Below, piece after piece: positions 1 through 64,000 of a stretch of DNA of 64,000 nt. The notes below the pieces were generated by a model that had not been told where the DNA came from, ran no database searches, and worked only from the letters and a program-made list of their open reading frames with translations. Position 1 is the stretch's first letter. Every line of letters starts with the position of its first letter. The stretch lies in contig NZ_SPNJ01000001.1 of assembly GCF_004563925.1 (NCBI RefSeq), forward strand, positions 434,001 to 498,000. The letters are read 5' to 3'. Made by a program: the position numbers and the translations under genes. Origin of the DNA: Herbaspirillum sp. 3R11. Lineage in GTDB: Bacteria; Pseudomonadota; Gammaproteobacteria; Burkholderiales; Burkholderiaceae_D.

Positions 1-19
1 CACCAATAATAATCAACCA

Positions 20-2176
20 ATGGCGACAGACGCAGCGGATCTCAGCGCACCGCGCGTGGGATTCGACGTGCAGCGACGCCTCCTGATCGCCTTGCTGGCG
101 CTGTGCGTGCTGATTTCCGCGGCGTTACTGAGCGTGCTCGGCTTCGTCCAGTGGCGCACCCTGCATGAACAGGCCGAACTCTCGGCGGCGCGCGCCACGG
201 TGGTGGCCAAGGAACACGCGGACAAAGTGTTCGAACTCAACGCTGCGCTCAAGGGGCGTATTGAAGACTTGCTCGGCGGGATGAGCGAGAGCGCGATCCA
301 CGCCGACGAAAGAAACATCCACACCAAATTGCGCCGCATGATCGCCGGCCTGCCGCAGGTCGTGTCAGTCGGCATCATCGGCAAGGACGGCGAGCTGCTG
401 GTGCACAGCCGCGAGTATCCGTCGCCGGGGACGATCGTGTCGGACCGGGATTATTTCAAGACGCTCAAGGAAGGCAAGCAGGAGTCGGTCTCTCCCGTGG
501 TGATCGGCCGGCGTGCCCTGCAGCCGGTGTTTACCGATGGCGTGGCGCGGCGCTCGGAGAGCGGTGAATTCCTCGGCATCATCCTGGTGTCGCTCGATCC
601 AAATTATTTCTTGTCCTTCTACGAGGAAATGCTGCCCGGCGACATGCATCAGTCGTTGTCACTGGTGCGCGAGGACGGCGCGCTGCTGGTCCGTTATCCA
701 CGCCTGCTGGGCGAGTTCTCGACCGTGCCGGCGGGGTCGCCGTTCTTCCGCGGCATCCAGGCGAACCCGGAGTCGGGTGCATTGGTCGGTATTTCTCCCA
801 TTGACGGCGACAAGAAAATCCTCGCTTATCGGCGCGTCGCCAATCACGATCTCTATGTGGTGTCGGCCGGCTCACTGACAAGCGTGCGAAACGCCTGGCT
901 ATCCTACATGGCGTTGGCGGCGGCCTTGCTGCTGGTACCGTGCGGGCTGCTGTGCGGAATCATCGTGTTCGCGATTCGTAAAGTGCGCGACCAGCGCGTC
1001 GCGTGGAGCCACTGGAGACGCGAATTCAGCCTGCGCCACACGGCCGAATCCACGCTGCGCGAATCGCAGAAATTTGAAGCGCTCGGCAAGCTGCTCGGCC
1101 GCGTGGCGCACGATTTCAACAACTGCCTGATGGTGGTCACGACCGGCATCCAGATCATCCGCCTCAAGCGCATCGCCGGCGTTGAAAAGCAGATTGATGC
1201 GATTGAGCGTGCCGTCAATGGCGGTCAGCAACTGACGCGGCAATTGCTGGGCGTGAGCCGTCGTCAGCCGCTCAAGCCGGAGGTACTCGCGCTGCAGACC
1301 CGCCTCCCGGAATGGCAGATCCTGTTGCTCAATCCGATCGGCGCCGAGCGCTGTACGGTTGTGGTGGAGCCGGATACCTGGCCGGTCTGCGTCGATCCGA
1401 TCGAGCTGCAGTTGGCGCTGATCAACGTGCTCATGAACGCACGCGATGCGAGTCCCTCCGAGGGCAAGATCACGCTGCAGGTTGGGAATGTCCTCAAGCG
1501 CAACGACGAACAAACACATGATTATTTTGTGCGCCTCGCCATCGTTGATCACGGCATCGGCATGTCCGAGAGCGCACGCCGACAAGCGTTCGATCCGCTG
1601 TTCACGACCAAGGAAGCAGGCAAGGGAACCGGATTGGGATTGTCGCAGGTACAGAATTTTGCACGCGCCGCCGGCGGCCATGTGGAATTGGAAAGTACGC
1701 TCGGCGTCGGCACCACGGTATCCATCTTCCTGCCGGCGGCCGAAGGCGCGGTGCGAGAGCCGGAGCCGGATCCGGCGGCAACGCCTGCGGTGGTGAAGCC
1801 GTTGAAGCTGCTGCTGGTCGAAGACAACCTCGACGTCGCCGACGGCATCATCACGCTGCTGCAGACGGCCGGGCACACGGTCACGCACATGAAGAACGCG
1901 ATGGATGCAGAGCAGTTCCTGTTGGATAACCAGGTCGAACTGGTGATCTCCGACATCCACATGCCGGGAGGCATCACCGGCATCGCGCTGGCGAAGAAAC
2001 TCCAACTGTCGCACCCGGCCTTGCCGGTGGTCCTCATCAGCGGCTATGCCGAAGACCTGCAGTCGGCGATGAAGAGCGGCTTCAAGGTCGTGTCGAAACC
2101 GTTCTCGCTGGAGAGCATCAATCAGCATTTACGGATTGATGACATACAGATCGACCCGGTGGGACAGGGCCGATAA
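20..2176 (+). CDS. Membrane-bound hybrid sensor histidine kinase with C-terminal receiver
   Basis: The 718-residue protein has an N-terminal membrane helix (about 21-43), a periplasmic Cache-like sensor region (about 45-290) and a second helix (about 292-318). A dimerisation/phosphoacceptor motif RVAHDFNN follows (His364), then a HATPase_c domain with GIGMS and GTGLGLS boxes (about 460-585). The C-terminal receiver carries the acidic LLVEDN patch, phosphoacceptor Asp645 in SDIHMPGG, and the conserved SKPF lysine. The order fits a sensor kinase that autophosphorylates and passes phosphate to its own receiver. No DNA-binding output domain is visible, so a separate partner is expected, but none lies downstream. 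The ATG at 20 lacks a clear Shine-Dalgarno and the frame stays open to the window edge, so the true start could lie upstream. The ligand is unknown. Confidence 0.9.
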   Translation: MATDAADLSAPRVGFDVQRRLLIALLALCVLISAALLSVLGFVQWRTLHEQAELSAARATVVAKEHADKVFELNAALKGRIEDLLGGMSESAIHADERNIHTKLRRMIAGLPQVVSVGIIGKDGELLVHSREYPSPGTIVSDRDYFKTLKEGKQESVSPVVIGRRALQPVFTDGVARRSESGEFLGIILVSLDPNYFLSFYEEMLPGDMHQSLSLVREDGALLVRYPRLLGEFSTVPAGSPFFRGIQANPESGALVGISPIDGDKKILAYRRVANHDLYVVSAGSLTSVRNAWLSYMALAAALLLVPCGLLCGIIVFAIRKVRDQRVAWSHWRREFSLRHTAESTLRESQKFEALGKLLGRVAHDFNNCLMVVTTGIQIIRLKRIAGVEKQIDAIERAVNGGQQLTRQLLGVSRRQPLKPEVLALQTRLPEWQILLLNPIGAERCTVVVEPDTWPVCVDPIELQLALINVLMNARDASPSEGKITLQVGNVLKRNDEQTHDYFVRLAIVDHGIGMSESARRQAFDPLFTTKEAGKGTGLGLSQVQNFARAAGGHVELESTLGVGTTVSIFLPAAEGAVREPEPDPAATPAVVKPLKLLLVEDNLDVADGIITLLQTAGHTVTHMKNAMDAEQFLLDNQVELVISDIHMPGGITGIALAKKLQLSHPALPVVLISGYAEDLQSAMKSGFKVVSKPFSLESINQHLRIDDIQIDPVGQGR

Positions 2177-2286
2177 AATCCGGTCTTTCTCGCGATGCAG
2201 TCTTCCTGTCAAATCAACAGTCGGTCAGCTTTCGTAAAAATGACGGCAACGCACGTCGTTGCTAGCCTTTTTGCAATCGGATAAAA

Positions 2287-2301
2287 TGAGAATAATTCCC
2301 A
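2287..2301 (+). promoter_or_regulatory. Fur box upstream of the ECF sigma/FecR/TonB receptor cassette
   Basis: TGAGAATAATTCCCA matches the 7-1-7 Fur operator (TGAGAATnATTCTCA) with one mismatch. It lies about 50 bp before the ECF sigma gene, where iron-loaded Fur would repress the signalling genes. Confidence 0.8.
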
Positions 2302-2353
2302 TTTAAGTGAGTGCCACGCACTCCTATATCCATAAGAGAGGGCGGGGCCGGCT

Positions 2354-2899
2354 ATGGAGTTTTACGCACAACAGCAGATTGACGCTCTCTACGTCGACCA
2401 TCACACGTGGCTCAGGACTTGGTTGCAGCGACGACTGGGCAACGCCGCCGATGCCGCCGATCTGGCGCATGACGCCTTTCTTCGCCTGATGTTGAAACCA
2501 GCCCCGCGCGGCTTCGGCAGCGTAGGAGAGGCGCGCGCGTACTTGCGCACCATGGCCCAGGGCATGTGCATCAACCTCTGGCGCCGCCGTGAAATCGAGC
2601 AGGCCTGGCTCGACACGCTGGCGGCGCATCCCGAGCAATGCGCACCGTCTGCGGAGCGGCAGGCGATCATTCTTGAAGCGCTCCACGAGATGAGCGCCTT
2701 GCTGCTCGGACTGCCGCCTAAGGCGGCCAAAGCCTTTCTGATGGTGAGCGTGTGCGAGATGACTGAACCCGAAACAGCTGCCGAGCTTGGCGTGTCTTCA
2801 CGCATGGTGCGCAAGTATGTGGCGCAGGCAATGCTCTGCTGCATGCAGGCCAACGCGCGCCATACCGCAGCTGAGCTTCGCTATTCCTCCGAACTGTGA
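2354..2899 (+). CDS. FecI-like ECF sigma factor for iron/siderophore uptake
   Basis: The 181-residue protein has sigma region 2 near residues 20-85 (DLAHDAFLRLM) and region 4 near 115-170 (LPPKAAKAFLMV, then the helix-turn-helix TEPETAAELGVSSRMVRKYV), the size and order of FecI-type sigma factors. These direct RNA polymerase to one TonB-receptor promoter once released by the paired anti-sigma factor. It follows a Fur box and overlaps the next gene by 4 bp, so it is translationally coupled to its regulator. The likely target is the receptor gene at 4151. The family call is secure; the specific siderophore cannot be read from the sequence. Confidence 0.92.
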   Translation: MEFYAQQQIDALYVDHHTWLRTWLQRRLGNAADAADLAHDAFLRLMLKPAPRGFGSVGEARAYLRTMAQGMCINLWRRREIEQAWLDTLAAHPEQCAPSAERQAIILEALHEMSALLLGLPPKAAKAFLMVSVCEMTEPETAAELGVSSRMVRKYVAQAMLCCMQANARHTAAELRYSSEL

Positions 2900-3933
2900 G
2901 CACGTCGGCAATGAGCACGGCGTCGTCCGGTTCTCCCTCGGAAATTCCGCATCGCGCCATGGAAGAGGCCGCCGAATGGTATGCGCTGCTGGTGTCCGGC
3001 CAGGCCGGCGACGACGACAAGTCACGTTGGCAATCCTGGTTGGCGGCAAGTCCGCACCATCGCCAGGCGTGGGCTTATGTGGAGTCGGTCAGCCGTCGCA
3101 TCCTGGCGCCGCTGCAGCAGACTCCCGATCCGCAGGCGACTTCCGATAGTTTGCTGACGGTCAACCACCGGTTGCTGAAGCGTCGCCGGGTGCTGACGCG
3201 CGTGGCGGCATTTACGGGCATCAGCCTGCTGGGATGGGGGGCATGGTATCGCATGGCTGTAGGGCAATTCGTTGCAGTTCTCGCGGCAGACCACCATACC
3301 GGCACCGGCGAGATACGGGAAGTTGCGTTGCCTGACGGGACACGCGTCTGGCTCAATACCGCCAGCGCTTTCAACGCCGACTACCAGCCCGCGCTGCGCC
3401 GTCTTCATCTGCTGGCCGGCGAGATCCTGATCACCACTGCGGCCGATGCTTCCCGGCCATTTGTCGTCGATACCGCGCAAGGACGGCTGCGCGCGCTGGG
3501 GACGCGGTTCACCGTACGCCTGGAAGAAGGCAAGACTTTCCTCGCCGTCTATGAAGGCAAAGTAGAAGTGCGCACCGCCAACGGCAGCGCCGCCGTCGTC
3601 ATTCCGGCCGGTCAACAGACCACGTTTGACGGCGTCGCCGTGCAGCGGGTTTCACCAGCAGATCCGGCGCGCCAGGCCTGGAGCCAGGGACAACTGGTCG
3701 CCTGGGATCTGCCGTTGCAGGAGATTGTGCAGGAATTGCGGCGTTATCACGGCGGTCATCTGGGCGTGGCGCCGGAACTCGCTCAAAGACACGTCTTCGG
3801 CATCTATCCGCTGGGCGACGTACCGCAAACGATGAGCATGCTGGCCGATGCCGTGCACGCACGCGTCAGTCGTCCTCTTCCCTGGTGGACGACGATCGAA
3901 GCCGACGACCGCAGCAGCGCGTCAAAAAAATAA
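2896..3933 (+). CDS. FecR-like transmembrane anti-sigma factor
   Basis: The 345-residue protein starts at a GTG overlapping the sigma gene stop. A cytoplasmic N-terminal DUF4880-type region with the WQSWLAASPHHRQAW motif (about 35-55) would hold the sigma factor. One membrane helix follows (about 98-118), then the periplasmic FecR domain (about 125-225, VALPDGTRVWLNTASAF) and a C-terminal region that contacts the receptor STN domain. In this family, a ligand-loaded outer-membrane receptor signals through FecR to free the sigma factor. Gene order sigma-FecR-receptor is the standard arrangement. Confidence 0.92.
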   Translation: MSTSAMSTASSGSPSEIPHRAMEEAAEWYALLVSGQAGDDDKSRWQSWLAASPHHRQAWAYVESVSRRILAPLQQTPDPQATSDSLLTVNHRLLKRRRVLTRVAAFTGISLLGWGAWYRMAVGQFVAVLAADHHTGTGEIREVALPDGTRVWLNTASAFNADYQPALRRLHLLAGEILITTAADASRPFVVDTAQGRLRALGTRFTVRLEEGKTFLAVYEGKVEVRTANGSAAVVIPAGQQTTFDGVAVQRVSPADPARQAWSQGQLVAWDLPLQEIVQELRRYHGGHLGVAPELAQRHVFGIYPLGDVPQTMSMLADAVHARVSRPLPWWTTIEADDRSSASKK

Positions 3934-4150
3934 TTTCAGATTTCTCTGCAAAACCGGTTCCGCTTTTGCATCCCTCGATTGATTCATGGAGTAAGAGAAG
4001 TCACATCCATGCCTCTTCCTGCAGGGACGGAAGAGTGTGCCGAACCCCACGCTTGCGGAGTCTGTCGGAGATACAGACGAAGCGGCGGTTCGGTGCTGAA
4101 GATGGGACTTGATCTTTTCATCTTCCCTCTTTCTTTGGAGTCGACTTCCC

Positions 4151-6691
4151 ATGCATCACCGTCTGTCTCATCGTCTGCCTGGCCGCCTGTCTTGCGCTCT
4201 GTCCCGTACTGCTATCGCGATACCACCCAATGAAATGGCGCAGCGTGCCGCCGGCTCCCGGTTTGCCTTGCGCCCGTTGGTTCTGGCCTTGCAACTGAGC
4301 GCGATCGCGGCGGCGGCCTGGTCCGGCGACACGCATGCGCAATCTGCGTCAAACGCAGGCAATCCGTCCAGGCAGCAGCCAGTCGCCGCGTCCGACGCCG
4401 TGCACGGTTACGACATCCCGCCGGGACCATTGCAGACGGTATTGACGCGATTTGCCGGCGAAGCCGGCGTATTCCTGGCTGGCGCGATTGAATTGACCAG
4501 CGGCAAGAACAGTGCGGGACTGAAAGGAAACTACACTGTGCGGGAGGGATTCGCCGCTATCCTCGGCGGCATGGGCCTCGACGTCGTGCTCAATAGCCAA
4601 GGGCAGTACGTATTGCGGCGTGCGGCGCCGGGGGCCGCCGCCGGCGTGCTGCCTGCCGTGACAATCACGGCAACGGAAGACGCGTCGCCGGGAATTTACG
4701 CCGGAGGACAGGTCGCCCGCAAAGGAAAGATCGGCTTCCTCGGGGATCGCGACTTCATGGATACGCCCTTCAACGTCACGACCATCACGGCGGAGACGAT
4801 ACAGAACCAGCAGGCGCGCACCATCGGCGACGTCGTCAAGAACGACCCATCGGTACGCACCATCTGGCCCGACGTCAGCTACATCAGCCAGTTCACGATC
4901 CGTGGATTTCCAACGCAAACGCAAGACATGGCCGTCAACGGACTGTATGGCATCGTGCCGCCGCAGATGACCGGCGGACTGGAAGCCATCGAGCGCGTTG
5001 AGATCCTCAAAGGTCCCAGCGCGCTGCTCAACGGCATGGCGCCGACCGGCGGCGTCGGCGGCAACATCAATCTGGTCACCAAGCGCGCCACCGACAAGCC
5101 CATTACCCAGCTCACCACCAGCTATTATTCCGACGCCCAGTTCGGCGCCCATCTCGATCTGGGGCGACGATTCGGGCAGGACAACAGCTGGGGCATCCGC
5201 TTCAACGGCGCCTATCGCGACGGCCGCACGGGCGTCAACGATCAGTCGCAACGGGCGTCATCGGCAACCGTGGGCATTGACTACCGCAGCGAACGTTTCC
5301 GCGTCTCGGCGGACCTCGGCTATCACGACATGCGTACCGATGCGCCGACGCGCATCGTGTATACCGACAATGCCAATTTTCAGATTCCTTCTGCGCCGGA
5401 CAGCCGCCTCAGCCTCGGGCAGCCATGGTATTTCGCAAAATCGACAGACCGTTTCGGCATGATCCAGGGTGAGGTGGACATCACTGACAATCTGAGCGCC
5501 TATGCGGCGTTCGGTGCGCGGAAAAACGATTTCCTCGGTCTGTACAACTTCATCTATCTGCAAAATGCAGCCGGGAATTTCCGCGCCAATCAATACTTCC
5601 AGCCGACGTTTTCCAACAGCAACACCAGTGTTGCGGGCCTGAAAGGCAAGTTCAGCACCGGACCCGTGAAGCACGAAGTCAATCTGAGCGCCACGACGCT
5701 GCATACCGAGTCCGGCGTGCTGGCGCCGATTTTTGCCACCTACACATCCAACATGTACGCGCCGGGAAGCATCAGCCAACCGAGCCTGTCGGCCTATTCC
5801 AGCACGGCGCCAAAAACGGCGGAATCGGATCTGGACAGTATCGCCCTGGCCGACACGCTGTCCTTCTTTGACGATACGGTGCAACTGACGCTTGGAGCGC
5901 GACAACAAAACGTCAAGGTGCGTAATTTCAGCGCCACCACCAGCGCGCAAACGTCGTTGTACGACCGCAGCAAAGTGACGCCGGCGGTGGGACTGATCGT
6001 CAAACTTTCGCCGGCCGTCAGCCTGTACGGCAACTACATTGAAGGCCTCAGCCAGGGACCGACCGCACCGGCAGGAACGACGAATGCCGGCGCCATGTTC
6101 GAGCCGCTCGCGTCCAGGCAATATGAAGCGGGCGTCAAGTACGACATGGGACGTTTCGCCACCACCATCGGCGTTTTTCAGATCGAGCAGCCGAGCGGTT
6201 ACACCAATACGGCAACCAATACCTATGGCGTTGACGGCAAGCAGCGCAATCAGGGGATTGAAATCAATGCGTTCGGCGAGGCCGCACGCGGCGTCCGATT
6301 GCTTGGCGGCGTGAGCTTCCTGCGCGGCATCATGACGAAGACGGCCGGCGGCACTTTCGACGGCAAGAAGGCGATCGGCGTGCCGACCACGCAGCTCAAT
6401 CTGGGCGCCGAATGGGATACACCCTATGTACCCGGAATGACGCTCACGGGACGTGTGATCTATACCTCTTCGCAGTACTACAACGTCGCCAACACCCAGA
6501 GCATTCCGTCATGGACGCGTCTCGATCTTGGTGCACGCTATAACACCAGCATTGCGGGAACACCGGTGGTGATTCGCGCCGCCATCGAGAATGCACTGGG
6601 CAAGGATTACTGGGCGGCGACATCCAGTTCCTTCGGACTTGCCCGCGGCGCACCGCGCACGCTGCTGATTTCGACGACCTTCGATTTCTGA
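4151..6691 (+). CDS. TonB-dependent siderophore receptor with STN signalling domain (FecA type)
   Basis: From the ATG at 4151 (TGGAG about 10 bp upstream) the protein is 846 residues. A longer TTG start at 4109 has no better ribosome site, and a shorter ATG at 4235 would give a more ordinary signal peptide. After the hydrophobic leader ending near THAQSA comes an STN domain (YDIPPGPLQTVLTRFAGEAG), which marks a transducing receptor. A plug follows (INQVTKR-like GGNINLVTKRA, ERVEILKGPSALL), then a beta-barrel ending in the C-terminal aromatic residue of ISTTFDF. It imports a ferric siderophore using TonB energy and signals presence of the ligand to FecR. The plug resembles ferrichrome/hydroxamate receptors, but the ligand is an inference. 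Confidence 0.93.
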   Translation: MHHRLSHRLPGRLSCALSRTAIAIPPNEMAQRAAGSRFALRPLVLALQLSAIAAAAWSGDTHAQSASNAGNPSRQQPVAASDAVHGYDIPPGPLQTVLTRFAGEAGVFLAGAIELTSGKNSAGLKGNYTVREGFAAILGGMGLDVVLNSQGQYVLRRAAPGAAAGVLPAVTITATEDASPGIYAGGQVARKGKIGFLGDRDFMDTPFNVTTITAETIQNQQARTIGDVVKNDPSVRTIWPDVSYISQFTIRGFPTQTQDMAVNGLYGIVPPQMTGGLEAIERVEILKGPSALLNGMAPTGGVGGNINLVTKRATDKPITQLTTSYYSDAQFGAHLDLGRRFGQDNSWGIRFNGAYRDGRTGVNDQSQRASSATVGIDYRSERFRVSADLGYHDMRTDAPTRIVYTDNANFQIPSAPDSRLSLGQPWYFAKSTDRFGMIQGEVDITDNLSAYAAFGARKNDFLGLYNFIYLQNAAGNFRANQYFQPTFSNSNTSVAGLKGKFSTGPVKHEVNLSATTLHTESGVLAPIFATYTSNMYAPGSISQPSLSAYSSTAPKTAESDLDSIALADTLSFFDDTVQLTLGARQQNVKVRNFSATTSAQTSLYDRSKVTPAVGLIVKLSPAVSLYGNYIEGLSQGPTAPAGTTNAGAMFEPLASRQYEAGVKYDMGRFATTIGVFQIEQPSGYTNTATNTYGVDGKQRNQGIEINAFGEAARGVRLLGGVSFLRGIMTKTAGGTFDGKKAIGVPTTQLNLGAEWDTPYVPGMTLTGRVIYTSSQYYNVANTQSIPSWTRLDLGARYNTSIAGTPVVIRAAIENALGKDYWAATSSSFGLARGAPRTLLISTTFDF

Positions 6692-7833
6692 TGGCAAGAG
6701 TCCTGATGCCGGCGTTCCGCCTGGGGACGATACGGCTGCGGCGCACAGTGCATCGCTGGAGCAGCCTGGGATGCACGCTGTTCTTGCTGCTCTCGTGCGT
6801 GACGGGTTTGCCGATGATCTTTTCGGATGAGATTGATGAGCTCATGGCGCCGCCTGCCATGCTCAGAGGTCCCGCCGTGAAGGTTGACCCGCCCAGCCTG
6901 GACGGCATGATCACGGTCGCCGCAGCACGCTACCCGCAGGAGAAGGTGCGTTTCGTATTTTTCGACAAGGATGAGCGCCAGGTCAAGGTCGTGCTGGGGC
7001 CGGCCGATATGCCCGACCGCCGTCGCGATCATCCGCTGGTCTTCGATGCGGACAGCGGGATGCTGCTCGACGAACCGCTGCCGGTGGCAAGTCGCCGCCT
7101 GAGCGTCATGGGCGTGCTCAATCGGCTGCATACCGATCTGTTCGCCGGGTTTGCAGGCGAGATGTTGATGGGATTTGTCGGTGTTTTGTTTGTGGTGGCA
7201 ATCATCTCGGGAGTGGTGTTGTACGCACCGTACATGAAGCGCTTGTCGTTTGGCACGCTGCGACAGCGCAACTCAAGGATACGATGGCTCGACCTGCATA
7301 ATCTGACGGGAATCGTCATTGCCGTCTGGCTGGCCGTGGTGGGCGCAACGGGAGTGCTCAACGAAGTGTCGAAGCCGTTGGCCGCGCTATGGAGAGCAGG
7401 GGAGGCAGGTCGTTTCGGCAGCGGTGACCATGTTCCTTTGGGGCGCGGCGACTCCGCTTCCGTCGACGCCGTCTTCGCGAAGGTGAGGGATGCCCTGCCT
7501 GAAAATAACGTGACGAGCATTATTTTCCCGAGTCGGACATTCAACAATCCGCGACATTTTCTGGTCTGGTCCAACGGCAACACGCCGCTGACCCATCGCC
7601 TGTTCAGCGCGGCCTTCGTGGACGCAGCAAGCGGCAAGCTGGCATCGGTCGCGCAGATGCCGGGATATTTGCGCGCGCTCCAACTGTCCCGGCCGCTGCA
7701 TTTCGGCGACTTCGGCGGGATGCCGCTGAAAGTGGTCTGGGCCTTCCTCGATGTGATTGCCATCCTTGTATTGGTCAGCGGTTTTCTGCTTTACGCAAAA
7801 CGGTCAAAGGAAATCGGCAATACACTGGCCTAG
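6691..7833 (+). CDS. PepSY-associated inner-membrane protein (PiuB-like)
   Basis: The ATG overlaps the receptor stop, so the gene is translationally coupled to it. The 380-residue protein has four predicted membrane helices (about 16-36, 155-180, 203-225, 345-370) separated by periplasmic PepSY-like segments. Conserved histidines lie at the helix edges (TVHRWSS, NRLHTDLF, LDLHNLTG, RPLHFGDFGG), as in PepSY_TM proteins thought to act as haem-binding ferric-siderophore reductases. Position next to a siderophore receptor supports a role in releasing iron from the imported chelate. The enzymatic role is inferred from the family. Confidence 0.87.
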   Translation: MARVLMPAFRLGTIRLRRTVHRWSSLGCTLFLLLSCVTGLPMIFSDEIDELMAPPAMLRGPAVKVDPPSLDGMITVAAARYPQEKVRFVFFDKDERQVKVVLGPADMPDRRRDHPLVFDADSGMLLDEPLPVASRRLSVMGVLNRLHTDLFAGFAGEMLMGFVGVLFVVAIISGVVLYAPYMKRLSFGTLRQRNSRIRWLDLHNLTGIVIAVWLAVVGATGVLNEVSKPLAALWRAGEAGRFGSGDHVPLGRGDSASVDAVFAKVRDALPENNVTSIIFPSRTFNNPRHFLVWSNGNTPLTHRLFSAAFVDAASGKLASVAQMPGYLRALQLSRPLHFGDFGGMPLKVVWAFLDVIAILVLVSGFLLYAKRSKEIGNTLA

Positions 7834-7862
7834 TGCTGGAAATCGCAATCAAGACAGTCATC

Positions 7863-7911
7863 GGAAACGGGCCGATCTGCGCTCGTTTCCTCGATCTGCG
7901 CTCGTTTCCTT
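7863..7911 (+). repeat. Exact tandem 19-bp repeat in a probable terminator
   Basis: CGATCTGCGCTCGTTTCCT occurs twice head to tail (7873-7891 and 7892-7910). GGAAACG at 7863-7869 can pair with CGTTTCC in either copy, and the second is followed by a T-rich tract, so the element can form an alternative-stem terminator after the iron cassette. The 322-bp gap from 7834 to 8155 otherwise holds only the tandem operator at 8070-8113. Confidence 0.6.
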
Positions 7912-8069
7912 TTTCTCCACCATCTTCTCCCTCTCCAACTCTTCCTCCGGCGCACATCCCGCCAAATCAACACGCTCCCCTTGCACTCCGGAAACGCCAA
8001 GGCACGCGCGCATGCCGTCGGGAAGGTGTTTTGGCGACACCTTGATTGAGCATTCAATTAAATGATGAA

Positions 8070-8113
8070 TTACTTTCATAATGATAGTAATATTACTTTC
8101 GAAATGATAGTAA
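8070..8113 (+). promoter_or_regulatory. Tandem palindromic operator upstream of the dehydrogenase gene
   Basis: Two 21-bp imperfect palindromes, 8070-8090 and 8093-8113, both run TTACTTTC...GATAGTAA and differ only in the five central bases (ATAAT versus GAAAT). They are 2 bp apart, a 23-bp repeat. They end about 40 bp before the dehydrogenase start. The symmetry suggests two dimers of a HxlR/TetR/MarR-class regulator. No candidate regulator gene lies nearby. Confidence 0.7.
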
Positions 8114-8155
8114 CCCTTCTTTTTAGACTGATCTGCCGATGTGGAGATAGAAATA

Positions 8156-8971
8156 ATGAGCAACGTTTATGGACGCGTGGCGATAGTGACAGGCGCTTCG
8201 TCGGGCATCGGCCTGGCGACCGCAAAAAGGCTCAAGCAAGCCGGGTATCGGGTGTTCGGCACCAGCCGTAAAGCCATGGCCGACAACGTCGACGGTATTT
8301 CCATGCTGGTCTGCGACGTGACCGACGACGCGTCGGTTCAAGCCATGGTGGCGGCAGTGTTGCGCAAGGACGAGCGGATTGATTTGCTGGTCAACAACGC
8401 GGGCATCGGTTTGCTGGGCGCTGCGGAAGAATCCTCCGTTGCCCAGGCCCAGGCGCTGTTTGACGTGAACGTCTTCGGAATACTGCGCGTGACCAACGCC
8501 GTATTGCCGACGATGCGGGCGCAGCGCAGCGGGCGGATCGTCAACATGAGTTCGATATTGGGGCTGATACCGTCGCCTTACAACGCTCTCTACGCGTCGA
8601 CGAAACATGCCGTCGAAGGTTATTCGGAGTCACTGGATCATGAACTGCGCACGTTCGGCATCCGGGTGGCGCTGGTCGAGCCCGGACTGATCAGGACTTC
8701 GTTCGAAGAAAGCATCACAAGGCCGGATGCATCGCTTGCCGTCTATGACGCCGTACGCGCGGACATGGAAGCGTTGATGCGAAAAGGCATCGTCGCCGGC
8801 GACTCGCCCGACGTGGTCGCCGATACGGTGTTGAAGGCGGCAACAGATGCCGTGCCGAAGCGGCGTTATACCGCAGGAAAACTGGCGCAGCAGGTCAGCT
8901 TCATGCGGAGATTCCTGCCGGAATCGATGGTCGATAAAAATCTCAGGAAATACAACCAGTTGCCGGTCTGA
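8156..8971 (+). CDS. Short-chain dehydrogenase/reductase (classical SDR)
   Basis: From the ATG at 8156 (GGAG about 9 bp upstream; an in-frame ATG at 8141 overlaps that ribosome site) the protein has 271 residues. It shows the cofactor motif TGASSGIG (12-19), NNAG (about 80-83) and the catalytic set Ser133, Tyr146, Lys150 in YASTK. SDRs of this group use NAD(P)H to reduce carbonyls or oxidise alcohols in the cytoplasm. The substrate is not evident. It is followed after 58 bp by an efflux pump in the same direction and preceded by the tandem operator, suggesting a small inducible detoxification unit. Confidence 0.9.
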   Translation: MSNVYGRVAIVTGASSGIGLATAKRLKQAGYRVFGTSRKAMADNVDGISMLVCDVTDDASVQAMVAAVLRKDERIDLLVNNAGIGLLGAAEESSVAQAQALFDVNVFGILRVTNAVLPTMRAQRSGRIVNMSSILGLIPSPYNALYASTKHAVEGYSESLDHELRTFGIRVALVEPGLIRTSFEESITRPDASLAVYDAVRADMEALMRKGIVAGDSPDVVADTVLKAATDAVPKRRYTAGKLAQQVSFMRRFLPESMVDKNLRKYNQLPV

Positions 8972-9029
8972 CGCACCAACGCGTCATGACAACCGCTGTC
9001 TATCCACTCCTCACTGATCGAGCAATAAA

Positions 9030-10592
9030 ATGACTGCTGCCCGTAACCCGGCCGAAGCAAACCGCATCCTTTACATCGCCGCCATCGTATCGTCGTTGGT
9101 GATGCTGGATTCCAATGTGGTCGCGGTTGCGCTGCCGACGATCGCGCGTTCCATCGGGGCGGATTTTTCCGCCTTGCAATGGGTCATTACCGCTTACGTC
9201 CTTCCTTTCGCCGCGTTGCTGCTTGCCGCCGGATCATGGGCGGACATCTACGGCCGCAAGAAAGCCATCCTGCTGGGGCAATTCATCTTTGCACTGGCAT
9301 CGCTGTTCTGCGGCATCGCCACGACGCCGCTGTTGCTGAACCTGGCGCGGGCGGTGCAAGGTGTCGGCGCCAGTCTGCTGCTGACGGCGGCGCTGGCCAT
9401 CATCAACAACGAATTCCAGGGCAAGGAGCGCGCCCGGGCTTACGCATTCTGGGGATCTTGCCTGGGCATTGCCATCACATGCGGTCCCATCATCGGCGGC
9501 GTGATCTCGAACTATTGGGGCTGGAACTGGGTGTTCCTGATTAACGTCCCGATTTGCGCCGTACTGATTTTCGCCACGCAGAAAATCATTCCCGAATCGA
9601 AATCGCCGGTGGCCAAAAAGCTGGACTACGCCGGCGTGGCGACCTTCAGCATCGGCCTGTTCCTGCTCACCTGGGCGGTCATCGACGGCAATGCGCTCGG
9701 CTGGAGCAGCGCCGCCATTTCCTTGCGCCTTGCCGGCGGCATCGTGTTGCTGCTGTTGTTTGTTGTCGTGGAACGGCGGCAGCAAGATCCGATGGTCGAC
9801 TTTTCGCTGCTGACGACATCGCGCTTCATCGGCAGCGCCCTGGCGATGATCGGTTATGCCGGCGGTGCGCAGGTGATGATTTTCTATCTTCCGGTTTATC
9901 TCCAGAAAGCCTACGGATTTGAGCCTGCAGCAGCCGGCCTGGCGATGTTGCCGTTCGCGCTGCCGATGTTCCTGATTCCCAAGGTGGGGGCGCGCCTGTC
10001 GGCCGTGATCCCGTCGAAGGCCATCCTCGGCATGGCGCTGGCGATCACGGCGTCCGCCAATTTCCTGATGGCGTTGGTGAGCGTTTCAGACTTGAGCTAC
10101 GGCGTCTTCGCTGCGGCGATGATCTGGGCGGGAGTCGGCGCCGGATTGCTCAACAGTGAAACGGCAAAGGCCTTGCAAGGCGCCATTCCACCGGAACGCG
10201 CAGGCATGGCGTCGGGCGTCAGCGCTACCGTCCGCTTTACCGGTTTGTTGCTCAGCGTGGCTGCACTGGGCGCCGTGCTGGCCGCGACCACCACCAGATT
10301 ATTTTCGGACCGTGCAGCGAGCTTGGGACTTTCTCTTGACGCCGCGCGGGAACTGGCCAGACATTTTGTCGCGGGCGAAGCGGCGCAAGCGCATGCCGGC
10401 GGCGTGGATTTTTCGCGCTACCAGGATGCCCTGCGCCATGCTTTTGATGCTGGTTTTGCCTCCACCAGCATTGGCGCTGCGTTGATTGCGGCGGTTTGCC
10501 TGGTGCTGATGTATCTGATCATGCCGAGGGAGCAGGGCTTGTCGGCAAAGGGGCAGAGCGACCTGGAAGCGGTCATCGTTCCCGGCGAATAA
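9030..10592 (+). CDS. MFS drug efflux transporter, DHA2 (14-helix) family
   Basis: The 520-residue protein is hydrophobic throughout with about 14 predicted helices. Motif A (GSWADIYGRKKAIL) lies near residue 70-83. An antiporter motif C region (GSCLGIAITCGPIIGGVISNYWGWNWVF, quoted here in parts: GSCLGIAITCGPIIGG) lies near 150-165. These are hallmarks of proton-drug antiporters of the EmrB/QacA group. No EmrA-type adaptor is adjacent, so it probably acts alone in the inner membrane. It sits between a dehydrogenase and a hydrolase under a likely shared operator. Confidence 0.9.
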   Translation: MTAARNPAEANRILYIAAIVSSLVMLDSNVVAVALPTIARSIGADFSALQWVITAYVLPFAALLLAAGSWADIYGRKKAILLGQFIFALASLFCGIATTPLLLNLARAVQGVGASLLLTAALAIINNEFQGKERARAYAFWGSCLGIAITCGPIIGGVISNYWGWNWVFLINVPICAVLIFATQKIIPESKSPVAKKLDYAGVATFSIGLFLLTWAVIDGNALGWSSAAISLRLAGGIVLLLLFVVVERRQQDPMVDFSLLTTSRFIGSALAMIGYAGGAQVMIFYLPVYLQKAYGFEPAAAGLAMLPFALPMFLIPKVGARLSAVIPSKAILGMALAITASANFLMALVSVSDLSYGVFAAAMIWAGVGAGLLNSETAKALQGAIPPERAGMASGVSATVRFTGLLLSVAALGAVLAATTTRLFSDRAASLGLSLDAARELARHFVAGEAAQAHAGGVDFSRYQDALRHAFDAGFASTSIGAALIAAVCLVLMYLIMPREQGLSAKGQSDLEAVIVPGE

Positions 10593-10704
10593 AAGCGCGG
10601 GTCAGGCGATGGGTCATTTCAGATCAGATGGCGGGCAAGAAATGCATCCGCCCGCCCGTTCGCCGGGCTGACCATTCGCAGTAAAACCTATCGGAGATCA
10701 ATGC

Positions 10705-11652
10705 ATGAAAATCGGTTCAACACTGGCGGCCCTGATGCTGGCGGCGATCGCTGCGACACCCGTTGCAGGCAATGCAGCCAATGCAGTCCCAGACGGGACG
10801 GCAATTCGCTATCGTCATGCGACTGTCGACAACATCGACATTTTTTATCGGGAAGCAGGCAATCCGCGCGCGCCGACCTTGCTCCTGCTGCACGGCTTTC
10901 CTTCGTCATCGGCAATGTTCCGCGATCTGATGCCATTGCTGGCGGACCGTTTTCATGTGGTGGCGCCGGACTATCCGGGTATGGGCGCCAGCGAAGCTCC
11001 CGCAGCTGACAAGTTCAAGCCGACCTTCGACAACCTGGCCACCGTGATGACGGATTTCGCAGTCAAGCTCAATCTGTCCAACTACATTCTGTACATGCAG
11101 GATTTCGGCGGGCCGGTCGGCATGCGCATGGCGGTGCGCAATCCGGAGCGTGTGGACGGATTGATCATCCAGAATTCACCGGTCTCACTGGACGGCTGGG
11201 ATGCCAAGAGGCTTGCTGCAATCCAGGCCGGCGCCGCCGGTCCGATGACGCCCGAGAAGCGCGCGGCGGCGGCGGCGCGCGTGGTGCAGGCAACCTCGAA
11301 CCTGTTGCACCAGTACGGCGCCGCGCATCCCGAACAACTCAACCCGGATTCCTGGGCGGTCGACGCCTACGCGTTGAACGACCCGGACAAGCGTCGCATC
11401 ATGACCGATCTGCAACTCGATATTCCGTCGAGCCTGGCGCTGTATCCGGCCTGGCAGGACTACCTGCGATCCCGGCAGCCGCGCACGCTTGTCGTATGGG
11501 GACGCAACGACCCGATTTTCGCGCCCAATGGCGGCGACGTGATCAAGACGCTGATTCCGACTGCCGATGTCCATTACTACAACACCGGCCATTTTGCGCT
11601 GGAAGAGAATGGCGCCGACATCGCCGGCGAGATCCGGCGCTTCTTTCCGTGA
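10705..11652 (+). CDS. Secreted alpha/beta hydrolase with Asp nucleophile (epoxide hydrolase/dehalogenase-like)
   Basis: The 315-residue protein begins with a likely signal peptide (MKIGSTLAALMLAAIAATPV...GNA), so it should act in the periplasm. The fold is read from the oxyanion motif HGFP (63-66). The nucleophile elbow is QDFGGP with Asp133, not the usual Ser. The acid is probably Asp269 (GRNDPIF) and the base His296 (NTGHFALEE). An Asp at the elbow marks haloalkane dehalogenases and epoxide hydrolases, which make a covalent ester intermediate. Substrate cannot be assigned. CGGAGA precedes the ATG at 10705. Confidence 0.85.
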   Translation: MKIGSTLAALMLAAIAATPVAGNAANAVPDGTAIRYRHATVDNIDIFYREAGNPRAPTLLLLHGFPSSSAMFRDLMPLLADRFHVVAPDYPGMGASEAPAADKFKPTFDNLATVMTDFAVKLNLSNYILYMQDFGGPVGMRMAVRNPERVDGLIIQNSPVSLDGWDAKRLAAIQAGAAGPMTPEKRAAAAARVVQATSNLLHQYGAAHPEQLNPDSWAVDAYALNDPDKRRIMTDLQLDIPSSLALYPAWQDYLRSRQPRTLVVWGRNDPIFAPNGGDVIKTLIPTADVHYYNTGHFALEENGADIAGEIRRFFP

Positions 11653-11710
11653 TGGAGTGAAGCGCATCGGCAGTCGGATTTGAAATAACACTGATCGCCA
11701 GAAAACAGAA

Positions 11711-11743
11711 AGCCGCTGAAACTTGCGTTTGAGCGGCTTTTTC
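11711..11743 (+). terminator. Rho-independent terminator after the hydrolase gene
   Basis: AGCCGCT (11711-11717) pairs with AGCGGCT (11732-11738) and is followed by five T residues, ending the transcript before the oppositely oriented tRNA-Leu. Confidence 0.85.
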
Positions 11744-11775
11744 ACGACTTCTGCGTACTATCCTGCCATGTTTCT

Positions 11776-11868
11776 TGGTGCCTGAGGCCGGACTTGAACC
11801 GGCACGCCCCTTTCCAGGTAAGCGGCGGATTTTAAGTCCGCTGTGTCTACCAATTTCACCACTCAGGC
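11776..11868 (-). tRNA. tRNA-Leu, anticodon UAA
   Basis: Read on the minus strand, GCCTGAG (5' at 11868) pairs with CTCAGGC before A and the encoded CCA (11776-11778). The anticodon stem GCGGA/TCCGC encloses the loop CTTAAAA with anticodon TAA. A long variable arm and the T-arm GGTTCAAGTCC are present, as expected for tRNA-Leu. Confidence 0.95.
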
Positions 11869-12103
11869 CTTGGGTGTTTCCGGCGCAGGAGGCCGGAAAA
11901 GGAACGCATTATAGCAGCGACTTTGGCCGGATTTGCGCGAATGTTTCCGCTGCGCCATGCATTTCGCGGTTTTTGTCGCCGCAGCGCACATCCGCGCACA
12001 TCGGCCCCTGTCGGCGCGGATTGACGTCGCCCGGCATTTCCAGTCTGTAACATCCATGCAGGTAGTAAAATGAGGGCTATTCCAATTCGAATCGGTTGAG
12101 ACC

Positions 12104-12970
12104 ATGACACAAGCTGTATTGAAGACAGTTCAATGTATTTCGCCTACCGGTTTGCATTCCATGGCTTACAAAGAGTGGGGCGACGCGCACAATCCGAATG
12201 TGCTGGTCTGCGTCCACGGCGTGACGCGCGTGAGTGATGACTTTGACGTGATGGCGCGCGACTTGTGCGACACCTATCGGGTGGTGTGTCCCGACGTGGT
12301 CGGCCGCGGCCGTTCCGGACGTCTGGGCAATCCACAGCATTACGCAATTCCTCAGTATGTCAGCGACATGGTCACGCTGCTGGCGCGGCTCGATGCCGAC
12401 AGCGTCGACTGGTTCGGCACCTCGATGGGCGGCCTGATCGGCATGGGGCTGGCGTCCTTGCCGGACAATCCAATACGCCGCCTGGTGCTCAACGATATCG
12501 GCCCGTCCATCAACGGCGCGGCGCTGGCGCGCATCGGTGAATACATCGGGCAGGATGTGCGTTTCGACACGTTCGACGAAGCGGCGCTGTACATCCGCAC
12601 GATTTCGGCGAGCTTCGGTCCGCATACCGATGAAGAGTGGCACAAGCTGGCAAGCGACGTGCTGCGCCAGGACGAACAAGGCAAGTGGAAACGTCATTAC
12701 GACTTGCGCCTGGCCGAGCCGTTCAAGACCATGACGCCGGAAGCGGCCAGCATCGGCGAAGCCATGCTGTGGGCCGCCTACGATGCGATCCGCTGTCCGA
12801 CGCTGCTGGTGCGCGGCGCGCAATCCGACCTGTTGCTGCCCGAGGTGGCGCAGGCCATGACACAACGCGGTCCCAAGGCCAAACTGGTGGAGCTGGAGGG
12901 CGTCGGCCATGCGCCGACTTTCATGCACGCTCAGCAAATCCAGGTCGCCAAGGACTTTTTGCTCGGTTGA
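12104..12970 (+). CDS. Alpha/beta hydrolase (Ser nucleophile)
   Basis: The 288-residue cytoplasmic protein has the oxyanion segment VCVHGVTR (36-43), nucleophile elbow GTSMGG with Ser107, a probable acid in RGAQSDLLLPE, and the C-terminal base in EGVGHAPTF. No signal peptide is seen. It lies 42 bp upstream of a RidA-family gene and in the same direction as relA, so the three may share a transcript. The substrate is unknown; many such hydrolases are esterases or C-C bond hydrolases. Confidence 0.85.
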   Translation: MTQAVLKTVQCISPTGLHSMAYKEWGDAHNPNVLVCVHGVTRVSDDFDVMARDLCDTYRVVCPDVVGRGRSGRLGNPQHYAIPQYVSDMVTLLARLDADSVDWFGTSMGGLIGMGLASLPDNPIRRLVLNDIGPSINGAALARIGEYIGQDVRFDTFDEAALYIRTISASFGPHTDEEWHKLASDVLRQDEQGKWKRHYDLRLAEPFKTMTPEAASIGEAMLWAAYDAIRCPTLLVRGAQSDLLLPEVAQAMTQRGPKAKLVELEGVGHAPTFMHAQQIQVAKDFLLG

Positions 12971-13012
12971 TTTCATCCCTGACCGGGCTCTTATTGATTG
13001 AGAGGAAACATC

Positions 13013-13363
13013 ATGACAGTTCAACGTCTGCACGTCGGCAAGCGTCTTTCCGAAGTCGCCATCCACAACGGCACGGTCTACCTGGCGGGCCAGATCGCCG
13101 AAGACACTACCCAGAACATCGAAGGCCAGACGCGCGAAGTGCTGGGTCATATCGATCGCCTGCTGGCCGAAGCCGGCAGCAGCAAGGAACATATCCTGTC
13201 GTGCCAGATCTATATCGCCGATGTCAAGGATTTCGAAGGCATGAACATCGTGTGGGACGCCTGGGTGGCCGCCGGCAACACGCCGCCGCGCGCTACGGTT
13301 GAAGCCAAGCTGGCGCGTCCGGAACTGCTGGTCGAGATCATCATCGTCGCCGCACAGAAGTAA
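13013..13363 (+). CDS. RidA-family (YjgF/YER057c/UK114) protein
   Basis: The ATG at 13013, preceded by GAGGA, gives 116 residues, the size of one RidA domain. Family hallmarks are visible: VYLAGQIAED near the N terminus, the central IDRLLAEAGSSKEHIL helix, and PPRATVEAKLARPELLVEI, whose Arg and Glu sit where the RidA active-site Arg and Glu lie. Canonical RidA trimers hydrolyse reactive enamine/imine intermediates from PLP enzymes. This is the shorter subgroup and activity is not proven by sequence alone. It is 58 bp upstream of relA. Confidence 0.88.
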   Translation: MTVQRLHVGKRLSEVAIHNGTVYLAGQIAEDTTQNIEGQTREVLGHIDRLLAEAGSSKEHILSCQIYIADVKDFEGMNIVWDAWVAAGNTPPRATVEAKLARPELLVEIIIVAAQK

Positions 13364-13421
13364 TCTTCCGGCGCAATTTCCAACGCGGTCTTCAACGTTT
13401 ATCGAATCAGGCAAAGGTTTC

Positions 13422-15680
13422 ATGGTTTCTGTCGTCGCAGTTCAGCAGGAGGGCAATGCCTCCATCGTCGCCGGCCTGAGTCCGGAAGACAGCGCACGCG
13501 TATTGGCGGCGCTGGCCTTCGTCGAGCCGATCTATCGCGGCAAGCCGATTACCTCGGGACAGGATGCGCTGGCATTCGTGCAAGGCGTGGCCGGCGTGCT
13601 GACGGCGCTCAACGTCGACGCCGAGACGCGCATCGCGGGGCTACTGTTCGAGCTGCATCTGCTCGACCTTGATGTGGCGGCGACGATTGAAGAGCGCTAC
13701 GGCAAGGACATCGGCGACCTGGTCGCCGGCGTGCGCCAGCTGATGCGTTTCCACGGCCTGACCTTCCAGCATCCGCAGGAAGTCCTGCGCGGCAAGAACG
13801 CGGCGCAACAGGCCGCGGCGCAGATCGAGACGCTGCGCAAGATGCTGCTGGCGATGGCTTCCGACATGCGCGTGGTGCTGGTGCGCCTGGCGTCACGCGT
13901 GACGACCTTGCGCTACTTCGCCGAGAACAAGATGGAGAACGAGACCACCGCGCAATATGCGCGCGAGACTTTCGATCTCTATGCGCCGCTGGCCAATCGC
14001 CTCGGCATCTGGCAGCTCAAATGGGAGCTGGAGGATCTGTCCTTCCGCTTCATCGAGCCGGTCACGTACAAGCGCATCGCCAAGATGCTGGAAGAGAAGC
14101 GCATCGAGCGCGCCGAGTTTGTCGCCACTGCCATCGAGCGCCTGCGCGCCGAACTGACGACCGCCGACATCAAGGCGGAGGTCTCGGGCCGCCCCAAGCA
14201 CATCTACAGCATCTGGAACAAGATGCGCGGCAAGTCCATTGATTTCTCCGAGCTGTACGACGTGCGCGCTTTCCGCGTCATCGTCGACGACGTCAAGGAT
14301 TGCTACACGGTGCTCGGCATCATCCACAACATCTGGGTGCCGATTCCCAAGGAATTCGACGATTACATTTCGCGGCCCAAGCAGAACGGCTACCAGTCGC
14401 TGCACACTGTCGTGGTGGCCGAAGACGGCCGTCCGCTGGAAGTGCAGATCCGCACGCGCGAGATGCACCACTTCGCGGAGTACGGCGTGGCGGCGCACTG
14501 GCGCTACAAGGAAAGCGGCGGCTCCAATTTCGCTGCGCAGAAGTATGACGAAAAGATTGCCTGGCTGCGTCAGCTGCTGGCATGGAAGAGCGAAGTCTCC
14601 GACGCCGTCGTGGAGCAGGAAGAAGTGCGCCGCGACTGGGTCGAGAAGCTTAAGTCGACCACGCTCGACGAACGTATCTATGTACTGACCCCGCAGGCGC
14701 GCGTGATCGAACTGCCGAGCGGCGCCACACCGATCGACTTCGCCTATCACCTGCACAGCGACGTCGGCCATCGCTGCCGCGGCGCGCGCGTGGACGGCGT
14801 CATGGTGCCGTTGAACACGCCGCTGAAGAACGGCCAGACCGTCGACATCATCACCGTCAAGAGCGGTCCCGGCGTCGGCCCGTCGCGCGACTGGCTGAGC
14901 ACCGGTTATGCCGCCAGTTCGCGTACGCGCTCCAAGGTGCGTGCCTGGTTCAACGCCATCGAACAGGAAGAGACGCTGGCGCACGGCCGCACCGTGCTGG
15001 AGAAAACGCTGCAGCGTGAAGGCAAGACCGCCGTCAACCTGGAAGAGCTGGCGCACAAGCTCGGCTTCGGCAAGGTCGATGATCTGTGCCTGTCGCTGGG
15101 CAAGGACGAATTCAGCCCGCGCCAGATCGAGCAGATGCTGCATGAAGGCGAGGAAGGCAAGGAAAATAAGCACACCGAGCCCGATGAAGCCTCCATCACG
15201 CGCAAGAGCCGCGCCTCCAGCGTGGTGCAGGGCGCCAAGTCCGGCGTGCTGGTGGTCGGCACCGAAGGCCTGATGACGCAGCTGGCGCGTTGCTGCAAAC
15301 CGGCGCCGCCGGACACCATCGTCGGCTTCGTCACGCGCGGCAAGGGCGTGTCGATTCATCGTCTGACCTGCAAGAATTTCACCGAGATGAGCAGCAAGGC
15401 GCCCGAACGCGTGATCCAGACCGAATGGGGCGCCTCCGGCAAAGACACGGTCTACCCGGTCGACATCTTCGTGCTGGCCGGCGATCGCCAGGGTTTGCTG
15501 CGCGATATTTCGGAAATCTTCCTGCGCGAAAAGATCAACGTCATCGGCGTCAGCACGCAAAGCATGAAGGGACAGGCGCGCATGGGCTTCACCGCCGAGA
15601 TCGGTTCGACTGCGCAATTGCAAAAGGCGCTGACCGTGATCCGCGAGGTGAAGGGCGTACTGGAAGCCAGGCGGCAGTAG
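13422..15680 (+). CDS. relA: RelA-type (p)ppGpp synthetase
   Basis: From the ATG at 13422 the protein has 752 residues in the RelA/SpoT order: pseudo-hydrolase domain (about 25-190), synthetase domain (about 230-380), TGS (about 410-470), a helical/zinc-finger-like region with RCCKPAPPD, and a C-terminal ACT domain (about 680-750). The synthetase shows ELYDVRAFRVIVDD, YQSLHT and EVQIRT. The hydrolase HD motif is degenerate (LLFELHLLDLD where active enzymes have a HD...ED pattern), so this is the ribosome-associated synthetase RelA rather than bifunctional SpoT. It makes the stringent-response alarmone during amino-acid starvation. Upstream in-frame sequence overlaps ridA and is unlikely to be coding. 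Confidence 0.95.
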   Translation: MVSVVAVQQEGNASIVAGLSPEDSARVLAALAFVEPIYRGKPITSGQDALAFVQGVAGVLTALNVDAETRIAGLLFELHLLDLDVAATIEERYGKDIGDLVAGVRQLMRFHGLTFQHPQEVLRGKNAAQQAAAQIETLRKMLLAMASDMRVVLVRLASRVTTLRYFAENKMENETTAQYARETFDLYAPLANRLGIWQLKWELEDLSFRFIEPVTYKRIAKMLEEKRIERAEFVATAIERLRAELTTADIKAEVSGRPKHIYSIWNKMRGKSIDFSELYDVRAFRVIVDDVKDCYTVLGIIHNIWVPIPKEFDDYISRPKQNGYQSLHTVVVAEDGRPLEVQIRTREMHHFAEYGVAAHWRYKESGGSNFAAQKYDEKIAWLRQLLAWKSEVSDAVVEQEEVRRDWVEKLKSTTLDERIYVLTPQARVIELPSGATPIDFAYHLHSDVGHRCRGARVDGVMVPLNTPLKNGQTVDIITVKSGPGVGPSRDWLSTGYAASSRTRSKVRAWFNAIEQEETLAHGRTVLEKTLQREGKTAVNLEELAHKLGFGKVDDLCLSLGKDEFSPRQIEQMLHEGEEGKENKHTEPDEASITRKSRASSVVQGAKSGVLVVGTEGLMTQLARCCKPAPPDTIVGFVTRGKGVSIHRLTCKNFTEMSSKAPERVIQTEWGASGKDTVYPVDIFVLAGDRQGLLRDISEIFLREKINVIGVSTQSMKGQARMGFTAEIGSTAQLQKALTVIREVKGVLEARRQ

Positions 15681-15794
15681 GGGTTGCGGGCGGCTGCCTG
15701 ATTTCTGGAAAGCTGCCGGAGAAGATATTTTTAAAAACTTTCCGCCAAGACTAGCCAAAAATAAAAAATGCCCCTATAATCTCGCTTCTTCACT

Positions 15795-15871
15795 AGGCGC
15801 GTAGCTCAGCTGGTTAGAGCACTACCTTGACATGGTAGGGGTCGTTGGTTCGAGTCCAATCGTGCCTACCA
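15795..15871 (+). tRNA. tRNA-Val, anticodon GAC; prophage integration target
   Basis: AGGCGCG pairs with CGTGCCT ahead of A and an encoded CCA (end 15871). The anticodon stem CTACC/GGTAG encloses TTGACAT with anticodon GAC. A TATAAT box lies at 15775-15780. The last 27 bp form the attachment core repeated at the right end of the prophage, so integration leaves an intact tRNA. Confidence 0.95.
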
Positions 15872-17040
15872 GTATTCTCGATATTTGCGGGGGTGCTGGG
15901 ATTATTTTGGGATAGTGACCCATTCAGTATCGCTTCCATCTTGGCCTTTTCCCGGCCTCGATCGGCAGCATCAATCCATTTTGCGTACGTCGTGAAAACC
16001 ATCTTGGGATTAGCATGGCCAAGCTGGCGAGCGATGTATGCAGGGTTGACTCCTGACATCAGCGCAATCGTTGCGTAGGTGTGCCTGGTCTGATAGGCGC
16101 GCCGGTGTCGAATTCCTTTTCTCTTCAAAGTCGGTGCCCAATAGTGGTCTCTTTGCGACCGCTCGTCATGCCATGACTTCCCCGTTACCGGGTTCTCAAA
16201 AACTTCCTCTGTCTTCAAGTACGTGTATTGCTTCATCGTGCGCAGCGCATTCATGGCGCGCTCGACCAGGTCGACGTCGCGGGTCTCGCTCGTCTTGAGT
16301 GCTTTGACCGTTCCCTTGAAAGTCTTGGCGACCTGGATGCGGATTGTTCCATGGTTCCAATCGATGTCCTGCCAGCGCACGGCAATGGCTTCTTCCGGCC
16401 GCACTCCCGTCGTAAACATGAACTCGAAATAGGCGACGACTCTCGGATCGTATTGCTTTGCCATGTGCGCCAGCACGGACTCCATCTCTTCGGCGCTCAA
16501 CGGATCTGGGGGCGACTTCTGGTGCTTGGTGTTGTTGACGCCGCGCATGGGGTTGTCCAGCTCCGGCCGGTCGCGGCCGAGCAATTCAAATAGGCCGCGC
16601 AGCGGTATGAGGTAGTTGTTGCACAGCTTGGCCGTTGGCCAGGGGTGCGATCCGACGACGCCAGCGATTTCACTGTGGGGGATGGCGGTTAGCGGCCGGT
16701 CAGCGCCGAATTTCTTTTGCCAAAAGACCAGCGCATTCTTGTATTGCGACAGCGTCGCAGCGGAGAGGCGCCCCTTGGTGGCCAGCCATCGATCCGACAT
16801 ATCTTTCAGGGTAACGTCTGCTGCCGGGTCGCTCTTCGCGATGGCCGAGTTCGGGAAATACACTGCATACTCAAAGATGCCGGCGGCGATCTTCTTCTTG
16901 ATCTCGTCCGCCAGCCTGGTCGCGTATTTGATATTGGCCGGCGTCGGCTCCATGTTCTCCAGCGTCTCCTTACGCTGCTTTCCCTGCCAGCTAAATACGA
17001 TCCGGATGCTGCGCTCACGGACTTCTATCCCTCTACCCAT
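15814..17040 (-). CDS. Phage integrase (tyrosine recombinase) whose C-terminus runs into attL
   Basis: The 408-residue protein has an N-terminal arm-binding (DUF3596-type) domain (1-70), a SAM-like core-binding domain (about 75-165) and a catalytic domain with Arg214 (TGVRPEEA), Arg319/His320 (YQTRHTYA), His342 (LGHANP) and nucleophile Tyr352 (TTYAKW). The reading frame crosses the attachment core and stops at 15814 inside the host tRNA. In the excised circle the frame would continue into right-end sequence and stop after TNFKKP, giving about 403 residues. It should catalyse integration at tRNA-Val and, with the adjacent excisionase, excision. Confidence 0.95.
   Translation of the reverse strand: MGRGIEVRERSIRIVFSWQGKQRKETLENMEPTPANIKYATRLADEIKKKIAAGIFEYAVYFPNSAIAKSDPAADVTLKDMSDRWLATKGRLSAATLSQYKNALVFWQKKFGADRPLTAIPHSEIAGVVGSHPWPTAKLCNNYLIPLRGLFELLGRDRPELDNPMRGVNNTKHQKSPPDPLSAEEMESVLAHMAKQYDPRVVAYFEFMFTTGVRPEEAIAVRWQDIDWNHGTIRIQVAKTFKGTVKALKTSETRDVDLVERAMNALRTMKQYTYLKTEEVFENPVTGKSWHDERSQRDHYWAPTLKRKGIRHRRAYQTRHTYATIALMSGVNPAYIARQLGHANPKMVFTTYAKWIDAADRGREKAKMEAILNGSLSQNNPSTPANIENTGRHDWTRTNDPYHVKVVL
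15845..15871 (+). repeat. attL core (27 bp) within tRNA-Val
   Basis: The sequence from TTGGTTCGAG to GTGCCTACCA is identical to 54023-54049. It forms the T-arm and acceptor end of the tRNA. Confidence 0.95.
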
Positions 17041-17216
17041 TTGTAATACTCCAACATGTTGATATTGATATGCCCGTCTGGGGCGCGTCTATACTGCCGG
17101 CCTTCAATCCATACGCCCGATTCTATCTTGCGCCGTACCGCTTTGTCTGAATAGCCGGTGAGGGCGCAGAACGCGGGAATTAGCACCCATATGACCTGGA
17201 CGGCGACTGCGTTCAT
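17025..17216 (-). CDS. Excisionase-like protein (DUF1233 type)
   Basis: The 63-residue protein overlaps the integrase start by 16 bp. It has the small winged-helix pattern of excisionases such as those of Rac/e14-like prophages: WVLIPAFCALTGYSDKAVRRKIESG, quoted in parts as FCALTGYSDKAVRRKIESG, followed by WIEGRQYRRAPDGHI and a terminal YYKWVEG. Such proteins bind near attP and direct the integrase toward excision. Size, motif and position next to int agree. Confidence 0.82.
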   Translation of the reverse strand: MNAVAVQVIWVLIPAFCALTGYSDKAVRRKIESGVWIEGRQYRRAPDGHININMLEYYKWVEG

Positions 17217-17287
17217 GTCGCCCCCCTTGCTACGTGACCGATGTGGGTCGTGCTACGATTCCGCCAAACACTAAACTTGGGGGAAAG

Positions 17288-17980
17288 ATGAAATTTCGGG
17301 CGGCAATTGCGCGGGTCGTTAGTCTGAGACTGTATGGTTTTGTGATCTTGCTTGCGGCGGGTCTGCTCTATGGGTTGCTGCGGGCAATTTGTGAGCATGG
17401 TGTGGCGTCCAGTGAGGCGGCGGGCTGGGTGCAGGCTATCGGCTCCGTCCTCACTTTGGTCGTAGCCTTCCTGGTCGTGGAGCGCCAGTTCAATAAGCAG
17501 CGGCAACTCGACATTGAAAAGGAGCGGCGCGATAGTCATCGGAAAGCCGTTGTTGCAGCCGGCCCGGCCTTCCACAAGCTCAGTCAAATGAACGTAACCA
17601 TAACCGCCGCCATCAACCTGCTGCTCGAAGCGGAGACTATGGATATGGGATTCGTTCCGTTGGAACAGTGCGCAACGCGGTTGCGAACCATCCAGGCATG
17701 GACGTTTGATGAGTTGATGAATCTCGCCCCTATAGCTGCCGACCTTGCCCTCAACCTGATTGAATTGTCTGCCAGCATCAGTCATAAGGCTGATCTTGCA
17801 GCGGGAGAGGATATTCGCGGCCAACACATCTTGGGGCCGGTTCGCATTCATCGCGCACAGATGGTGGCTGGCGGGCTGCGGGCATGCCGCCAGACGTTGG
17901 TGGGCATCTTGCGTCAGATCAATGAATTTACCGTCCATAGCGCCACCACAAAGCCTGCCCTCGACGTGAATCCGATCTAA
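17288..17980 (+). CDS. Two-helix membrane protein of unknown function
   Basis: The ATG at 17288 follows a strong GGGGGAAAG ribosome site and gives 230 residues. Two hydrophobic helices (about 13-33 and 45-65) are followed by a long helical cytoplasmic tail, QFNKQRQLDIEKERRDSHRK onward. It is the only rightward gene in the left arm, facing the leftward operon and overlapping its last gene tail to tail by 53 bp. That isolated orientation is typical of lysogenic-conversion genes expressed from the prophage. I do not recognise the family; superinfection exclusion is possible but unsupported. Confidence 0.7.
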   Translation: MKFRAAIARVVSLRLYGFVILLAAGLLYGLLRAICEHGVASSEAAGWVQAIGSVLTLVVAFLVVERQFNKQRQLDIEKERRDSHRKAVVAAGPAFHKLSQMNVTITAAINLLLEAETMDMGFVPLEQCATRLRTIQAWTFDELMNLAPIAADLALNLIELSASISHKADLAAGEDIRGQHILGPVRIHRAQMVAGGLRACRQTLVGILRQINEFTVHSATTKPALDVNPI

Positions 17981-18185
17981 CTTGTACGGTGCTAGGGATG
18001 CGTGTTTGGCGCTTGCGGGGCAACGGATTCCGCAAAACAATCAGCCCGGTTTCGACGGGCTTTCTTCCCAATGCGACCCGCACCAGGTCGCGCATTTCAG
18101 CGCTGGTCGCAAGGCCAAGCTCCTCCGGATTGAGGAGCTTGAGCAGCAGATCCTGAATGCGCGGATCTATCGGCCTTGTTCTCAT
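17928..18185 (-). CDS. Small hypothetical phage protein
   Basis: The 85-residue protein begins at an ATG overlapping the upstream stop (ATGA), like its neighbours in the leftward operon. It starts MRTRPIDPRIQDLLLKLLNP and contains a short acidic helix followed by a basic C-terminus. No known domain is recognised. The coupling is the main evidence that it is real. Confidence 0.6.
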   Translation of the reverse strand: MRTRPIDPRIQDLLLKLLNPEELGLATSAEMRDLVRVALGRKPVETGLIVLRNPLPRKRQTRIPSTVQVRSDSRRGQALWWRYGR

Positions 18186-18625
18186 GGTGTCTCCGCTGCA
18201 GTCTGGATCAATGCATCGACGTAGTTCAGGTTCATGGTCCGGGTCTCGGCCTTCAGGGTCGCCAGTGCTTCACGCACCAAGTCGACGTCCGACTGAAAAA
18301 TCATCATTCCATACTTGAACTTGTTGGCGAGCTGGCGGAGCGGGGCCGTTGGCATTTCGCGCTCGGCGATATGAGCGTGCAGCTCGTACACCTCGGCGAA
18401 GCCGTTGATCGCTGGCGCTAGTTCAAACCACTCATGGCTGCTAGGCACCTGAAAGACTGCAGTGCCGCCCTGGTCGTCGATGTCGCCGGTCGTTTGGAGA
18501 GTCGTGACGATCTGCTCCATCTGGCCGAACGCAGCTGCGATTTTCCAGGGCATGCTTGCAATGGTGCGGGTGCCTGGCTCGATCCGCTTATGTGCGCGGC
18601 GGTCGCGTCGATCCCAGCGGCTCAT
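18182..18625 (-). CDS. Hypothetical phage protein
   Basis: The ATG at 18625 overlaps the stop of the ParB-like gene (ATGA) and gives 147 residues. A longer frame reaching 18895 lies antisense to nothing but inside the ParB-like gene and lacks a start signal. The protein opens with a basic stretch (MSRWDRRDRRAHKRIEPGTR) and then is mainly helical (PWKIAAAFGQMEQIVTTL; LRQLANKFKYGMMIF). Function unknown. Confidence 0.68.
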   Translation of the reverse strand: MSRWDRRDRRAHKRIEPGTRTIASMPWKIAAAFGQMEQIVTTLQTTGDIDDQGGTAVFQVPSSHEWFELAPAINGFAEVYELHAHIAEREMPTAPLRQLANKFKYGMMIFQSDVDLVREALATLKAETRTMNLNYVDALIQTAAETP

Positions 18626-20727
18626 TTTGGATCCTTCGCGGTAGCGGTGTTCTTTTCTTCTGCCAGTTGGTCCGGCGTCTTGAACGGCCATGCGGACTTT
18701 GCTGGGGCCACCGGCTGACGCAGCGCGAACTCCACTGGGCCGGCTTTGCGCTCGAACTCGGAGCGATGAAGGCGGCCGATATTCCAGTGATCGTGCGTCG
18801 GCTCGGTTGGCGGATATGGATTCGTTGTCGAAAGGTCGGTGCAGTTGTAGCCCTCTGTATAGGCCGGCTGCTTTTCGACGTCGACCAAGGACCAATCCTG
18901 CGCATCTGCTGCAGGCGCAGCCGTAGGAGGGGTAGGAGCGGCTGCGGCGGCTTTGGCCTTTGGTGCTGCCTTCTTCGGTTTGGCGGGTGACTTCTTCGCT
19001 GCAGGCTTGGTTGCAGCGGGGGCCGGCTTTGCGGCAGTCACTGTTTCATCAGCCTTGTTTGTCTTTGGCACGGCAATCGCTGCCTGCTTTTCTTTTGCTT
19101 TGCTCTCGGCCTTGATGCGTGCTGCGCGGAGCTTGCTGTTTGCTTCCGCCGTCGCTTCGGCTTTGTGCTGGGCCTTGATCTTTGCAGCGTCGACGCCGTG
19201 GCGTTTCGCAGCGTTAGCGAGTTCTTCTGGCGCTTCATCGTTGTTGTTGTAGTTGCTGTTGGCCTGCGTGCAGCTAAAGATTGATGCCGTCCAGATGACG
19301 TCAGCCAGCTCGCCAGTATTGAGCGACCGCAGTTTGTCGGCCAGTTCCTTGCGGCCGTCGTAGCTTGCCATGCTGACGTCCCAGCCGAGAAACTTGAGGA
19401 GCCTGCGCAGCGTGTTGCTCTCGGTGCGGTGCAAGACATGCGCGGCAACCATCTGCCAGTCTTCAAACTGCGGACCCGTCGCCTGCATGTTTTCGCGGAT
19501 TTTGGAAAGCACATCGACGCGGAATTCGGTGTTGAACTTCGCTTTCTTGATGGCGGCTTTTTCGGAATCGCTAAGCGAACCTCCGGACAGGGATATGCCC
19601 AGCTCTTTCACGGCCGGCTTCAGATCGTCCATGCTGATCAGTTCAATCACATCCTGAGTAACTGGATGGCGAACAGCGACCGGGTCAATGCCGCTCGCTT
19701 TTGCCAACTGCCCGTAGGTGCGGTTCTTTGGGTCTCGATAGCATGTCTCTGACGGCTTCTTGAACGTCTCGTCCGTGCTATCGCTTGTGCCATACGGGAA
19801 TATTTTCTTCGCCGCTGCCGTGTCGTCGATAACTGTGCGGCCGCGCTCCTTGGCCTTGTTGACTTGGATAGTCGACCAAGCAGAGCGTTTCTGACTGAAG
19901 CACGCGGTGTCTGTGCAGACGTCTGCACTTTCGACGTCGGGGAACTGATCAGGCTGATTGCCGGTGCGTTTTGGGCATGTCGTGCATGCGCCGACCTTCG
20001 GCAGCAGCGCTTCATCTTTGATGTTGAATGGAGCTTCCTTCAGCTTGAGCATGAACTTGCGCTGAATCAGGTTGATGGCGACGCGTTGCGACATAGGGTC
20101 TTTGTTCTTGTCGCCAGCGATCTCGCCGCATGCTTCCATCTGCAGCTTGGAGCCGGGGATGCGCGCAATAAGAACTGCCAGCGACAGGGTCAGGTGCTTT
20201 GCATAGAACAGTTTGCGTGCGCCATCGCACAAGTCCAGTAGCTTCATGCTGGCATCAACATAGGCTTTGCTGCGATTGATCTTTTCGGCCAGGTCGAGAC
20301 GCTTGTAGCCGTAGGTCTTGATCAATTGCTCGAAACCTTCCGCCTCCTCCAGTGGGTGCAGGTCGCGGCGCTGCAGGTTTTCCAGCACCTGAATTTCGTA
20401 TACCTGCTGGTCCGTAAGCACGCGAATCAGGACGGGGATTTTGGTCAGTCCTGCAATGAGCGATGCGCGCCAGCGTTGTTCTCCGGCTACGACCTCCAAG
20501 TCCTGCGGCTCGGCCTTCGTCGGTGTGACGGGCCGCATCAGGATCGGCTGAACGATGCCGTACTCCTTGATGCTGCCGGCCAGATCCTTCAGGAAGGCTT
20601 CGTCAAAAATCTTGCGCGGGTTCGTCTTGGAAGCGCGGGTGCGGCTGCGTTCGACGACCTTGAATTCGCTGTCGGGGACAAGTTCAAATTTGCCGTCGAC
20701 GACGGGCGTGGTGGTGGCGAGTTCCAT
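18622..20727 (-). CDS. Large ParB/Spo0J-like DNA-binding protein
   Basis: The 701-residue protein has an N-terminal ParB domain (about 20-120: NPRKIFDEAFLKDLAGSIKE, VVAGEQRWRASLIAG, ENLQRRDLHPLEEA). A KorB-like helix-turn-helix follows (about 140-170, KRLDLAEKINRSKAYVDASM). The middle has a cysteine cluster (GACTTCPKRTGNQPD...DVCTDTACF), and the C-terminus is a low-complexity Lys/Ala/Pro region (about 545-640) resembling a histone-like tail. It is over twice the size of a plasmid ParB, and no ParA partner is seen. It heads the conserved part of the leftward operon. One of six prophage-wide 14-bp palindromes lies inside it, making it a candidate binder of those sites. Confidence 0.88.
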   Translation of the reverse strand: MELATTTPVVDGKFELVPDSEFKVVERSRTRASKTNPRKIFDEAFLKDLAGSIKEYGIVQPILMRPVTPTKAEPQDLEVVAGEQRWRASLIAGLTKIPVLIRVLTDQQVYEIQVLENLQRRDLHPLEEAEGFEQLIKTYGYKRLDLAEKINRSKAYVDASMKLLDLCDGARKLFYAKHLTLSLAVLIARIPGSKLQMEACGEIAGDKNKDPMSQRVAINLIQRKFMLKLKEAPFNIKDEALLPKVGACTTCPKRTGNQPDQFPDVESADVCTDTACFSQKRSAWSTIQVNKAKERGRTVIDDTAAAKKIFPYGTSDSTDETFKKPSETCYRDPKNRTYGQLAKASGIDPVAVRHPVTQDVIELISMDDLKPAVKELGISLSGGSLSDSEKAAIKKAKFNTEFRVDVLSKIRENMQATGPQFEDWQMVAAHVLHRTESNTLRRLLKFLGWDVSMASYDGRKELADKLRSLNTGELADVIWTASIFSCTQANSNYNNNDEAPEELANAAKRHGVDAAKIKAQHKAEATAEANSKLRAARIKAESKAKEKQAAIAVPKTNKADETVTAAKPAPAATKPAAKKSPAKPKKAAPKAKAAAAAPTPPTAAPAADAQDWSLVDVEKQPAYTEGYNCTDLSTTNPYPPTEPTHDHWNIGRLHRSEFERKAGPVEFALRQPVAPAKSAWPFKTPDQLAEEKNTATAKDPK
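19914..19927. repeat. Palindrome TGCAGACGTCTGCA, copy 1
   Basis: Perfect 14-bp palindrome (G before, C after) inside the ParB-like gene. It is one of six identical copies in the prophage. Confidence 0.85.
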
Positions 20728-20742
20728 TGTGTGGATCCTTAG

Positions 20743-21063
20743 TTAAGTGGCAGAGCGGGAGTTGCTTTCGGGGACGTAGAACAGCAATGCGCCGGAGGCG
20801 CTAACGGCCGAAGCGTGAAGGGGAAGGGTTACGGTGATTTGCCATGCGGTGCTGCCCGGCAGGCGAGGGGCTTGAACGGCGCGCACTGGAGCGCTGACCT
20901 CGTAGCCCTTCGATTCCATGCGTGCAATCACATTGGCCAGCGAGTTGGACTCGTTGCGAAGCAGTAGGGCGCTGCGAGTCGCTCCGGCGTCGAGTGCGTC
21001 GCTCAGCGCATGGATTGTCATTGCCGCCGCCGGCGTTGATACAGACGGCTGGACGCGCTTCAT
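20743..21063 (-). CDS. Hypothetical phage protein
   Basis: The 106-residue protein starts at an ATG overlapping the upstream stop and ends 16 bp before the ParB-like gene. A helical N-terminal half (ALSDALDAGATRSALLLRNE) is followed by a predicted beta-rich segment (WQITVTLPLHASAVSASGAL). No family is recognised. Confidence 0.62.
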   Translation of the reverse strand: MKRVQPSVSTPAAAMTIHALSDALDAGATRSALLLRNESNSLANVIARMESKGYEVSAPVRAVQAPRLPGSTAWQITVTLPLHASAVSASGALLFYVPESNSRSAT

Positions 21064-21356
21064 TGGTCGCTCCGCTTAGCTGGAGCGGTCGCGCCGCAAG
21101 CGCGTTGGCGTGCTACGACGCCATCGGCAGTGTCTGGCCAAGACTGCTTGCAGATATCCAGCAGCTGCGCCTGAACGGCTGGCGTCAACTTGGGGGCGCG
21201 AGCGGCCATGATGCCGTGCGATACCCCGCGTTTATATGCACTGGTGACGCGCTCGATCTCTTCGTTGCGGTGAAAGTGGTTGTAGATGACAAGCAACACC
21301 AGGATGACGACGGCTGCAATCACGGTATCAATCAGCATTTGACGGATGCGGTTCAT
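21060..21356 (-). CDS. Small single-pass membrane protein
   Basis: From the ATG at 21356 the protein has 98 residues. It has one N-terminal membrane helix (about 10-25, TVIAAVVILVLLVIY) and a cytoplasmic helical tail with two Cys. The ATG overlaps the upstream stop and its own stop overlaps the next start, so it sits in the coupled chain. Function unknown. Confidence 0.65.
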   Translation of the reverse strand: MNRIRQMLIDTVIAAVVILVLLVIYNHFHRNEEIERVTSAYKRGVSHGIMAARAPKLTPAVQAQLLDICKQSWPDTADGVVARQRACGATAPAKRSDQ

Positions 21357-21493
21357 AGTGGTCTCACGAATGTGGCGCACAGGCCGAAGCGGTCGAATGC
21401 AGACGTCTGCACATCGAAGCTGGACCGTGCAATGGCGGGATAAGCCCAGCGCTGGCCGGACTCGGTGGTGACGGTGATGTGGAAGGCTTTCAC
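21353..21493 (-). CDS. Very small hypothetical protein with GTG start
   Basis: A GTG at 21493 overlaps the stop of the upstream zinc-ribbon gene (GTGA) and opens a 46-residue frame beginning VKAFHITVTTESGQRW. It contains copy 2 of the 14-bp palindrome, read as VQTSA. The coupled overlaps on both sides are the main support. Confidence 0.55.
   Translation of the reverse strand: MKAFHITVTTESGQRWAYPAIARSSFDVQTSAFDRFGLCATFVRPL
21398..21411. repeat. Palindrome TGCAGACGTCTGCA, copy 2
   Basis: Perfect 14-bp palindrome (A before, C after) within the 46-residue frame of the leftward operon. Confidence 0.85.
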
Positions 21494-21666
21494 GATGCCG
21501 CCTTGATGCGGACGCAACTGACGCAGAGGCCGTACTGCTGCAACTGTTTGACGGTGATCTGCTTGCCGCAGTCGCAACGGCGGCGGTTGTGGACGTATGG
21601 CGGTTTGCTTGCCGCAGTGGTCGCACGAAAGCGTTCGGTGCTGAGAGGTGTGAAGCCGATGATCAT
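21490..21666 (-). CDS. 58-residue zinc-ribbon protein
   Basis: The ATG at 21666 overlaps the upstream stop and its own stop overlaps the next GTG. The protein (MIIGFTPLSTERF...) has a CxC and a CxxC pair (RRRCDCGKQ and YGLCVSCVR) about 15 residues apart, the spacing of a small treble-clef/zinc ribbon. Such proteins in phage early operons usually bind nucleic acid or a host protein. Function is otherwise unknown. Confidence 0.68.
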   Translation of the reverse strand: MIIGFTPLSTERFRATTAASKPPYVHNRRRCDCGKQITVKQLQQYGLCVSCVRIKAAS

Positions 21667-21974
21667 GCTGGCTCCAGCTCTTTAGTTGGGGTTGGTGTGA
21701 AGAGATTGCGGATCATCTGCTCGCCGCTGAACACTTGCGGTGGGCGCTTGCGATGCAGGTAGTGCGGTTCGACGACCACCTGCCAGTTGCGATAAGCCAC
21801 GACATAGCCATAGACAAGGCCGGGGCCGCCTCCGGGCGCGCCGTCGAGGCAATGCCTCGTGGCGGCTGCCTCGATAATTTCCAGTTCGGTTTCGTTGGGA
21901 ATCAGGAACTCGCCTGCGAGGTTTGCTGGCGCACGGAATACGACGATCTCGCCGACTGCGAAGGGGCCGTTCAT
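21663..21974 (-). CDS. Hypothetical phage protein with SH3-like N-terminus
   Basis: From the ATG at 21974 the protein has 103 residues. The segment FAVGEIVVFRAPANLAGE followed by VYGYVVAYRNWQVVVEPHYL looks like a small beta-barrel of the KOW/SH3 kind, but this is only a pattern impression. Start and stop both overlap neighbours by ATGA. Confidence 0.6.
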   Translation of the reverse strand: MNGPFAVGEIVVFRAPANLAGEFLIPNETELEIIEAAATRHCLDGAPGGGPGLVYGYVVAYRNWQVVVEPHYLHRKRPPQVFSGEQMIRNLFTPTPTKELEPA

Positions 21975-22177
21975 TTGGCACCTCGCTTGGTTTTGCCCTT
22001 CAGCTTGTCGAGGTCGCGTTGCGTTGCGATTTGCTTGCGTGCTTCGGCGCAGGTCATGCCGAGGGGCCACGCGCTGGGAAGCGCTGGTCGTTGCGAGCGG
22101 ATGGAACTGATCGGCTGGAGAAAGTTAATGCGCCGTGGGAGTTGGAATGCTGCAGCTCTGTGTTTTCGGGATTGCAT
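21971..22177 (-). CDS. First small gene of the leftward early operon
   Basis: The 68-residue basic protein (many Arg/Lys, ending KLKGKTKRGAK) starts 38 bp downstream of the predicted leftward -10 box with GAGG before its ATG. It is followed by the ATGA-coupled chain. No family recognised; position corresponds to early leftward genes of lambda-like phages. Confidence 0.6.
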   Translation of the reverse strand: MQSRKHRAAAFQLPRRINFLQPISSIRSQRPALPSAWPLGMTCAEARKQIATQRDLDKLKGKTKRGAK

Positions 22178-22214
22178 CGTCGGTCCTCATCTGGTTGTGA
22201 TGGAAAACGCGACG

Positions 22215-22256
22215 ATTAAACCATAGGTTTAAATTAAGAGTCAACCTCAGGTTTAA
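22215..22256 (-). promoter_or_regulatory. Leftward early promoter with two repressor operators (PL/OL-like)
   Basis: On the minus strand TTGACT (22239-22244) and TTTAAT (22215-22220) are 18 bp apart. Operator 1, TTAAACC-ATA-GGTTTAA (22216-22232), covers the -10 and spacer. Operator 2, GTCAACC-TCA-GGTTTAA (22240-22256), covers the -35. A third matching site sits in the rightward promoter. The 171-bp gap from 22178 to 22348 holds nothing else I can assign. Confidence 0.75.
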
Positions 22257-22348
22257 TGTGTGAAAAAATTAAACTGACGGTATGCTTACAGCGGGTTGAT
22301 TTTTGACAATGAACAATAGTGGTGCTGGAAGGGGCGGTGGTGGTTCAG

Positions 22349-22528
22349 ATGATTAAGAAGTCAGACGAGGGGGATGATGTGGTGGAGTTGCTGGAGGCGT
22401 ACAGGGGTATGGCACCTGAGGCACGGCGTATCTTGCTGGAGGCGGCCAGGCTCTATCTCCGGCGGTTCCCGGACAAGCGCTCTAAGGCGGTTTTACGGCT
22501 TGTTGTTGCGCGCAATAAGGTTAACTGA
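22349..22528 (+). CDS. Small hypothetical protein between the two switch operators
   Basis: A 59-residue frame from the ATG at 22349 (MIKKSDEGDDVVELLEAYRG) is acidic then basic and helical. It overlaps the repressor 3' end tail to tail by 36 bp. A TTGACA-like box lies upstream. I do not recognise it, and support beyond an open frame is modest. Confidence 0.45.
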   Translation: MIKKSDEGDDVVELLEAYRGMAPEARRILLEAARLYLRRFPDKRSKAVLRLVVARNKVN

Positions 22529-22873
22529 TTCAGCCTTTGGGGCGCTATCGATAGCGGCCTCAATCAGCGCGCGGCCCATAACGCTCGCCTCGCGATAGGA
22601 CGTCAGCATCCGCATTTCATCTGCGGTCACGTAGATGAGGGAGAGCGATTGTGCTGGCGCTGCCTCCGACTCCGTATCTTCTGATAGTAGGGCGTCGAGG
22701 GAAATCTGCAAGATGATTGCAACCTCTTTGGCCTTGGCTCTCGAAATATTCCCTGTTGCGATCCATTTGGACACGGCGGTATTAGACACGCTGGCCTGCT
22801 CTGCGAGCCAGCCCTGCGTCTTTTGCAGGCTTTTGAGGCGCTGCTTGATGATGGTGCCTACGTGTTTGGACAT
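22493..22873 (-). CDS. CI-like phage repressor (Xre HTH) without autocleavage domain
   Basis: The 126-residue protein has an N-terminal helix-turn-helix (about 18-45, GWLAEQASVSNTAVSKWIATG) typical of Xre/CI repressors. The C-terminal half is short and lacks the Ala-Gly cleavage site and Ser/Lys dyad of an S24 peptidase. It should therefore not self-cleave with RecA, so induction must go through another route. It is divergent from a Cro-like gene with matched operators on both flanks (TTAAACCnnnGGTTTAA). Confidence 0.82.
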   Translation of the reverse strand: MSKHVGTIIKQRLKSLQKTQGWLAEQASVSNTAVSKWIATGNISRAKAKEVAIILQISLDALLSEDTESEAAPAQSLSLIYVTADEMRMLTSYREASVMGRALIEAAIDSAPKAESVNLIARNNKP

Positions 22874-22919
22874 GTGTTGATTTTCAACTCTACGTTTATT
22901 AAGTTCAACAAACCTGCGC

Positions 22920-22949
22920 TTTACAAAGAATTAAACCTCTGGTTAAAAT
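22920..22949 (+). promoter_or_regulatory. Rightward early promoter with embedded operator (PR/OR-like)
   Basis: TTTACA (22920-22925) and TAAAAT (22944-22949) are 18 bp apart. The operator TTAAACC-TCT-GGTTAAA (22931-22947) fills the spacer. The -10 box ends 6 bp before the ATG at 22956, so the transcript would start at or next to the start codon. Confidence 0.72.
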
Positions 22950-22955
22950 GCGCGA

Positions 22956-23234
22956 ATGCAAAATGACCGGAAGACAACAATTGAAGAGGCCGTCGCCGCT
23001 GTGGACGGTCCATCAGAAATGGGGCGGCGCTGCGGTGTGACGCCGCAAGCCGTGTGCCGCTGGCTGCGGCGCGGCAAAGCCCCGAGTGATCGCTGCATAG
23101 CGATTGAGGTCGCGACGGGCGGGCGCTATACGCGCTACGTATTGCGGCCTGACGTGTTTGGTCGCCAGGACGCATCTGGTCAGCCTACCGTCCCGGCCGA
23201 TTCCTCCAAGTTGCCAGTCCCGGATGTGACGTAA
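22956..23234 (+). CDS. Cro-like / YdaS-type HTH regulator
   Basis: The 92-residue protein has a helix-turn-helix GRRCGVTPQAVCRWLRRGKAP (quoted in part: GVTPQAVCRWLRRGKAP) followed by SDRCIAIEVATGG, the pattern of YdaS/Cro proteins. It is divergent from the repressor. In lambda-like switches such a protein lowers repressor synthesis and commits the phage to lytic growth. The transcript may be leaderless. The C-terminal 30 residues look disordered. Confidence 0.8.
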   Translation: MQNDRKTTIEEAVAAVDGPSEMGRRCGVTPQAVCRWLRRGKAPSDRCIAIEVATGGRYTRYVLRPDVFGRQDASGQPTVPADSSKLPVPDVT

Positions 23235-23490
23235 CGATGTCATCTCCCAACTCCAAGACGCTCAAGTTGTCGCCGCTACGTAGTGCGCTGCCGATGGCTC
23301 TGAAGATCGAATCCGAGCCGGCGCTGGATAACCCCGTCATCGCAATCGCGGCCTCGGAAGTCAGCACGGCCTCAACGTCATCGAGGTTTGACTTGATCGC
23401 CTGTAGCACTGCGGTTGCTATTGCAGGCAGATCGTTGCGGGTGATCTTTGACGCGAGATGGACAAGCACCAGGTATTTGGCCGATTTCAT
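23185..23490 (-). CDS. Hypothetical protein on the opposite strand of the rightward arm
   Basis: The ATG at 23490 is preceded by GGAGGAATAAGAAAA, a strong ribosome site, and gives 101 residues (MKSAKYLVLVHLASKITRND...). It overlaps the 3' end of the Cro-like gene by 50 bp. The sequence looks like a small alpha/beta fold with no recognised family. A gene read from the prophage strand here could be expressed in the lysogen. Confidence 0.58.
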   Translation of the reverse strand: MKSAKYLVLVHLASKITRNDLPAIATAVLQAIKSNLDDVEAVLTSEAAIAMTGLSSAGSDSIFRAIGSALRSGDNLSVLELGDDIVTSHPGLATWRNRPGR

Positions 23491-23576
23491 TTTTCTTATT
23501 CCTCCAACGTTTGATGTGTGGGCGAAGCATAGCGAACCGCACAGAAAAATATAACCACCAGAAAAGGGCATACGTT

Positions 23577-24032
23577 GTGAACATTCGTAAGGCGCTCCTC
23601 GGAATGATCCGAGCAATTGGTTGGGACTCGATGTGCGACGTCCTGACAATGACGCGGCAGCAACTGGAGAATCGGCTGTACGAACGCCGTGGCCAGGGCA
23701 TCACTGTTGACCTCGCATTGGAGATGCAAGCGGCCAGCGGTACGACACTGTTTGCCCAAGCGATAGCGGTCGCAAGCGGCGGCTCGTTCGTCAAGCTGCC
23801 GCCTGGGATGGAGGGCGATCAGGAAGAGTTGCTCGCCAAGTTCAACCGTCTATACATGCATGTTGGCCTGCTGTCGGCTCGATACGCCGAGTACACGGCC
23901 GACAACGAAGTCGACAAGCGCGAGCGGGCGGACTTGATTGCGATTGGCAACGAGATATCGCAAGCGACGCAGGAGCTGCTTGCGCTGACTTTCCGGACGT
24001 TCTGCGCACCTGAGCAGGGGGCCGCTGAGTGA
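23577..24032 (+). CDS. YmfL/CII-like phage regulatory protein
   Basis: The GTG at 23577, after AAAAGGG, gives 151 residues. NIRKALLGMIRAIGWDSM, then LENRLYERRGQ, LALEMQAASGTTLFAQAIA and SGGSFVKLP match the pattern I associate with the YmfL family of e14-like prophages, which occupy the CII position. Members are thought to regulate early transcription. It overlaps the primase-helicase start. Confidence 0.78.
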   Translation: MNIRKALLGMIRAIGWDSMCDVLTMTRQQLENRLYERRGQGITVDLALEMQAASGTTLFAQAIAVASGGSFVKLPPGMEGDQEELLAKFNRLYMHVGLLSARYAEYTADNEVDKRERADLIAIGNEISQATQELLALTFRTFCAPEQGAAE

Positions 24033-26539
24033 CGCTTGACGATTTCGGCGTTGTTGCCTCAGCCGCCCTGCAGTCTATTGAATCCCTGCTTTTTGAATGG
24101 TTTCCCAATGGCGTCATTGAGGGCGCGGAGTTTTGTATTGGTTCTACCTCCGGCGAAGCCGGCAAATCTCTGCGGGTTCGCCTTCACGGCGAACGCGCAG
24201 GCTTTTGGTCAGATTTTTCTATGGACGGCGAAGCCGGCCGTGATCTTATTTCCCTCTACGAAGTCGCGAAGGGTGTTTCGCCTGGTCGAGCGTGCGCAGA
24301 ACTTGCATCCCAGCTCGGCGTAGCGATCACCAACGACGACGGTACAAAAACCGTCCCGTCCTTGGTTTCAAAAAATCCACCAAATCGTGCGCCTGCGCAA
24401 GCCGGCAAAGGGGTACAAGCCAAGTCGGAGAAGAAGCCAGCGACCGCTTGGGAACCAATCGTCCCGATTCCTGATGACGCGCCACCGTATCCTGCAGCGC
24501 ATCCTATTCGTGGTCTGCCTGAGCGGCGCTGGGAGTATCGCGATCAGGAGCGGCGTCTGTTGGGTGTGGTGTCGCGTTTTGTCACATCAGAGGGCGATAA
24601 GGACATCATCCCTTGCGTCTACGCGAGACATCCGGAGACGGGGCGATGCGATTGGCGGTGGATGCAGTGGCGCGTGCCTCGGCCGCTGTACCTGCCTGGT
24701 CCCATCGTGCCGGGACTGCCCGTACTGGTGGTCGAGGGGGAGAAATGCGCTGATGCCGCTTACGCGCTCTTCCATGAGACGTGGAACGTCGTGTCATGGC
24801 CGGGCGGTGGCAAGGCTGTTGAAAAGGCTGGATGGTCATCGCTGGCGGGGTATGACGTGCTGCTTTGGGCCGATGCCGACGCGCAGCCGTACAAGGGTAA
24901 CCACCCGCAAGCCGGTCAAATCAAACCGGAATGGGAACAGCCGGGCATGAAGGCCATGCAGAAGATTGCCGGCATCCTTCGGCAGCTCCGTTGCTCCGTC
25001 TCGCTCGTCGACATCCCAGAGCCTGGCATTAAGCCGGACGGCTGGGATATTGCCGACCTTATCCACGAGGATGGTGTGACGGCCGAAGACGTTGATGCCT
25101 GGTTAAGCAAGCGTCGGCCGCAGGCGGATGACGTCGCTGCAGTCGTCCCACAACAGGCAGAGGCGCCTGCATCTGCCGACGAGATTCCCCCGTGGGTTGA
25201 TGGACCTCCTGACGACGCTGTACCCCTAACTCCGGCTAGCGCGAAGGCGTTGGACTGGGCGGCCTTACGTGAATTGATGATCCCCAACAGCTCCGGTGGT
25301 GTGAAGGCGTGCCGCGAGAATGTGTTCCTGGCGTTGAAGCATGATGCCAAGCTGCAGGGCATCGTGGCTCGCGACTCGTTCGCTGAGCTACAGATGAAGA
25401 AGCGTTCGCCGCCATGGCAGTCGGATAGCGGTGAATGGAATGAAGGCGATGACTTCCACCTCGGTATGTACTTGGCGCGGCGGTATGGTCTGGTGATGGC
25501 ATCGGTCGGCGAGATCGAGAAAGCCGTGGCCCAGATCGCTCGTGAGCATGCGTTCAATCCCGTCGCTGACTACATGAACGCCTGCGCCGACAAGTGGGAC
25601 GGCACACCTCGCGTTGAAACTGCCTTCGTCACCTATTGGGGCGTCGAGGATTCTGAGTACGTCAGGTTGATCTCGACGATGTTCCTGGTCGGCCTTGCTG
25701 CCAGATCGTTCTATCCGGGCGTCAAGCACGACTGCGCGCCGGTGTTTGAAGGTGGGCAAGGGCGCGGCAAGTCTACTGCACTGAGTGTGCTGGCCGGCGA
25801 CTGGTACGCCGACACGCCATTCCGCATGGGTGAGAAAGACGGCTACTTATCGATTCAAGGTGTTCTGCTTTACGAGATCGCCGAGCTGGAGCAATTCAAC
25901 CGTTCGGAAGTGACGGCGGTGAAGGCATTTATGTCGAGCCGAAACGACCGCTATCGTGAGCCATACGGCCGTCGAGTCAAGAACGTGCCGCGTCGTACCT
26001 TGTTTGCTGCGACCACCAACGAGAACCAGTACTTCAAAGACCCGACCGGCAATCGCCGATTCTGGCCGGTCAACGTCGGCCGCATCGATATCGACAAGCT
26101 CACGGCAGACCGTGATCAGCTGTTCGGCGAAGCGGTCCATCTGATGCGTGCTAAGACCAAATGGTATCCGACGCAGGAGCAGCAGATCAGGCTGATCAAC
26201 GTTCACCAGGAGGACCGAGAGATTCCGGACCCTTGGATCGGACGTCTGTACGACTACTGCGAAGGTATCGATGGTGACGGCCGGATCCTTGCGGCAAACA
26301 AGCTGGAAAAGGTAACGGTGCGCGAGCTGCTGACCAGGGCGCTCCACATTGAAATAGGCAAGCTAGGACCGGCCAAGACCGAGACGATGCGCATCTCTAC
26401 ATGCATGCGCAAGCTGGGTTGGCGGAAGGATAGGCAGGCGTCTGGTGCGCGTGAATATTTCTATGAGCGCATCAAGGAAGAGGTGGTCGGCATGCAAGCG
26501 TCGACCTCCGGAGAGGCGGATGATGATCTGCCGCTATAG
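24029..26539 (+). CDS. Phage primase-helicase: TOPRIM plus VapE-type SF3 helicase
   Basis: The 836-residue protein starts at a GTG overlapping the previous stop. An N-terminal DUF3987/primase-like region includes a TOPRIM-like core (about 230-285, VLVVEGEKCADAA ... VLLWADADAQ). The C-terminal virulence-associated-E domain has a Walker A GGQGRGKST (about 574-582), a Walker B-like LLYEIAELE, and sensor-like TTNENQYFKDPTGNRRFWPV. This fusion can prime and unwind DNA at the phage origin. An iteron cluster immediately downstream is the likely target. Confidence 0.92.
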   Translation: MTLDDFGVVASAALQSIESLLFEWFPNGVIEGAEFCIGSTSGEAGKSLRVRLHGERAGFWSDFSMDGEAGRDLISLYEVAKGVSPGRACAELASQLGVAITNDDGTKTVPSLVSKNPPNRAPAQAGKGVQAKSEKKPATAWEPIVPIPDDAPPYPAAHPIRGLPERRWEYRDQERRLLGVVSRFVTSEGDKDIIPCVYARHPETGRCDWRWMQWRVPRPLYLPGPIVPGLPVLVVEGEKCADAAYALFHETWNVVSWPGGGKAVEKAGWSSLAGYDVLLWADADAQPYKGNHPQAGQIKPEWEQPGMKAMQKIAGILRQLRCSVSLVDIPEPGIKPDGWDIADLIHEDGVTAEDVDAWLSKRRPQADDVAAVVPQQAEAPASADEIPPWVDGPPDDAVPLTPASAKALDWAALRELMIPNSSGGVKACRENVFLALKHDAKLQGIVARDSFAELQMKKRSPPWQSDSGEWNEGDDFHLGMYLARRYGLVMASVGEIEKAVAQIAREHAFNPVADYMNACADKWDGTPRVETAFVTYWGVEDSEYVRLISTMFLVGLAARSFYPGVKHDCAPVFEGGQGRGKSTALSVLAGDWYADTPFRMGEKDGYLSIQGVLLYEIAELEQFNRSEVTAVKAFMSSRNDRYREPYGRRVKNVPRRTLFAATTNENQYFKDPTGNRRFWPVNVGRIDIDKLTADRDQLFGEAVHLMRAKTKWYPTQEQQIRLINVHQEDREIPDPWIGRLYDYCEGIDGDGRILAANKLEKVTVRELLTRALHIEIGKLGPAKTETMRISTCMRKLGWRKDRQASGAREYFYERIKEEVVGMQASTSGEADDDLPL

Positions 26540-26629
26540 GTCGGAAATGAATCGTCAGGTATCATTGAGCCAGGGATCGTGCGCGCATAAATCGCGTGCG
26601 GAAAAGGCTCATGCACTTGCCGATTTATC

Positions 26630-26901
26630 CCAACCTCCCAACCCCGTCCAACCTTTGAATTTCAAGGTTGGACGGCGGAAAGCCGCTCCAGTAGCCGGCC
26701 CGCCAACCTCCCAACCTTTTTATAAAAAATCCTCGCACACACATACGCGCCCGCGTATGTACGCGACGAGTACCGCTTTATTTTTTTTCTATTCCAATCA
26801 AAAAGAGGTTAGCGAGGTTAGGAGGTTGGCAAGTCCAACACCGAAGCGGCTTACAGCCGTCCAACCTTTTGCCCAACCTTTTCTTGTTCTGAGGAGGTTG
26901 G
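26630..26901. repeat. Iteron cluster, probable phage replication origin
   Basis: CCAACCT occurs exactly at 26630, 26648, 26703, 26711, 26861 and 26873, and its complement AGGTTGG at 26665, 26823 and 26895, with AGGTTAG at 26806 and 26815. Repeats flank an AT-rich stretch (about 26718-26805). A 12-bp stem with 8-nt loop is formed by 26644-26655 and 26664-26675. The block lies directly after the primase-helicase gene, where VapE/SaPI-type elements carry their origin. This accounts for the 366-bp gap 26540-26905. Confidence 0.72.
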
Positions 26902-26905
26902 TCGA

Positions 26906-27190
26906 ATGAAGGATATGCGCAACGACATGCCAACAATTTCGGGAATCGTCGATGACCTGCGGCGGCAATACGGACTTCTGCCGATTGACCGACAGATACG
27001 GCGAGCCATGCGAGGAGAGCCGACTTTCTTCGCGAAAGAGAACGGCCACACCATCGGAACACAAAGCAAGCGCGGAACGGTCGAGGTCTACTCCGACGAC
27101 CGAGGGATCAGTCAGACCCGGCCAGTGGTGGTCCCGGCAACATACATCGAATTCACGCTGCCTGAAGGCAAGCCAACCAGGGGAAAGTAA
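26906..27190 (+). CDS. Hypothetical early protein
   Basis: The 94-residue protein starts after GAGGAGGTTGG, a ribosome site that is also the last iteron. It overlaps the next start by 1 bp. The first half is helical and basic (ISGIVDDLRRQYGLLPIDRQ), the second beta-like. No family recognised. Confidence 0.68.
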   Translation: MKDMRNDMPTISGIVDDLRRQYGLLPIDRQIRRAMRGEPTFFAKENGHTIGTQSKRGTVEVYSDDRGISQTRPVVVPATYIEFTLPEGKPTRGK

Positions 27191-27855
27191 TGCTGCACGC
27201 AATTTCAAACGACGAAGGAATGTTCAAAGATGTGACACACGCGTTGCATGTCGCTTACCTGGTCATGTCGACCGAGGCTCGACAGGACTGCACGACAAGG
27301 GCGGCGCTGCTCAAAATGATGGAGTACGCCGAGGATCCGCTGACGGCGGAGCAGGCTGACTGGTTTGAAGAGTTGCGGGGCGTCGCATCGCAGTCTCTCA
27401 ATTTCAAGGGATTAAGTTCCGACGATATCCGGGCGCAATGCGCGCTGATCGTGTCGGCCGTTCGGAGCAAACTGCCTGCTCCGGAGATGTATGCCATGGA
27501 GGCACGCTTCACTCAGACTGAGTTTGAGGATGTACGAGGCGTGCGAAGGTTCGCCTTCTCAAGAGAGAAGGCGACGGCGATCAAGGCGTTGTCCGATTGG
27601 TTGCAGCCATCAGTGGGAACGTTGCCGTCGCTGGCCTTGGATTGTTTGGTGGCGAAGCAATATGCCAACCACAGTCGCACGTCGATCAGCTATCGGGATC
27701 TGGAAGCATCGTTCCACTTGCCGCGCATGACGTTCGCTCGCGCCGCAACGAAGATTAAGGCCAACATCCGTGCGCTTGAGTTGAGTGCGGCCAAGCGACT
27801 GCAGCTGCACTTCACTCAACAGGGCATCTTGCGGGAGCCGGAAAAAACCGCTTGA
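27190..27855 (+). CDS. Putative late-gene regulator (Q-like by position)
   Basis: The 221-residue protein has no motif I can name with confidence, though the C-terminal part looks like a helix-turn-helix (ISYRDLEASFHLPRMTFARA) followed by a basic helix. It is the last early gene, immediately before a sigma70-type promoter and two terminators that precede all late genes, exactly where lambda-like phages carry antiterminator Q or an activator. The role is inferred from position only. Confidence 0.6.
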   Translation: MLHAISNDEGMFKDVTHALHVAYLVMSTEARQDCTTRAALLKMMEYAEDPLTAEQADWFEELRGVASQSLNFKGLSSDDIRAQCALIVSAVRSKLPAPEMYAMEARFTQTEFEDVRGVRRFAFSREKATAIKALSDWLQPSVGTLPSLALDCLVAKQYANHSRTSISYRDLEASFHLPRMTFARAATKIKANIRALELSAAKRLQLHFTQQGILREPEKTA

Positions 27856-27881
27856 CGCTGTTGGGACAGCGCGAGTATATT
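27852..27881 (+). promoter_or_regulatory. Likely late promoter (pR'-like)
   Basis: TTGACG (27852-27857) and TATATT (27876-27881) are 18 bp apart. Transcription from here would meet a terminator 30 bp downstream, before the late genes, mirroring the lambda pR'-tR' arrangement. Confidence 0.65.
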
Positions 27882-27910
27882 TTCGCCACACTCGACGCAG
27901 TCACGTCCAA

Positions 27911-27944
27911 AGCCCTGATGAAGAAATTCATCGGGGCTTTTTCG
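27911..27944 (+). terminator. Rho-independent terminator downstream of the late promoter
   Basis: AGCCCTGATGAA pairs with TTCATCGGGGCT across a GAAA loop (one wobble), followed by TTTTTC. Confidence 0.85.
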
Positions 27945-27953
27945 TTTCTGTCG

Positions 27954-27967
27954 TGCAGACGTCTGCA
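27954..27967. repeat. Palindrome TGCAGACGTCTGCA, copy 3
   Basis: Perfect 14-bp palindrome (G before, T after) lying between the two terminators ahead of the late genes. Confidence 0.85.
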
Positions 27968-27995
27968 TCGTCATTGATCACGTGGGGAAGCGCTT

Positions 27996-28021
27996 GCCGT
28001 GCCTTCGGGCGCGGCTTTTTT
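27996..28021 (+). terminator. Second terminator with UUCG tetraloop
   Basis: GCCGTGCC (27996-28003) and GGCGCGGC (28008-28015) enclose a TTCG loop and precede six T residues. Confidence 0.88.
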
Positions 28022-28042
28022 ATTCTGAGTAGGAAGGTCGCA

Positions 28043-28429
28043 ATGGTTCAGAAAGCAAAGACGCCGTGTCGGCACATTGGTTGCCGTCACTTGGTGGATA
28101 CGCCTGGCTATTGCGAGCTGCACAAGTCCGAAGCAACCGGGTGGAACTCGCCCCGCTGGAGCGGTAGCCGCCATGAGCGAGGTTACGGGTCGAAGTGGAC
28201 CGAGATCCGGAAGCGGATCCTGGCTCGCGACAACGGCCTATGTCAGCCGTGCCTGAAGCAGCAGCGCTCGACCAGGGCGAAGCATGTTGACCACATCATT
28301 CGCAAGGCTGACGGCGGCAGTGATCGCGACGACAACCTGCAATCGATCTGCGTGGCCTGCCATCGGACGAAAACCGCGACAGAAGGCCGAGGCAGGCCGG
28401 GCGGAACGGAAGAAACAGGATTTTTTTGA
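28043..28429 (+). CDS. HNH endonuclease of the packaging module
   Basis: The ATG at 28043 (AGGAAGG upstream) gives 128 residues. Zinc-binding CxxC pairs (NGLCQPCLKQQ and SICVACHRTK) flank the HNH core HVDHIIRKADGG...DDNLQSICVACHRTK, with paired catalytic His in VDHI. HNH proteins directly upstream of P27/HK97-type terminases stimulate terminase cleavage of concatemers. An N-terminal Cys-rich segment (CRHIGCRHLVDTPGYCELH) may add a second zinc site. Confidence 0.92.
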   Translation: MVQKAKTPCRHIGCRHLVDTPGYCELHKSEATGWNSPRWSGSRHERGYGSKWTEIRKRILARDNGLCQPCLKQQRSTRAKHVDHIIRKADGGSDRDDNLQSICVACHRTKTATEGRGRPGGTEETGFF

Positions 28430-28480
28430 AAAATGCCAGCAGACCGGGGGGGCGGGTCGATTTTCTGGGCAAATCGTCGG

Positions 28481-28508
28481 CGGGGACTGTGCGCCCCGTC
28501 TTTTTTTT
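28481..28508 (+). terminator. Possible terminator between HNH and terminase genes
   Basis: CGGGG (28481-28485) pairs with CCCCG (28494-28498), followed by TC and eight T residues. The stem is short, so termination is probably partial. Confidence 0.55.
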
Positions 28509-28550
28509 GTGTGCGCAAGTTATGGAGGGGGGGGTATCTAAGGCTCCCCG

Positions 28551-29078
28551 ATGACTATGGGACAACGAGGACCACAACCACAAGCCAACGTGCTGAAACT
28601 GATGCGCGGCAATCCTGGAAAACGGCCGATCAACTTGGCCGACGGAGTAAATCCGGAGGTGGCGGTGCCGGACGCCCCGCGCCATCTCAACAAAGAGGCG
28701 CGCAAGGAATGGAAGCGCATCACCGTCGAGCTGGAAAAGTTGGGCTTGATCAGCCGTCTCGACCGTGCGGCGCTGGCGTTGTACTGCCAATCATGGGGCC
28801 GCCTGGTCGAACTGGAGACGGCTTTCGCTCGCCGGCAGGAGATGCTGGCCGAAAAATCGGAGGATCCGACAGCTGCGTACATCGATGTGGCCCCCAGCGG
28901 CTACCGGGCGCACGCCGTTGAGATCAATATCATTCGCTCGCTGCAGGACGAGGTCCACAAATTTCTGCAGAGTTTCGGGCTGTCGCCGTCAAGCCGTTCA
29001 CGCGTCACGCCGTCGACCAACCAGATGGCGCTGCCTGGAATGGAAGGACAAACAGGATGGGGGCAATTTAGCAAATGA
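28551..29078 (+). CDS. Terminase small subunit (P27 family)
   Basis: The 175-residue protein shows the P27 pattern: MGQRGPQPQANVLKLMRGNP at the start, APRHLNKEARKEWKRI, then DRAALALYCQSWGR, and a C-terminal LQDEVHKFLQSFGLSPSSR. It recognises the phage DNA for packaging and overlaps the large subunit start by 4 bp. Confidence 0.93.
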   Translation: MTMGQRGPQPQANVLKLMRGNPGKRPINLADGVNPEVAVPDAPRHLNKEARKEWKRITVELEKLGLISRLDRAALALYCQSWGRLVELETAFARRQEMLAEKSEDPTAAYIDVAPSGYRAHAVEINIIRSLQDEVHKFLQSFGLSPSSRSRVTPSTNQMALPGMEGQTGWGQFSK

Positions 29079-30742
29079 CTTTCGTCGATACAGCCAATCA
29101 GTACATCGACGATGTTCTGACTGGCCGTATCGTTGCATGCAAGTGGGTCAAGTTGGCGTGCGAACGTCAACTTCGCGACCTCGACCGTGCCGCGAAAGGC
29201 GATCCAGAGTTTCCGTATCGCTTTGACGAAGAGGCGGCCGGACGCATCTGTCAGTTCATCGAACTGTTGCCGCACACGAAAGGACGATGGGCGCGGAGTC
29301 GGGAGCGCATTTCCTTGGAGCCGTGGCAGGTTTTCATTCTGACCACCGTGTTCGGTTGGCTCCATGTCGACACAGGCCTGCGTCGTTTTCGTCGAGCCTA
29401 TGAAGAGGTTGCACGGAAGAACGCGAAGTCAACAAAGAGTTCCGGCATTGCCCTCTATCTGTTTGGTGCCGACAATGAGCCGGGGGCCGAGGTCTACAGT
29501 GCGGCGACCACCCGCGACCAGGCGAAGATCGTCTTTGACGATGCACGCGCCATGGCGATACGCGAACCGGAGATGTGCAGCACGCTGGCTATCGAAGTGC
29601 TGCAGAACCAGCTCCTGACAGATGACGGTAGTAAGTTCTTGCCACTGTCGGCCGAAGGCAGCACGCTCGACGGTCTCAACGTCCACGGCGGGATCATCGA
29701 TGAGTTGCACGCTCACAAGACGCGTGCCGTCTTCGATGTGATCGATAGCGCGACAGGTTCGCGGGATCAGTCGTTGCTGTGGATGATCACAACCGCCGGT
29801 ACGGATCGCACTGGCATTTGCTACGAGCAGCGCACACACGTCACCAAGATCCTGCAGAACATTTTTGTGGACGAAACCTTCTTCGGGATCATCTTTACCC
29901 TGGACGAAGAGGATGAGTGGGCAGACCCGAAGGTCTGGATCAAGTCGAACCCCAATCTCGGCATTTCCGTTTTCGTTGACGACCTGGAGATGGCAGTGCG
30001 CAAGGCGCTCTCCATGCCCAGCGCCGTTAACAATCTGCTGACGAAACGGCTCAACGTTTGGGTCAACGCCGACGCAGTCTGGATGGACATGCGGGCTTGG
30101 GAGCGCTGCGCCGACCGAACTCTCCAGCTCGACGACTTCGCCGGCGAGCCTTGTTGGATCGGGATGGACCTTGCGGAGAAGAGCGACTTCGCTGCTCTTG
30201 TGCTTGTGTTTGAACGGGCTGGCACGTTCTATGTGTTCACCCGCCTTTACTTGAACGAGGACGCCGTAACAAACGGAACGAACTCGCAGTACAGCGGTTG
30301 GGAGCGCGCCGGCCACATCATCGTCAACGAAGGCAATGCCACCGACTTCGATGTGATCGCCGATGACTTGCGTCGCTACTGCGAAACTTTCGACGTGCAG
30401 GAGATCCCATACGACCCGGCCATGTCTCGCTACTTCGCGACCAAGTTGGTACAGGAGGGCTTGCCGATGGTCGAGGTCAGGCAGGCGCCGATCTTCTTCA
30501 CGCAACCGCTGATCCAGACAGAGAACCTTGTCCTGGAGAAGAAACTGGTGTTTGACGGCAATCCTGCGATGACCTGGATGGTCAGCAACGTGGTGGTGAC
30601 CACTTCACGCTTCACCGGATTGAAGCACCCCACAAAAGAGCGCCCAGAAAACAAGATCGACGGTCCGATAGCGATGTTCCTTGCTCTCGGCCGGGCGATG
30701 CTGGGCAATGATGACGATGACGACGCGGCGGATGGATTGTAA
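29075..30742 (+). CDS. Terminase large subunit
   Basis: The 555-residue protein has an N-terminal ATPase with a Walker A-like ARKNAKST (about residues 113-120), a Walker B segment IIDELHAHK, and a C-terminal RNase H-like nuclease with metal ligands beginning IGMDLAEKSDFAAL. It forms the packaging motor on the portal and cuts DNA. Position between P27 small subunit and HK97 portal is standard. It ends 2 bp before the portal start. Confidence 0.95.
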   Translation: MTFVDTANQYIDDVLTGRIVACKWVKLACERQLRDLDRAAKGDPEFPYRFDEEAAGRICQFIELLPHTKGRWARSRERISLEPWQVFILTTVFGWLHVDTGLRRFRRAYEEVARKNAKSTKSSGIALYLFGADNEPGAEVYSAATTRDQAKIVFDDARAMAIREPEMCSTLAIEVLQNQLLTDDGSKFLPLSAEGSTLDGLNVHGGIIDELHAHKTRAVFDVIDSATGSRDQSLLWMITTAGTDRTGICYEQRTHVTKILQNIFVDETFFGIIFTLDEEDEWADPKVWIKSNPNLGISVFVDDLEMAVRKALSMPSAVNNLLTKRLNVWVNADAVWMDMRAWERCADRTLQLDDFAGEPCWIGMDLAEKSDFAALVLVFERAGTFYVFTRLYLNEDAVTNGTNSQYSGWERAGHIIVNEGNATDFDVIADDLRRYCETFDVQEIPYDPAMSRYFATKLVQEGLPMVEVRQAPIFFTQPLIQTENLVLEKKLVFDGNPAMTWMVSNVVVTTSRFTGLKHPTKERPENKIDGPIAMFLALGRAMLGNDDDDDAADGL

Positions 30743-30744
30743 CT

Positions 30745-31992
30745 ATGGGAATCAGAAACAGAATTGCCGGCGCGGTAGGCGGCTTCATGTCGCCTCCTGC
30801 GCTGCAAGCGAGCGCGGAGACCAGCGGCACGGCGTCGCCGGACAACTGGCTGCTGAAGTTGTTCGGAGGCGGTCGCACGACCAGCGGACAAGTGGTCACT
30901 CCGGATAGTGCATTGCGAGTGATGGCGGTGTATGCGGCGACTCGGATTCTTGCGGAATCGATGGCAAGCCTGCCAGTCAACGTGTACGAAGCGAAGGGCG
31001 GCAGTCGAAAGAAAGTGACGCAACATTCGCTGAGCGCGCTGCTGCACGACACGCCCAACCCTAGCAACACCTCGTTCGAGTTCGTCGAGATGGGGCAGGC
31101 GCACTTAGCGTTGCGCGGCAACTGCTACTCCTATGTGGAAGGCAACGCCAAGGGTGAAGTAACTGCACTCTATCCGTTGCATCCCGATAAGGTGGTGACA
31201 CGCTACGACAAGTCTGCGCATCGATTTACTTACGACATCGACGGCGAGGCGAACGTGCCGGCGTCGAATGTCCTGCACATTCGGGGCTTCTCCCTGGATG
31301 GCTTGGTCGGGCTGTCCCCGATATCGCTTGCCCGCGAAACGCTGGGGCTGGCGATGGCGGCGGAGCAGGTCGGGATGGAGGCATTCTCCGAGGGCTTCGT
31401 CCCGCCGATTGTCCTTGAGGTGCAGGAGAAGGCGAACAAGGAGCAGCGGCAGACGTATCGCAAAGAGTGGGTCGACCTGACGAAGAATCGCCGTGGCGGT
31501 CCGCCGGTGATTTCCGGCGGAATGAAGCTGCACACCTTGCGCATGTCGATGGCTGACCTCCAGTTCATCGAGTCGCGCAAGTTCAGCATCACGGAAATAT
31601 CTCGATTGTTCCGGGTGCCACCCCACATGCTCGCCGACTTGGAGCGCGCTACGCACTCCAACATCGAGCAGCAGTCGCTGGAGTTCTTGAAGTACACGCT
31701 AGCCCCCTGGATCAAACGATGGGAGCAGCGGATGAATCTCACGCTGCTGTCGGGCGTCGAGCGCGAGCGAGGCTTGTATATCAAGTTCAATGTTGATGCT
31801 TTGCTGCGCGGCGACATCAAGTCCCGCTTTGAGGCATACAAGATCGGGCTGGAAGGCCGCATCTTAAACGCCAACGAGTGCCGCGAGATGGAAGACCGCG
31901 ACGCCTACGATGCCGGCAACGCGTTCTGGGCACCACTCAACATGGCACCGATTGAAGTTCCGCGAGCCGGAACCGGAAAGGAAAAAACATGA
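30745..31992 (+). CDS. HK97-family portal protein
   Basis: The 415-residue protein has the HK97 portal pattern: RVMAVYAATRILAESMASLP, then VLHIRGFSLDGLVGLSP, RFSITEISRLFRVPPHML-like KFSITEISRLFRVPPHML, and QQSLEFLKYTLAPWIKRWEQ. It forms the dodecameric ring through which DNA enters and to which the tail joins. It overlaps the protease start by 4 bp. Confidence 0.95.
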   Translation: MGIRNRIAGAVGGFMSPPALQASAETSGTASPDNWLLKLFGGGRTTSGQVVTPDSALRVMAVYAATRILAESMASLPVNVYEAKGGSRKKVTQHSLSALLHDTPNPSNTSFEFVEMGQAHLALRGNCYSYVEGNAKGEVTALYPLHPDKVVTRYDKSAHRFTYDIDGEANVPASNVLHIRGFSLDGLVGLSPISLARETLGLAMAAEQVGMEAFSEGFVPPIVLEVQEKANKEQRQTYRKEWVDLTKNRRGGPPVISGGMKLHTLRMSMADLQFIESRKFSITEISRLFRVPPHMLADLERATHSNIEQQSLEFLKYTLAPWIKRWEQRMNLTLLSGVERERGLYIKFNVDALLRGDIKSRFEAYKIGLEGRILNANECREMEDRDAYDAGNAFWAPLNMAPIEVPRAGTGKEKT

Positions 31993-32924
31993 AGCATCCA
32001 TTGTTGGCTTCGCTTGTCTTCGGCCAGGCACACATGATTGAGCCTGCCAAGCTGGACATCATCCTGCGCGTCCTGGCTGATCGCATGGACTTGTCCCTGG
32101 AGGCACCTACGATGCCGGATCCTGGATCGGTGGCGGCGATGAGCAAGGGGCCGGTCGCCGCTTTGCAGGCTAGCGCGAGCAGCAGCTGGGGCGACGCAGG
32201 TGGCGGCGTCTCGATCTTGTCGGTCGCCGGCACTCTGGTACATCGGGCTTCCGGCCTCGATGCAATGTCGGGCCTGACCAGCTACGCCAGTTTGTCTGCG
32301 CAGTTTGATGCGATGCTGAATAGCTCGCAAGTCTCGCACATCGTGCTTGATCTCAACTCACCAGGAGGGTCGGTCAACGGAGCCTTCGATTTCGCAGATG
32401 AGATCTACAACGCACGCGGCACCAAGCCCATTACCGCAATCGTTGACGAATCCGCTTATTCCGCTGCCTACGTAATCGCAAGTGCTGCCGACGAGATCGT
32501 GCTGCCGCGAACCGGCGGCGTCGGCAGCATCGGCGTAGTGGCGGCACACATGGATCGCAGTGCCGCTAATGAACGCGACGGCATCAAAGTGACCTACGTG
32601 TACGCCGGGGCGAGAAAGGCTGACGGCAATCCGCACGAGCCGTTGTCGGCGGAAGCGCAGTCCGGACTGCAGGCAGAGGTCGATCGTGTGTACGAGCTGT
32701 TCGTGGAAACGGTTGCGCGCAACCGTGGCTTGAGCGTCGACGCAGTGCGCGCAACCGAAGCTGCGGTCTATCGCGGTCCTGGTGCCGTGGATGCCAAGTT
32801 GGCCGACCGGATCAGTCCGGCGAAGGATGCCTTGCGCGATGTGCTTGGACTGTATCAATCACCGGGTGGCGGGTCAGGGCGCTTTCAGCGTGCCGCCACC
32901 GCGATGCGCATCAAAGCAATGTAG
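31989..32924 (+). CDS. Capsid maturation protease (S49/SppA-like)
   Basis: The 311-residue protein has the S49 core HIVLDLNSPGGSVNGAFDFA and the catalytic serine segment DESAYSAAYVIASAAD, resembling lambda C and other S49 head proteases. It processes the scaffold and capsid N-terminus. It lies between portal and major capsid, as expected, and a terminator-like hairpin follows. Confidence 0.92.
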   Translation: MKHPLLASLVFGQAHMIEPAKLDIILRVLADRMDLSLEAPTMPDPGSVAAMSKGPVAALQASASSSWGDAGGGVSILSVAGTLVHRASGLDAMSGLTSYASLSAQFDAMLNSSQVSHIVLDLNSPGGSVNGAFDFADEIYNARGTKPITAIVDESAYSAAYVIASAADEIVLPRTGGVGSIGVVAAHMDRSAANERDGIKVTYVYAGARKADGNPHEPLSAEAQSGLQAEVDRVYELFVETVARNRGLSVDAVRATEAAVYRGPGAVDAKLADRISPAKDALRDVLGLYQSPGGGSGRFQRAATAMRIKAM

Positions 32925-32946
32925 GGATTCCCCGCGAGGGGCGTGG

Positions 32947-32974
32947 AGGGCCGTCAGACGATGGCCCTTTTTTT
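32947..32974 (+). terminator. Terminator-like hairpin between protease and capsid genes
   Basis: AGGGCC (32947-32952) pairs with GGCCCT (32963-32968), followed by a T run. It probably lets the capsid gene be tuned separately from upstream packaging genes. Confidence 0.7.
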
Positions 32975-33001
32975 ATTCAATGTCAGAAAAGGAAAGTGAA
33001 T

Positions 33002-34273
33002 ATGGATTTGAAGAGTCTATTGCAAGCCCGCGCGGGGGTGCAGGCAAAGATTGCCGGGATCGCTGCGAAAGAGGCTGCCGGTACAGCCCTGTCCGCCGAG
33101 GAAATCTCGGAGTTCGGGGCGTTGTCCGCTGAGTTCGAGGCGCTGACGGACAAGATCAATCGCCTACAGGCTTCCGAGCGCATGTCGGCGGCCGTCGCCA
33201 CTCCAGTGCAAAGCCCGCTGTATGCGCAACCAAAAGCTGCGGACAAGCGCAAGCCTGGCGAATCGCTGGGCATCATGGTCCGCTCGCTGATTTCCAGCAA
33301 GGGTGACGTACGTGCTGCGGCGAACTTCGCTGAAACTGAATGCCAGGCGCCGGACATCGCGGCGGCATTGAACACCACCACCAACACTGCCGGCGGCTTC
33401 ATCATTCCACCCGGATATGTGCCGGAGGTGATCGAGCTGCTGCGTCCGAATAGCGTGATCCGCTCTCTGGGCGCTCGCACTATGCCGATGCCCGCCGGCA
33501 CGCTGTCCATGGCAAAGATCGCATCGGGATCCAACGCCAGCTATGTTGGTGAAGGCGTCGACATCCCGAAGTCCGAGCCAACGTTCGGCAACCTGAATCT
33601 CTCAAAGAAGAAGCTGGTTGCCATGGTGCCAGTATCGAATGACCTGGTGCGCTTCAGCTCGCCGTCCGCGAACGAGATCGTCCGTGATGACATCGTGCAG
33701 GGGCTGGGTACTCGCGAAGATCAGGCGTTCATTCGCGACGACGGCACTGGCAACACGCCGAAGGGACTGCGTGCGCTTGCTATCGCTGCGAACGTGATTC
33801 CGGCAAATGCTGTCATCAATGCGCAGAACGTGAAGAACGATGCCGGCAAGCTGGAACTGGCGCTGATGGGCAAGAACGTCAAGATGATCAAACCGGGCTG
33901 GGTGTTCTCGCCCCGCACGCTGGTTTTCCTGACAAACCTGCTCGACGGCAACGGCAATCACGTGTTTCCGGAAATCGCGACAGGCAACTGGCGCGGCAAG
34001 CCGTACAAGACGACCACCAGCGTGCCGGACAACCTGGGCGACAACGGCGACGAATCGGAAATCTACCTGACCGATTTCAACGACGCAATCATCGGCGAAG
34101 CCACCGGCTTGATTATCGACGTGTCGGGCGAAGCCAGCTACGTCGAAAACGGCACGCTGGTCTCGGCATTCAGTCGCGATCAGACGGTGGTGCGCGCCAT
34201 TACCGAACATGACTTCGGTCTGCGCCACGATCCGTCGACCGCTGTGCTGACCGGCGTGAAGTGGAAGCCGTAA
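33002..34273 (+). CDS. Major capsid protein (HK97 fold)
   Basis: From the ATG at 33002 (AGGAAAG about 8 bp upstream; an in-frame GTG at 32996 is too close to that site) the protein has 423 residues. The first 100 or so residues are a coiled-coil delta domain (LQARAGVQAKIAGIAAKEAA...) probably removed by the protease. The mature capsid domain starts near NTTTNTAGGFIIPPGYVPE, a typical HK97-family segment, and runs to RHDPSTAVLTGVKWKP. Confidence 0.95.
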   Translation: MDLKSLLQARAGVQAKIAGIAAKEAAGTALSAEEISEFGALSAEFEALTDKINRLQASERMSAAVATPVQSPLYAQPKAADKRKPGESLGIMVRSLISSKGDVRAAANFAETECQAPDIAAALNTTTNTAGGFIIPPGYVPEVIELLRPNSVIRSLGARTMPMPAGTLSMAKIASGSNASYVGEGVDIPKSEPTFGNLNLSKKKLVAMVPVSNDLVRFSSPSANEIVRDDIVQGLGTREDQAFIRDDGTGNTPKGLRALAIAANVIPANAVINAQNVKNDAGKLELALMGKNVKMIKPGWVFSPRTLVFLTNLLDGNGNHVFPEIATGNWRGKPYKTTTSVPDNLGDNGDESEIYLTDFNDAIIGEATGLIIDVSGEASYVENGTLVSAFSRDQTVVRAITEHDFGLRHDPSTAVLTGVKWKP

Positions 34274-34310
34274 CACCTGACTAGGCGTCGGCGCGACGCC
34301 CTATGCGTTG

Positions 34311-34324
34311 TGCAGACGTCTGCA
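34311..34324. repeat. Palindrome TGCAGACGTCTGCA, copy 4
   Basis: Perfect 14-bp palindrome (G before, T after) in the short gap after the capsid gene, 27 bp before the next start. Confidence 0.85.
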
Positions 34325-34350
34325 TTTCTCAACTCACAAACGAGGTCGAT

Positions 34351-34605
34351 ATGAAATTAGTGAAGTTTCTCCAGCGCGTCGCGCCGTTCCAAGCGGGCGA
34401 AGTCGCAGGTTTTTCCGACGAAGATGCGGATCGCCTGGTAGCCAACAAGGCCGCCGAGCTGCATACACCGTCCAAGCGCAACAAGCGTGCGAACGCGGCC
34501 GGCAGTGACGGTGGTGGCAAGGATGGTGCCGGTGGTGAAGGCGGCGGCGAAGGTGGCCAGGGTGACGGCGGCCAAGGCGGCGAAGGCGGGGAAGGGGCGC
34601 AGTAA
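34351..34605 (+). CDS. Small head-module protein with glycine-rich tail
   Basis: The ATG at 34351 gives 84 residues. The first 45 form a compact segment (KFLQRVAPFQAGEVAGFSDE...ANKAAEL) and the last 35 are low-complexity Gly/Glu/Asp/Gln. It overlaps the next start by 1 bp. Proteins with the same N-terminal pattern often sit after phage capsid genes; the role (decoration or connector) is unknown. Confidence 0.72.
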   Translation: MKLVKFLQRVAPFQAGEVAGFSDEDADRLVANKAAELHTPSKRNKRANAAGSDGGGKDGAGGEGGGEGGQGDGGQGGEGGEGAQ

Positions 34606-35099
34606 TGGCGGCGAGGCTCATCACGCCGCCGGCGTCCGAGCCGGTCGGCGTCGACGAGTCTCGTTCGTGGGCAAAGATCGATGACGACGTCGACGCCGGC
34701 ATTCTCGCCGTCGCGATACAAGCGGGGCGGGAAAAGGCTGAACACATCACTGGCCGCCGCCTCATCACACAAACATGGTCCGTGCGCGTCCAGCGCGGAC
34801 AAGTTCTTTCGTTGCACGACCTGATGCCTGTCCGTTCGATCAAGACCGTCGACGGCGTGACTGTCGATTGGGAGGATGGGTTGCCGGCCACGGTCAGCGT
34901 TGATGCCGATATGGAGCTGCGCATCGAGTGTGGCTATGGCGAGGCGAAGGACGTTCCCGCGTCGATCAAGCTGTGGATCTGGGAGCGACTCGGTTTCCTA
35001 ATCGAGCATCGCGACGCTCTCACTACCAATCAAGAATTCGCTGCGCCACGCGACTACGTCGACGGCCTGCTGGATCAATTCATTGTGCCGAGGTTGTGA
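34605..35099 (+). CDS. Head-tail connector (gp6-like)
   Basis: The 164-residue protein has the connector pattern SRSWAKIDDDVDAGILAVAI ... AREKAEHITGRRLITQTW, followed by DLMPVRSIKTVDG and PASIKLWIWERLGFLIEHRD. Proteins of this family form the ring under the portal. It ends in a TGATG overlap with the next gene. Confidence 0.88.
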   Translation: MAARLITPPASEPVGVDESRSWAKIDDDVDAGILAVAIQAGREKAEHITGRRLITQTWSVRVQRGQVLSLHDLMPVRSIKTVDGVTVDWEDGLPATVSVDADMELRIECGYGEAKDVPASIKLWIWERLGFLIEHRDALTTNQEFAAPRDYVDGLLDQFIVPRL

Positions 35100-35431
35100 T
35101 GAAGGTACCGAGTATTGGCGAGTTGAATCGTCGGGTCGAGCTGCGCGAGCGTGTCGACCAGGCAGTGGCGGACAGTGATGTGGAGGCGACGTTTCCGCAG
35201 CAGCGTTTTCGCTGGGCAAAGATCGAACCCGTCGGGTCTGCGGTATATGCCGCCAGCGTTCAGATCGATAAGAAAGTCACGCACCGCATCACCGTTCGAT
35301 ACCTCGACGGCATCACTGATGCATTTGAGATCGTCTATCGCACGCAAGTATTTGCCGTGAAGCGAGTGTCAGACCTGAACGGGGCGCGGCGCTTCACGGT
35401 CCTGGAAGTGGAGGAAATCCAGCATGGATAA
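35099..35431 (+). CDS. Head-tail adaptor (SPP1 gp16-like)
   Basis: The 110-residue protein begins MKVPSIGELNRRVELRER, continues with RWAKIEPVGSAVYAASVQ and ends TVLEVEEI, the usual small beta-barrel of head completion proteins. It is coupled to the connector upstream and overlaps the next gene by 8 bp. Confidence 0.87.
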   Translation: MKVPSIGELNRRVELRERVDQAVADSDVEATFPQQRFRWAKIEPVGSAVYAASVQIDKKVTHRITVRYLDGITDAFEIVYRTQVFAVKRVSDLNGARRFTVLEVEEIQHG

Positions 35432-35894
35432 AGAGCTGGCGTTCTACATGCACATAGGTGGATTTGAAGGATTCGACAAGTCTGTCGATTTCGACAAGAA
35501 GCAGATCAGGAAGGCAATGCGGCAGGCGGGACGGATTGTCCAGGGCGGCGCGAAGAAGAGGGTAGGCAAGACTGGTGGCTCTACTGCCGGTGACTATCCT
35601 GCTCGTCGCCGAGGTCTGCTGCAGCGCTCGATCAAAACTAAAGTGTCGCGCTCCGGGTTCTTGGTTCGGGTTGCTCCGTTCATGGTGGCCGGCATGAAGG
35701 CTTATTACCCTGCCTTCCTCTTTTATGGAGCCAAGCGTAAGCCTGGTGCGCGTCGTGATCGACGATCAAAGGGGACTGGAGCAATGCGCATCGAAGCGCG
35801 TGGCAACTACATGGCCGACGAATTGAAGGACGACAGCGGCTCGATTCAACGACTACTGGAGGCGGCGTTTAGCAGCGCCCTGGTCATCAAATAA
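35424..35894 (+). CDS. HK97 gp10-like tail completion protein
   Basis: The 156-residue basic protein has the gp10 pattern: KQIRKAMRQAGRIVQGGAKKR, PARRRGLLQRSIKTKVSR and YYPAFLFYGAKRKPG. It would join the head connector to the tail. Position agrees. Confidence 0.83.
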   Translation: MDKELAFYMHIGGFEGFDKSVDFDKKQIRKAMRQAGRIVQGGAKKRVGKTGGSTAGDYPARRRGLLQRSIKTKVSRSGFLVRVAPFMVAGMKAYYPAFLFYGAKRKPGARRDRRSKGTGAMRIEARGNYMADELKDDSGSIQRLLEAAFSSALVIK

Positions 35895-35903
35895 GGAGGC
35901 GCA

Positions 35904-36497
35904 ATGAAGTTGTCCCCAATCGTCGCGCAGCTCCGATTGCGATGCTCGCTGTTCGCCGGCCGCGTGTTCGGCGGCATCGACTGGGAGTCACTGGAAGACG
36001 CTAGCAAGCTGCCCATGCCGGCTGCGTATGTGATCGTCACGGACGACGACCCTGATCCCAACAAGTACCAGAACGTGGCGGCGCAAGACGTCAAGGACGG
36101 CTTTGATGTGTGCGTCGTGCTGGAGGCTCCGGATAACAAGACCCTTGAACGTGTCGACCAGGTGCATGACGTTCGTGCCCTTCTGCATCTGGCTTTGGTC
36201 GGCTGGCCACCGATGCCCAACTATGACCCCGTCGAGTACGAAGGTGGTCAGTTGGTGCTGATCAATCGCTATCGCCTGGTGTACCGGTTCTCGTTCTCCG
36301 CTGGCTGGACTCTCGGCCGGACTAAAGGCAGTGACCCGCCTGAGACTTGGGAGGAGTGGCAACACGACGGCTTCCCCCGGCTTGAGGGGATCGATATCGA
36401 CGTCGACGCGATTGATCCGATGGTCGACAAGAACCTGAAGCAGCAAGGCCCGGATGGGCGAATCGAACTAACCATGAAAGGAGATTTACCCCAATGA
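35904..36497 (+). CDS. Tail terminator-like protein (gp37/DUF1834 type)
   Basis: The 197-residue protein starts MKLSPIVAQLRLRC with ribosome site AAGGAGG, and contains LPMPAAYVIVTDDDP and DVCVVLEAPDNKT, then a C-terminal RYRLVYRFSF. The pattern and position just before the gp38-like and sheath genes match the Mu gp37-type protein that caps the tail tube. Assignment is moderate. Confidence 0.75.
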   Translation: MKLSPIVAQLRLRCSLFAGRVFGGIDWESLEDASKLPMPAAYVIVTDDDPDPNKYQNVAAQDVKDGFDVCVVLEAPDNKTLERVDQVHDVRALLHLALVGWPPMPNYDPVEYEGGQLVLINRYRLVYRFSFSAGWTLGRTKGSDPPETWEEWQHDGFPRLEGIDIDVDAIDPMVDKNLKQQGPDGRIELTMKGDLPQ

Positions 36498-36691
36498 ACC
36501 AAGTGCGCACCATTTTTGTCGTCCCCGTTGCAGGCCGGATCGTACCGGACCCGGAGCGTGGCGGCGACCTCGCGGCCGAGGGCCGTAACGTTCCACGCAC
36601 GCCGTACTGGCTGCGTGCTGTCACTGCTGGCGATGTGAAAGAAACTAAGCCAGCGGCCGATAAATCCACTGCCAAAGGTAAAGCAGAATGA
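36494..36691 (+). CDS. Mu gp38-like protein (DUF2635)
   Basis: The 65-residue protein has the DUF2635 signature: VPVAGRIVPDPERGGDLAAEGRNVPRTPYWLRA, quoted in part as RIVPDPERGGDLAAEG and PRTPYWLRA. It overlaps the sheath start by 4 bp. Function in the family is unknown but it is a constant neighbour of Mu-type sheaths. Confidence 0.87.
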   Translation: MNQVRTIFVVPVAGRIVPDPERGGDLAAEGRNVPRTPYWLRAVTAGDVKETKPAADKSTAKGKAE

Positions 36692-38181
36692 CCGTTCCAT
36701 ACAACACCACGCCGGCTGATGCGCTGGTTCCTCTGTTCTACGGTGAAGTCGACAACAGTATGGCGAACAGCGGCTCGACTGCGCTGCGCAGCCTGATCGT
36801 TGCTCAGGTGAACGATGATGTTGACCTGGTGGCGAGCGCGCTCCAGATCGTGGCGCGCACCAGCGATGCCATCGCCCTCGGTGGCGACGGCTCGATGCTG
36901 GCGTCGATGCATGCGCGTTGGCGCAAGATTGACCTCGGCGGTGAGATCTGGGTCTTGCCGGTGAAGGTCGACACTGGATCAGTTGCCACCGGTAAGGTGA
37001 CGCTGACCGGTACGGCGACTGAAGCTGGCCTGATCAACCTGTATATCGGTGCAACGCGCATTCGTGCATCGGTAGTCGTGGGTCAGACCGCTGCGGAAAC
37101 GGCTACAACGCTCGCTGCTGCGATCAACGTGGCGACAAGTTTGCCGGTGACTGCTGCGGCGGCAAATGCCGTGGTAACGTTGTCCTGCCGCTGGAAGGGC
37201 GACACCGGCAACGATATCAAGCTGGCGGTCAACATGAAGGGTGCTGCGGCAAACGAGAAGACGCCGGCAGGCCTGACGGTCGCCATGGTCAATCCGGCCG
37301 GCGGCACTGGCTCTCCAGACCTCGCGCAGTTGTTGGCGCTGGTCGGGGACGAGCCGTTTGAGTTCATCTGCCATCCTTACTCGGATGTGAATACGCTGGA
37401 TGACTTCCGCGACTGGATGAATGACAGTTCCGGTCGCTGGTCATATGCCCAGCAGTTGTGGGGGCATGTGTACACAGCGCAACGCGGCTCGCTGGGGCAA
37501 CTTGTGGCGGCTGGCCGTGTGCGCAACGATGCGCACATGACCATCGCTGGATTCGAGGCGACTGCGCCCGATCCTATCTGGGAAGAGTCAGCGGCGTATT
37601 GCGCACGGCAGGCAGTGTTCCTTTCGATTGACCCTGCGCGCCCAACCCAGACCGGCGAGCTGGTCGGGTTGACGCCCGCCCCAGCCGGCCAGCGCTTCAT
37701 CTGGTCTGAGTTCCAATCGCTGCTAAAAAATGGCATCGCCACTCAGAACTATGACGGCGGTTCTGTGCGCATTCAACGAGCGATCACCACCTACCAGCGC
37801 AACGCCTATGGCCAGCCGGACGATTCGTATCTGGACAGCGAAACGATGCACACCACCGGCTACGTGATGCGCTACTTGCGCTCGATCATTACCAGCAAGT
37901 ACGGCCGCCATAAGTTGGCCGATGACGGCACGCGCTTCGGTGCCGGCGACGCGCTGGTGACTCCAAGCACAATCCGCGGCGAGTTGATTGCGGCGTATCA
38001 GGAGCTGGAGCGTCGCGGCATCGTGGAGAACTCTGCGCTGTTCGAGAAGTATCTGATTGTTGAGCGCGCTGCCGGCAGTCCGAATCGTCTCAACGTACTG
38101 TTCCCGCCGGACTACGTGAATCAGTTGCGCATCTTTGCGCTGCTCAATCAGTTCCGCCTGCAGTACGCCGAAGCGGCTTAA
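36688..38181 (+). CDS. Contractile tail sheath protein (Mu gpL-like)
   Basis: The 497-residue protein begins MTVPYNTTPADALVPLFYGE, has an internal TGTATEAGLINLYIGATRIR module typical of Mu-like sheaths, and a C-terminal part with MRYLRSIITSKYGRHKLADDG and NRLNVLFPPDYVNQLRIFAL. Its presence makes the phage a myovirus. A strong hairpin follows before the tube gene. Confidence 0.94.
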   Translation: MTVPYNTTPADALVPLFYGEVDNSMANSGSTALRSLIVAQVNDDVDLVASALQIVARTSDAIALGGDGSMLASMHARWRKIDLGGEIWVLPVKVDTGSVATGKVTLTGTATEAGLINLYIGATRIRASVVVGQTAAETATTLAAAINVATSLPVTAAAANAVVTLSCRWKGDTGNDIKLAVNMKGAAANEKTPAGLTVAMVNPAGGTGSPDLAQLLALVGDEPFEFICHPYSDVNTLDDFRDWMNDSSGRWSYAQQLWGHVYTAQRGSLGQLVAAGRVRNDAHMTIAGFEATAPDPIWEESAAYCARQAVFLSIDPARPTQTGELVGLTPAPAGQRFIWSEFQSLLKNGIATQNYDGGSVRIQRAITTYQRNAYGQPDDSYLDSETMHTTGYVMRYLRSIITSKYGRHKLADDGTRFGAGDALVTPSTIRGELIAAYQELERRGIVENSALFEKYLIVERAAGSPNRLNVLFPPDYVNQLRIFALLNQFRLQYAEAA

Positions 38182-38202
38182 CGCCAACGTCAACGCAGTA
38201 TC

Positions 38203-38230
38203 ACGGCCCGGTAAATCCGGGCCGTTTCTT
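38203..38230 (+). terminator. Terminator between sheath and tube genes
   Basis: ACGGCCCGG (38203-38211) and CCGGGCCGT (38217-38225) form a perfect 9-bp stem with a TAAAT loop and a T-rich tail. Readthrough would set the sheath/tube ratio. Confidence 0.8.
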
Positions 38231-38245
38231 TTTAGGGAGTCTCAC

Positions 38246-38593
38246 ATGGGACAAAAAACAGCGGGTACTTGCTACGTCAAAGTAGACGGTTCCCAACTGA
38301 CGATTACCGGTGGCTGCGAAGCCCCGTTGATGCCCGTCAAGCGCGAAACGGTCGTTCCTGGCTTCTACAAGGAAGAAGACATGACGCCATATCTCAAGGT
38401 CGACGCCGTGCATACGCCGGACTTCCCACTGGAGAAGCTCATCAACGGCGACAACATGACCGTCACGACTGAGTTCAAGAATGGCAAGGTCTATGTCCTC
38501 GCTGGCGCGTATCTCGTCGGTGAGCCAGCGAGCGCGGGCGACGACGGCAAGATCGCTCTGGAATTTAACGGCATTAAAGGAACATGGCAATGA
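38246..38593 (+). CDS. Tail tube protein (Mu gpM-like)
   Basis: The ATG at 38246 follows TAGGGAG and gives 115 residues. The pattern GTCYVKVDGSQLTITGGCEA, KRETVVPGFYKEEDMTPYL and VTTEFKNGKVYVLAGAYLVG matches Mu-type tube proteins, which polymerise inside the sheath. It overlaps the chaperone gene by 10 bp. Confidence 0.92.
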   Translation: MGQKTAGTCYVKVDGSQLTITGGCEAPLMPVKRETVVPGFYKEEDMTPYLKVDAVHTPDFPLEKLINGDNMTVTTEFKNGKVYVLAGAYLVGEPASAGDDGKIALEFNGIKGTWQ

Positions 38594-38865
38594 AGCTGAA
38601 AAAACCAATCACGGCGCATGGCGACCAGATCACCGAAATCGTGTTGAAGGAACCGACTGGCGAAGACTGCCGCGCTGTCGGCGGCCTGCCGTACTCGATT
38701 GCTAGCGACGAATCGGTGTCCATCAATACCGCCACGGCGATGAAATACATCGGACGTTGCGCCGGCATTCCGCCGTCGTCTGTCGACCAGATTTGCCCTT
38801 CCGACCTCAATACGCTGTGCTGGGAGGTTGCGGGTTTTTTCTTGAGCGAGACGTCCAAAACATAG
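38584..38865 (+). CDS. Tail assembly chaperone, unshifted form (Mu gp41-like)
   Basis: The 93-residue protein (KPITAHGDQITEIVLKEPTG, SIASDESVSINTATAMKYIG) matches the Mu gp41 pattern. Near its end the zero-frame reads GCG-GGT-TTT-TTC, containing the canonical slippery heptamers G-GGT-TTT and T-TTT-TTC. Ribosomes slipping -1 here continue to 39008 (see the extended product). Such chaperones coat the tape measure during tail assembly. Confidence 0.9.
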   Translation: MAMKLKKPITAHGDQITEIVLKEPTGEDCRAVGGLPYSIASDESVSINTATAMKYIGRCAGIPPSSVDQICPSDLNTLCWEVAGFFLSETSKT

Positions 38866-39008
38866 AAGAAGTGATCGACCTGGCGTTTAACTGTGCGGAG
38901 TTCTGGCGGGTCGATCCTGAAGTGGAGCTGACCCGCTCGATCTCCACCATCATGCAGCACAACGCCCAGGCATGGCGTATCGCTCAATCAAGGAAAAACG
39001 ATGGCTGA
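38584..39008 (+). CDS. Tail assembly chaperone, -1 frameshift product
   Basis: A -1 shift at about 38830-38839 joins gp41 to a second open frame that reads LERDVQNIEEVIDLAFNCAE, then FWRVDPEVELTRSIS and ends at 39008, giving about 141 residues. The extension matches the conserved downstream half found in Mu-type tails, and it overlaps the tape measure start by 8 bp. The frame has no start of its own in a good context, supporting expression by frameshift. Confidence 0.8.
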
Positions 39009-40788
39009 TAAATTTCAATTGAAGGCGCTGATCACCGGCGTCGACAAGCTGTCGCCAACGCTTGCCGGCATCAGGAAGAACGTCGCCACGTTTCGGAAGC
39101 AATTGAAGACCAGCAGCCTGGGAGAGAAGATCTCCTTCGGCGAGCTGGTGCAAGGTGGCGCACTGGCGCTGCCGTTCATCGCAGGCGCCAAAGCTGCTAT
39201 CGACTTTGAGTCAGCGATGGCTGATGTGCGCAAGGTCGTCAACTTTGATTCACCGCAGCAGTTCAAAGACATGAGCAAGGACGTATTGGATCTCTCCAAG
39301 CGCCTGCCGATGGCGGCAAAGGATATCGCCGCCATCGTCGCTGCAGGCGGACAGGCTGGCTTCGACAAGGGCGAGCTGGGACGCTTCGCGGAGGATGCCG
39401 TCAAGATGGGCGTGGCATTCGACCAGGGCGCGGGCGAAGCGGGCGAGATGATGGCGAAATGGCGCACAGCGTTTCGCATGACTCAGGACGAGGTCGTGTC
39501 GCTGGCGGACAAGATCAACTATCTCGGCAACAACGGGCCGGCGAAGGCAAAGCAGATTTCGGCCATTGTCACCCGCATCGGTCCGCTGGCAGAGGTGGCT
39601 GGCCTCGCATCTGGTCAGATCGCCGCTATGGGCGCGACACTCGCCGGCGTCGGTATTCAGGAGGATGTCGCCGCCACCGGCATGAAGAACTTCTTCCTGA
39701 CTCTTACTGCAGGTGCCTCGGCCACCAAGCAGCAAAAGGAGACGTTCAAGGCGTTGCGGATGGAGCCAAAGAAGTTGGCGAAGGACATGCAGAAAGATGC
39801 GCAGGGAACGATGCTGCGCGTCCTGACTGCTATCAGCAAAGTCGATAAGTCGAAGCAGGCATCAGTGCTGCAGCAGCTTTTCGGTCGCGAATCAATCGAA
39901 GCTATCGCACCGTTGCTGACCAATCTTTCTCTGCTTACTGGCAACCTGCAGAAAGTAGGTGACGTGACGCAGTACGCCGGCTCGATGAACCAGGAGTATG
40001 CGTCGCGAGCAGCGACGACAGCAAATAACATCCAGCTGTTCACCAACCGCGTCGTCGCGTTGGGTATCAACGTAGGCAACATTCTGTTGCCGCCGTTGAA
40101 TTCGTTCATGGCTGTAGCGGGTCCAATGATTGAAATGGTGGCTGGTTTGGCCTCGGCATGCCCATGGCTTACCAAGGGCATCCTCGGTGCGGCAGTCGGG
40201 TTCGGCATCCTGCGCTTGGCCGTCATTGGCGCGACGCTGGCATCGAAGCTCTTCCTGGCTGTGACGAGCCTGACTCCAATCGGTCTCGCGGTGCGCGTAT
40301 TGGCGCTAGCCGCTGGCTTCCTGATCGCGAACTGGCGGTACATAGGGCCGTTCTTTGCCGCGTTGTGGGAGGGAATCAAGTCCGTATTCAGTGCGGGCTG
40401 GGAGCTGGTGAAAACCATCTTTGGCTTCTCTCCATTGGGCATGATCATCGCCAATTGGGAACCGATTGTTGCGTGGTTCAAAGGCATGTGGGAACGCATC
40501 CGACCATACGTGCAGCCGCTCATTGATGGCTTTAAATGGGTAACGGGCAACAGCGACAAGCTGAAGCCGGCGGGCGGCGTAGCGGGCCAAGGTGCGGACC
40601 CCGGCGCATGGCGGCAGCAAGTGATAGCTGGCCAGTCGGGACAGCCGCAATTGAAGGGCGACATGGTCGTGCGATTTGAGAACGCGCCGGCGGGCATGCG
40701 TGTCGACCAGGCGCAAACCAACCAGCCGGGATTATCGGTAACGCCACGTGTGGGATATCGCACGCTCGGAATGGGAACAGGAAAATGA
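39001..40788 (+). CDS. Tail tape measure protein
   Basis: The 595-residue protein follows the chaperone frames. It has the tape-measure family core: MADVRKVVNFDSPQQFKDMS, KRLPMAAKDIAAIVAAGGQA and GQIAAMGATLAGVGIQEDVA. Hydrophobic segments lie near 355-385 and 395-445. Length sets tail length; at about 1.5 angstrom per residue the tail would be roughly 90 nm, a rule-of-thumb estimate. It overlaps the next gene by 4 bp. Confidence 0.93.
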   Translation: MADKFQLKALITGVDKLSPTLAGIRKNVATFRKQLKTSSLGEKISFGELVQGGALALPFIAGAKAAIDFESAMADVRKVVNFDSPQQFKDMSKDVLDLSKRLPMAAKDIAAIVAAGGQAGFDKGELGRFAEDAVKMGVAFDQGAGEAGEMMAKWRTAFRMTQDEVVSLADKINYLGNNGPAKAKQISAIVTRIGPLAEVAGLASGQIAAMGATLAGVGIQEDVAATGMKNFFLTLTAGASATKQQKETFKALRMEPKKLAKDMQKDAQGTMLRVLTAISKVDKSKQASVLQQLFGRESIEAIAPLLTNLSLLTGNLQKVGDVTQYAGSMNQEYASRAATTANNIQLFTNRVVALGINVGNILLPPLNSFMAVAGPMIEMVAGLASACPWLTKGILGAAVGFGILRLAVIGATLASKLFLAVTSLTPIGLAVRVLALAAGFLIANWRYIGPFFAALWEGIKSVFSAGWELVKTIFGFSPLGMIIANWEPIVAWFKGMWERIRPYVQPLIDGFKWVTGNSDKLKPAGGVAGQGADPGAWRQQVIAGQSGQPQLKGDMVVRFENAPAGMRVDQAQTNQPGLSVTPRVGYRTLGMGTGK

Positions 40789-42020
40789 GTGATTGGAGAA
40801 AGCGACTGCAGCCGGCGTCGTTTCGCGGTGTGCCGTTCAAGGTGGACAGCGATTCTTCGCCGGTTGGGCGCGACGTGGTGGTCCATGAGTATCCCAAGAA
40901 GGACAAGCCCTACGTTGAAGACTCCGGGCGAAAAACGAGGGTCTTTCGTTTTCCGGCTTTTGTCATCGGCCCGGATTGTTTTGATCAACGGGACAAGTTG
41001 CTGTTAGCGCTCGATACTGCAGGCTCCGGCGAGCTGGTGCATCCGTGGTACGGGCGCATGAAGGTGACTGCGAACGGCGATTGCACGGTGTCCCATGACC
41101 GTCGCGAGGGCGGTATGGTGCGCTTTGACTTGGCGTTCGTTGAGGCGGGCGAACTGGGGTTCCCCACTGTCAAGCCGAACAATGCCAAACAAGTGCAGAC
41201 GTCTGCACAGGCGGTGCGTGACTCAGCATCCACCCGATTTGCTGCTGCATTGGAGCAGGTCAATATGGCCAAGGTGAAGGTCAACAACATCACCAGCAGC
41301 ATTTCGTCAATGTACGCGACGATCAACAACAATCTGCGGCCGCTGACGTCGCTGTTCTCGTCGGCCAGCGGCATGATCAACAGCATCATGAACGCGCCGC
41401 AGAACATGGCGGCCATGGTGTTCGGGACATTGAGCGATCTGGAGCGAGCATTCTCCAGCTTCGGGGGTTCTGGCAGTTCCATCGGCGGCAGTTCGTCGGC
41501 GGTGCAATCCTTTGCTGCTGCGCCAGTGCCACCGGGAGCTGATGCCGGCAAGTTGCATAGCGCACTGGTTGGACTGCTGCAAGACGCATCTATCTACAAC
41601 GGTCTGCTTGATACCGCGCAAGTCCCGGTAATCGCCGCGCCCGATGCGCCGGTCGGCATTCCAGATCTGGATACGCAGTTGTCGCAAGAGCCGGACGGTG
41701 CTACTGCGCCGATCACGTCCGACGTCATTGATATTCGCGACGGGCTGAACGAGGCAATCCACGTCGTGGCTATGTCGGCCTCTGGAGATCACTACCTGGT
41801 GCTGACCGACGCTCGGCAGGCTGCGAACTTGCACTTGTCGAACGTGGCGCGGGCAGGCATACGGCTGATCTCCTATTCGCCGCGTGCGACGACACCGGCT
41901 CTCGTGCTGGCCTACCGTTTGTATGCAGATGCATCGCGTGCCGGAGAAATCGTCAGTCGAAACAAATTGCGGCATCCCGGCTTCGTACCGGCGGTGCCGC
42001 TGGAAGTGGCGAGTAAATGA
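40785..42020 (+). CDS. DNA circularisation N-terminal/baseplate hub protein (Mu gp43/N-like)
   Basis: The 411-residue protein opens with WRKRLQPASFRGVPFKVDSD and VVVHEYPKKDKPYVEDSGRK, the DNA_circ_N signature, continuing FVIGPDCFDQRDKLLLALD. The middle is a long helical and low-complexity region; the C-terminal part resembles Mu N. It belongs to the tail tip. It contains copy 5 of the 14-bp palindrome, read as VQTSA. Confidence 0.9.
   Translation: MSDWRKRLQPASFRGVPFKVDSDSSPVGRDVVVHEYPKKDKPYVEDSGRKTRVFRFPAFVIGPDCFDQRDKLLLALDTAGSGELVHPWYGRMKVTANGDCTVSHDRREGGMVRFDLAFVEAGELGFPTVKPNNAKQVQTSAQAVRDSASTRFAAALEQVNMAKVKVNNITSSISSMYATINNNLRPLTSLFSSASGMINSIMNAPQNMAAMVFGTLSDLERAFSSFGGSGSSIGGSSSAVQSFAAAPVPPGADAGKLHSALVGLLQDASIYNGLLDTAQVPVIAAPDAPVGIPDLDTQLSQEPDGATAPITSDVIDIRDGLNEAIHVVAMSASGDHYLVLTDARQAANLHLSNVARAGIRLISYSPRATTPALVLAYRLYADASRAGEIVSRNKLRHPGFVPAVPLEVASK
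41194..41207. repeat. Palindrome TGCAGACGTCTGCA, copy 5
   Basis: Perfect 14-bp palindrome (G before, C after) within the circularisation-protein gene. Confidence 0.85.
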
Positions 42021-43132
42021 TGAGCAATGACGACGATGTGACCCTGACCGTGAACGGATACGACTACGGCGGGTGGACGGAGGTTGACATCAATGCTGGC
42101 GTCGAACGCCAGGCACGTGACTTTTCTCTCGGCATTACATGGGAATGGCCGGGCAGCGGTGCAACGGCTGTTCGCATCAGGAAGAACGACCGCTGTGAAG
42201 TACGCATCGGGAATGACCTGGTGCTGACTGGCTACGTATTCGCTACTCCAATCGAATGGGACAAGAAGCAGATCCAGCTGACAGTCAAAGGGCGGTCGTT
42301 GACGGCCGATCTGGTGGATGCATGCCCGGACGATAAGCCTGGTCAATGGCGCAACCAGAGCATTGAAAAGATTGTCCGCGCCCTGGTAGCGCCGTATGGC
42401 ATTCAGGTGGTGAATGAAGGGCGAGACGCCACGGTGGTAAAGGATCATACGGTCAAGCCAGGGGAAACGGTGTTTGAGTCAATTGACCGACTGCTGACGG
42501 TGTCTCGCCTGTTCTCCACCGATGACGGGCGGGGCCGGTTGGTGATGGCGCGGCCGGGTAGTAAGGGCTGGGCGGCCAATGCGTTGGAGCTGGGCGTCAA
42601 CCTGTTGACGGGTAATGCCCCCCTCGATTTTTCGTCGGTGTTTTCTGAGTACGTTTGCAAGGGGCAGAAAAGCTCTTCCGATGACGATGAAGACAACGAG
42701 GCGAGCGCGGAGGTATCTGCAAGCGCCAAGGATGAGCGCATGGATCGCCATCGACGGCTTGTGATTCATGAGTCGGGACAGGTCAGCAAAGAACTGGCTC
42801 AGTGGCGAGCCGATTGGGAGCGTGAACATCGCATCAGTAAAGCACTGGAGGCAACGTACAGCGTCCAAGGCTGGCGGCAGTCCAATGGCCAGCTATGGCT
42901 GCCGAACCTGATGGCGCGCCTGATAGATCCCATAGCCGGTTTCGACCGCGACATGCTGATTGCGGAGGCTGGATATCACCGAAGCCGGCAGCGTGGGACG
43001 TTGACAACAATGAAGGTAGCGCCTCCAGACGGATTCGAGCCCGAGCCGAATGACAAGCGTAAGCGGCAAAAACTCAAGAAGTCGAAGGACGGCTTTGAAT
43101 ATTTGCTGCCTGCAGATTGGGAGAAAAATTAA
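42017..43132 (+). CDS. Baseplate hub protein (Mu gp44/P, gpD-like)
   Basis: The 371-residue protein has VNGYDYGGWTEVDINAGVER and FSLGITWEW, then RCEVRIGNDLVLTGYV, matching the Mu P family, which is structurally like phage T4 gp27/P2 gpD. The C-terminal third contains a charged linker (SSDDDEDNEASAE). Start and stop overlap neighbours. Confidence 0.92.
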   Translation: MMSNDDDVTLTVNGYDYGGWTEVDINAGVERQARDFSLGITWEWPGSGATAVRIRKNDRCEVRIGNDLVLTGYVFATPIEWDKKQIQLTVKGRSLTADLVDACPDDKPGQWRNQSIEKIVRALVAPYGIQVVNEGRDATVVKDHTVKPGETVFESIDRLLTVSRLFSTDDGRGRLVMARPGSKGWAANALELGVNLLTGNAPLDFSSVFSEYVCKGQKSSSDDDEDNEASAEVSASAKDERMDRHRRLVIHESGQVSKELAQWRADWEREHRISKALEATYSVQGWRQSNGQLWLPNLMARLIDPIAGFDRDMLIAEAGYHRSRQRGTLTTMKVAPPDGFEPEPNDKRKRQKLKKSKDGFEYLLPADWEKN

Positions 43133-43668
43133 TGAGCGCGGATACCCTTTTGGCGCGTTGTACTGTGGTGCTGTCGAACCCGAAGTCGAAGACGCAGCGT
43201 CTGCAGGTGCGAGTCCTGGCTGGCGAGACCAAGGATGACATGGAGCTGTTTGAGCAGTATGGCATCACATCGGTGCCGCTCAACGGTGCCGGTGGCCTCG
43301 CGTTGTTCTTCGGCGGGGATCGCTCCCATGGCGTTGTGATCATGCCGGGCGATAAACGCTATCGGCCTACCGATCTGGAGCCGGGTGAGCTGGCGATCTA
43401 TACGCACGAAGGCGCGAAGATCGTCATGCGCAAGGGGAAGATCATCGAGGTGGAATGCGACGAATACCGCGTAAAGACGAAAGTCTATTCCGTGGAAGCC
43501 GAGCAGACGATCTCGCTGAAGTCGTCAGCTTTTGACCTGGCCGCAGACACTGCCAAGTCGTCAGCGGCGCTGCAGGCTCCGGATGTCGTGTTGGGTGGCA
43601 AGAGCATGGTCAGCCACCGACACAACGAACACGACGGACCACAGACAGGAGGTCCGATCAATGGCTGA
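43132..43668 (+). CDS. Baseplate spike protein (Mu gp45-like)
   Basis: From the ATG at 43132, overlapping the upstream stop, the protein has 178 residues. FEQYGITSVPLNGAGGLALF and GDRSHGVVIMPGDKRYRP are typical of Mu gp45, with a C-terminal beta-helical repeat region and a final histidine-rich VSHRHNEHDGPQTGGPI that could bind metal at the spike tip. Confidence 0.92.
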   Translation: MSADTLLARCTVVLSNPKSKTQRLQVRVLAGETKDDMELFEQYGITSVPLNGAGGLALFFGGDRSHGVVIMPGDKRYRPTDLEPGELAIYTHEGAKIVMRKGKIIEVECDEYRVKTKVYSVEAEQTISLKSSAFDLAADTAKSSAALQAPDVVLGGKSMVSHRHNEHDGPQTGGPING

Positions 43669-44065
43669 CGCATCGGAAGACGAACGCCGAGCATTGCTGC
43701 GGCGTGCCGCGATTATCAGCTTGTTCTCGTGGCGTCGAGCGGATCCAAGCGACCAGCCCGACGACAGTGACCAGCTGGGATGGTGGGGCGATAGCTTCCC
43801 CAGCGTTGCGAACGACCAGACCGGATCCCGGCTTTACCTACTGCGGCGGCGGACGCTGGTGGAACAGACTCTGCGCGACGCCGTTGAGTACGCGCAGGAG
43901 GCACTGGCTTGGTTTGTCGAGGACGGACATGCCAGCGCCGTGACCGTGACGACAGAGCGACGCGGCACCAGTACGTTGGCGATGCGAGCGGTCATTGACC
44001 TACTCAATGACGATCCCCTGGTGCTGGAACTTGACGATATTTGGAGTGTGATACATGCCGTTTAA
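43661..44065 (+). CDS. Baseplate wedge protein (Mu gp46, gp25-like)
   Basis: The ATG at 43661 overlaps the upstream stop by 8 bp and gives 134 residues. FSWRRADPSDQPDDSDQLGW and GWWGDSFPSVANDQTGSRLY match the gp46 family, and TLRDAVEYAQEALAW follows. It links spike and baseplate J. Confidence 0.9.
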   Translation: MADASEDERRALLRRAAIISLFSWRRADPSDQPDDSDQLGWWGDSFPSVANDQTGSRLYLLRRRTLVEQTLRDAVEYAQEALAWFVEDGHASAVTVTTERRGTSTLAMRAVIDLLNDDPLVLELDDIWSVIHAV

Positions 44066-45101
44066 CTCGGATTCTTTACCCGTCATCATCAAACGGTCGA
44101 GAGCGGATCTTGCTCCGGCCAGCAGCAGCGGTGCGCTGCGTCGCTCAGACGCGGAAGTACTGGCTCGGGTCCATGGCGGCACCAGCTTCGCGCTGCGCGA
44201 ACATCAAAAGACAATCGCCGACGAGATGCTGCCTGACACGTGCAGCGACGAGATGATATTGCGGCAGGCGAACCTCCGGCTGCAGCGGGGTCTGCTGCCC
44301 GCGACGACGGCCGCTGGCAGCATCATATGCACCGGTCAGGCCGGCGGGGTTGTAACAGCGGGTGCGATCTATCAGACCGAGGACGGGCGGCGTGTCGTCG
44401 TGAGTGTGGACACGCCGCTGGCTGGTAACACGGTGGTTCCAGCAGTCTCCCTGGTCGCCGGTGCGGCCGGAAACATTGAGGCCGGCACCGCGCTCACTGC
44501 AGTCTCGCCGGTTGACCAGGTCAACGACGCTGCCGTGGTTGGGGGGGCGGGCATTGCCGGCGGGACCGAGCAGGAGACGACTGCGCAACTGCGGGCGAAG
44601 GTCATCCGCTCATACCGGATCGTCGCGCACGGCGGATCGGCTGACGATTACGAGACATGGGGGCTGGAAGTTCCTGGTGTTACTCGCGCCTGGTGCCGCC
44701 GCAACTGGTTCGGTCCGGGTACGGTCGGCCTGTTCATCATGTGCGACGGCAATCCGAATCCATTTCCTGATGCGGCCAAGCTCGCGGAGGCGCAGACGTA
44801 CATCGAGACGGTGTATCCGGTCGGCGCGGATCTGGCGGTCTTGGCTCCCACGCCGAAGCCGGTGCATTTTGTGATTCACCCGGTTCCGGACACGGTCGCG
44901 GTGCGAGCATCTATCGATGCTGCTCTGCGAGACTTGATCTTTTCCGAAGCGGCCCTCGGTACAACGCTACTGCACACACACCAAACGCAGGCTATCAGCA
45001 ACGCTACTGGCGAGGAGGATCACGGCTTGATCGCGCCGGCGGGGAATGTGGTTGCGGCACCAGGCGAGTTGATTACGTTCGGAGATATCGCATGGGCATA
45101 G
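44055..45101 (+). CDS. Baseplate J-like protein (Mu gp47)
   Basis: The 348-residue protein matches baseplate J: GTALTAVSPVDQVNDAAVVG, GGTEQETTAQLRAKVIRSY and APTPKPVHFVIHPVPDTVA are characteristic. It forms the wedge that triggers sheath contraction. It overlaps both neighbours. Confidence 0.93.
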   Translation: MPFNSDSLPVIIKRSRADLAPASSSGALRRSDAEVLARVHGGTSFALREHQKTIADEMLPDTCSDEMILRQANLRLQRGLLPATTAAGSIICTGQAGGVVTAGAIYQTEDGRRVVVSVDTPLAGNTVVPAVSLVAGAAGNIEAGTALTAVSPVDQVNDAAVVGGAGIAGGTEQETTAQLRAKVIRSYRIVAHGGSADDYETWGLEVPGVTRAWCRRNWFGPGTVGLFIMCDGNPNPFPDAAKLAEAQTYIETVYPVGADLAVLAPTPKPVHFVIHPVPDTVAVRASIDAALRDLIFSEAALGTTLLHTHQTQAISNATGEEDHGLIAPAGNVVAAPGELITFGDIAWA

Positions 45102-45682
45102 CCGAAGACTATCTCGACCAGATGCGTCAGCTGCTGCCGCCTGGTCCTGCGTGGGACGTGGCGTTCGGCGACGAGGTCGACCAGGTACTGCAGGGCTTGG
45201 CTGCAGAGTTTGCCCGCGTCGACGCACGCGGCGACGATCTGCTGGCCGAGATGTATCCGGCAACTCTGCGCGAGCTGCTGACGGATTGGGAGCGCGTCAT
45301 GCAGTTGCCAGATCCCTGCTTGGGTGACAGCCAAGGATTTGAAGAGCGCCGCACGGCGGTGATCCGCAGGATGATCGTCGGCGGCGGGCAAAGCGCTGTG
45401 TACTTTGAGGGGATCGCAGTGAGCATGGGGTATCCCGACGCCGAGGTGGTTCGACATCGAGCGCCGCGCTTCGGCAGTTCACGTTTCGGTCGCGACCGAT
45501 TCGGTAGCTGGGCGCAGCAGTTTTTTTGGACGCTGCAGTTAGGTACGCCGCGACCAGGAGGCCGGCGCTTTGGCGTCTCCGTGTGGGGTGAGCGCTTCGG
45601 GTCTAACCCGAACGAAGGTATCGAATGTGTGGTGCGGCGATGGGCGCCTGCACACACCATCGTCAATTTTGAATACGACTGA
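45092..45682 (+). CDS. Tail protein (Mu gp48, DUF2313)
   Basis: The 196-residue protein has the DUF2313 pattern LDQMRQLLPPGPAWD and DDLLAEMYPATLRELLTDWE, with LPDPCLGDSQGFEERRTAV. It attaches fibres to the baseplate. The tail-fibre gene starts 11 bp later. Confidence 0.92.
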   Translation: MGIAEDYLDQMRQLLPPGPAWDVAFGDEVDQVLQGLAAEFARVDARGDDLLAEMYPATLRELLTDWERVMQLPDPCLGDSQGFEERRTAVIRRMIVGGGQSAVYFEGIAVSMGYPDAEVVRHRAPRFGSSRFGRDRFGSWAQQFFWTLQLGTPRPGGRRFGVSVWGERFGSNPNEGIECVVRRWAPAHTIVNFEYD

Positions 45683-45693
45683 CAAGGATAAAT

Positions 45694-46491
45694 ATGGATT
45701 TTCCAAAGAGCGTAGCCGGCGTTGGTCTGGTGGATGGTAAGTTCGTCGACGAGAACAAGGCGACTGGCCAGGCGGGGTCGTTGATCCCTAGCGCGTGGGG
45801 TAATGCGGTTACCGACGAGCTTTTGAACGTGGTCCGTGCTGCCGGTCTGAATCCGGCCGAGGGCAACAATACGCAGCTCCTGCAGGCCATCGGCATTATG
45901 CTGGCCAATCAAGGATCTGCACTGAACCGCTATCCAACAGTGCCGGCGGTGAAGGGTGACGACGAAATCTACGTCCGGGGGCGTGGTGAGATGATTTGGA
46001 CGGAGACCGCCTACTTTGTCGGGTATCGGTCGCCGCATTGCGGCCGCCCTGTCGACGGTCACACGAACGTCCCGTTGACCCGCGAAGTCGACGCGGTCGG
46101 TGGACTTTTGTCGAAAACGGATTACGCCGGATTGTGGGCTTATGCTCAGGAGCAAGCGTTAGTCGTGACGCAGGCTGTATGGACCGCAAACGTAGGCGCA
46201 CACTACTTTGTAGACGTTTCAGGGACTCAGTTCCGTATCCCCGATCTGCGCAACATGTTCCGCCGATTTACCGGAACTGACGCTGACACTGCAAATGCAA
46301 GAACGCTGGCCACGAAACAGGCATTCACGGTCCAGACCCACTCGCACACCTTCATGGGATCTGTGCAGGCCGTCGGTGCCGGCGGCTACCCCGTACCGTA
46401 TGGCGGCGGTGCGTCGAATGTGACAAATGCTGCAGGAAGTGCTGAGACCCGTCCCGTCAACACTGGCTACGCCCCTCGGCTTTACGCGTAG
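45694..46491 (+). CDS. Tail fibre/collar protein with switchable C-terminus (expressed cassette A)
   Basis: The 265-residue protein has a constant N-terminal part (1 to about 197; FPKSVAGVGLVDGKFVDENK, then IPSAWGNAVTDELLNVVRAA) and a collar-like segment with FRIPDLRNMFRRFTGTDAD. At TANARTL the crossover motif CACTGCAAATGC (46287-46298) begins the variable C-terminus of about 67 residues, which includes THSHTF and ends AETRPVNTGYAPRLYA. Four alternative C-termini lie inverted downstream. The fibre tip should decide receptor binding, so cassette choice would change host range. Confidence 0.92.
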   Translation: MDFPKSVAGVGLVDGKFVDENKATGQAGSLIPSAWGNAVTDELLNVVRAAGLNPAEGNNTQLLQAIGIMLANQGSALNRYPTVPAVKGDDEIYVRGRGEMIWTETAYFVGYRSPHCGRPVDGHTNVPLTREVDAVGGLLSKTDYAGLWAYAQEQALVVTQAVWTANVGAHYFVDVSGTQFRIPDLRNMFRRFTGTDADTANARTLATKQAFTVQTHSHTFMGSVQAVGAGGYPVPYGGGASNVTNAAGSAETRPVNTGYAPRLYA

Positions 46492-46692
46492 AGGCGCGGG
46501 GCGTAGGCCGTGTGCTTCGGAGCCGTCTCAGCGGTCCCTGTTGGCTGGACTATGCCGCCGACGTTGGCCAGGTTCGCACTGGAGCCGGACGAATACCGAT
46601 TGACGCCGCCCGTATCGGATCCGCGTAGCGTGTGATCGTGGCTCTTCAACGTGTCGGCCTTGTACGAACCGAGCGTTCTTGCATTTGCAGTG
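46482..46692 (-). other. Silent fibre cassette B
   Basis: From the site at 46692 the frame reads ANARTLGSYKADTLKSHDHT and ends AYAPRLYA with TAA at 46482-46484. Its end overlaps the end of expressed cassette A by 10 bp, both strands coding YA-stop. Confidence 0.85.
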
Positions 46693-46703
46693 ACACAGTC
46701 GGC

Positions 46704-46917
46704 CTATGCGTGGATTCTCGGCGCATAGGCGGTGTGCCTTGGGGCCGTTTCAGCTGAGCCGGTGGTCAAGGTGTTGGCGAGCGATACATCGGACGAAAGG
46801 TCGGCAAGCGATTGAATGCCTGCGCCAATTGCATATACCGCACGTCCCCGCTGCACATGGGAGTGCGATTTAAACGTGTCGGCCTTGTAGGAACCCAAGC
46901 CCCTGGCATTTGCAGTG
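46704..46917 (-). other. Silent fibre cassette C
   Basis: The frame reads ANARGLGSYKADTFKSHSHV, continues IGAGIQSLADLSSDVSLANT and ends TAYAPRIHA with TAG. It shares KADT and SHxH with cassette B but diverges in the middle. Confidence 0.85.
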
Positions 46918-46928
46918 ACGCGGTCGCT

Positions 46929-47187
46929 TTACGCGTGCAGCCGTGGCGCATAGGCGGTACTCACTGGACGCGTCTCTGTCGAGACGCGAGGCAGGCCCCC
47001 TGAGCCGTCCTGGGTCGCCGGGCCAATAGCGGTGGCAGGGGTAGTTGCCACGGCTATCGCAGCGTTCACAAAATCGTTGACCGTACTACCGCCCTGGTAG
47101 CTCTTATTCGAGTTTGTGGTGCTTTGATGGAGGTGACGCTGGAAGGCATCAAGCCGCCAAGTTCCGAGCGCTCTCGCATTTGCAGTG
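46929..47187 (-). other. Silent fibre cassette D (longest)
   Basis: The frame reads ANARALGTWRLDAFQRHLHQ, has a middle rich in small residues (FVNAAIAVATTPATAIGPAT) and ends TETRPVSTAYAPRLHA. It is about 45 bp longer than the others. Confidence 0.85.
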
Positions 47188-47198
47188 ACATGGTCGGA

Positions 47199-47412
47199 TC
47201 AAACGTAGATACGCGGGCAATAGGCTGTGTGTTTCGGTGCAGTCTCGGCCGTTCCTGTGGACGTAGTAACGATATAACCCGACAGTTCGCGCGGCGTATT
47301 GTTGTTACCTTGCGCAAAGCCGATCCCCGCTTGATTACCAGTTTGCGCACTATGGGCGTGGCTTCGAATCGAATCTAGTTTGTACGAGCCTAGCACCCTC
47401 GCATTTGCAGTG
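47199..47412 (-). other. Silent fibre cassette E
   Basis: The frame reads ANARVLGSYKLDSIRSHAHS, continues GIGFAQGNNNTPRELSGYIV and ends AETAPKHTAYCPRIYV with TGA. It is the outermost cassette and its site (47401) differs just upstream of the core. Confidence 0.85.
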
Positions 47413-47487
47413 TGACTGACAGTATGTGTTTGTGACGCGCCGAAGTCGGCGTCGTTATTTATTTTTCACTTTTCAAAAGGAGCATTC

Positions 47488-47841
47488 ATGAATCAGATCG
47501 ATGTTTATCAAACGGACGCCAACAGCATCTTTACCTTCGCAGCGAAAGCCAACGAGCTGGCGCAATCGCCTGGCACATTCAACATTCCCTACGGCGCAAA
47601 GCTGACTGCGCCGCCGGCACGTCCGGCTGGAAAAGCTGCCCTCGCTGTGGGGGAGTCATGGATTCTGGTAGACGACCATAGCGCAACGGCGTTCTATCGC
47701 ACGGATACGGGCGACAAGTACGAATTCAATACGGCGATCATCGTCGACGGCAGCGCCGTCATTTACAGCGGCTACGGAGAGGTGCCGGCATGGTTGACAG
47801 ATGTCGAGCCGGAACCGGCGGAAGTTCCTGCAGCGGAGTAA
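47488..47841 (+). CDS. Small tail-fibre assembly-like protein
   Basis: The 117-residue protein follows AAAAGGAG and reads MNQIDVYQTDANSIFTFAAK; ESWILVDDHSATAFYRTDTG resembles the recurring segment of tail-fibre assembly/chaperone proteins encoded after fibre genes. It lies outside the invertible region and would serve all cassettes. Its last 70 bp overlap the recombinase gene end on the other strand. Confidence 0.65.
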   Translation: MNQIDVYQTDANSIFTFAAKANELAQSPGTFNIPYGAKLTAPPARPAGKAALAVGESWILVDDHSATAFYRTDTGDKYEFNTAIIVDGSAVIYSGYGEVPAWLTDVEPEPAEVPAAE

Positions 47842-48824
47842 TGCTCTTGCCGAAGCTGCAGGAGCTGCTTGCGGCCGAGGGGACTGCGAGTCAGCTTTCT
47901 GGCCAGCTCCCTGCCGTCAGGATGGTAGTAGCGCAGCAGCATGCGCGTGTCGACGTTTCCGTTCACCTTAGCCAGCTCGTGGATTTGAAACACTGTCGCC
48001 ATCTGCGACGTACCTTCATGGCGAGTGTCATGGAATCTCAAGTCGCGGAAATAAGCGTTGTTTGGTTTGCGGCAGTGCTTCTTGCATAGCTCTTCGTATT
48101 TGGTCCTGGCGCGTTTGCGGGCGCGTATGAATGCCCGCGTCACCGAGCCAGGCTGAATTGTGAATATGCGACCGCGCATCGGCTTGCCGACCACCCAACA
48201 ACGCAGGGCTTCTTTGGCGATGGGGGTGAGTGGAACGACGCGGGAACGGCCGTTCTTGGTGTGTGGCAGTCGGACGGTGCCGTGCTGCAGGTCCAGATTC
48301 TCTCTGCAGATCCCGGTTACCTCAGACCGCCGCATGCCTGTTTCCCTTGCGACGACAAATATGGTCGGAAACTCCGGCGATCTTGTCGATCCGAGTATCC
48401 ATGCGCTCTCGTCCTTCGGGCATTCTGATTCCGGTATCCCGCGCAGTCGGATCTGATCAAAGAAGCGGCGGTCACGTGCGTCATTGACTGCAGGACGGCG
48501 GACGAGCTGCACCGGATTGGCGAGCCAGTCGTATCCCCAGTCTTTCCGGATGACGGTGTACACATGGGACAAAAATGCGAGGCGACGCGTGACGGTGGAT
48601 GCGGCTTTGGTGGTCAGCCAGGAGTCGCGAATCTCGATGATGTTCGTGTTCTTCACTCGCTCGACAGGACGACTGGCCAGCCGAGTAGAGAGCCATTGCT
48701 TTGCGATGGATGCTTCGGCCGCATGGCCCTTTTTTAATAACGAAATCTCCGAAAGATATCGCTTGATCGCTTGGGCGAGGGTGAGGGGGATTCGCGGGGC
48801 TTTCTGATGGAAGCTATTTTTCAT
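47772..48824 (-). CDS. Rci-like shufflon tyrosine recombinase
   Basis: The 350-residue protein is a second tyrosine recombinase, unlike the tRNA integrase. A SAM-like N-terminal domain (about 15-105) is followed by a catalytic domain with Arg165 (TGMRRSEVTG), Lys190 (HTKNGRSRVV), His265/Arg268 (FHDTRHEGTS) and nucleophile Tyr299 (LLRYYHPD). HDTRHE plus RYxHP is the Rci-type signature of plasmid shufflons. The usual GH motif before the Tyr reads GN (Asn290), an unusual change. The gene faces the cassette array and very likely inverts it. Confidence 0.85.
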   Translation of the reverse strand: MKNSFHQKAPRIPLTLAQAIKRYLSEISLLKKGHAAEASIAKQWLSTRLASRPVERVKNTNIIEIRDSWLTTKAASTVTRRLAFLSHVYTVIRKDWGYDWLANPVQLVRRPAVNDARDRRFFDQIRLRGIPESECPKDESAWILGSTRSPEFPTIFVVARETGMRRSEVTGICRENLDLQHGTVRLPHTKNGRSRVVPLTPIAKEALRCWVVGKPMRGRIFTIQPGSVTRAFIRARKRARTKYEELCKKHCRKPNNAYFRDLRFHDTRHEGTSQMATVFQIHELAKVNGNVDTRMLLRYYHPDGRELARKLTRSPLGRKQLLQLRQEHYSAAGTSAGSGSTSVNHAGTSP

Positions 48825-48853
48825 TATAAAAAGCCCCGATTTTTACACTGAAA

Positions 48854-48867
48854 TGCAGACGTCTGCA
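48854..48867. repeat. Palindrome TGCAGACGTCTGCA, copy 6
   Basis: Perfect 14-bp palindrome (A before, C after) 30 bp upstream of the recombinase start codon. Confidence 0.85.
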
Positions 48868-48879
48868 CAACAACAACAA

Positions 48880-48903
48880 AGCCGCCTGTGTGCGGCTTTT
48901 TCT
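48880..48903 (+). terminator. Hairpin terminator between recombinase and holin genes
   Basis: AGCCGC (48880-48885) pairs with GCGGCT (48892-48897), then a T-rich tract. Confidence 0.75.
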
Positions 48904-48916
48904 TTTGGGAGAAGAA

Positions 48917-49306
48917 ATGCCGGAACCAATTACATCATCGTCGACCGCAGCGGGGCTGGTGATGGTCGGGGGAATTAGCGCTGTATCGCTGCTGGCCGGC
49001 TTAGACGCGGGGGCGCTTATCGGCGCCTTCGCTGGCGCTGCGGTGTTTGTCCTGCGGGCGAAGGAGATGGGGCTGCTGGTACGCAGTTTCTATTTTTTGG
49101 CATCGATGATTGCCGGCTATATCGCTTCTGCCGAGCTGGTACGTCTGACTGTAGTACACGACCGCGGCGTGGCTGCATTGGTGGCTGCTGCCCTGGTCGT
49201 GACGATCTTGAATCGCGGCATGGACTGGGCCGCGAGCATGGATTTTTCGGATCTCGTCGTCAACGTGGGCGAGTGGCTTAGCAAATGGAAAGGACCGAAG
49301 CAATGA
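48917..49306 (+). CDS. Putative holin (three membrane helices)
   Basis: The ATG at 48917 after GGGAGAAG gives 129 residues with hydrophobic segments near 10-30, 32-48 and 58-75, and possibly a fourth near 85-98. It ends with a charged tail (KWKGPKQ). It opens the lysis cassette. Holins form the lesions that time lysis. Confidence 0.78.
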   Translation: MPEPITSSSTAAGLVMVGGISAVSLLAGLDAGALIGAFAGAAVFVLRAKEMGLLVRSFYFLASMIAGYIASAELVRLTVVHDRGVAALVAAALVVTILNRGMDWAASMDFSDLVVNVGEWLSKWKGPKQ

Positions 49307-49623
49307 GTTTTTATCTCCTTAAGGCATCACCCTTTGATCAGGCACTGCTGCTCCTGCAGCTTTTGATCTGCCTCGGCATCTGCGCACGCTTGCTGTTGTA
49401 TCGAAAGCGCTATGCCAGTCACAAGGTCAGCATGTCGGCCATCGCGTGGGCATTGATCGTCGCCTACGGCTGGATAGCAATCCGGATTCTGACCGGCCAG
49501 TATTGCGGCCCCGTCGATCCAGGAGAGGTGGCGGCAAGCGCCGGCGTTTTGATCGCAGTGGTTCGGTCGCGTGGAAACATTGCGCGCTTTCTGATCGCAG
49601 GTTCTTATCAAGGGGTGAAGTGA
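49303..49623 (+). CDS. Second holin-like protein (3-helix type)
   Basis: The ATG overlaps the first holin stop. The 106-residue protein has helices near 12-33, 44-62 and 75-90 (ALLLLQLLICLGICARLLLY). It resembles the Phage_holin_3 family by pattern. One of the pair may be an antiholin. Confidence 0.75.
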   Translation: MSFYLLKASPFDQALLLLQLLICLGICARLLLYRKRYASHKVSMSAIAWALIVAYGWIAIRILTGQYCGPVDPGEVAASAGVLIAVVRSRGNIARFLIAGSYQGVK

Positions 49624-50057
49624 TGGATGAACTGAGACTGCTCCTGCAGCGCGGCAAGAGCACCAACGTAAGCACACCAGGGACATTGCACATCGACGGA
49701 AAGTTCGAGTGCCACACCTTGGAGGATATCGTCCGCGCACCAGGCGTAAAGGTCTATGGACGGACGGCTATTCCAGCGGGCATCTACGAGGTGCAGCTGA
49801 CGTTCAGCCCCAAGTTCAGCCCCAAGTACGGCGGCCTGGCTATTCCTCTCCTGGTCGCAGTGGCGAACTTTTTGGGGGTGCGGATCCATTGGGGCAACAA
49901 GGCTGAAGACACCGATGGATGCATCCTGGTTGGCGATGCGCCGGCAGTCGATTGGCTGGGACAAAGCCGCGTCGCGTTTGATCGGCTCTACGCAAAGCTG
50001 CAGGCCGCCGTCGACGCCGGCAAGAAAATTACCATAGAGATTCGGGAGGCGGCATGA
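49623..50057 (+). CDS. DUF5675-family protein, candidate lysis enzyme
   Basis: The ATG at 49623 overlaps the holin stop and gives 144 residues. Segments ECHTLEDIVR, IPAGIYEVQLTFSPKF and RIHWGNKAEDTDGCILVG match the DUF5675 pattern. His89 and Cys100 (RIHWGN...TDGC) recall the His/Cys catalytic pair of YkuD L,D-transpeptidase-like folds. It is the only soluble protein between the holins and Rz, where an endolysin is expected, and no lysozyme, amidase or transglycosylase is present elsewhere. The enzymatic role is an inference. Confidence 0.75.
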   Translation: MDELRLLLQRGKSTNVSTPGTLHIDGKFECHTLEDIVRAPGVKVYGRTAIPAGIYEVQLTFSPKFSPKYGGLAIPLLVAVANFLGVRIHWGNKAEDTDGCILVGDAPAVDWLGQSRVAFDRLYAKLQAAVDAGKKITIEIREAA

Positions 50058-50587
50058 CGCTTGAAGCGATTGGCGCAATGCTGAAGACGGTCCCGGCATG
50101 GTGCTGGAAACTGCTGCTGGTGTGTGCGGCGCTGCTCGCGGTGGAGTGGCATGGCCGGCACGCAATCCAAGTGAAATGGGATGCGGCCGACGAGGCTCGC
50201 GCCGAGTTGGCGCGGGAAGTTGGTCGCGCTCAAAAGGTGGTGGTGGCCGAGACGCAGATCAAATACCGGGATCTGATTCAACGAATCTATGTACAGGGAG
50301 AAGAAAATGAAGGGCGAGTGCAGGAGTTTGTTACGGGCGATGACAGTAAGCGCTTTGGTGTCAACGTTGGCTTTGTGCGGATGCACGACGCCGCCTGGAG
50401 TGGTGCCGATGCCGGACCTGCCGACAGCGCTGACCGTGGACCCGCCGCCATTCCGCTTGCTGACGTCGCCGCCGCCGACGTCCACAACGCCACCAGTTGC
50501 CGCGCCTGGAGGGAAATAGCACTCGGCCTGCGAGAGAACTATCGAAAGCTGCAGGAAGCTGCAGCAGCTGCGGCAAGCAGCAAATAA
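50054..50587 (+). CDS. Rz-like inner-membrane spanin
   Basis: The 177-residue protein has one N-terminal membrane helix (about 14-31, AWCWKLLLVCAALLAVEW) and a periplasmic helical region (ADEARAELAREVGRAQKVVV). A nested frame encodes its partner. It would span the periplasm and fuse membranes at lysis. Confidence 0.87.
   Translation: MTLEAIGAMLKTVPAWCWKLLLVCAALLAVEWHGRHAIQVKWDAADEARAELAREVGRAQKVVVAETQIKYRDLIQRIYVQGEENEGRVQEFVTGDDSKRFGVNVGFVRMHDAAWSGADAGPADSADRGPAAIPLADVAAADVHNATSCRAWREIALGLRENYRKLQEAAAAAASSK
50307..50519 (+). CDS. Rz1-like outer-membrane lipoprotein spanin nested in Rz
   Basis: In the +1 frame inside Rz, the ATG at 50307 follows AGGGAGAAGAAA and gives 70 residues. A signal ends at the lipobox LCGC (Cys about 25), followed by a proline-rich chain (TTPPGVVPMPDLP, SPPPTSTTPP). 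Size, lipobox, proline content and nesting match lambda Rz1. Confidence 0.87.
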   Translation: MKGECRSLLRAMTVSALVSTLALCGCTTPPGVVPMPDLPTALTVDPPPFRLLTSPPPTSTTPPVAAPGGK

Positions 50588-50595
50588 GACAGAGC

Positions 50596-50629
50596 GCCCG
50601 TTCTAGCTGCGCTAACAGCCGGAACGGGC
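50596..50629 (+). other. Nested perfect hairpin after the lysis cassette
   Basis: GCCCGTTC (50596-50603) pairs with GAACGGGC (50622-50629), enclosing GCTG (50606-50609) paired with CAGC (50616-50619). There is no T run, so it may act as an RNA-stability element rather than a terminator. Confidence 0.6.
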
Positions 50630-50717
50630 CTCAATCCACTGATGCGACCAGTGAATCAAGCCAGGGCACTGCCACCTCGCGAGGCGGGCGTATCCTAGCA
50701 CAACTGAAAGATTCACC

Positions 50718-51506
50718 ATGGGAACACCAATTATTCCTTGGCTCGGCGGCAAGCGTCGTCTGGCCGATACTCTTATTCCACGCTTCCCGCAGCACAAATG
50801 CTACGTCGAGGTTTTTGCCGGCGGTGCTGCGCTGTATTTCTTGCGGCCGCCGGCAGAGGTGGAAGTGATTAACGACGTCAACGGCGAGCTGATCAATCTC
50901 TATCGGGTGGTCAAGAATCACCTTGAGGAATTTGTCCGGCAATTCAAGTATGCGCTGTCGAGTCGGCAGGTATTCAAGTGGCTGCAGGACACGCCGACCG
51001 AGACGCTGACGGATATTCAGCGTGCCGCTCGTTTCTTCTACCTGCAGCAGCACTGCTTCGGTGGCAAGGTCGATGGACAGACTTGGGGGACCGCAACAAC
51101 AGCGCCGCCGGTCAACCTGCTGCGCATCGAGGAGAATTTATCTGCAGCGCATTTGCGCCTGGCGTCGACGTACATCGAGAATCGCGATTGGGCAAAGTGC
51201 ATCGAGACCTATGATCGGCCGCACACTTTTTTCTACATGGATCCGCCGTATTGGGAGACGGCCGGCTATGGAGTGGAGTTCGGACTGGAGCAGTATGAGC
51301 GCATGGCCGGACTGATGCGGTCTATGAAGGGCAAGGCCATCCTGAGTATCAACGACCACCCTGAGATTCGGCGAGTCTTCGCTGGATTTCAGCTGGAAGA
51401 AGTCGGTATTGACTATCAGGTCGGCGGCGGTGGCAAGTCCGTGGCCAGGACGGAGCTGATCATTTATAGCTGGGACCGTGAAGCCGAACCTGCAGGACTG
51501 TTCTAA
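50718..51506 (+). CDS. DNA adenine N6-methyltransferase (D12 class)
   Basis: The 262-residue protein begins WLGGKRRL and has the SAM motif VEVFAGGAALYF (FAGG 33-36) and the catalytic DPPY (175-178). This is the Dam/D12 class that methylates adenine, often in GATC. No partner restriction enzyme is seen. An orphan methylase in a prophage usually protects phage DNA or alters expression. Confidence 0.93.
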   Translation: MGTPIIPWLGGKRRLADTLIPRFPQHKCYVEVFAGGAALYFLRPPAEVEVINDVNGELINLYRVVKNHLEEFVRQFKYALSSRQVFKWLQDTPTETLTDIQRAARFFYLQQHCFGGKVDGQTWGTATTAPPVNLLRIEENLSAAHLRLASTYIENRDWAKCIETYDRPHTFFYMDPPYWETAGYGVEFGLEQYERMAGLMRSMKGKAILSINDHPEIRRVFAGFQLEEVGIDYQVGGGGKSVARTELIIYSWDREAEPAGLF

Positions 51507-51514
51507 TCACCGGG

Positions 51515-52297
51515 CTATTTGCTGACGGGGAGCGGCAACTTCAAAGGCGGGATGTCGTTCTCTTTCACAATGGTTTGAAGCGCACGGACGATGTGTTTGC
51601 AGGTGATGAAATGCACTATGCCAGCACTTTGGCTTCCCCTGATCAGCATTCCGGAAAAGCAGGGGAAGGTTACAGTGTCGTCCATATGTGAGAGTTGAAA
51701 GACTGGCGACCCACTAAACCCGTCAAAAGACGGGAAGTCTGTCGCGTTGTTTACTTCAAGTCCATGCAATCCGCTTCCTGTTTCTCCCCCTTCGATCAGG
51801 AACGCATCCGCAATCACTCCTACCGTGTGAATTTGCTTGCCAGAATATTCGCGTAGCTCATGCGGATAGCCCCTAAAGGTGTAATTGAAGTTGGGGTTCA
51901 AAATAGTAACCGTGTCATCCACGGAAATCTTCGCTGGATAATGTTCTGCGAGTAGTGTGACGTCAACCTTCTCGGCATCAATCTCCAAGATGGTGATATC
52001 GGATAGCTCCTCTTCACTTTCGTCATTTGCTATCAGTTCGAAGCGGCGACTGATCGGCAACATTTCGTCCCGTTGCGGATCGTATTGAGCCGTCAACTGC
52101 ATTACCCCGTGACTACGCGCATAGGTATGAGTGGCTGTGACTACAAAGTATCGACCGTAGAAGTCAGCTATGAAGCATGTCCCCAAGACGGAAAAGGGAA
52201 AATCGGCGTGATCATTTTTTGCGAGTAGTGGACGTACACATGTGAAGACATCCATCAGCGGTCGATAATCATCCATTGGGTTCGATTTTTTTTTCAT
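51515..52297 (-). CDS. Trypsin-like serine protease domain protein (cargo gene)
   Basis: From the ATG at 52297 the protein has 260 residues; an in-frame ATG at 52366 would run through the LexA box and is less likely. The chymotrypsin triad order is visible: VVTATHTY (His), LSDITILEID (Asp), and FDGFSGSPVF (Ser in a GFSGSP motif). No signal peptide is seen, so it is cytoplasmic. It points away from the two cargo genes to its right. Substrate unknown; in this prophage location an anti-phage or host-modifying role is possible but unproven. Confidence 0.8.
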   Translation of the reverse strand: MKKKSNPMDDYRPLMDVFTCVRPLLAKNDHADFPFSVLGTCFIADFYGRYFVVTATHTYARSHGVMQLTAQYDPQRDEMLPISRRFELIANDESEEELSDITILEIDAEKVDVTLLAEHYPAKISVDDTVTILNPNFNYTFRGYPHELREYSGKQIHTVGVIADAFLIEGGETGSGLHGLEVNNATDFPSFDGFSGSPVFQLSHMDDTVTFPCFSGMLIRGSQSAGIVHFITCKHIVRALQTIVKENDIPPLKLPLPVSK

Positions 52298-52334
52298 ATG
52301 ATGCTCAATAGTAGACGGGTACTGCTTTCGGATA

Positions 52335-52354
52335 TACTGTGTTTTTATACAGCA
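52335..52354 (+). promoter_or_regulatory. LexA box
   Basis: TACTGTGTTTTTATACAGCA contains CTGT-N8-ACAG exactly, the LexA/SOS operator. It ends 14 bp before the ATG at 52368, so that gene should be SOS-induced. It also lies between two divergent genes. Confidence 0.82.
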
Positions 52355-52367
52355 TTCTGTTGCCACG

Positions 52368-52793
52368 ATGAAAGTTTCAATCTATCAAATGCGCAGGCAT
52401 GGTGTTCGAATTCCTAAGCACGCTCTCTCGCGGGAGATAGCGCAGGAGGGGGAGTTGTCTATCAATACGACGCAGGACAATCGCCTCAATCGAGTCTCGA
52501 AGACAGCGAAGCTCACACACACGCGGTACGGCAGTACTTACGAGCTGATGGACGTCGATATCCTTTGGATAGAAGGGGATAATTTTGCCCTATCTGGCTT
52601 TGAGCAGAACAAGAACGAGGCCGGGGAGGTTGTCGACTACGCGCAGTCCTGGTTATGCCTGCTTGGCGTTGGGCGGCGGCTGAAGACGGAAAGTGAACTC
52701 TATGAAGAGCAACATGCGCGCCGGAACAAAAAGCCAGCGCCAGAGCCGTTTCTTGATTGGGCTGCTGCATCTGCCAAGGTGCGGGGTGGATAG
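52368..52793 (+). CDS. SOS-controlled small protein, candidate antirepressor
   Basis: The 141-residue protein (MKVSIYQMRRHGVRIPKHAL...) is not recognised; it has a beta-rich first half (LMDVDILWIEGDNFALSGFE) and a charged helical C-terminus. Its LexA box implies induction by DNA damage. The phage repressor has no self-cleavage domain, so an SOS-controlled antirepressor (as Tum in phage 186) would explain how this prophage is induced. That role is inferred only from regulation and need. Confidence 0.68.
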   Translation: MKVSIYQMRRHGVRIPKHALSREIAQEGELSINTTQDNRLNRVSKTAKLTHTRYGSTYELMDVDILWIEGDNFALSGFEQNKNEAGEVVDYAQSWLCLLGVGRRLKTESELYEEQHARRNKKPAPEPFLDWAAASAKVRGG

Positions 52794-52874
52794 CCAGCCC
52801 GAAGCAGCAGGCGCACTTGGTGTAGTCTATGGCTGCATCTGCGCATGCCCTTTCACTGTGTTGACCGTCTCCCT

Positions 52875-53864
52875 ATGAAACTATTGAGTAACACGATCAA
52901 TCAACATTACCTGCCGCAGGTTGAGCAGCGTCTAAACACGTGCAGCGCTCCTGGCGTGGATCGTCGAAAACAGAGGATCTATAAGTTTGAGATTCAGCAA
53001 CGTGGCACAAGTGACGAAATCAAACTGGGGCCAGCGGCCAAGAAATTGATTGAAGGGAATCTGTCGCTCGACGACCTGTTCAGTTTTGACGTGGAGCCAC
53101 GCGCAAATTTGCGGCACAACTTTGAGGCACTCTTCCAACGGTACGAGGAGCAACTTAAAACGCATACTGAGGCATTGCTAAAAAAGGCCGAAGTGCGGTC
53201 CGCTGATATTGTCGACGAACTGTTCGCGCTCTACTCAGCAAAGCTATTGAACTTCATCCGTAATCCTTATGTGATTCATAAGTCGCTGGATACGTTTAAA
53301 AGTTTTAAAAACCATCATCCGACCGATCCGGAGAGCAATCATCTCTTTCAACTGGTTTTGAATGGACGCAAGCCGCACCAGGTTGAAACGTGCAAACGCC
53401 TGGGTATTACGAATGTTCAGTATCGGGAGTGGCTTGGGATACTATTTATGTTGCTGACTGAGTTAGAGCCGGGTCAGGAAAACATGTTGGATGCTGTGGT
53501 GCGCCAAATGTTTACCGACAAAAAACAGGCGGTTTTCGTGATGATTAGCATGTACACGAAGGAGAAGTGCCTATTGTCAGATCGTTCCTTCAGCACGAAT
53601 GTTTTGCAAGGCCCCGATAAAATGGGTATGGACTTCAATTTAAGACACGATGCATTCATTCGGTACGTTTTCATCAGTCGTGCGGCGTCATTGCCGCCAG
53701 ACATGCATCCAGATCGAATAGCCTTTTTCGAGACGCTCGACCAACCAGTCAACGCTTTCTATGTCGTTGACGACTTGATGCAGCTTCGGGGATTCAACAT
53801 GAACGTCATCAATCAGAGCCACAGCAGTGTGTTTTGCGCGGCTAAAGATGGAATCTTGTTCTAA
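52875..53864 (+). CDS. Hypothetical cargo protein (DUF4238-like start)
   Basis: The 330-residue protein from the ATG at 52875 (MKLLSNTINQHYLPQVEQRL) has an xHYxPQ element near the N-terminus as in DUF4238 proteins, then mainly helical sequence. Its GC content is visibly lower than neighbours, suggesting later acquisition. An upstream in-frame ATG at 52845 is possible. It is the last prophage gene before attR. Such low-GC genes next to att sites are often defence or conversion genes; none is shown here. Confidence 0.7.
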   Translation: MKLLSNTINQHYLPQVEQRLNTCSAPGVDRRKQRIYKFEIQQRGTSDEIKLGPAAKKLIEGNLSLDDLFSFDVEPRANLRHNFEALFQRYEEQLKTHTEALLKKAEVRSADIVDELFALYSAKLLNFIRNPYVIHKSLDTFKSFKNHHPTDPESNHLFQLVLNGRKPHQVETCKRLGITNVQYREWLGILFMLLTELEPGQENMLDAVVRQMFTDKKQAVFVMISMYTKEKCLLSDRSFSTNVLQGPDKMGMDFNLRHDAFIRYVFISRAASLPPDMHPDRIAFFETLDQPVNAFYVVDDLMQLRGFNMNVINQSHSSVFCAAKDGILF

Positions 53865-54022
53865 CTGACGAGGCCTGGAGCGAAGCAATTGGGGCGAGTG
53901 TCGATCAGGACCACGATTTGATTTGGGTTTACTTCAGGGATTTTTCGGGGGCATAAGGGGGTATCGAGGGGTATCCACTCCGCCTGATACCCTTGAAAGA
54001 CCGTTGCTACGGCTTCTTGAAA

Positions 54023-54049
54023 TTGGTTCGAGTCCAATCGTGCCTACCA
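54023..54049 (+). repeat. attR core (27 bp)
   Basis: Identical to the tRNA-Val 3' end at 15845-15871. Only the tRNA 3' part is present, so this copy is not a functional tRNA. Confidence 0.95.
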
Positions 54050-54229
54050 ATATTCTTGATGTTGTCGAATATTGGTATCGAAGCAGGTAGCAAGGCTTCG
54101 TAAAAACAGCATCAAAAGCAAAATCACAATGGAAGCGCAGTCCCGGCTTCCATTTTTGCTTTTTGTCTTCTGGATTTTCTCTTCGGATTTTCTCTTCTTC
54201 TCTTCCGCGCTCGATTTTTTCTTGCAGCC

Positions 54230-54255
54230 AAAAAAAAGCCACCGCAAGCGATGGC
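54230..54255 (-). terminator. Terminator for the GntR-family gene
   Basis: On the minus strand GCCATC pairs with GGTGGC (one wobble) and eight T residues follow. It ends about 27 bp beyond the GntR-family stop. Confidence 0.75.
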
Positions 54256-54281
54256 CTTCAGCGACAACTTCCCAACTGTTT

Positions 54282-55043
54282 TTATTGATTATTCGTTTTC
54301 CCCGCAGGCGCTTCGTTCGCGACCGGCGGCACCGGCACGTTCAGCACCGCATCGCGCTTGTCCAGCAGATGCCGGCGCAGGATCGCGGCCAGGCGCTTGC
54401 CGTCGCGTGCCTCCAGCGCCTTGACCATCTCGTCGTGATCGTGTGCGGCGCTGTCCCATTTTTCCGGACGGAAGTTTGACTTGAAGCGCAGCGCCTGCAG
54501 GCGGCGGTTCAGGCCGAGGTAGGTCTGGTGCAGCACCGAGTTGCGTGCGGCTTCGTTGATCTTGTTGTGGATGGCCTGGTTGCGGCTGTAATAGCCGGGC
54601 AGGTCGTTCTGCGCCTTGCAGGCCAGCATGGCGTAGTGCAGCGCCTTGATCTCGGCCACTTCCACCGGGGTGATGCGTTCGCAGGCCAGCTCGCCGGACA
54701 TCGCTTCCAGGCCGCTCATGAGTTCAAAGGTTTCCCAGATCTCGGTCTCGGTCATCTTCGACACCGAGGCGCCGCGATTTGGCGAAATTTCGATCAGGCC
54801 TTCTGCGGCCAATACCTTCAACGCTTCACGCAGCGGCGTGCGCGAAATGCCCAGCGTTTCGCACAGTTCGCGTTCGTTCAGTTTGGTGCCGGGCATCAGC
54901 ACTGCTTCCACGATCAGGTTGCGCAGGTGCTCGACGACGGTGTCGTGCAGGCGCTGGCGCTCCAGTTTCGGCAGGGCGGCGGGGCTGGTTTGCTGCTCGG
55001 TCTGGTCGGGCTTGCTAATCAATTCAATGGCTGAATTTTGCAT
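54282..55043 (-). CDS. GntR-family (FadR/FCD) transcriptional regulator
   Basis: The 253-residue protein has an N-terminal winged helix (about 28-95, LNERELCETLGISRTPLREA) and an FCD effector domain (about 105-235) with metal-site-type histidines (HYAM, NQAIHNKINEA, HDHDEMVKALEARD). FCD regulators respond to small acids. It is divergent from a four-gene catabolic operon, and the operator ATTTTGCATTCAAAAT occurs over its own start codon and near the operon promoter, so it probably represses both. Confidence 0.92.
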   Translation of the reverse strand: MQNSAIELISKPDQTEQQTSPAALPKLERQRLHDTVVEHLRNLIVEAVLMPGTKLNERELCETLGISRTPLREALKVLAAEGLIEISPNRGASVSKMTETEIWETFELMSGLEAMSGELACERITPVEVAEIKALHYAMLACKAQNDLPGYYSRNQAIHNKINEAARNSVLHQTYLGLNRRLQALRFKSNFRPEKWDSAAHDHDEMVKALEARDGKRLAAILRRHLLDKRDAVLNVPVPPVANEAPAGKTNNQ

Positions 55044-55050
55044 TCAAAAT
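55035..55050 (-). promoter_or_regulatory. GntR-family operator overlapping the regulator start codon
   Basis: ATTTTGCATTCAAAAT covers the ATG (55041-55043) of the regulator. The same palindrome is at 55278-55297. Confidence 0.8.
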
Positions 55051-55277
55051 CCTTAATTTACTGCTTGGCGCTATTTTAGCATCCAACGCTTCATTGCAAA
55101 AATACCAGCTTTTGTGTGTTGTATGGATGAAAAATATTGCCGCCAAGCGCGTGTCGGTGATCCCAAGTGCCTATATATACAGGGTTTTCTATCAAAATCA
55201 TCGCCCCGACTCCGTACCAGGAGTAAGGACTGCAACGATCAAAAAATCCTTTACCTCTTCTGATCTCACTGATAAAG

Positions 55278-55297
55278 TATTTTGCATTCAAAATACA
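55278..55297 (+). promoter_or_regulatory. GntR-family operator in front of the aminotransferase operon
   Basis: GTATTTTGCATTCAAAATAC extends the same 16-bp core to a 20-bp palindrome, 51 bp before the operon's first start codon. The 304-bp divergent region 55044-55347 holds both operators and no gene. Confidence 0.82.
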
Positions 55298-55347
55298 AAA
55301 TTCGATAAAAGATCAATTTCCAGAGACGAATTTCAAAGGAGAAGTAA

Positions 55348-56565
55348 ATGTTAAAACTCGACTTTCATCCAGCCGGCCGTCATTTCCTGCAAATCCCGGG
55401 TCCGAGCCCTGTGCCTGATCGCATCTTGCGCGCCATGAGCTTGCCGACCATCGACCATCGCGGCCCGGAATTCGGCGCGCTGGGCCTGCAGGTGCTGGCC
55501 GGCATCAAGAAGATTTTCAAGACCGAACAGCCCGTCATCATCTATCCGGCTTCCGGCACCGGCGCCTGGGAAGCGGCGCTGACCAATACCCTGAGCGCAG
55601 GCGACACCGTGCTGATGTACGAAACCGGCCATTTCGCCACGCTGTGGAAGAAGATGGCCGAAGCGCTGGGCCTGAAGCCGGAGTTCCTCGGCTTGCCCGG
55701 CATCGAAGGCTGGCGCCGCGGCGTGCAGGCCGACCTGATCGAAGAACGCTTACGCAAGGACAGCGGCCATCAGATCAAGGCGGTGTGCGTGGTGCATAAC
55801 GAAACCTCGACCGGCGTGACTTCCGACATCGCCTCGGTGCGCAAGGCCATCGACGCCGCCGGCCATCCGGCGCTGCTGCTGGTCGACACCATCTCGGGCC
55901 TGGCCTCGGCGGATTATCGCCATGACGAGTGGGGCGTCGACGTGACCGTCTCCGGTTCGCAAAAGGGCTTGATGCTGCCGCCGGGAATCAGCTTCAACGC
56001 CGTCTCGAAGAAAGCCATCGAAGCCAGCAAATCTTCCAAATTGCCGAAAGCCTTCTGGGGCTGGGGCGAAATCATCGAGATGAACGCCACCGGCTACTGG
56101 CCGTACACGCCCAACACCAACTTGCTGTACGGCTTGCACGAAGCGCTGGAAATGATCCTGGGCGAAGGCCTGGATAACGTTTTCGCACGTCATGAGCGCC
56201 TAGCCGAAGCCTGCCGCCAAGCCGTCACGGCCTGGGGTCTGGAGATTCAGTGCGCCGATCCGGCGGTGTATTCGCCGGTGCTGACGGGCGTGATGACGCC
56301 GGCCGGTTTTGATGCCGACGCGATTCGCAAGGTGATTTACGAAAACTTCAACATGTCGCTCGGCACCGGCCTGGGCAAGATGAAGGGCGGTATGTTCCGC
56401 ATCGGCCATTTGGGCGAAGCCAACGACCTGACGCTGATGGCGACGCTGGCCGGCTGCGAAATGGGGCTGAAGCTCGCGGGCGTCAAGCTGGCCGGCAGCG
56501 GCGTGCAAGCTGCAATGGACAACCTGACTGCAAAGAAAAACAAGCCGGCGCTGAAGGTCGCCTGA
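55348..56565 (+). CDS. Class V aminotransferase (serine/alanine-glyoxylate type)
   Basis: The 405-residue protein starts after AAGGAG. It shows PGPSPVPDRILRAM at the N-terminus, the cofactor loop ASGTGAWEAAL, Asp180 in LLVDTISGL, and the PLP-binding Lys206 in SGSQKGLMLP. This pattern is that of serine-glyoxylate and alanine-glyoxylate aminotransferases, which move amino groups between glyoxylate and small amino acids. It leads an operon with a transporter, a hydratase-like protein and a 2-hydroxyacid oxidase-like protein, pointing to use of a hydroxy- or keto-acid. Confidence 0.92.
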   Translation: MLKLDFHPAGRHFLQIPGPSPVPDRILRAMSLPTIDHRGPEFGALGLQVLAGIKKIFKTEQPVIIYPASGTGAWEAALTNTLSAGDTVLMYETGHFATLWKKMAEALGLKPEFLGLPGIEGWRRGVQADLIEERLRKDSGHQIKAVCVVHNETSTGVTSDIASVRKAIDAAGHPALLLVDTISGLASADYRHDEWGVDVTVSGSQKGLMLPPGISFNAVSKKAIEASKSSKLPKAFWGWGEIIEMNATGYWPYTPNTNLLYGLHEALEMILGEGLDNVFARHERLAEACRQAVTAWGLEIQCADPAVYSPVLTGVMTPAGFDADAIRKVIYENFNMSLGTGLGKMKGGMFRIGHLGEANDLTLMATLAGCEMGLKLAGVKLAGSGVQAAMDNLTAKKNKPALKVA

Positions 56566-56754
56566 TCATCTGAACCGCCTGGCTTGGCAAAAGAAAAAGC
56601 AATAACGGAGGAAAGAACGCCGGTGCAGACCTTCTGCAAGGACTGCATCGGCAAAGTGGATCAATAACGAAAGACCGGTGCTGCAACATCCCACAGAGGA
56701 ATCGAAACCACAGGTTTCACGGCGCGCCGGCGCACCAATAATGGAGACAAAGCA

Positions 56755-58038
56755 ATGAGACACCTGCGCTTGCGCGCGACTACGGTCGTGCTATTGATGT
56801 TATGCATGATGTATTTCATCACCTACCTCGATCGCGTCAACGTCAGCACCGCCGCGGCCGGTTTTGCCAAGGAATTCAACCTCTCGAAGACGGAAATCGG
56901 TCTGGTCTTTTCCGCCTTCGCCTATCCCTATCTGGTGTTTCAGATCATCGGCGGCTGGGTCAGCGACAAGTTCGGCGCGCGCCGCACGCTGATTTATTGC
57001 GGCTTGCTGTGGGCGCTGGCGACGGTGCTGACCGGTTTCGCGGGCGGCCTGGTGTCGTTGCTGCTGGCGCGTTTGCTGCTCGGCCTCGGTGAAGGCGCGA
57101 CCTTCCCGGCGGCGACCACGGCGATGTCGCGCTGGGTGGCCAAAGACAAGCGCGGTTTCGCCCAAGGCATCACGCATGCCTTCGCACGGATCGGCAATGC
57201 GGTAGCGCCGGCGGCGGTGGTGTGGATCATGGCCGAACACGGCTGGCGCGAATCGTTCTACATCTTCGGCGCGTTCAGCCTGGTGTGGGTGATCGTGTGG
57301 GCCTTCGTGTTCACGGAAGATCCGGCCAAACATCCGCGCATCACCTCGGAAGAACTGGCGATCCTGCCGCCCGGCAAAAAGAAGAGCCCGAAGATTCCAT
57401 GGGGGCCGCTGTTCAAGCGCATGATGCCGGTGACCATCGTCTACTTCTGCTACGGCTGGACCTTGTGGCTGTTCCTGAGCTGGATCCCGCAGTACTTCCT
57501 GCACAGCTATGACCTCGATATGAAGAAGTCGGCGCTGTTCGCTTCCAGCGTGTTCTTTGCCGGCGTGGTGGGCGACACCTTGGGCGGCATCGTCAGCGAC
57601 AAGATCCTGCGAAACACCGGCAACCTCAAGCGCGCCCGCAGCTACATGGTGTCGGTGTGCATGCTGCTGACCTTGCTGTCGCTGCTGCCGCTGATGTTCA
57701 CGCACAACCTCTATGTGTCGATCATCAGCCTGAGCGCAGGTTTCTTCTTCGCTGAAATGACGATCGGTCCGATGTGGGCGATTCCGATGGATATCGCACC
57801 GGAATATTCGGGCACCGCCAGCGGCATGATGAACACCGGCTCGGCACTGGCCGCGATCATTTCGCCGGTGCTGTCGGGCTACCTGATCGACAAGACCGGG
57901 AACTGGGAACTGCCGTTCCTCGGCAGCATGGTGTTGATGGGCTTCGGCGTGCTGCTGGCGTTCCGCATGCAGCCGGACAGCAAGTTTGAAAACACCACGC
58001 CGGATGCAGGCGGCCAGGTGATCAAGGCGCGTGCCTGA
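56755..58038 (+). CDS. MFS transporter, anion:cation symporter (ACS) family
   Basis: The 427-residue protein has 12 predicted helices and ACS-type motifs: YFITYLDRVNVSTAAAGFAK near the start, GGWVSDKFGARRTL (motif A), and RLLLGLGEGATFPAATTAMS. ACS carriers import organic acids such as hexuronates, galactarate or 4-hydroxyphenylacetate. The context implies import of the acid degraded by this operon. The 189-bp gap upstream has no gene. Confidence 0.9.
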   Translation: MRHLRLRATTVVLLMLCMMYFITYLDRVNVSTAAAGFAKEFNLSKTEIGLVFSAFAYPYLVFQIIGGWVSDKFGARRTLIYCGLLWALATVLTGFAGGLVSLLLARLLLGLGEGATFPAATTAMSRWVAKDKRGFAQGITHAFARIGNAVAPAAVVWIMAEHGWRESFYIFGAFSLVWVIVWAFVFTEDPAKHPRITSEELAILPPGKKKSPKIPWGPLFKRMMPVTIVYFCYGWTLWLFLSWIPQYFLHSYDLDMKKSALFASSVFFAGVVGDTLGGIVSDKILRNTGNLKRARSYMVSVCMLLTLLSLLPLMFTHNLYVSIISLSAGFFFAEMTIGPMWAIPMDIAPEYSGTASGMMNTGSALAAIISPVLSGYLIDKTGNWELPFLGSMVLMGFGVLLAFRMQPDSKFENTTPDAGGQVIKARA

Positions 58039-58053
58039 TTGCATCAAGCTGAG

Positions 58054-58080
58054 AATGCCGCGCCCGACCGGCGGCATTTT
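58054..58080 (+). terminator. Terminator-like hairpin between transporter and hydratase genes
   Basis: AATGCCG (58054-58060) pairs with CGGCATT (58072-58078) and precedes TT. It may reduce, but need not stop, readthrough into the downstream two genes. Confidence 0.6.
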
Positions 58081-58106
58081 CCTTGCAACATTCGATCGGG
58101 ATAGCC

Positions 58107-58871
58107 ATGACGACTTTACTTTCCGCAGCCGAAGAACTCGGCCATCTTCTGAGCGACGCGTATTCACAGCAGGCGACGGCTATCGTGCCGCCTGAGCTGG
58201 AGCCGGCAGACAGCGACGACGCCTATCTGGCGCAACAGGCTTTCCTGCGCCGCAGCCATGCCGTCATCGGCGGCTGGAAGATCGGCGCCAAATCCGAGGT
58301 CGGGCCGATCCAGGGTGCGCCGTTGCCGCTGAGCGGCATCCATCCGGCTTCATCGGTGATTCGTCGCAGCGCATTTGCGGTGCTGGGACTGGAGCTGGAA
58401 ATCATGTTTTGCTTCGACCGCGATTTCAAGCCGCGCAATACGCCGGTGCCGGATGCTGAAGTGATGGAAAGCATTTCGTCGATGGGCGCTTCCATCGAAA
58501 TCGTTTCCAGCCGCCTGGCGGGTTGGCCCGATGTGCCGAAGCTGAATCAACTGGCCGATCTGCAGAATCACGGCGCACTGGTAATCGGCGAGCTGAGCGA
58601 CTATCGCGAGGATTTCAACTTCCGCCGTCCCGACACGCATCTGACCTTCAACGGCGCGGATGTCTTCAAGGGGCAGGGCGTCAATCCGGCCGGCGATCCG
58701 CGCCGGCTGCTGAGCTGGCTGGTCAATCACTGCAGCGCACGCGGCATGGCGATTCCCGGCGGCACGGTGATTACCGCCGGTTCCTACACCGGCATGTTTT
58801 TTCCGCAAGAACCGGGCATGGTGATCGGGCAGATCGCCGGCTTGCCGCCGATTCATTTTGAACTGAGCTGA
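58107..58871 (+). CDS. 2-keto-4-pentenoate hydratase/FAH-superfamily protein
   Basis: From the ATG at 58107 the protein has 254 residues. LELEIMFCFDRDF, ASIEIVSSRLAGW, and TAGSYTGMFFPQEPG fit the hydratase/decarboxylase branch of the fumarylacetoacetate-hydrolase superfamily, with metal-binding Glu in ELEI. In known pathways such enzymes hydrate 2-hydroxypenta-2,4-dienoate or decarboxylate oxalocrotonate. It precedes the oxidase by 32 bp. Its substrate here is unknown. Confidence 0.87.
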   Translation: MTTLLSAAEELGHLLSDAYSQQATAIVPPELEPADSDDAYLAQQAFLRRSHAVIGGWKIGAKSEVGPIQGAPLPLSGIHPASSVIRRSAFAVLGLELEIMFCFDRDFKPRNTPVPDAEVMESISSMGASIEIVSSRLAGWPDVPKLNQLADLQNHGALVIGELSDYREDFNFRRPDTHLTFNGADVFKGQGVNPAGDPRRLLSWLVNHCSARGMAIPGGTVITAGSYTGMFFPQEPGMVIGQIAGLPPIHFELS

Positions 58872-58903
58872 ATTTTACTTTCGTTTTTTGACAGGACTAC
58901 CCC

Positions 58904-61900
58904 ATGCTGGTCAAGCCCATCCATCTGGTTCCGCCGAGCGCGCGGAGCTCTGCATCCGCTACGCCATTCGCCATGCAATTGCAGCGAGAGATGCGCGGCG
59001 AAGTCATGTTCGGTAAAGCCGATCGCGGTCGTTATGCCACCGATGCCTCCATCTATCAGATCATGCCGCTGGGCGTAGTCGTGCCGCGCGACCAGGCCGA
59101 CCTGAAACTGGCGCTCGACATTGCACGCCAGCATCGCATGCCGGTGCTGGCCCGTGGCGCGGGCACCAGCCAGTGTGGCCAGACCGTGGGCGAGGCGCTG
59201 GTCGTCGACAACAGCAAATATCTCAACCAGGTGATCGACTTCGATCCGGTCGCGCGCACCATCACGGTTGAACCGGGCATGGTGCTCGATCATCTCAACG
59301 CCTGGCTCAAGCCGCACGGCTTGTGGTTTCCGGTCGACGTGTCGACGGCGGCGCAGTGCACCATCGGCGGCATGTCGGGCAACAACTCCTGCGGCTCGCG
59401 CTCGATCGAATACGGCAACATGGTGCACAACGTGCTGGCCATCGATGCGGTGCTGGCCGACGGTACCGAGGGCCGGTTCGGCCGTTTACCGGAGATGCCA
59501 GGCAGTGGCCGTATCGGCGACATCGTACGCGGCTTGCAAACCATCGCGCAGCGCGAGCGCGGCGAAATCGTCGAGCGCGTTCCGAAGGTGCTGCGCCGCG
59601 TGGCCGGCTACAACATCGACATCTTCGACTGCCAGAATCCGCGCGCCTTTACCGATGACGGCGTCGCCAACCTGGCGCACATTCTCATCGGTTCGGAAGG
59701 TACGCTGGCCTACAGCCGCCAGATCACGCTGGCGCTGATGCCGCTGCCGGCGCACAAGGTGCTGGGCGTGGTCAACTTCCCGACCTTCTATCAATCGATG
59801 GACATGACCCAGCACATCGTCAAGCTGGGGCCGACCGCAGTCGAGCTGGTCGATCGCACCATGATCGATCTGGCGATCAGCAATCCGGCCTTCAAGCCGG
59901 TGATCGAGAAGGCGCTGGTCGGTCATCCGGAAGCGATCCTGCTGGTGGAATTCGCCGGCGAGAATCTCGACCAACAGCTTGAAAAACTGAAACTGTTGAG
60001 CGAACTGATGGGCGACCTCGGCTTGCCCGGCTCGGTGGTCGACATGCCTGTTGCCAACGAGCAGAAAGCGCTGTGGGATGTCCGCAAGGCCGGTCTCAAC
60101 ATCATGATGAGCATGAAGGGCGACGGCAAGCCGGTGTCCTTCATCGAAGACTGCGCCGTGCCGCTGGAGCATCTGGCCGAGTACACGCGCCAGCTCACCG
60201 AAGTGTTCCACAAATACGGTACCGAGGGCACCTGGTACGCCCACGCCAGCGTCGGCACCTTGCACGTGCGGCCCATCCTCGACATGCGCCGAGGCGGCGC
60301 CAAGGACATGCGCGAAATCGCTGAGGCAGCTTCGGTGCTGGTGCGTAAATACAAAGGCGCGTATTCGGGCGAACACGGCGATGGCTTGTGTCGCGGCGAA
60401 TGGGTGGCGTGGCAGTACGGGCCGAAACTCAATGCCGCCTTCAGCGAGATCAAGGACTTGTTCGATCCCGACAACCGCTTCAATCCGGACAAGATCGTGC
60501 GTCCGCCCAAGATGGACGATGCGAGCAACTTCCGCTTCGCTCCCGGTTATCGCGAACTGCCGTACAGCCCGGCGCTGGACTGGTCGCAATGGAACGTCAA
60601 GCGCGACCCGCTGACCGGCAAGGAAAGCGCGCCCGGCAGCGGCGGCGACCGCAGCGACGGCCTCGCCAAGCTGGTCGAGATGTGCAACAACAACGGTCAC
60701 TGCCGCAAGTTCGATGCCGGCACCATGTGCCCCAGCTATCGTGTCACGCACGATGAAAAGCACGTCACGCGCGGCCGTGCCAACACCGTGCGCCTGGCTT
60801 TGTCGGGACAGCTCGGCAGCGAAGGGCTGGCCAGTCCCGAGGTCAAGGAAGTGCTGGACCTGTGTGTCTCCTGCAAGGGCTGCAAGCGCGACTGCCCGAC
60901 CGGCGTCGACATGGCCAAGGTCAAGATCGAAGCGCGCTCCGCATGGGCGGCCAGGAATGGCATCAGTCTGCGCGACAGGCTGATTGCCTACATGCCGGCT
61001 TACGCATCGTATGCCGGCAGCATCGGCGGTGCATTGGCGCTGGCGGAAAAGATTCCGGTGATTTCCGGTTGGGTGAAGGGTTTGCTGGGCTTGGCGCCGC
61101 AACGCTCGCTGCCGCGTTTCCGCAAATCGTTTCTGAGTAACGCGCGCAGTTCGGCAGAGACGACTGCCGGCAAGGAAGTCCTGCTCTTCGTCGATACCTT
61201 CAACAACAACATGGAGCCGGAAAACGCGCGCGCCGCACAGCAGGTGCTGGAGGCCGCCGGCTACAAGGTGCATTTCAATACCTTGCCGGGACAGCGCCCT
61301 TTGTGTTGCGGCCGCACCTATCTGGCGGCAGGTCTGGTCGATCAGGCCAAGGCGGAAGCGCGCCGCACGCTCGATGCGCTGATGCCGTACGTGCGCAAGG
61401 GCGTAGCAGTGGTCGGGCTGGAGCCGTCCTGTCTGCTGTCCTTGCGCGATGAATTTCTCAATTACGGTTATGGCGACGAAGCGAAACAACTGGCGAAGTC
61501 GGCTTTCCTGTTTGAAGAATTTCTGGTGCAGGAACACAAGGCCGGCAAGCTGAAGCTCGACCTGAAGCCGCTGGCGTCCGGCAAGATCGTGTTGCACGGC
61601 CACTGCCATCAAAAGGCCTTCGACGCCTTCCGTCCGGTGCCAACCGTGTTGCAGTGGATTCCGCAGGCGGAAGTGTCCGTGGTGGAGTCGTCTTGCTGCG
61701 GCATGGCCGGCAGCTTCGGCTATGAAGAGGAGCACTACGCGGCATCGATGGCGATGGCGGAGTTGTCCCTATTGCCGGCGGTGCGCAAGGCTGCGGCGGA
61801 CGCCATCGTAGTGGCGGACGGTACCAGTTGCCGTCACCAGATCCATGATGGCGCGGGGAGGGAGGCGCTCCACGTTGCCCGTGTGCTGGCGGCCGCGCTG

Positions 61901-61909
61901 AACGCGTAG
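58904..61909 (+). CDS. FAD/Fe-S fused D-2-hydroxyacid dehydrogenase-like oxidase (GlcD-GlpC type)
   Basis: The 1001-residue protein joins a FAD_binding_4 domain (about 45-190, LARGAGTSQCGQ; GGMSGNNSCGSRSIEYGN), a FAD-oxidase C domain (about 230-520, SGEHGDGLCRGEW), a 4Fe-4S pair (about 590-675, CNNNGHCRKF...MCPSYR; CVSCKGCKRDCP), and two CCG domains (about 800-990, LCCGRTYL and ESSCCGMAGSFG). It resembles the YdiJ/glycolate and D-lactate oxidase group, oxidising 2-hydroxyacids and passing electrons to the membrane quinone pool. As last gene of the operon it suggests the pathway starts from, or passes through, a 2-hydroxyacid. Confidence 0.92.
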   Translation: MLVKPIHLVPPSARSSASATPFAMQLQREMRGEVMFGKADRGRYATDASIYQIMPLGVVVPRDQADLKLALDIARQHRMPVLARGAGTSQCGQTVGEALVVDNSKYLNQVIDFDPVARTITVEPGMVLDHLNAWLKPHGLWFPVDVSTAAQCTIGGMSGNNSCGSRSIEYGNMVHNVLAIDAVLADGTEGRFGRLPEMPGSGRIGDIVRGLQTIAQRERGEIVERVPKVLRRVAGYNIDIFDCQNPRAFTDDGVANLAHILIGSEGTLAYSRQITLALMPLPAHKVLGVVNFPTFYQSMDMTQHIVKLGPTAVELVDRTMIDLAISNPAFKPVIEKALVGHPEAILLVEFAGENLDQQLEKLKLLSELMGDLGLPGSVVDMPVANEQKALWDVRKAGLNIMMSMKGDGKPVSFIEDCAVPLEHLAEYTRQLTEVFHKYGTEGTWYAHASVGTLHVRPILDMRRGGAKDMREIAEAASVLVRKYKGAYSGEHGDGLCRGEWVAWQYGPKLNAAFSEIKDLFDPDNRFNPDKIVRPPKMDDASNFRFAPGYRELPYSPALDWSQWNVKRDPLTGKESAPGSGGDRSDGLAKLVEMCNNNGHCRKFDAGTMCPSYRVTHDEKHVTRGRANTVRLALSGQLGSEGLASPEVKEVLDLCVSCKGCKRDCPTGVDMAKVKIEARSAWAARNGISLRDRLIAYMPAYASYAGSIGGALALAEKIPVISGWVKGLLGLAPQRSLPRFRKSFLSNARSSAETTAGKEVLLFVDTFNNNMEPENARAAQQVLEAAGYKVHFNTLPGQRPLCCGRTYLAAGLVDQAKAEARRTLDALMPYVRKGVAVVGLEPSCLLSLRDEFLNYGYGDEAKQLAKSAFLFEEFLVQEHKAGKLKLDLKPLASGKIVLHGHCHQKAFDAFRPVPTVLQWIPQAEVSVVESSCCGMAGSFGYEEEHYAASMAMAELSLLPAVRKAAADAIVVADGTSCRHQIHDGAGREALHVARVLAAALNA

Positions 61910-61923
61910 TTGATGCATGGTTT

Positions 61924-61956
61924 GCCGCAGGCGCGTAATTTATTTGCGTCTGCGGC
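61924..61956 (+). terminator. Terminator after the oxidase gene
   Basis: GCCGCAG (61924-61930) pairs with CTGCGGC (61950-61956), with further partial pairing inside. The T run is short. Confidence 0.6.
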
Positions 61957-61957
61957 T

Positions 61958-61985
61958 TTGACAAGATCAAATTTTGTGCTATATT
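61958..61985 (+). promoter_or_regulatory. Strong promoter upstream of the repeat array
   Basis: TTGACA (61958-61963) and TATATT (61980-61985) are 16 bp apart, with TGC before the -10. It would transcribe the repeat array and, if it reads on, thrS. A GGTTGT/ACAACC hairpin is just downstream. Confidence 0.72.
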
Positions 61986-62202
61986 GCTGGTTGTTCCTCG
62001 GTTCACAACCGGGCGGCAGGCCAAAAATCAATAAAAAGTGTTTGGTCGGCTGGTGAAGGTTACTCCGCATTACTTCTTCATTTTTGACTGGTTCCCGGTC
62101 ATGTCTGTAGCAGCAATTCATCTGTAAATCTTCCTCGATACACAAGTAGTTTTAGTTTTCGCACGCGGCTTCCTTGCGCATGTTCAGTTTTCGGCGTTCG
62201 TG

Positions 62203-62282
62203 CCGATATCAGAGCAGATTCACCTTTCGTCGTTGCCACTTTCCAGATAGGACTGGGCGACGGGAATCTACTCTTGTATCCG
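62203..62282. repeat. Structured repeat unit 1
   Basis: Imperfect long inverted repeat of about 80 bp, from CCGATAT to GTATCCG, with inner stem CGTCG/CGACG and the invariant CCACTTTCCAGATAGG core. This is the most diverged of four units. Confidence 0.8.
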
Positions 62283-62319
62283 CATTGCGCCTGCACATCT
62301 GTACATTGTCGATTGCCGT

Positions 62320-62399
62320 GTCGATACCAGAGTAGATTCACCTTTCGCGCTACCACTTTCCAGATAGGACTGGGTGGCGTGAATCTTCTCTTGTATCGG
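62320..62399. repeat. Structured repeat unit 2
   Basis: About 80 bp, CGATACCAGAGTAGATTCAC pairing with GTGAATCTTCTCTTGTATCG, with inner ACCAC/GTGG and apical CCAG/CTGG. Confidence 0.82.
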
Positions 62400-62429
62400 C
62401 ACTCAGGGTAGTTCGTCGCGGTTTTTGTG

Positions 62430-62508
62430 CCGATACCAGAGTAGATTCACCTTTCGCGCCGCCACTTTCCAGATAGGACTGGGTGGCGTGAATCTTCTCT
62501 TGTATCGG
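62430..62508. repeat. Structured repeat unit 3
   Basis: About 79 bp and nearly identical to unit 2; inner stem CGCCAC/GTGGCG. Confidence 0.82.
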
Positions 62509-62547
62509 TATCCGATTCCAGGCACCGCGCGTCTTCGCTTCACCGTA

Positions 62548-62622
62548 CCGATACAAGAGCAGGTTCCTCTTGAGGCCACTTTCCAGATAGGGCTGGGCCT
62601 TGGGAGTCTGTTCTTGTATCGG
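62548..62622. repeat. Structured repeat unit 4
   Basis: About 75 bp; CCGATACAAGAGCAG pairs with CTGTTCTTGTATCGG and the inner stem is AGGCC/GGCCT. The inner stem differs from units 1-3 in both arms together, so pairing is kept. Confidence 0.82.
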
Positions 62623-62661
62623 TATTTCCACGTATGGGATGCGACATTTTTTGATTGTTGC

Positions 62662-62667
62662 TATAAT
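62662..62667 (+). promoter_or_regulatory. Likely thrS promoter (extended -10)
   Basis: TGC-TATAAT forms an extended -10 about 84 bp before the leader peptide start. No good -35 is visible, which an extended -10 can offset. Confidence 0.6.
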
Positions 62668-62750
62668 CCTTGTCTGTTTCATGGTTGTTTTCCGCCATGT
62701 CTGTTAAGTACTACCCCAACATCTGTAAGAGCGAGAAAGGCAAACCGGTT

Positions 62751-62792
62751 ATGACACCGCGAACTACCACCAAGGTCACTACGCGACGCTAG
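62751..62792 (+). CDS. Threonine-rich leader peptide upstream of thrS
   Basis: A 13-codon frame after GAGAAAGG reads MTPRTTTKVTTRR and stops at TAG (62790-62792). Six of 13 codons are Thr. It lies just before a terminator hairpin and the threonyl-tRNA synthetase gene, the arrangement of ribosome-mediated transcription attenuation. Confidence 0.72.
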   Translation: MTPRTTTKVTTRR

Positions 62793-62814
62793 TCGGGTTC
62801 TTTTTCGTCTTCTG

Positions 62815-62843
62815 AAAAAGCGCGGCTGGTCCGCGTTTTTTTT
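62815..62843 (+). terminator. Attenuator terminator before thrS
   Basis: CGCGG (62821-62825) pairs with CCGCG (62831-62835), flanked by an A run and a T run of eight. An alternative stem CTTTTTC...GAAAAAG (about 62800-62820) overlaps its 5' flank and could compete with it. Confidence 0.75.
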
Positions 62844-62906
62844 CGTCCGCATTTTCCCTTTTCATTTATTCAGCGTCGGCAAGCAGTTGCCGGAATGGAG
62901 TCCAAC

Positions 62907-64000
62907 ATGGTTTCAGTACGTCTTCCAGATGGTTCGCAACGTCAATTCGATGCGCCCGTCACCGTGGCGCAAGTCGCCGCCAACATCGGCGCAGGTCTGG
63001 CTAAGGCCGCACTCGCCGGCAAGGTCGACGGCAAGCTGGTCGATACCTCTTTCCTGATCGAAAAAGATTCCGATCTGGCCATCGTCACCGACAAGGATGC
63101 GGATGGTCTGGAAGTGATTCGTCACTCGACCGCCCACTTGCTGGCGTATGCGGTGAAGGAATTGTTCCCTGATGCCCAGGTGACCATCGGTCCGGTGATC
63201 GACAACGGCTTCTATTACGACTTCGCCTACAAGCGTCCGTTTACCCCGGAAGACCTGGCCGCGATCGAAAAGAAAATGGCCGAGCTGGCCAAGAAGGACG
63301 AGCCCGTCACCCGCAAGGTGTTGCCGCGCGACGAGGCGGTGGCTTACTTCAAGTCCATCGGCGAAGCCTACAAGGCCGAGATCATCGAATCCATCCCGCA
63401 AGACCAGGATGTGTCGCTGTATACAGAAGGCAGCTTCACCGACTTGTGCCGCGGCCCGCACGTGCCGTCGACCGGCAAGCTGAAGGTCTTCAAGCTGATG
63501 AAGCTGGCCGGCGCCTACTGGCGCGGTGACTCCAACAACGAGATGCTGCAGCGTGTCTACGGCACTGCCTGGGCCAAGAAGGAAGACCAGGAAAGCTACC
63601 TGCACATGCTGGAAGAGGCTGAGAAGCGCGACCACCGCAAGCTGGGCCGCGCGCTGGACTTCTTCCACTTCCAGGATGAAGCGCCGGGTTTGATCTTCTG
63701 GCATCCGAAGGGCTGGTCGATCTGGCAGCAGGTCGAGCAATACATGCGCCGCGTGTACCAGGACAGCGGCTATCAGGAAGTCAAGGCGCCGCAAATCCTT
63801 GACCGCTCGCTGTGGGAAAAGACCGGCCACTGGGAAAACTATCGTGAAAACATGTTCACGACCGAATCGGAAAACCGCGCCTACGCGCTGAAGCCGATGA
63901 ATTGCCCGGGCCATATCCAGATTTACAACTCCGGTCTGCACAGCTATCGCGACCTGCCGCTGCGCTACGGCGAATTCGGCCAATGCCACCGCAACGAGCC
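62907..64000 (+). CDS. thrS: Threonyl-tRNA synthetase, 5' part (runs off the window)
   Basis: The ATG at 62907 follows GGAATGGAG. The visible 364 codons show the TGS domain (1-63), the N-terminal editing domain with HSTAHLL (about 73-79) and [20 protein letters not shown], and the start of the class II catalytic core with the zinc-ligand motif MNCPGH and motif 2 FGQCHRNEP at the window edge. It charges tRNA-Thr and edits Ser-tRNA-Thr. Regulation by the upstream leader is likely. Confidence 0.96.

Follow-up and report, generated by a model that had tools for sequence, protein, structure and literature searches.

A putative five-state tail-fibre shufflon beside a tyrosine recombinase in a Herbaspirillum prophage with a Mu-type tail

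In phages of the Mu type, tail-fibre switching is the textbook example of inversion by a serine recombinase, the type to which the Tn3 resolvase TnpR also belongs, and the G segment of Mu has two states, against the five described here. In the R64 plasmid shufflon, a tyrosine recombinase is adjacent to the array. The available text of one report names the inversion systems Gin, Cin (P1) and Min (p15B), and describes the Rin shufflon of Bifidobacterium prophages, in which a phage tyrosine recombinase lacking an arm domain and separate from the integrase accompanies a constant receptor-binding gene with C-terminal cassettes and short asymmetric repeats (PMC6109161). According to the same text, one Bifidobacterium phage has five tips and inversions were seen in both prophage and virion sequence; the accessible part of a second report describes a Rin system in Eggerthella lenta as well (PMC8778435). 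Tail-fibre tips are also shuffled in the FRphi prophage of Enterobacter, for which the available excerpts report mixed states in chromosomal and virion DNA, with one of three tips competent to infect the tested strain (PMC13418256), and another report, as far as its excerpts go, detected inversions of tail fibres among the prophages of four species of Proteobacteria (PMC5903667). For a prophage of Pseudomonas fluorescens Pf-5 with a siphovirus head and a myovirus-like tail, an Rci-like integrase was noted, while no tail-fibre array is described in the available portion of that report (PMC2647930). Our literature search, for which subscription journals were mostly out of reach, returned no description that we recognised of the Burkholderiales family presented here, and the matches listed for its site string, or for a shorter form of it, were all unrelated.

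Here we describe a locus in Herbaspirillum sp. 3R11 that, judged from its sequence and that of its relatives, is very probably a tail-fibre shufflon with five states, switched by the neighbouring tyrosine recombinase and carried by a prophage whose tail is Mu-type (Table 1). A scan of the window, by which we mean the whole 64-kb stretch of DNA that was analysed, confirmed the five exact copies of CACTGCAAATGC reported by the first-pass annotation, of which one reads forward within the fibre gene and the other four are inverted, all lying within 1.1 kb; the copies do share one codon phase, each opening a different C-terminus in the frame of the fibre. When at most one mismatch is allowed, the window holds six matches to CACTGCAAATGC, whereas shuffled sequences hold a mean of 0.64 and none of 100 reached six or more. 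The exact 12-mer occurs ten times in the 5.2-Mb genome, five times in the 1.1-kb array and as five lone copies elsewhere, while the pattern read backwards occurs nowhere in those 5.2 Mb. All five cassette frames are intact and follow the consensus TANARxL...HxH...ETxPxxTxYxPR; the end motif AETxPxxTAYxPR proposed earlier rightly recognised the ends as related but was drawn slightly too narrowly, with AETRPVNTGYAPR in the forward cassette and TETRPVSTAYAPR at site 4. The 3' ends of cassettes A and B overlap by 10 bp. In the proposed mechanism, the in-frame and the four silent 3' cassettes, all beginning at the same 12-bp sequence, would be exchanged by a recombinase inverting the DNA between the site of the fibre and any of the four opposed sites; each inversion would put a different tip on the fibre, and one virus line would yield particles with five different tips. 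Only one arrangement of the array is present in the host assembly, while 48 are computed to be reachable on paper by inversion alone, each placing one of A–E in frame.

Table 1. Features of the prophage and its tail-fibre locus, in window coordinates.
Feature	Coordinates	Strand	Match or basis
Putative attL, 3' end of the tRNA-Val gene (15795-15871)	15845..15871	+	27-bp direct repeat
Prophage integrase with arm-binding domain	15814..17040	-	PF12167 E 4.2e-21, PF00589 E 6e-21
Contractile tail genes, largely Mu-type: sheath, tape measure, DNA circularisation protein, GpP, Gp45, Gp46, baseplate J, Gp48	36688..45682	+	Pfam
Tail fibre gene, present state: constant part (about 45694-46286) plus cassette A	45694..46491	+	265 aa
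Candidate recombination site 1, CACTGCAAATGC, end of constant part	46287..46298	+	exact match
Cassette A, 67 aa, C-terminus now in frame	46287..46491	+	
Silent cassette B, 69 aa, opens at site 2 (46681-46692)	46482..46692	-	
Silent cassette C, 70 aa, opens at site 3 (46906-46917)	46704..46917	-	
Silent cassette D, 85 aa, opens at site 4 (47176-47187)	46929..47187	-	
Silent cassette E, 70 aa, opens at site 5 (47401-47412)	47199..47412	-	
Putative tail fibre assembly protein, 117 aa	47488..47841	+	phrog_105 tail fiber assembly E 8.6e-07; phrog_1807 tail fiber protein E 1.2e-08
Tyrosine recombinase P0001, 350 aa, proposed invertase	47772..48824	-	PF00589 E 4.9e-15
Putative attR, 27-bp repeat of the tRNA-Val 3' end	54023..54049	+	direct repeat

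The two 27-bp repeats would bound a prophage of about 38 kb, at one end of which the integrase gene overlaps the tRNA-Val gene. Terminase, portal and capsid genes lie upstream of the tail genes, and a Dam-type adenine methyltransferase is encoded downstream of the holin gene (50718-51506, + strand). The fibre gene product, for which no match was found in Pfam, matches the PHROG tail fibre family phrog_1858 (E 6.8e-32), and a profile built from 40 homologues of the fibre hits, over a short N-terminal stretch (profile positions 34–74, E 0.003), the solved 'Tail fiber protein S', presumably the S of phage Mu. The Mu-type tail genes and the match to protein S together suggest that the switch sits where Mu has its fibre, which in Mu is Gin-controlled. 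In P0162, a fibre homologue of 436 aa, a single frame holds three TANA motifs, which looks like read-through of cassettes in tandem.

Overlooked in the first-pass annotation, the tyrosine recombinase P0001 adjoins the array 360 bp beyond the last site, behind the putative fibre assembly gene. PF00589 was found in all 21 recombinase sequences that we aligned, whereas no arm-binding domain was found in these 21, their N-terminal matches being weak (Int_N in 3/21, best E 0.057), and a profile search with the recombinase matched the catalytic region of an enzyme resembling XerC (E 2.7e-07). Residue 290 of P0001 is Asn where most tyrosine recombinases have His or Trp; the 21 aligned sequences have Asn in ten cases, His in eight, Trp in two and Gln in one, and Asn is also found in the recombinase of L144, which comes from a phage present in two states (see below). 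P0001 was considered as the only integrase of the prophage and rejected as such, given the second, arm-domain integrase at the tRNA-Val end. Since that integrase is separate, P0001 is likely dedicated to tip switching, and we infer that it acts on the CACTGCAAATGC sites and that this phage switches. A Gin-type switch and a diversity-generating retroelement were both rejected: the earlier statement that neither Gin nor a reverse transcriptase is present holds across the whole genome at the thresholds used, in which searches for serine recombinases (PF00239) and reverse transcriptases (PF00078) gave no match, the same searches being positive in 10 and 3 of 14 control genomes, respectively.

Among described systems, the phage Rin system (PMC6109161) comes closest in anatomy, and with it the locus shares an arm-less tyrosine recombinase distinct from the prophage integrase, a constant gene with C-terminal cassettes, short asymmetric repeats, and five tips, as far as the available description of Rin extends. 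It differs from Rin in its host and in its sites, rix being the 11-bp TTCCCTAACCC in the accessible text of PMC6109161 and the sites here CACTGCAAATGC, and also in that the tips are small (67–106 aa) and carried on a fibre resembling Mu S. As in the Mu G segment with Gin, inversion would swap tail-fibre C-termini, and here too the switch lies beside Mu-type baseplate genes; unlike here, however, Gin, Cin and Min are serine recombinases, of which the genome has no match, and the FRphi recombinase is likewise called Gin and related to TnpR in the excerpts available (PMC13418256). With plasmid shufflons of the R64 type the locus shares multiple inverted sites, an adjacent tyrosine recombinase and a constant N-terminus with several C-termini, but the target of the plasmid system is the pilus tip adhesin PilV, with repeats of 19 bp in a Pseudomonas plasmid according to the part of PMC6158609 available, rather than a tail fibre.

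The comparison with R64 and Rci made in the first-pass annotation stands for the way the system would work, but in our tree its enzyme is not placed beside the Rci-type recombinase. The PilV-linked recombinase of the IncI plasmid NZ_CP147055, which we take to be Rci, is 31.5% identical to P0001. A tree of 56 rows places the array recombinases together in a 40-row clade (99/89), which includes those of the array-less L015, L068 and L074; the PilV-linked enzyme lies outside it with two other viral integrases, so that membership of an Rci clade is not supported, within the limits that long branches set on this result. A scan of the PilV locus of the same plasmid found no repeated sites. Shufflon-like working, Rin-like anatomy and placement apart from Rci together point to a variant of the phage tyrosine-recombinase shufflons, and by anatomy, rather than by recombinase sequence, we set the locus beside Rin as one of that kind.

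Sequence records of relatives contain what appear to be alternative states of such a switch. In L143 and L144, contigs of two records, the 2,873 bp before the first site pair are 100% identical and the 533 bp after it 99.8% identical, while the intervening 474 bp, measured from site to site including the sites, are 100% identical but inverted, the fibre tip being 68 aa long in one and 87 aa in the other. This exact inversion places two switch states on record in a relative, whose recombinase (that of L144) is 71% identical to P0001. L037 and L038, from the same phage, present a third arrangement, being 99.98% identical over 4.3 kb and then continuing with different cassettes from the site onward, a difference that deletion could explain as well as inversions. 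In the less closely related pairs L042/L043 and L061/L062, single cassettes stand in opposite orientation with their ends at sites.

Some contigs also end at or close to a site. The viral contig L162 (25,578 bp) is 100% identical to and collinear with window positions 20728-46305, ending 7 bp after site 1 inside the fibre gene, although its origin may be a second assembly of the same strain; the contig of L163, at 84% identity to the prophage, stops 1 bp after site 1. Among the contigs of Pandoraea captiosa (G149), the site in the fibre frame forms the exact end of one and a site the exact start of another, and two more end 65 bp past a site; this genome has two such systems with different recombinases (L121 and L120), both at contig ends. 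A contig end falls within 10 bp of a site in 6 of 50 site-bearing contigs, against about 0.23 expected for random ends, and within 100 bp in 13 of 50, against 2.14 expected, a rough expectation given that several contigs are near-identical and four come from one genome, two of these through the site search. Sites 1 and 2 share a 21-bp repeat that a small-k assembly would not cross, and the contig ends could partly reflect this repeat or the trimming of prophage records. A published plasmid shufflon fragmented a short-read assembly, according to the excerpted report (PMC6158609).

Cassettes were also compared between phages, using 145 complete ones from 36 contigs (L037, L038, L080 and L143 were omitted as near-identical to contigs that were kept). 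Nineteen pairs of cassettes taken from different contigs reach 85% identity or more across at least 85% of their length. In 11 of these, cassettes 88–99% identical accompany recombinase genes that are only 64–75% identical (ten pairs) or have no 300-bp match (one pair), and in six of the 19 one phage has the cassette in frame while its counterpart carries it as a silent one. Of four contig pairs followed in detail, L042/L061 and L039/L061 share a block running exactly from site to site, while in L041/L061 and L043/L062 the block ends fit less exactly; the parts neighbouring the shared blocks are 64–80% identical. Near-identical cassettes in phages with diverged recombinases suggest that tips travel between related phages as units. 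A wider reading, which we offer tentatively and would not yet favour, is that Burkholderiales phages share a pool of tips in an integron-like market, with a tyrosine recombinase, in place of Gin at a Mu-type locus, both switching tips and passing site-bounded cassettes between divergent phages.

These shared cassettes bear on the alternative that survives best, though we consider it improbable, namely that the main reaction is the gain and loss of cassettes, as in integrons, with inversion a by-product. The 11 close pairs linking phages with diverged recombinase genes fit this alternative, as does L037, in which the cassette beside the recombinase differs from those of L038 and L144 in a way that deletion could explain equally well. 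The opposed orientation of the sites in the Herbaspirillum array and the exact inversion between L143 and L144, however, point to inversion as the regular reaction, and frequent deletion between direct repeats would be expected to empty arrays of up to nine sites. Inversion as the principal outcome is the reading we retain.

The sites themselves are conserved beyond what the protein would seem to need. A search by protein pattern first returned 114 cassette matches, two of which begin too early; the third codon is AAT in 111 of the 114 and the first two are mostly ACT (94) and GCA (104), in contrast to the conserved PR and ETR near the cassette ends, where synonymous codons vary. Among 143 silent sites, defined as those with no long upstream frame, the base at -5 is C or T in all 143, that at -10 is G in 133 and that at -2 is C in 130, and from these conserved flanks the recombination site seems to extend about 10 bp upstream. 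Conservation of the 12 bp through the protein alone is thus disfavoured, both by the near-fixed synonymous codons and by the upstream flanks of the silent sites. Some phages have a changed core common to all the sites found in them, CTGCGAATGC at 6/6 sites in L117, ATGCAAATGC at 4/4 in L064, CTGCTAATGC at 2/2 in L052 and GTGCAAATGA at 2/2 in L066, with L050 and L065 as exceptions in which the two sites of each differ by one base within the core. A core that is the same within a phage and changed between phages is as expected from strand exchange inside it. The 10-bp core CTGCAAATGC is the most likely place for the crossover, since this core is common to silent and in-frame sites, varies between some phages while usually being uniform within one, and is preceded by a flank that stays with the constant part.

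This conservation weighs against a static array, in which the cassettes would be old tail-fibre duplicates, the 12 bp kept only because the protein needs TANAR, and no switching would occur now. Such stasis would account for the single arrangement in the host assembly and for those relatives that have decayed or unequal sites, or a recombinase without a fibre. We nevertheless regard it as very unlikely, given that all five frames are intact, that codons are near-fixed at synonymous positions with silent sites conserved in their upstream flanks, that the near-identical L143 and L144 have opposite orientations, and that the contig of the identical prophage, L162, ends at a site. An array still in use remains the better account, and its association with P0001-like enzymes can be followed across relatives.

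The loci of relatives were gathered by recombinase homology, blind to the site, with one list comprising the best 80 of 283. Two or more sites were found in 31 of 38 contigs whose recombinase is at least 55% identical to P0001, 28 of these with the exact 10-bp core and three with one changed core at every site found, whereas none of 57 loci with distant recombinases (about 29–40% identity) has two or more and four have one, again with one list being the best 80 of 283. A single site was found in four of the 38, of which L017 and L037 stop next to that site, L018 has masked sequence next to it and L050 has a second, decayed one; no site was found in L015, nor in L044 and L073, both of which end beside the recombinase gene. 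The 38 contigs are not all independent, the near-identical L042/L080 and L037/L038 having been kept while duplicate records of one contig were dropped, and they leave aside the intermediate recombinases (41–47%) of L064 (four changed-core sites), L065 (two differing sites), L067 (two sites), and L068 and L074 (none). The recombinase of L015/L010, from Pandoraea nosoerga, is closely placed within the clade but is an orphan, neither a site nor a fibre match being found in 17 kb. Among integrases of the PAJU2, Mannheimia and Paraburkholderia plasmid types (about 29–39% identical), no comparable array was found.

The reverse search, which used a direct site pair alone as its pattern in viral contigs and so finds only direct pairs at 206–236 bp spacing, returned 37 stretches, judged by their reading frames to be 23 cassette arrays and 14 non-arrays, the latter mostly TANA repeats within long uninterrupted frames. 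A recombinase homologue lies inside the stretch in 16 of the 23 arrays and in none of the 14 non-arrays. Of the seven arrays without one, L126 shares a contig with L043 and L143 is near-identical to L144, both of which have the recombinase, while for L125/L160 (one record), L142, L146 and L156 no close homologue was found in their records. No tyrosine recombinase was matched at all in the records of L156, L160 and L146, which may be fragments. Arrays of nine sites (L156/L219, record G154) and of seven (L125+L160/L220, record G155) thus stand without a tyrosine recombinase match, either as fragments or with the enzyme elsewhere. Across 36 loci, 118 of 128 sites open a complete frame of 67–106 codons, and the remaining ten comprise eight truncated by the sequence end, a masked one and a chance match. 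In 36 of 42 loci a single site, and no other, continues an upstream frame of 180 codons or more, the fibre; the other six loci have no such site, and their sequence ends nearby. The largest array in relatives has nine sites (L156), and L054, L056 and L060 have inverted sites back to back, 26 bp apart.

That another enzyme, the prophage integrase or a host Xer, performs the inversion while the neighbouring recombinase has a different task is the least credible alternative, for although the genome has eight PF00589 matches and the record of the nine-site L156 lacks a tyrosine recombinase, arrays follow the P0001 clade (31/38 against 0/57, one list being the best 80 of 283) and the changed-core phages L117, L052 and L064 carry recombinases of that same clade. 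P0001 itself is the enzyme we favour. The locus has five site sequences, one opposed to the other four, a constant N-terminus with alternative C-termini in the same frame, and a site-specific recombinase that both adjoins the array and is linked to it, by gene and by linkage. The proposal of a phage-encoded shufflon, with which the first-pass annotation began, is supported by the adjacent and separate tyrosine recombinase, the linkage of sites to it, the one fibre-joined site with the rest silent, and the exact inversion in relatives.

Here a fibre locus of the Mu type carries a tyrosine recombinase, with five tips in this prophage and arrays of as many as nine sites among its relatives. A change of tip would probably alter the choice of receptor, and with it the hosts to which the particles attach, and a clonal lysogen could then release phages with different host ranges. 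If this is true, mixed populations would arise from single lysogens, and only one of several tips would appear in a reference genome, a point of consequence for the prediction of phage-host pairs. The common site and the near-identical cassettes in divergent phages would, in addition, offer a concrete test of how phages acquire their receptor-binding tips.
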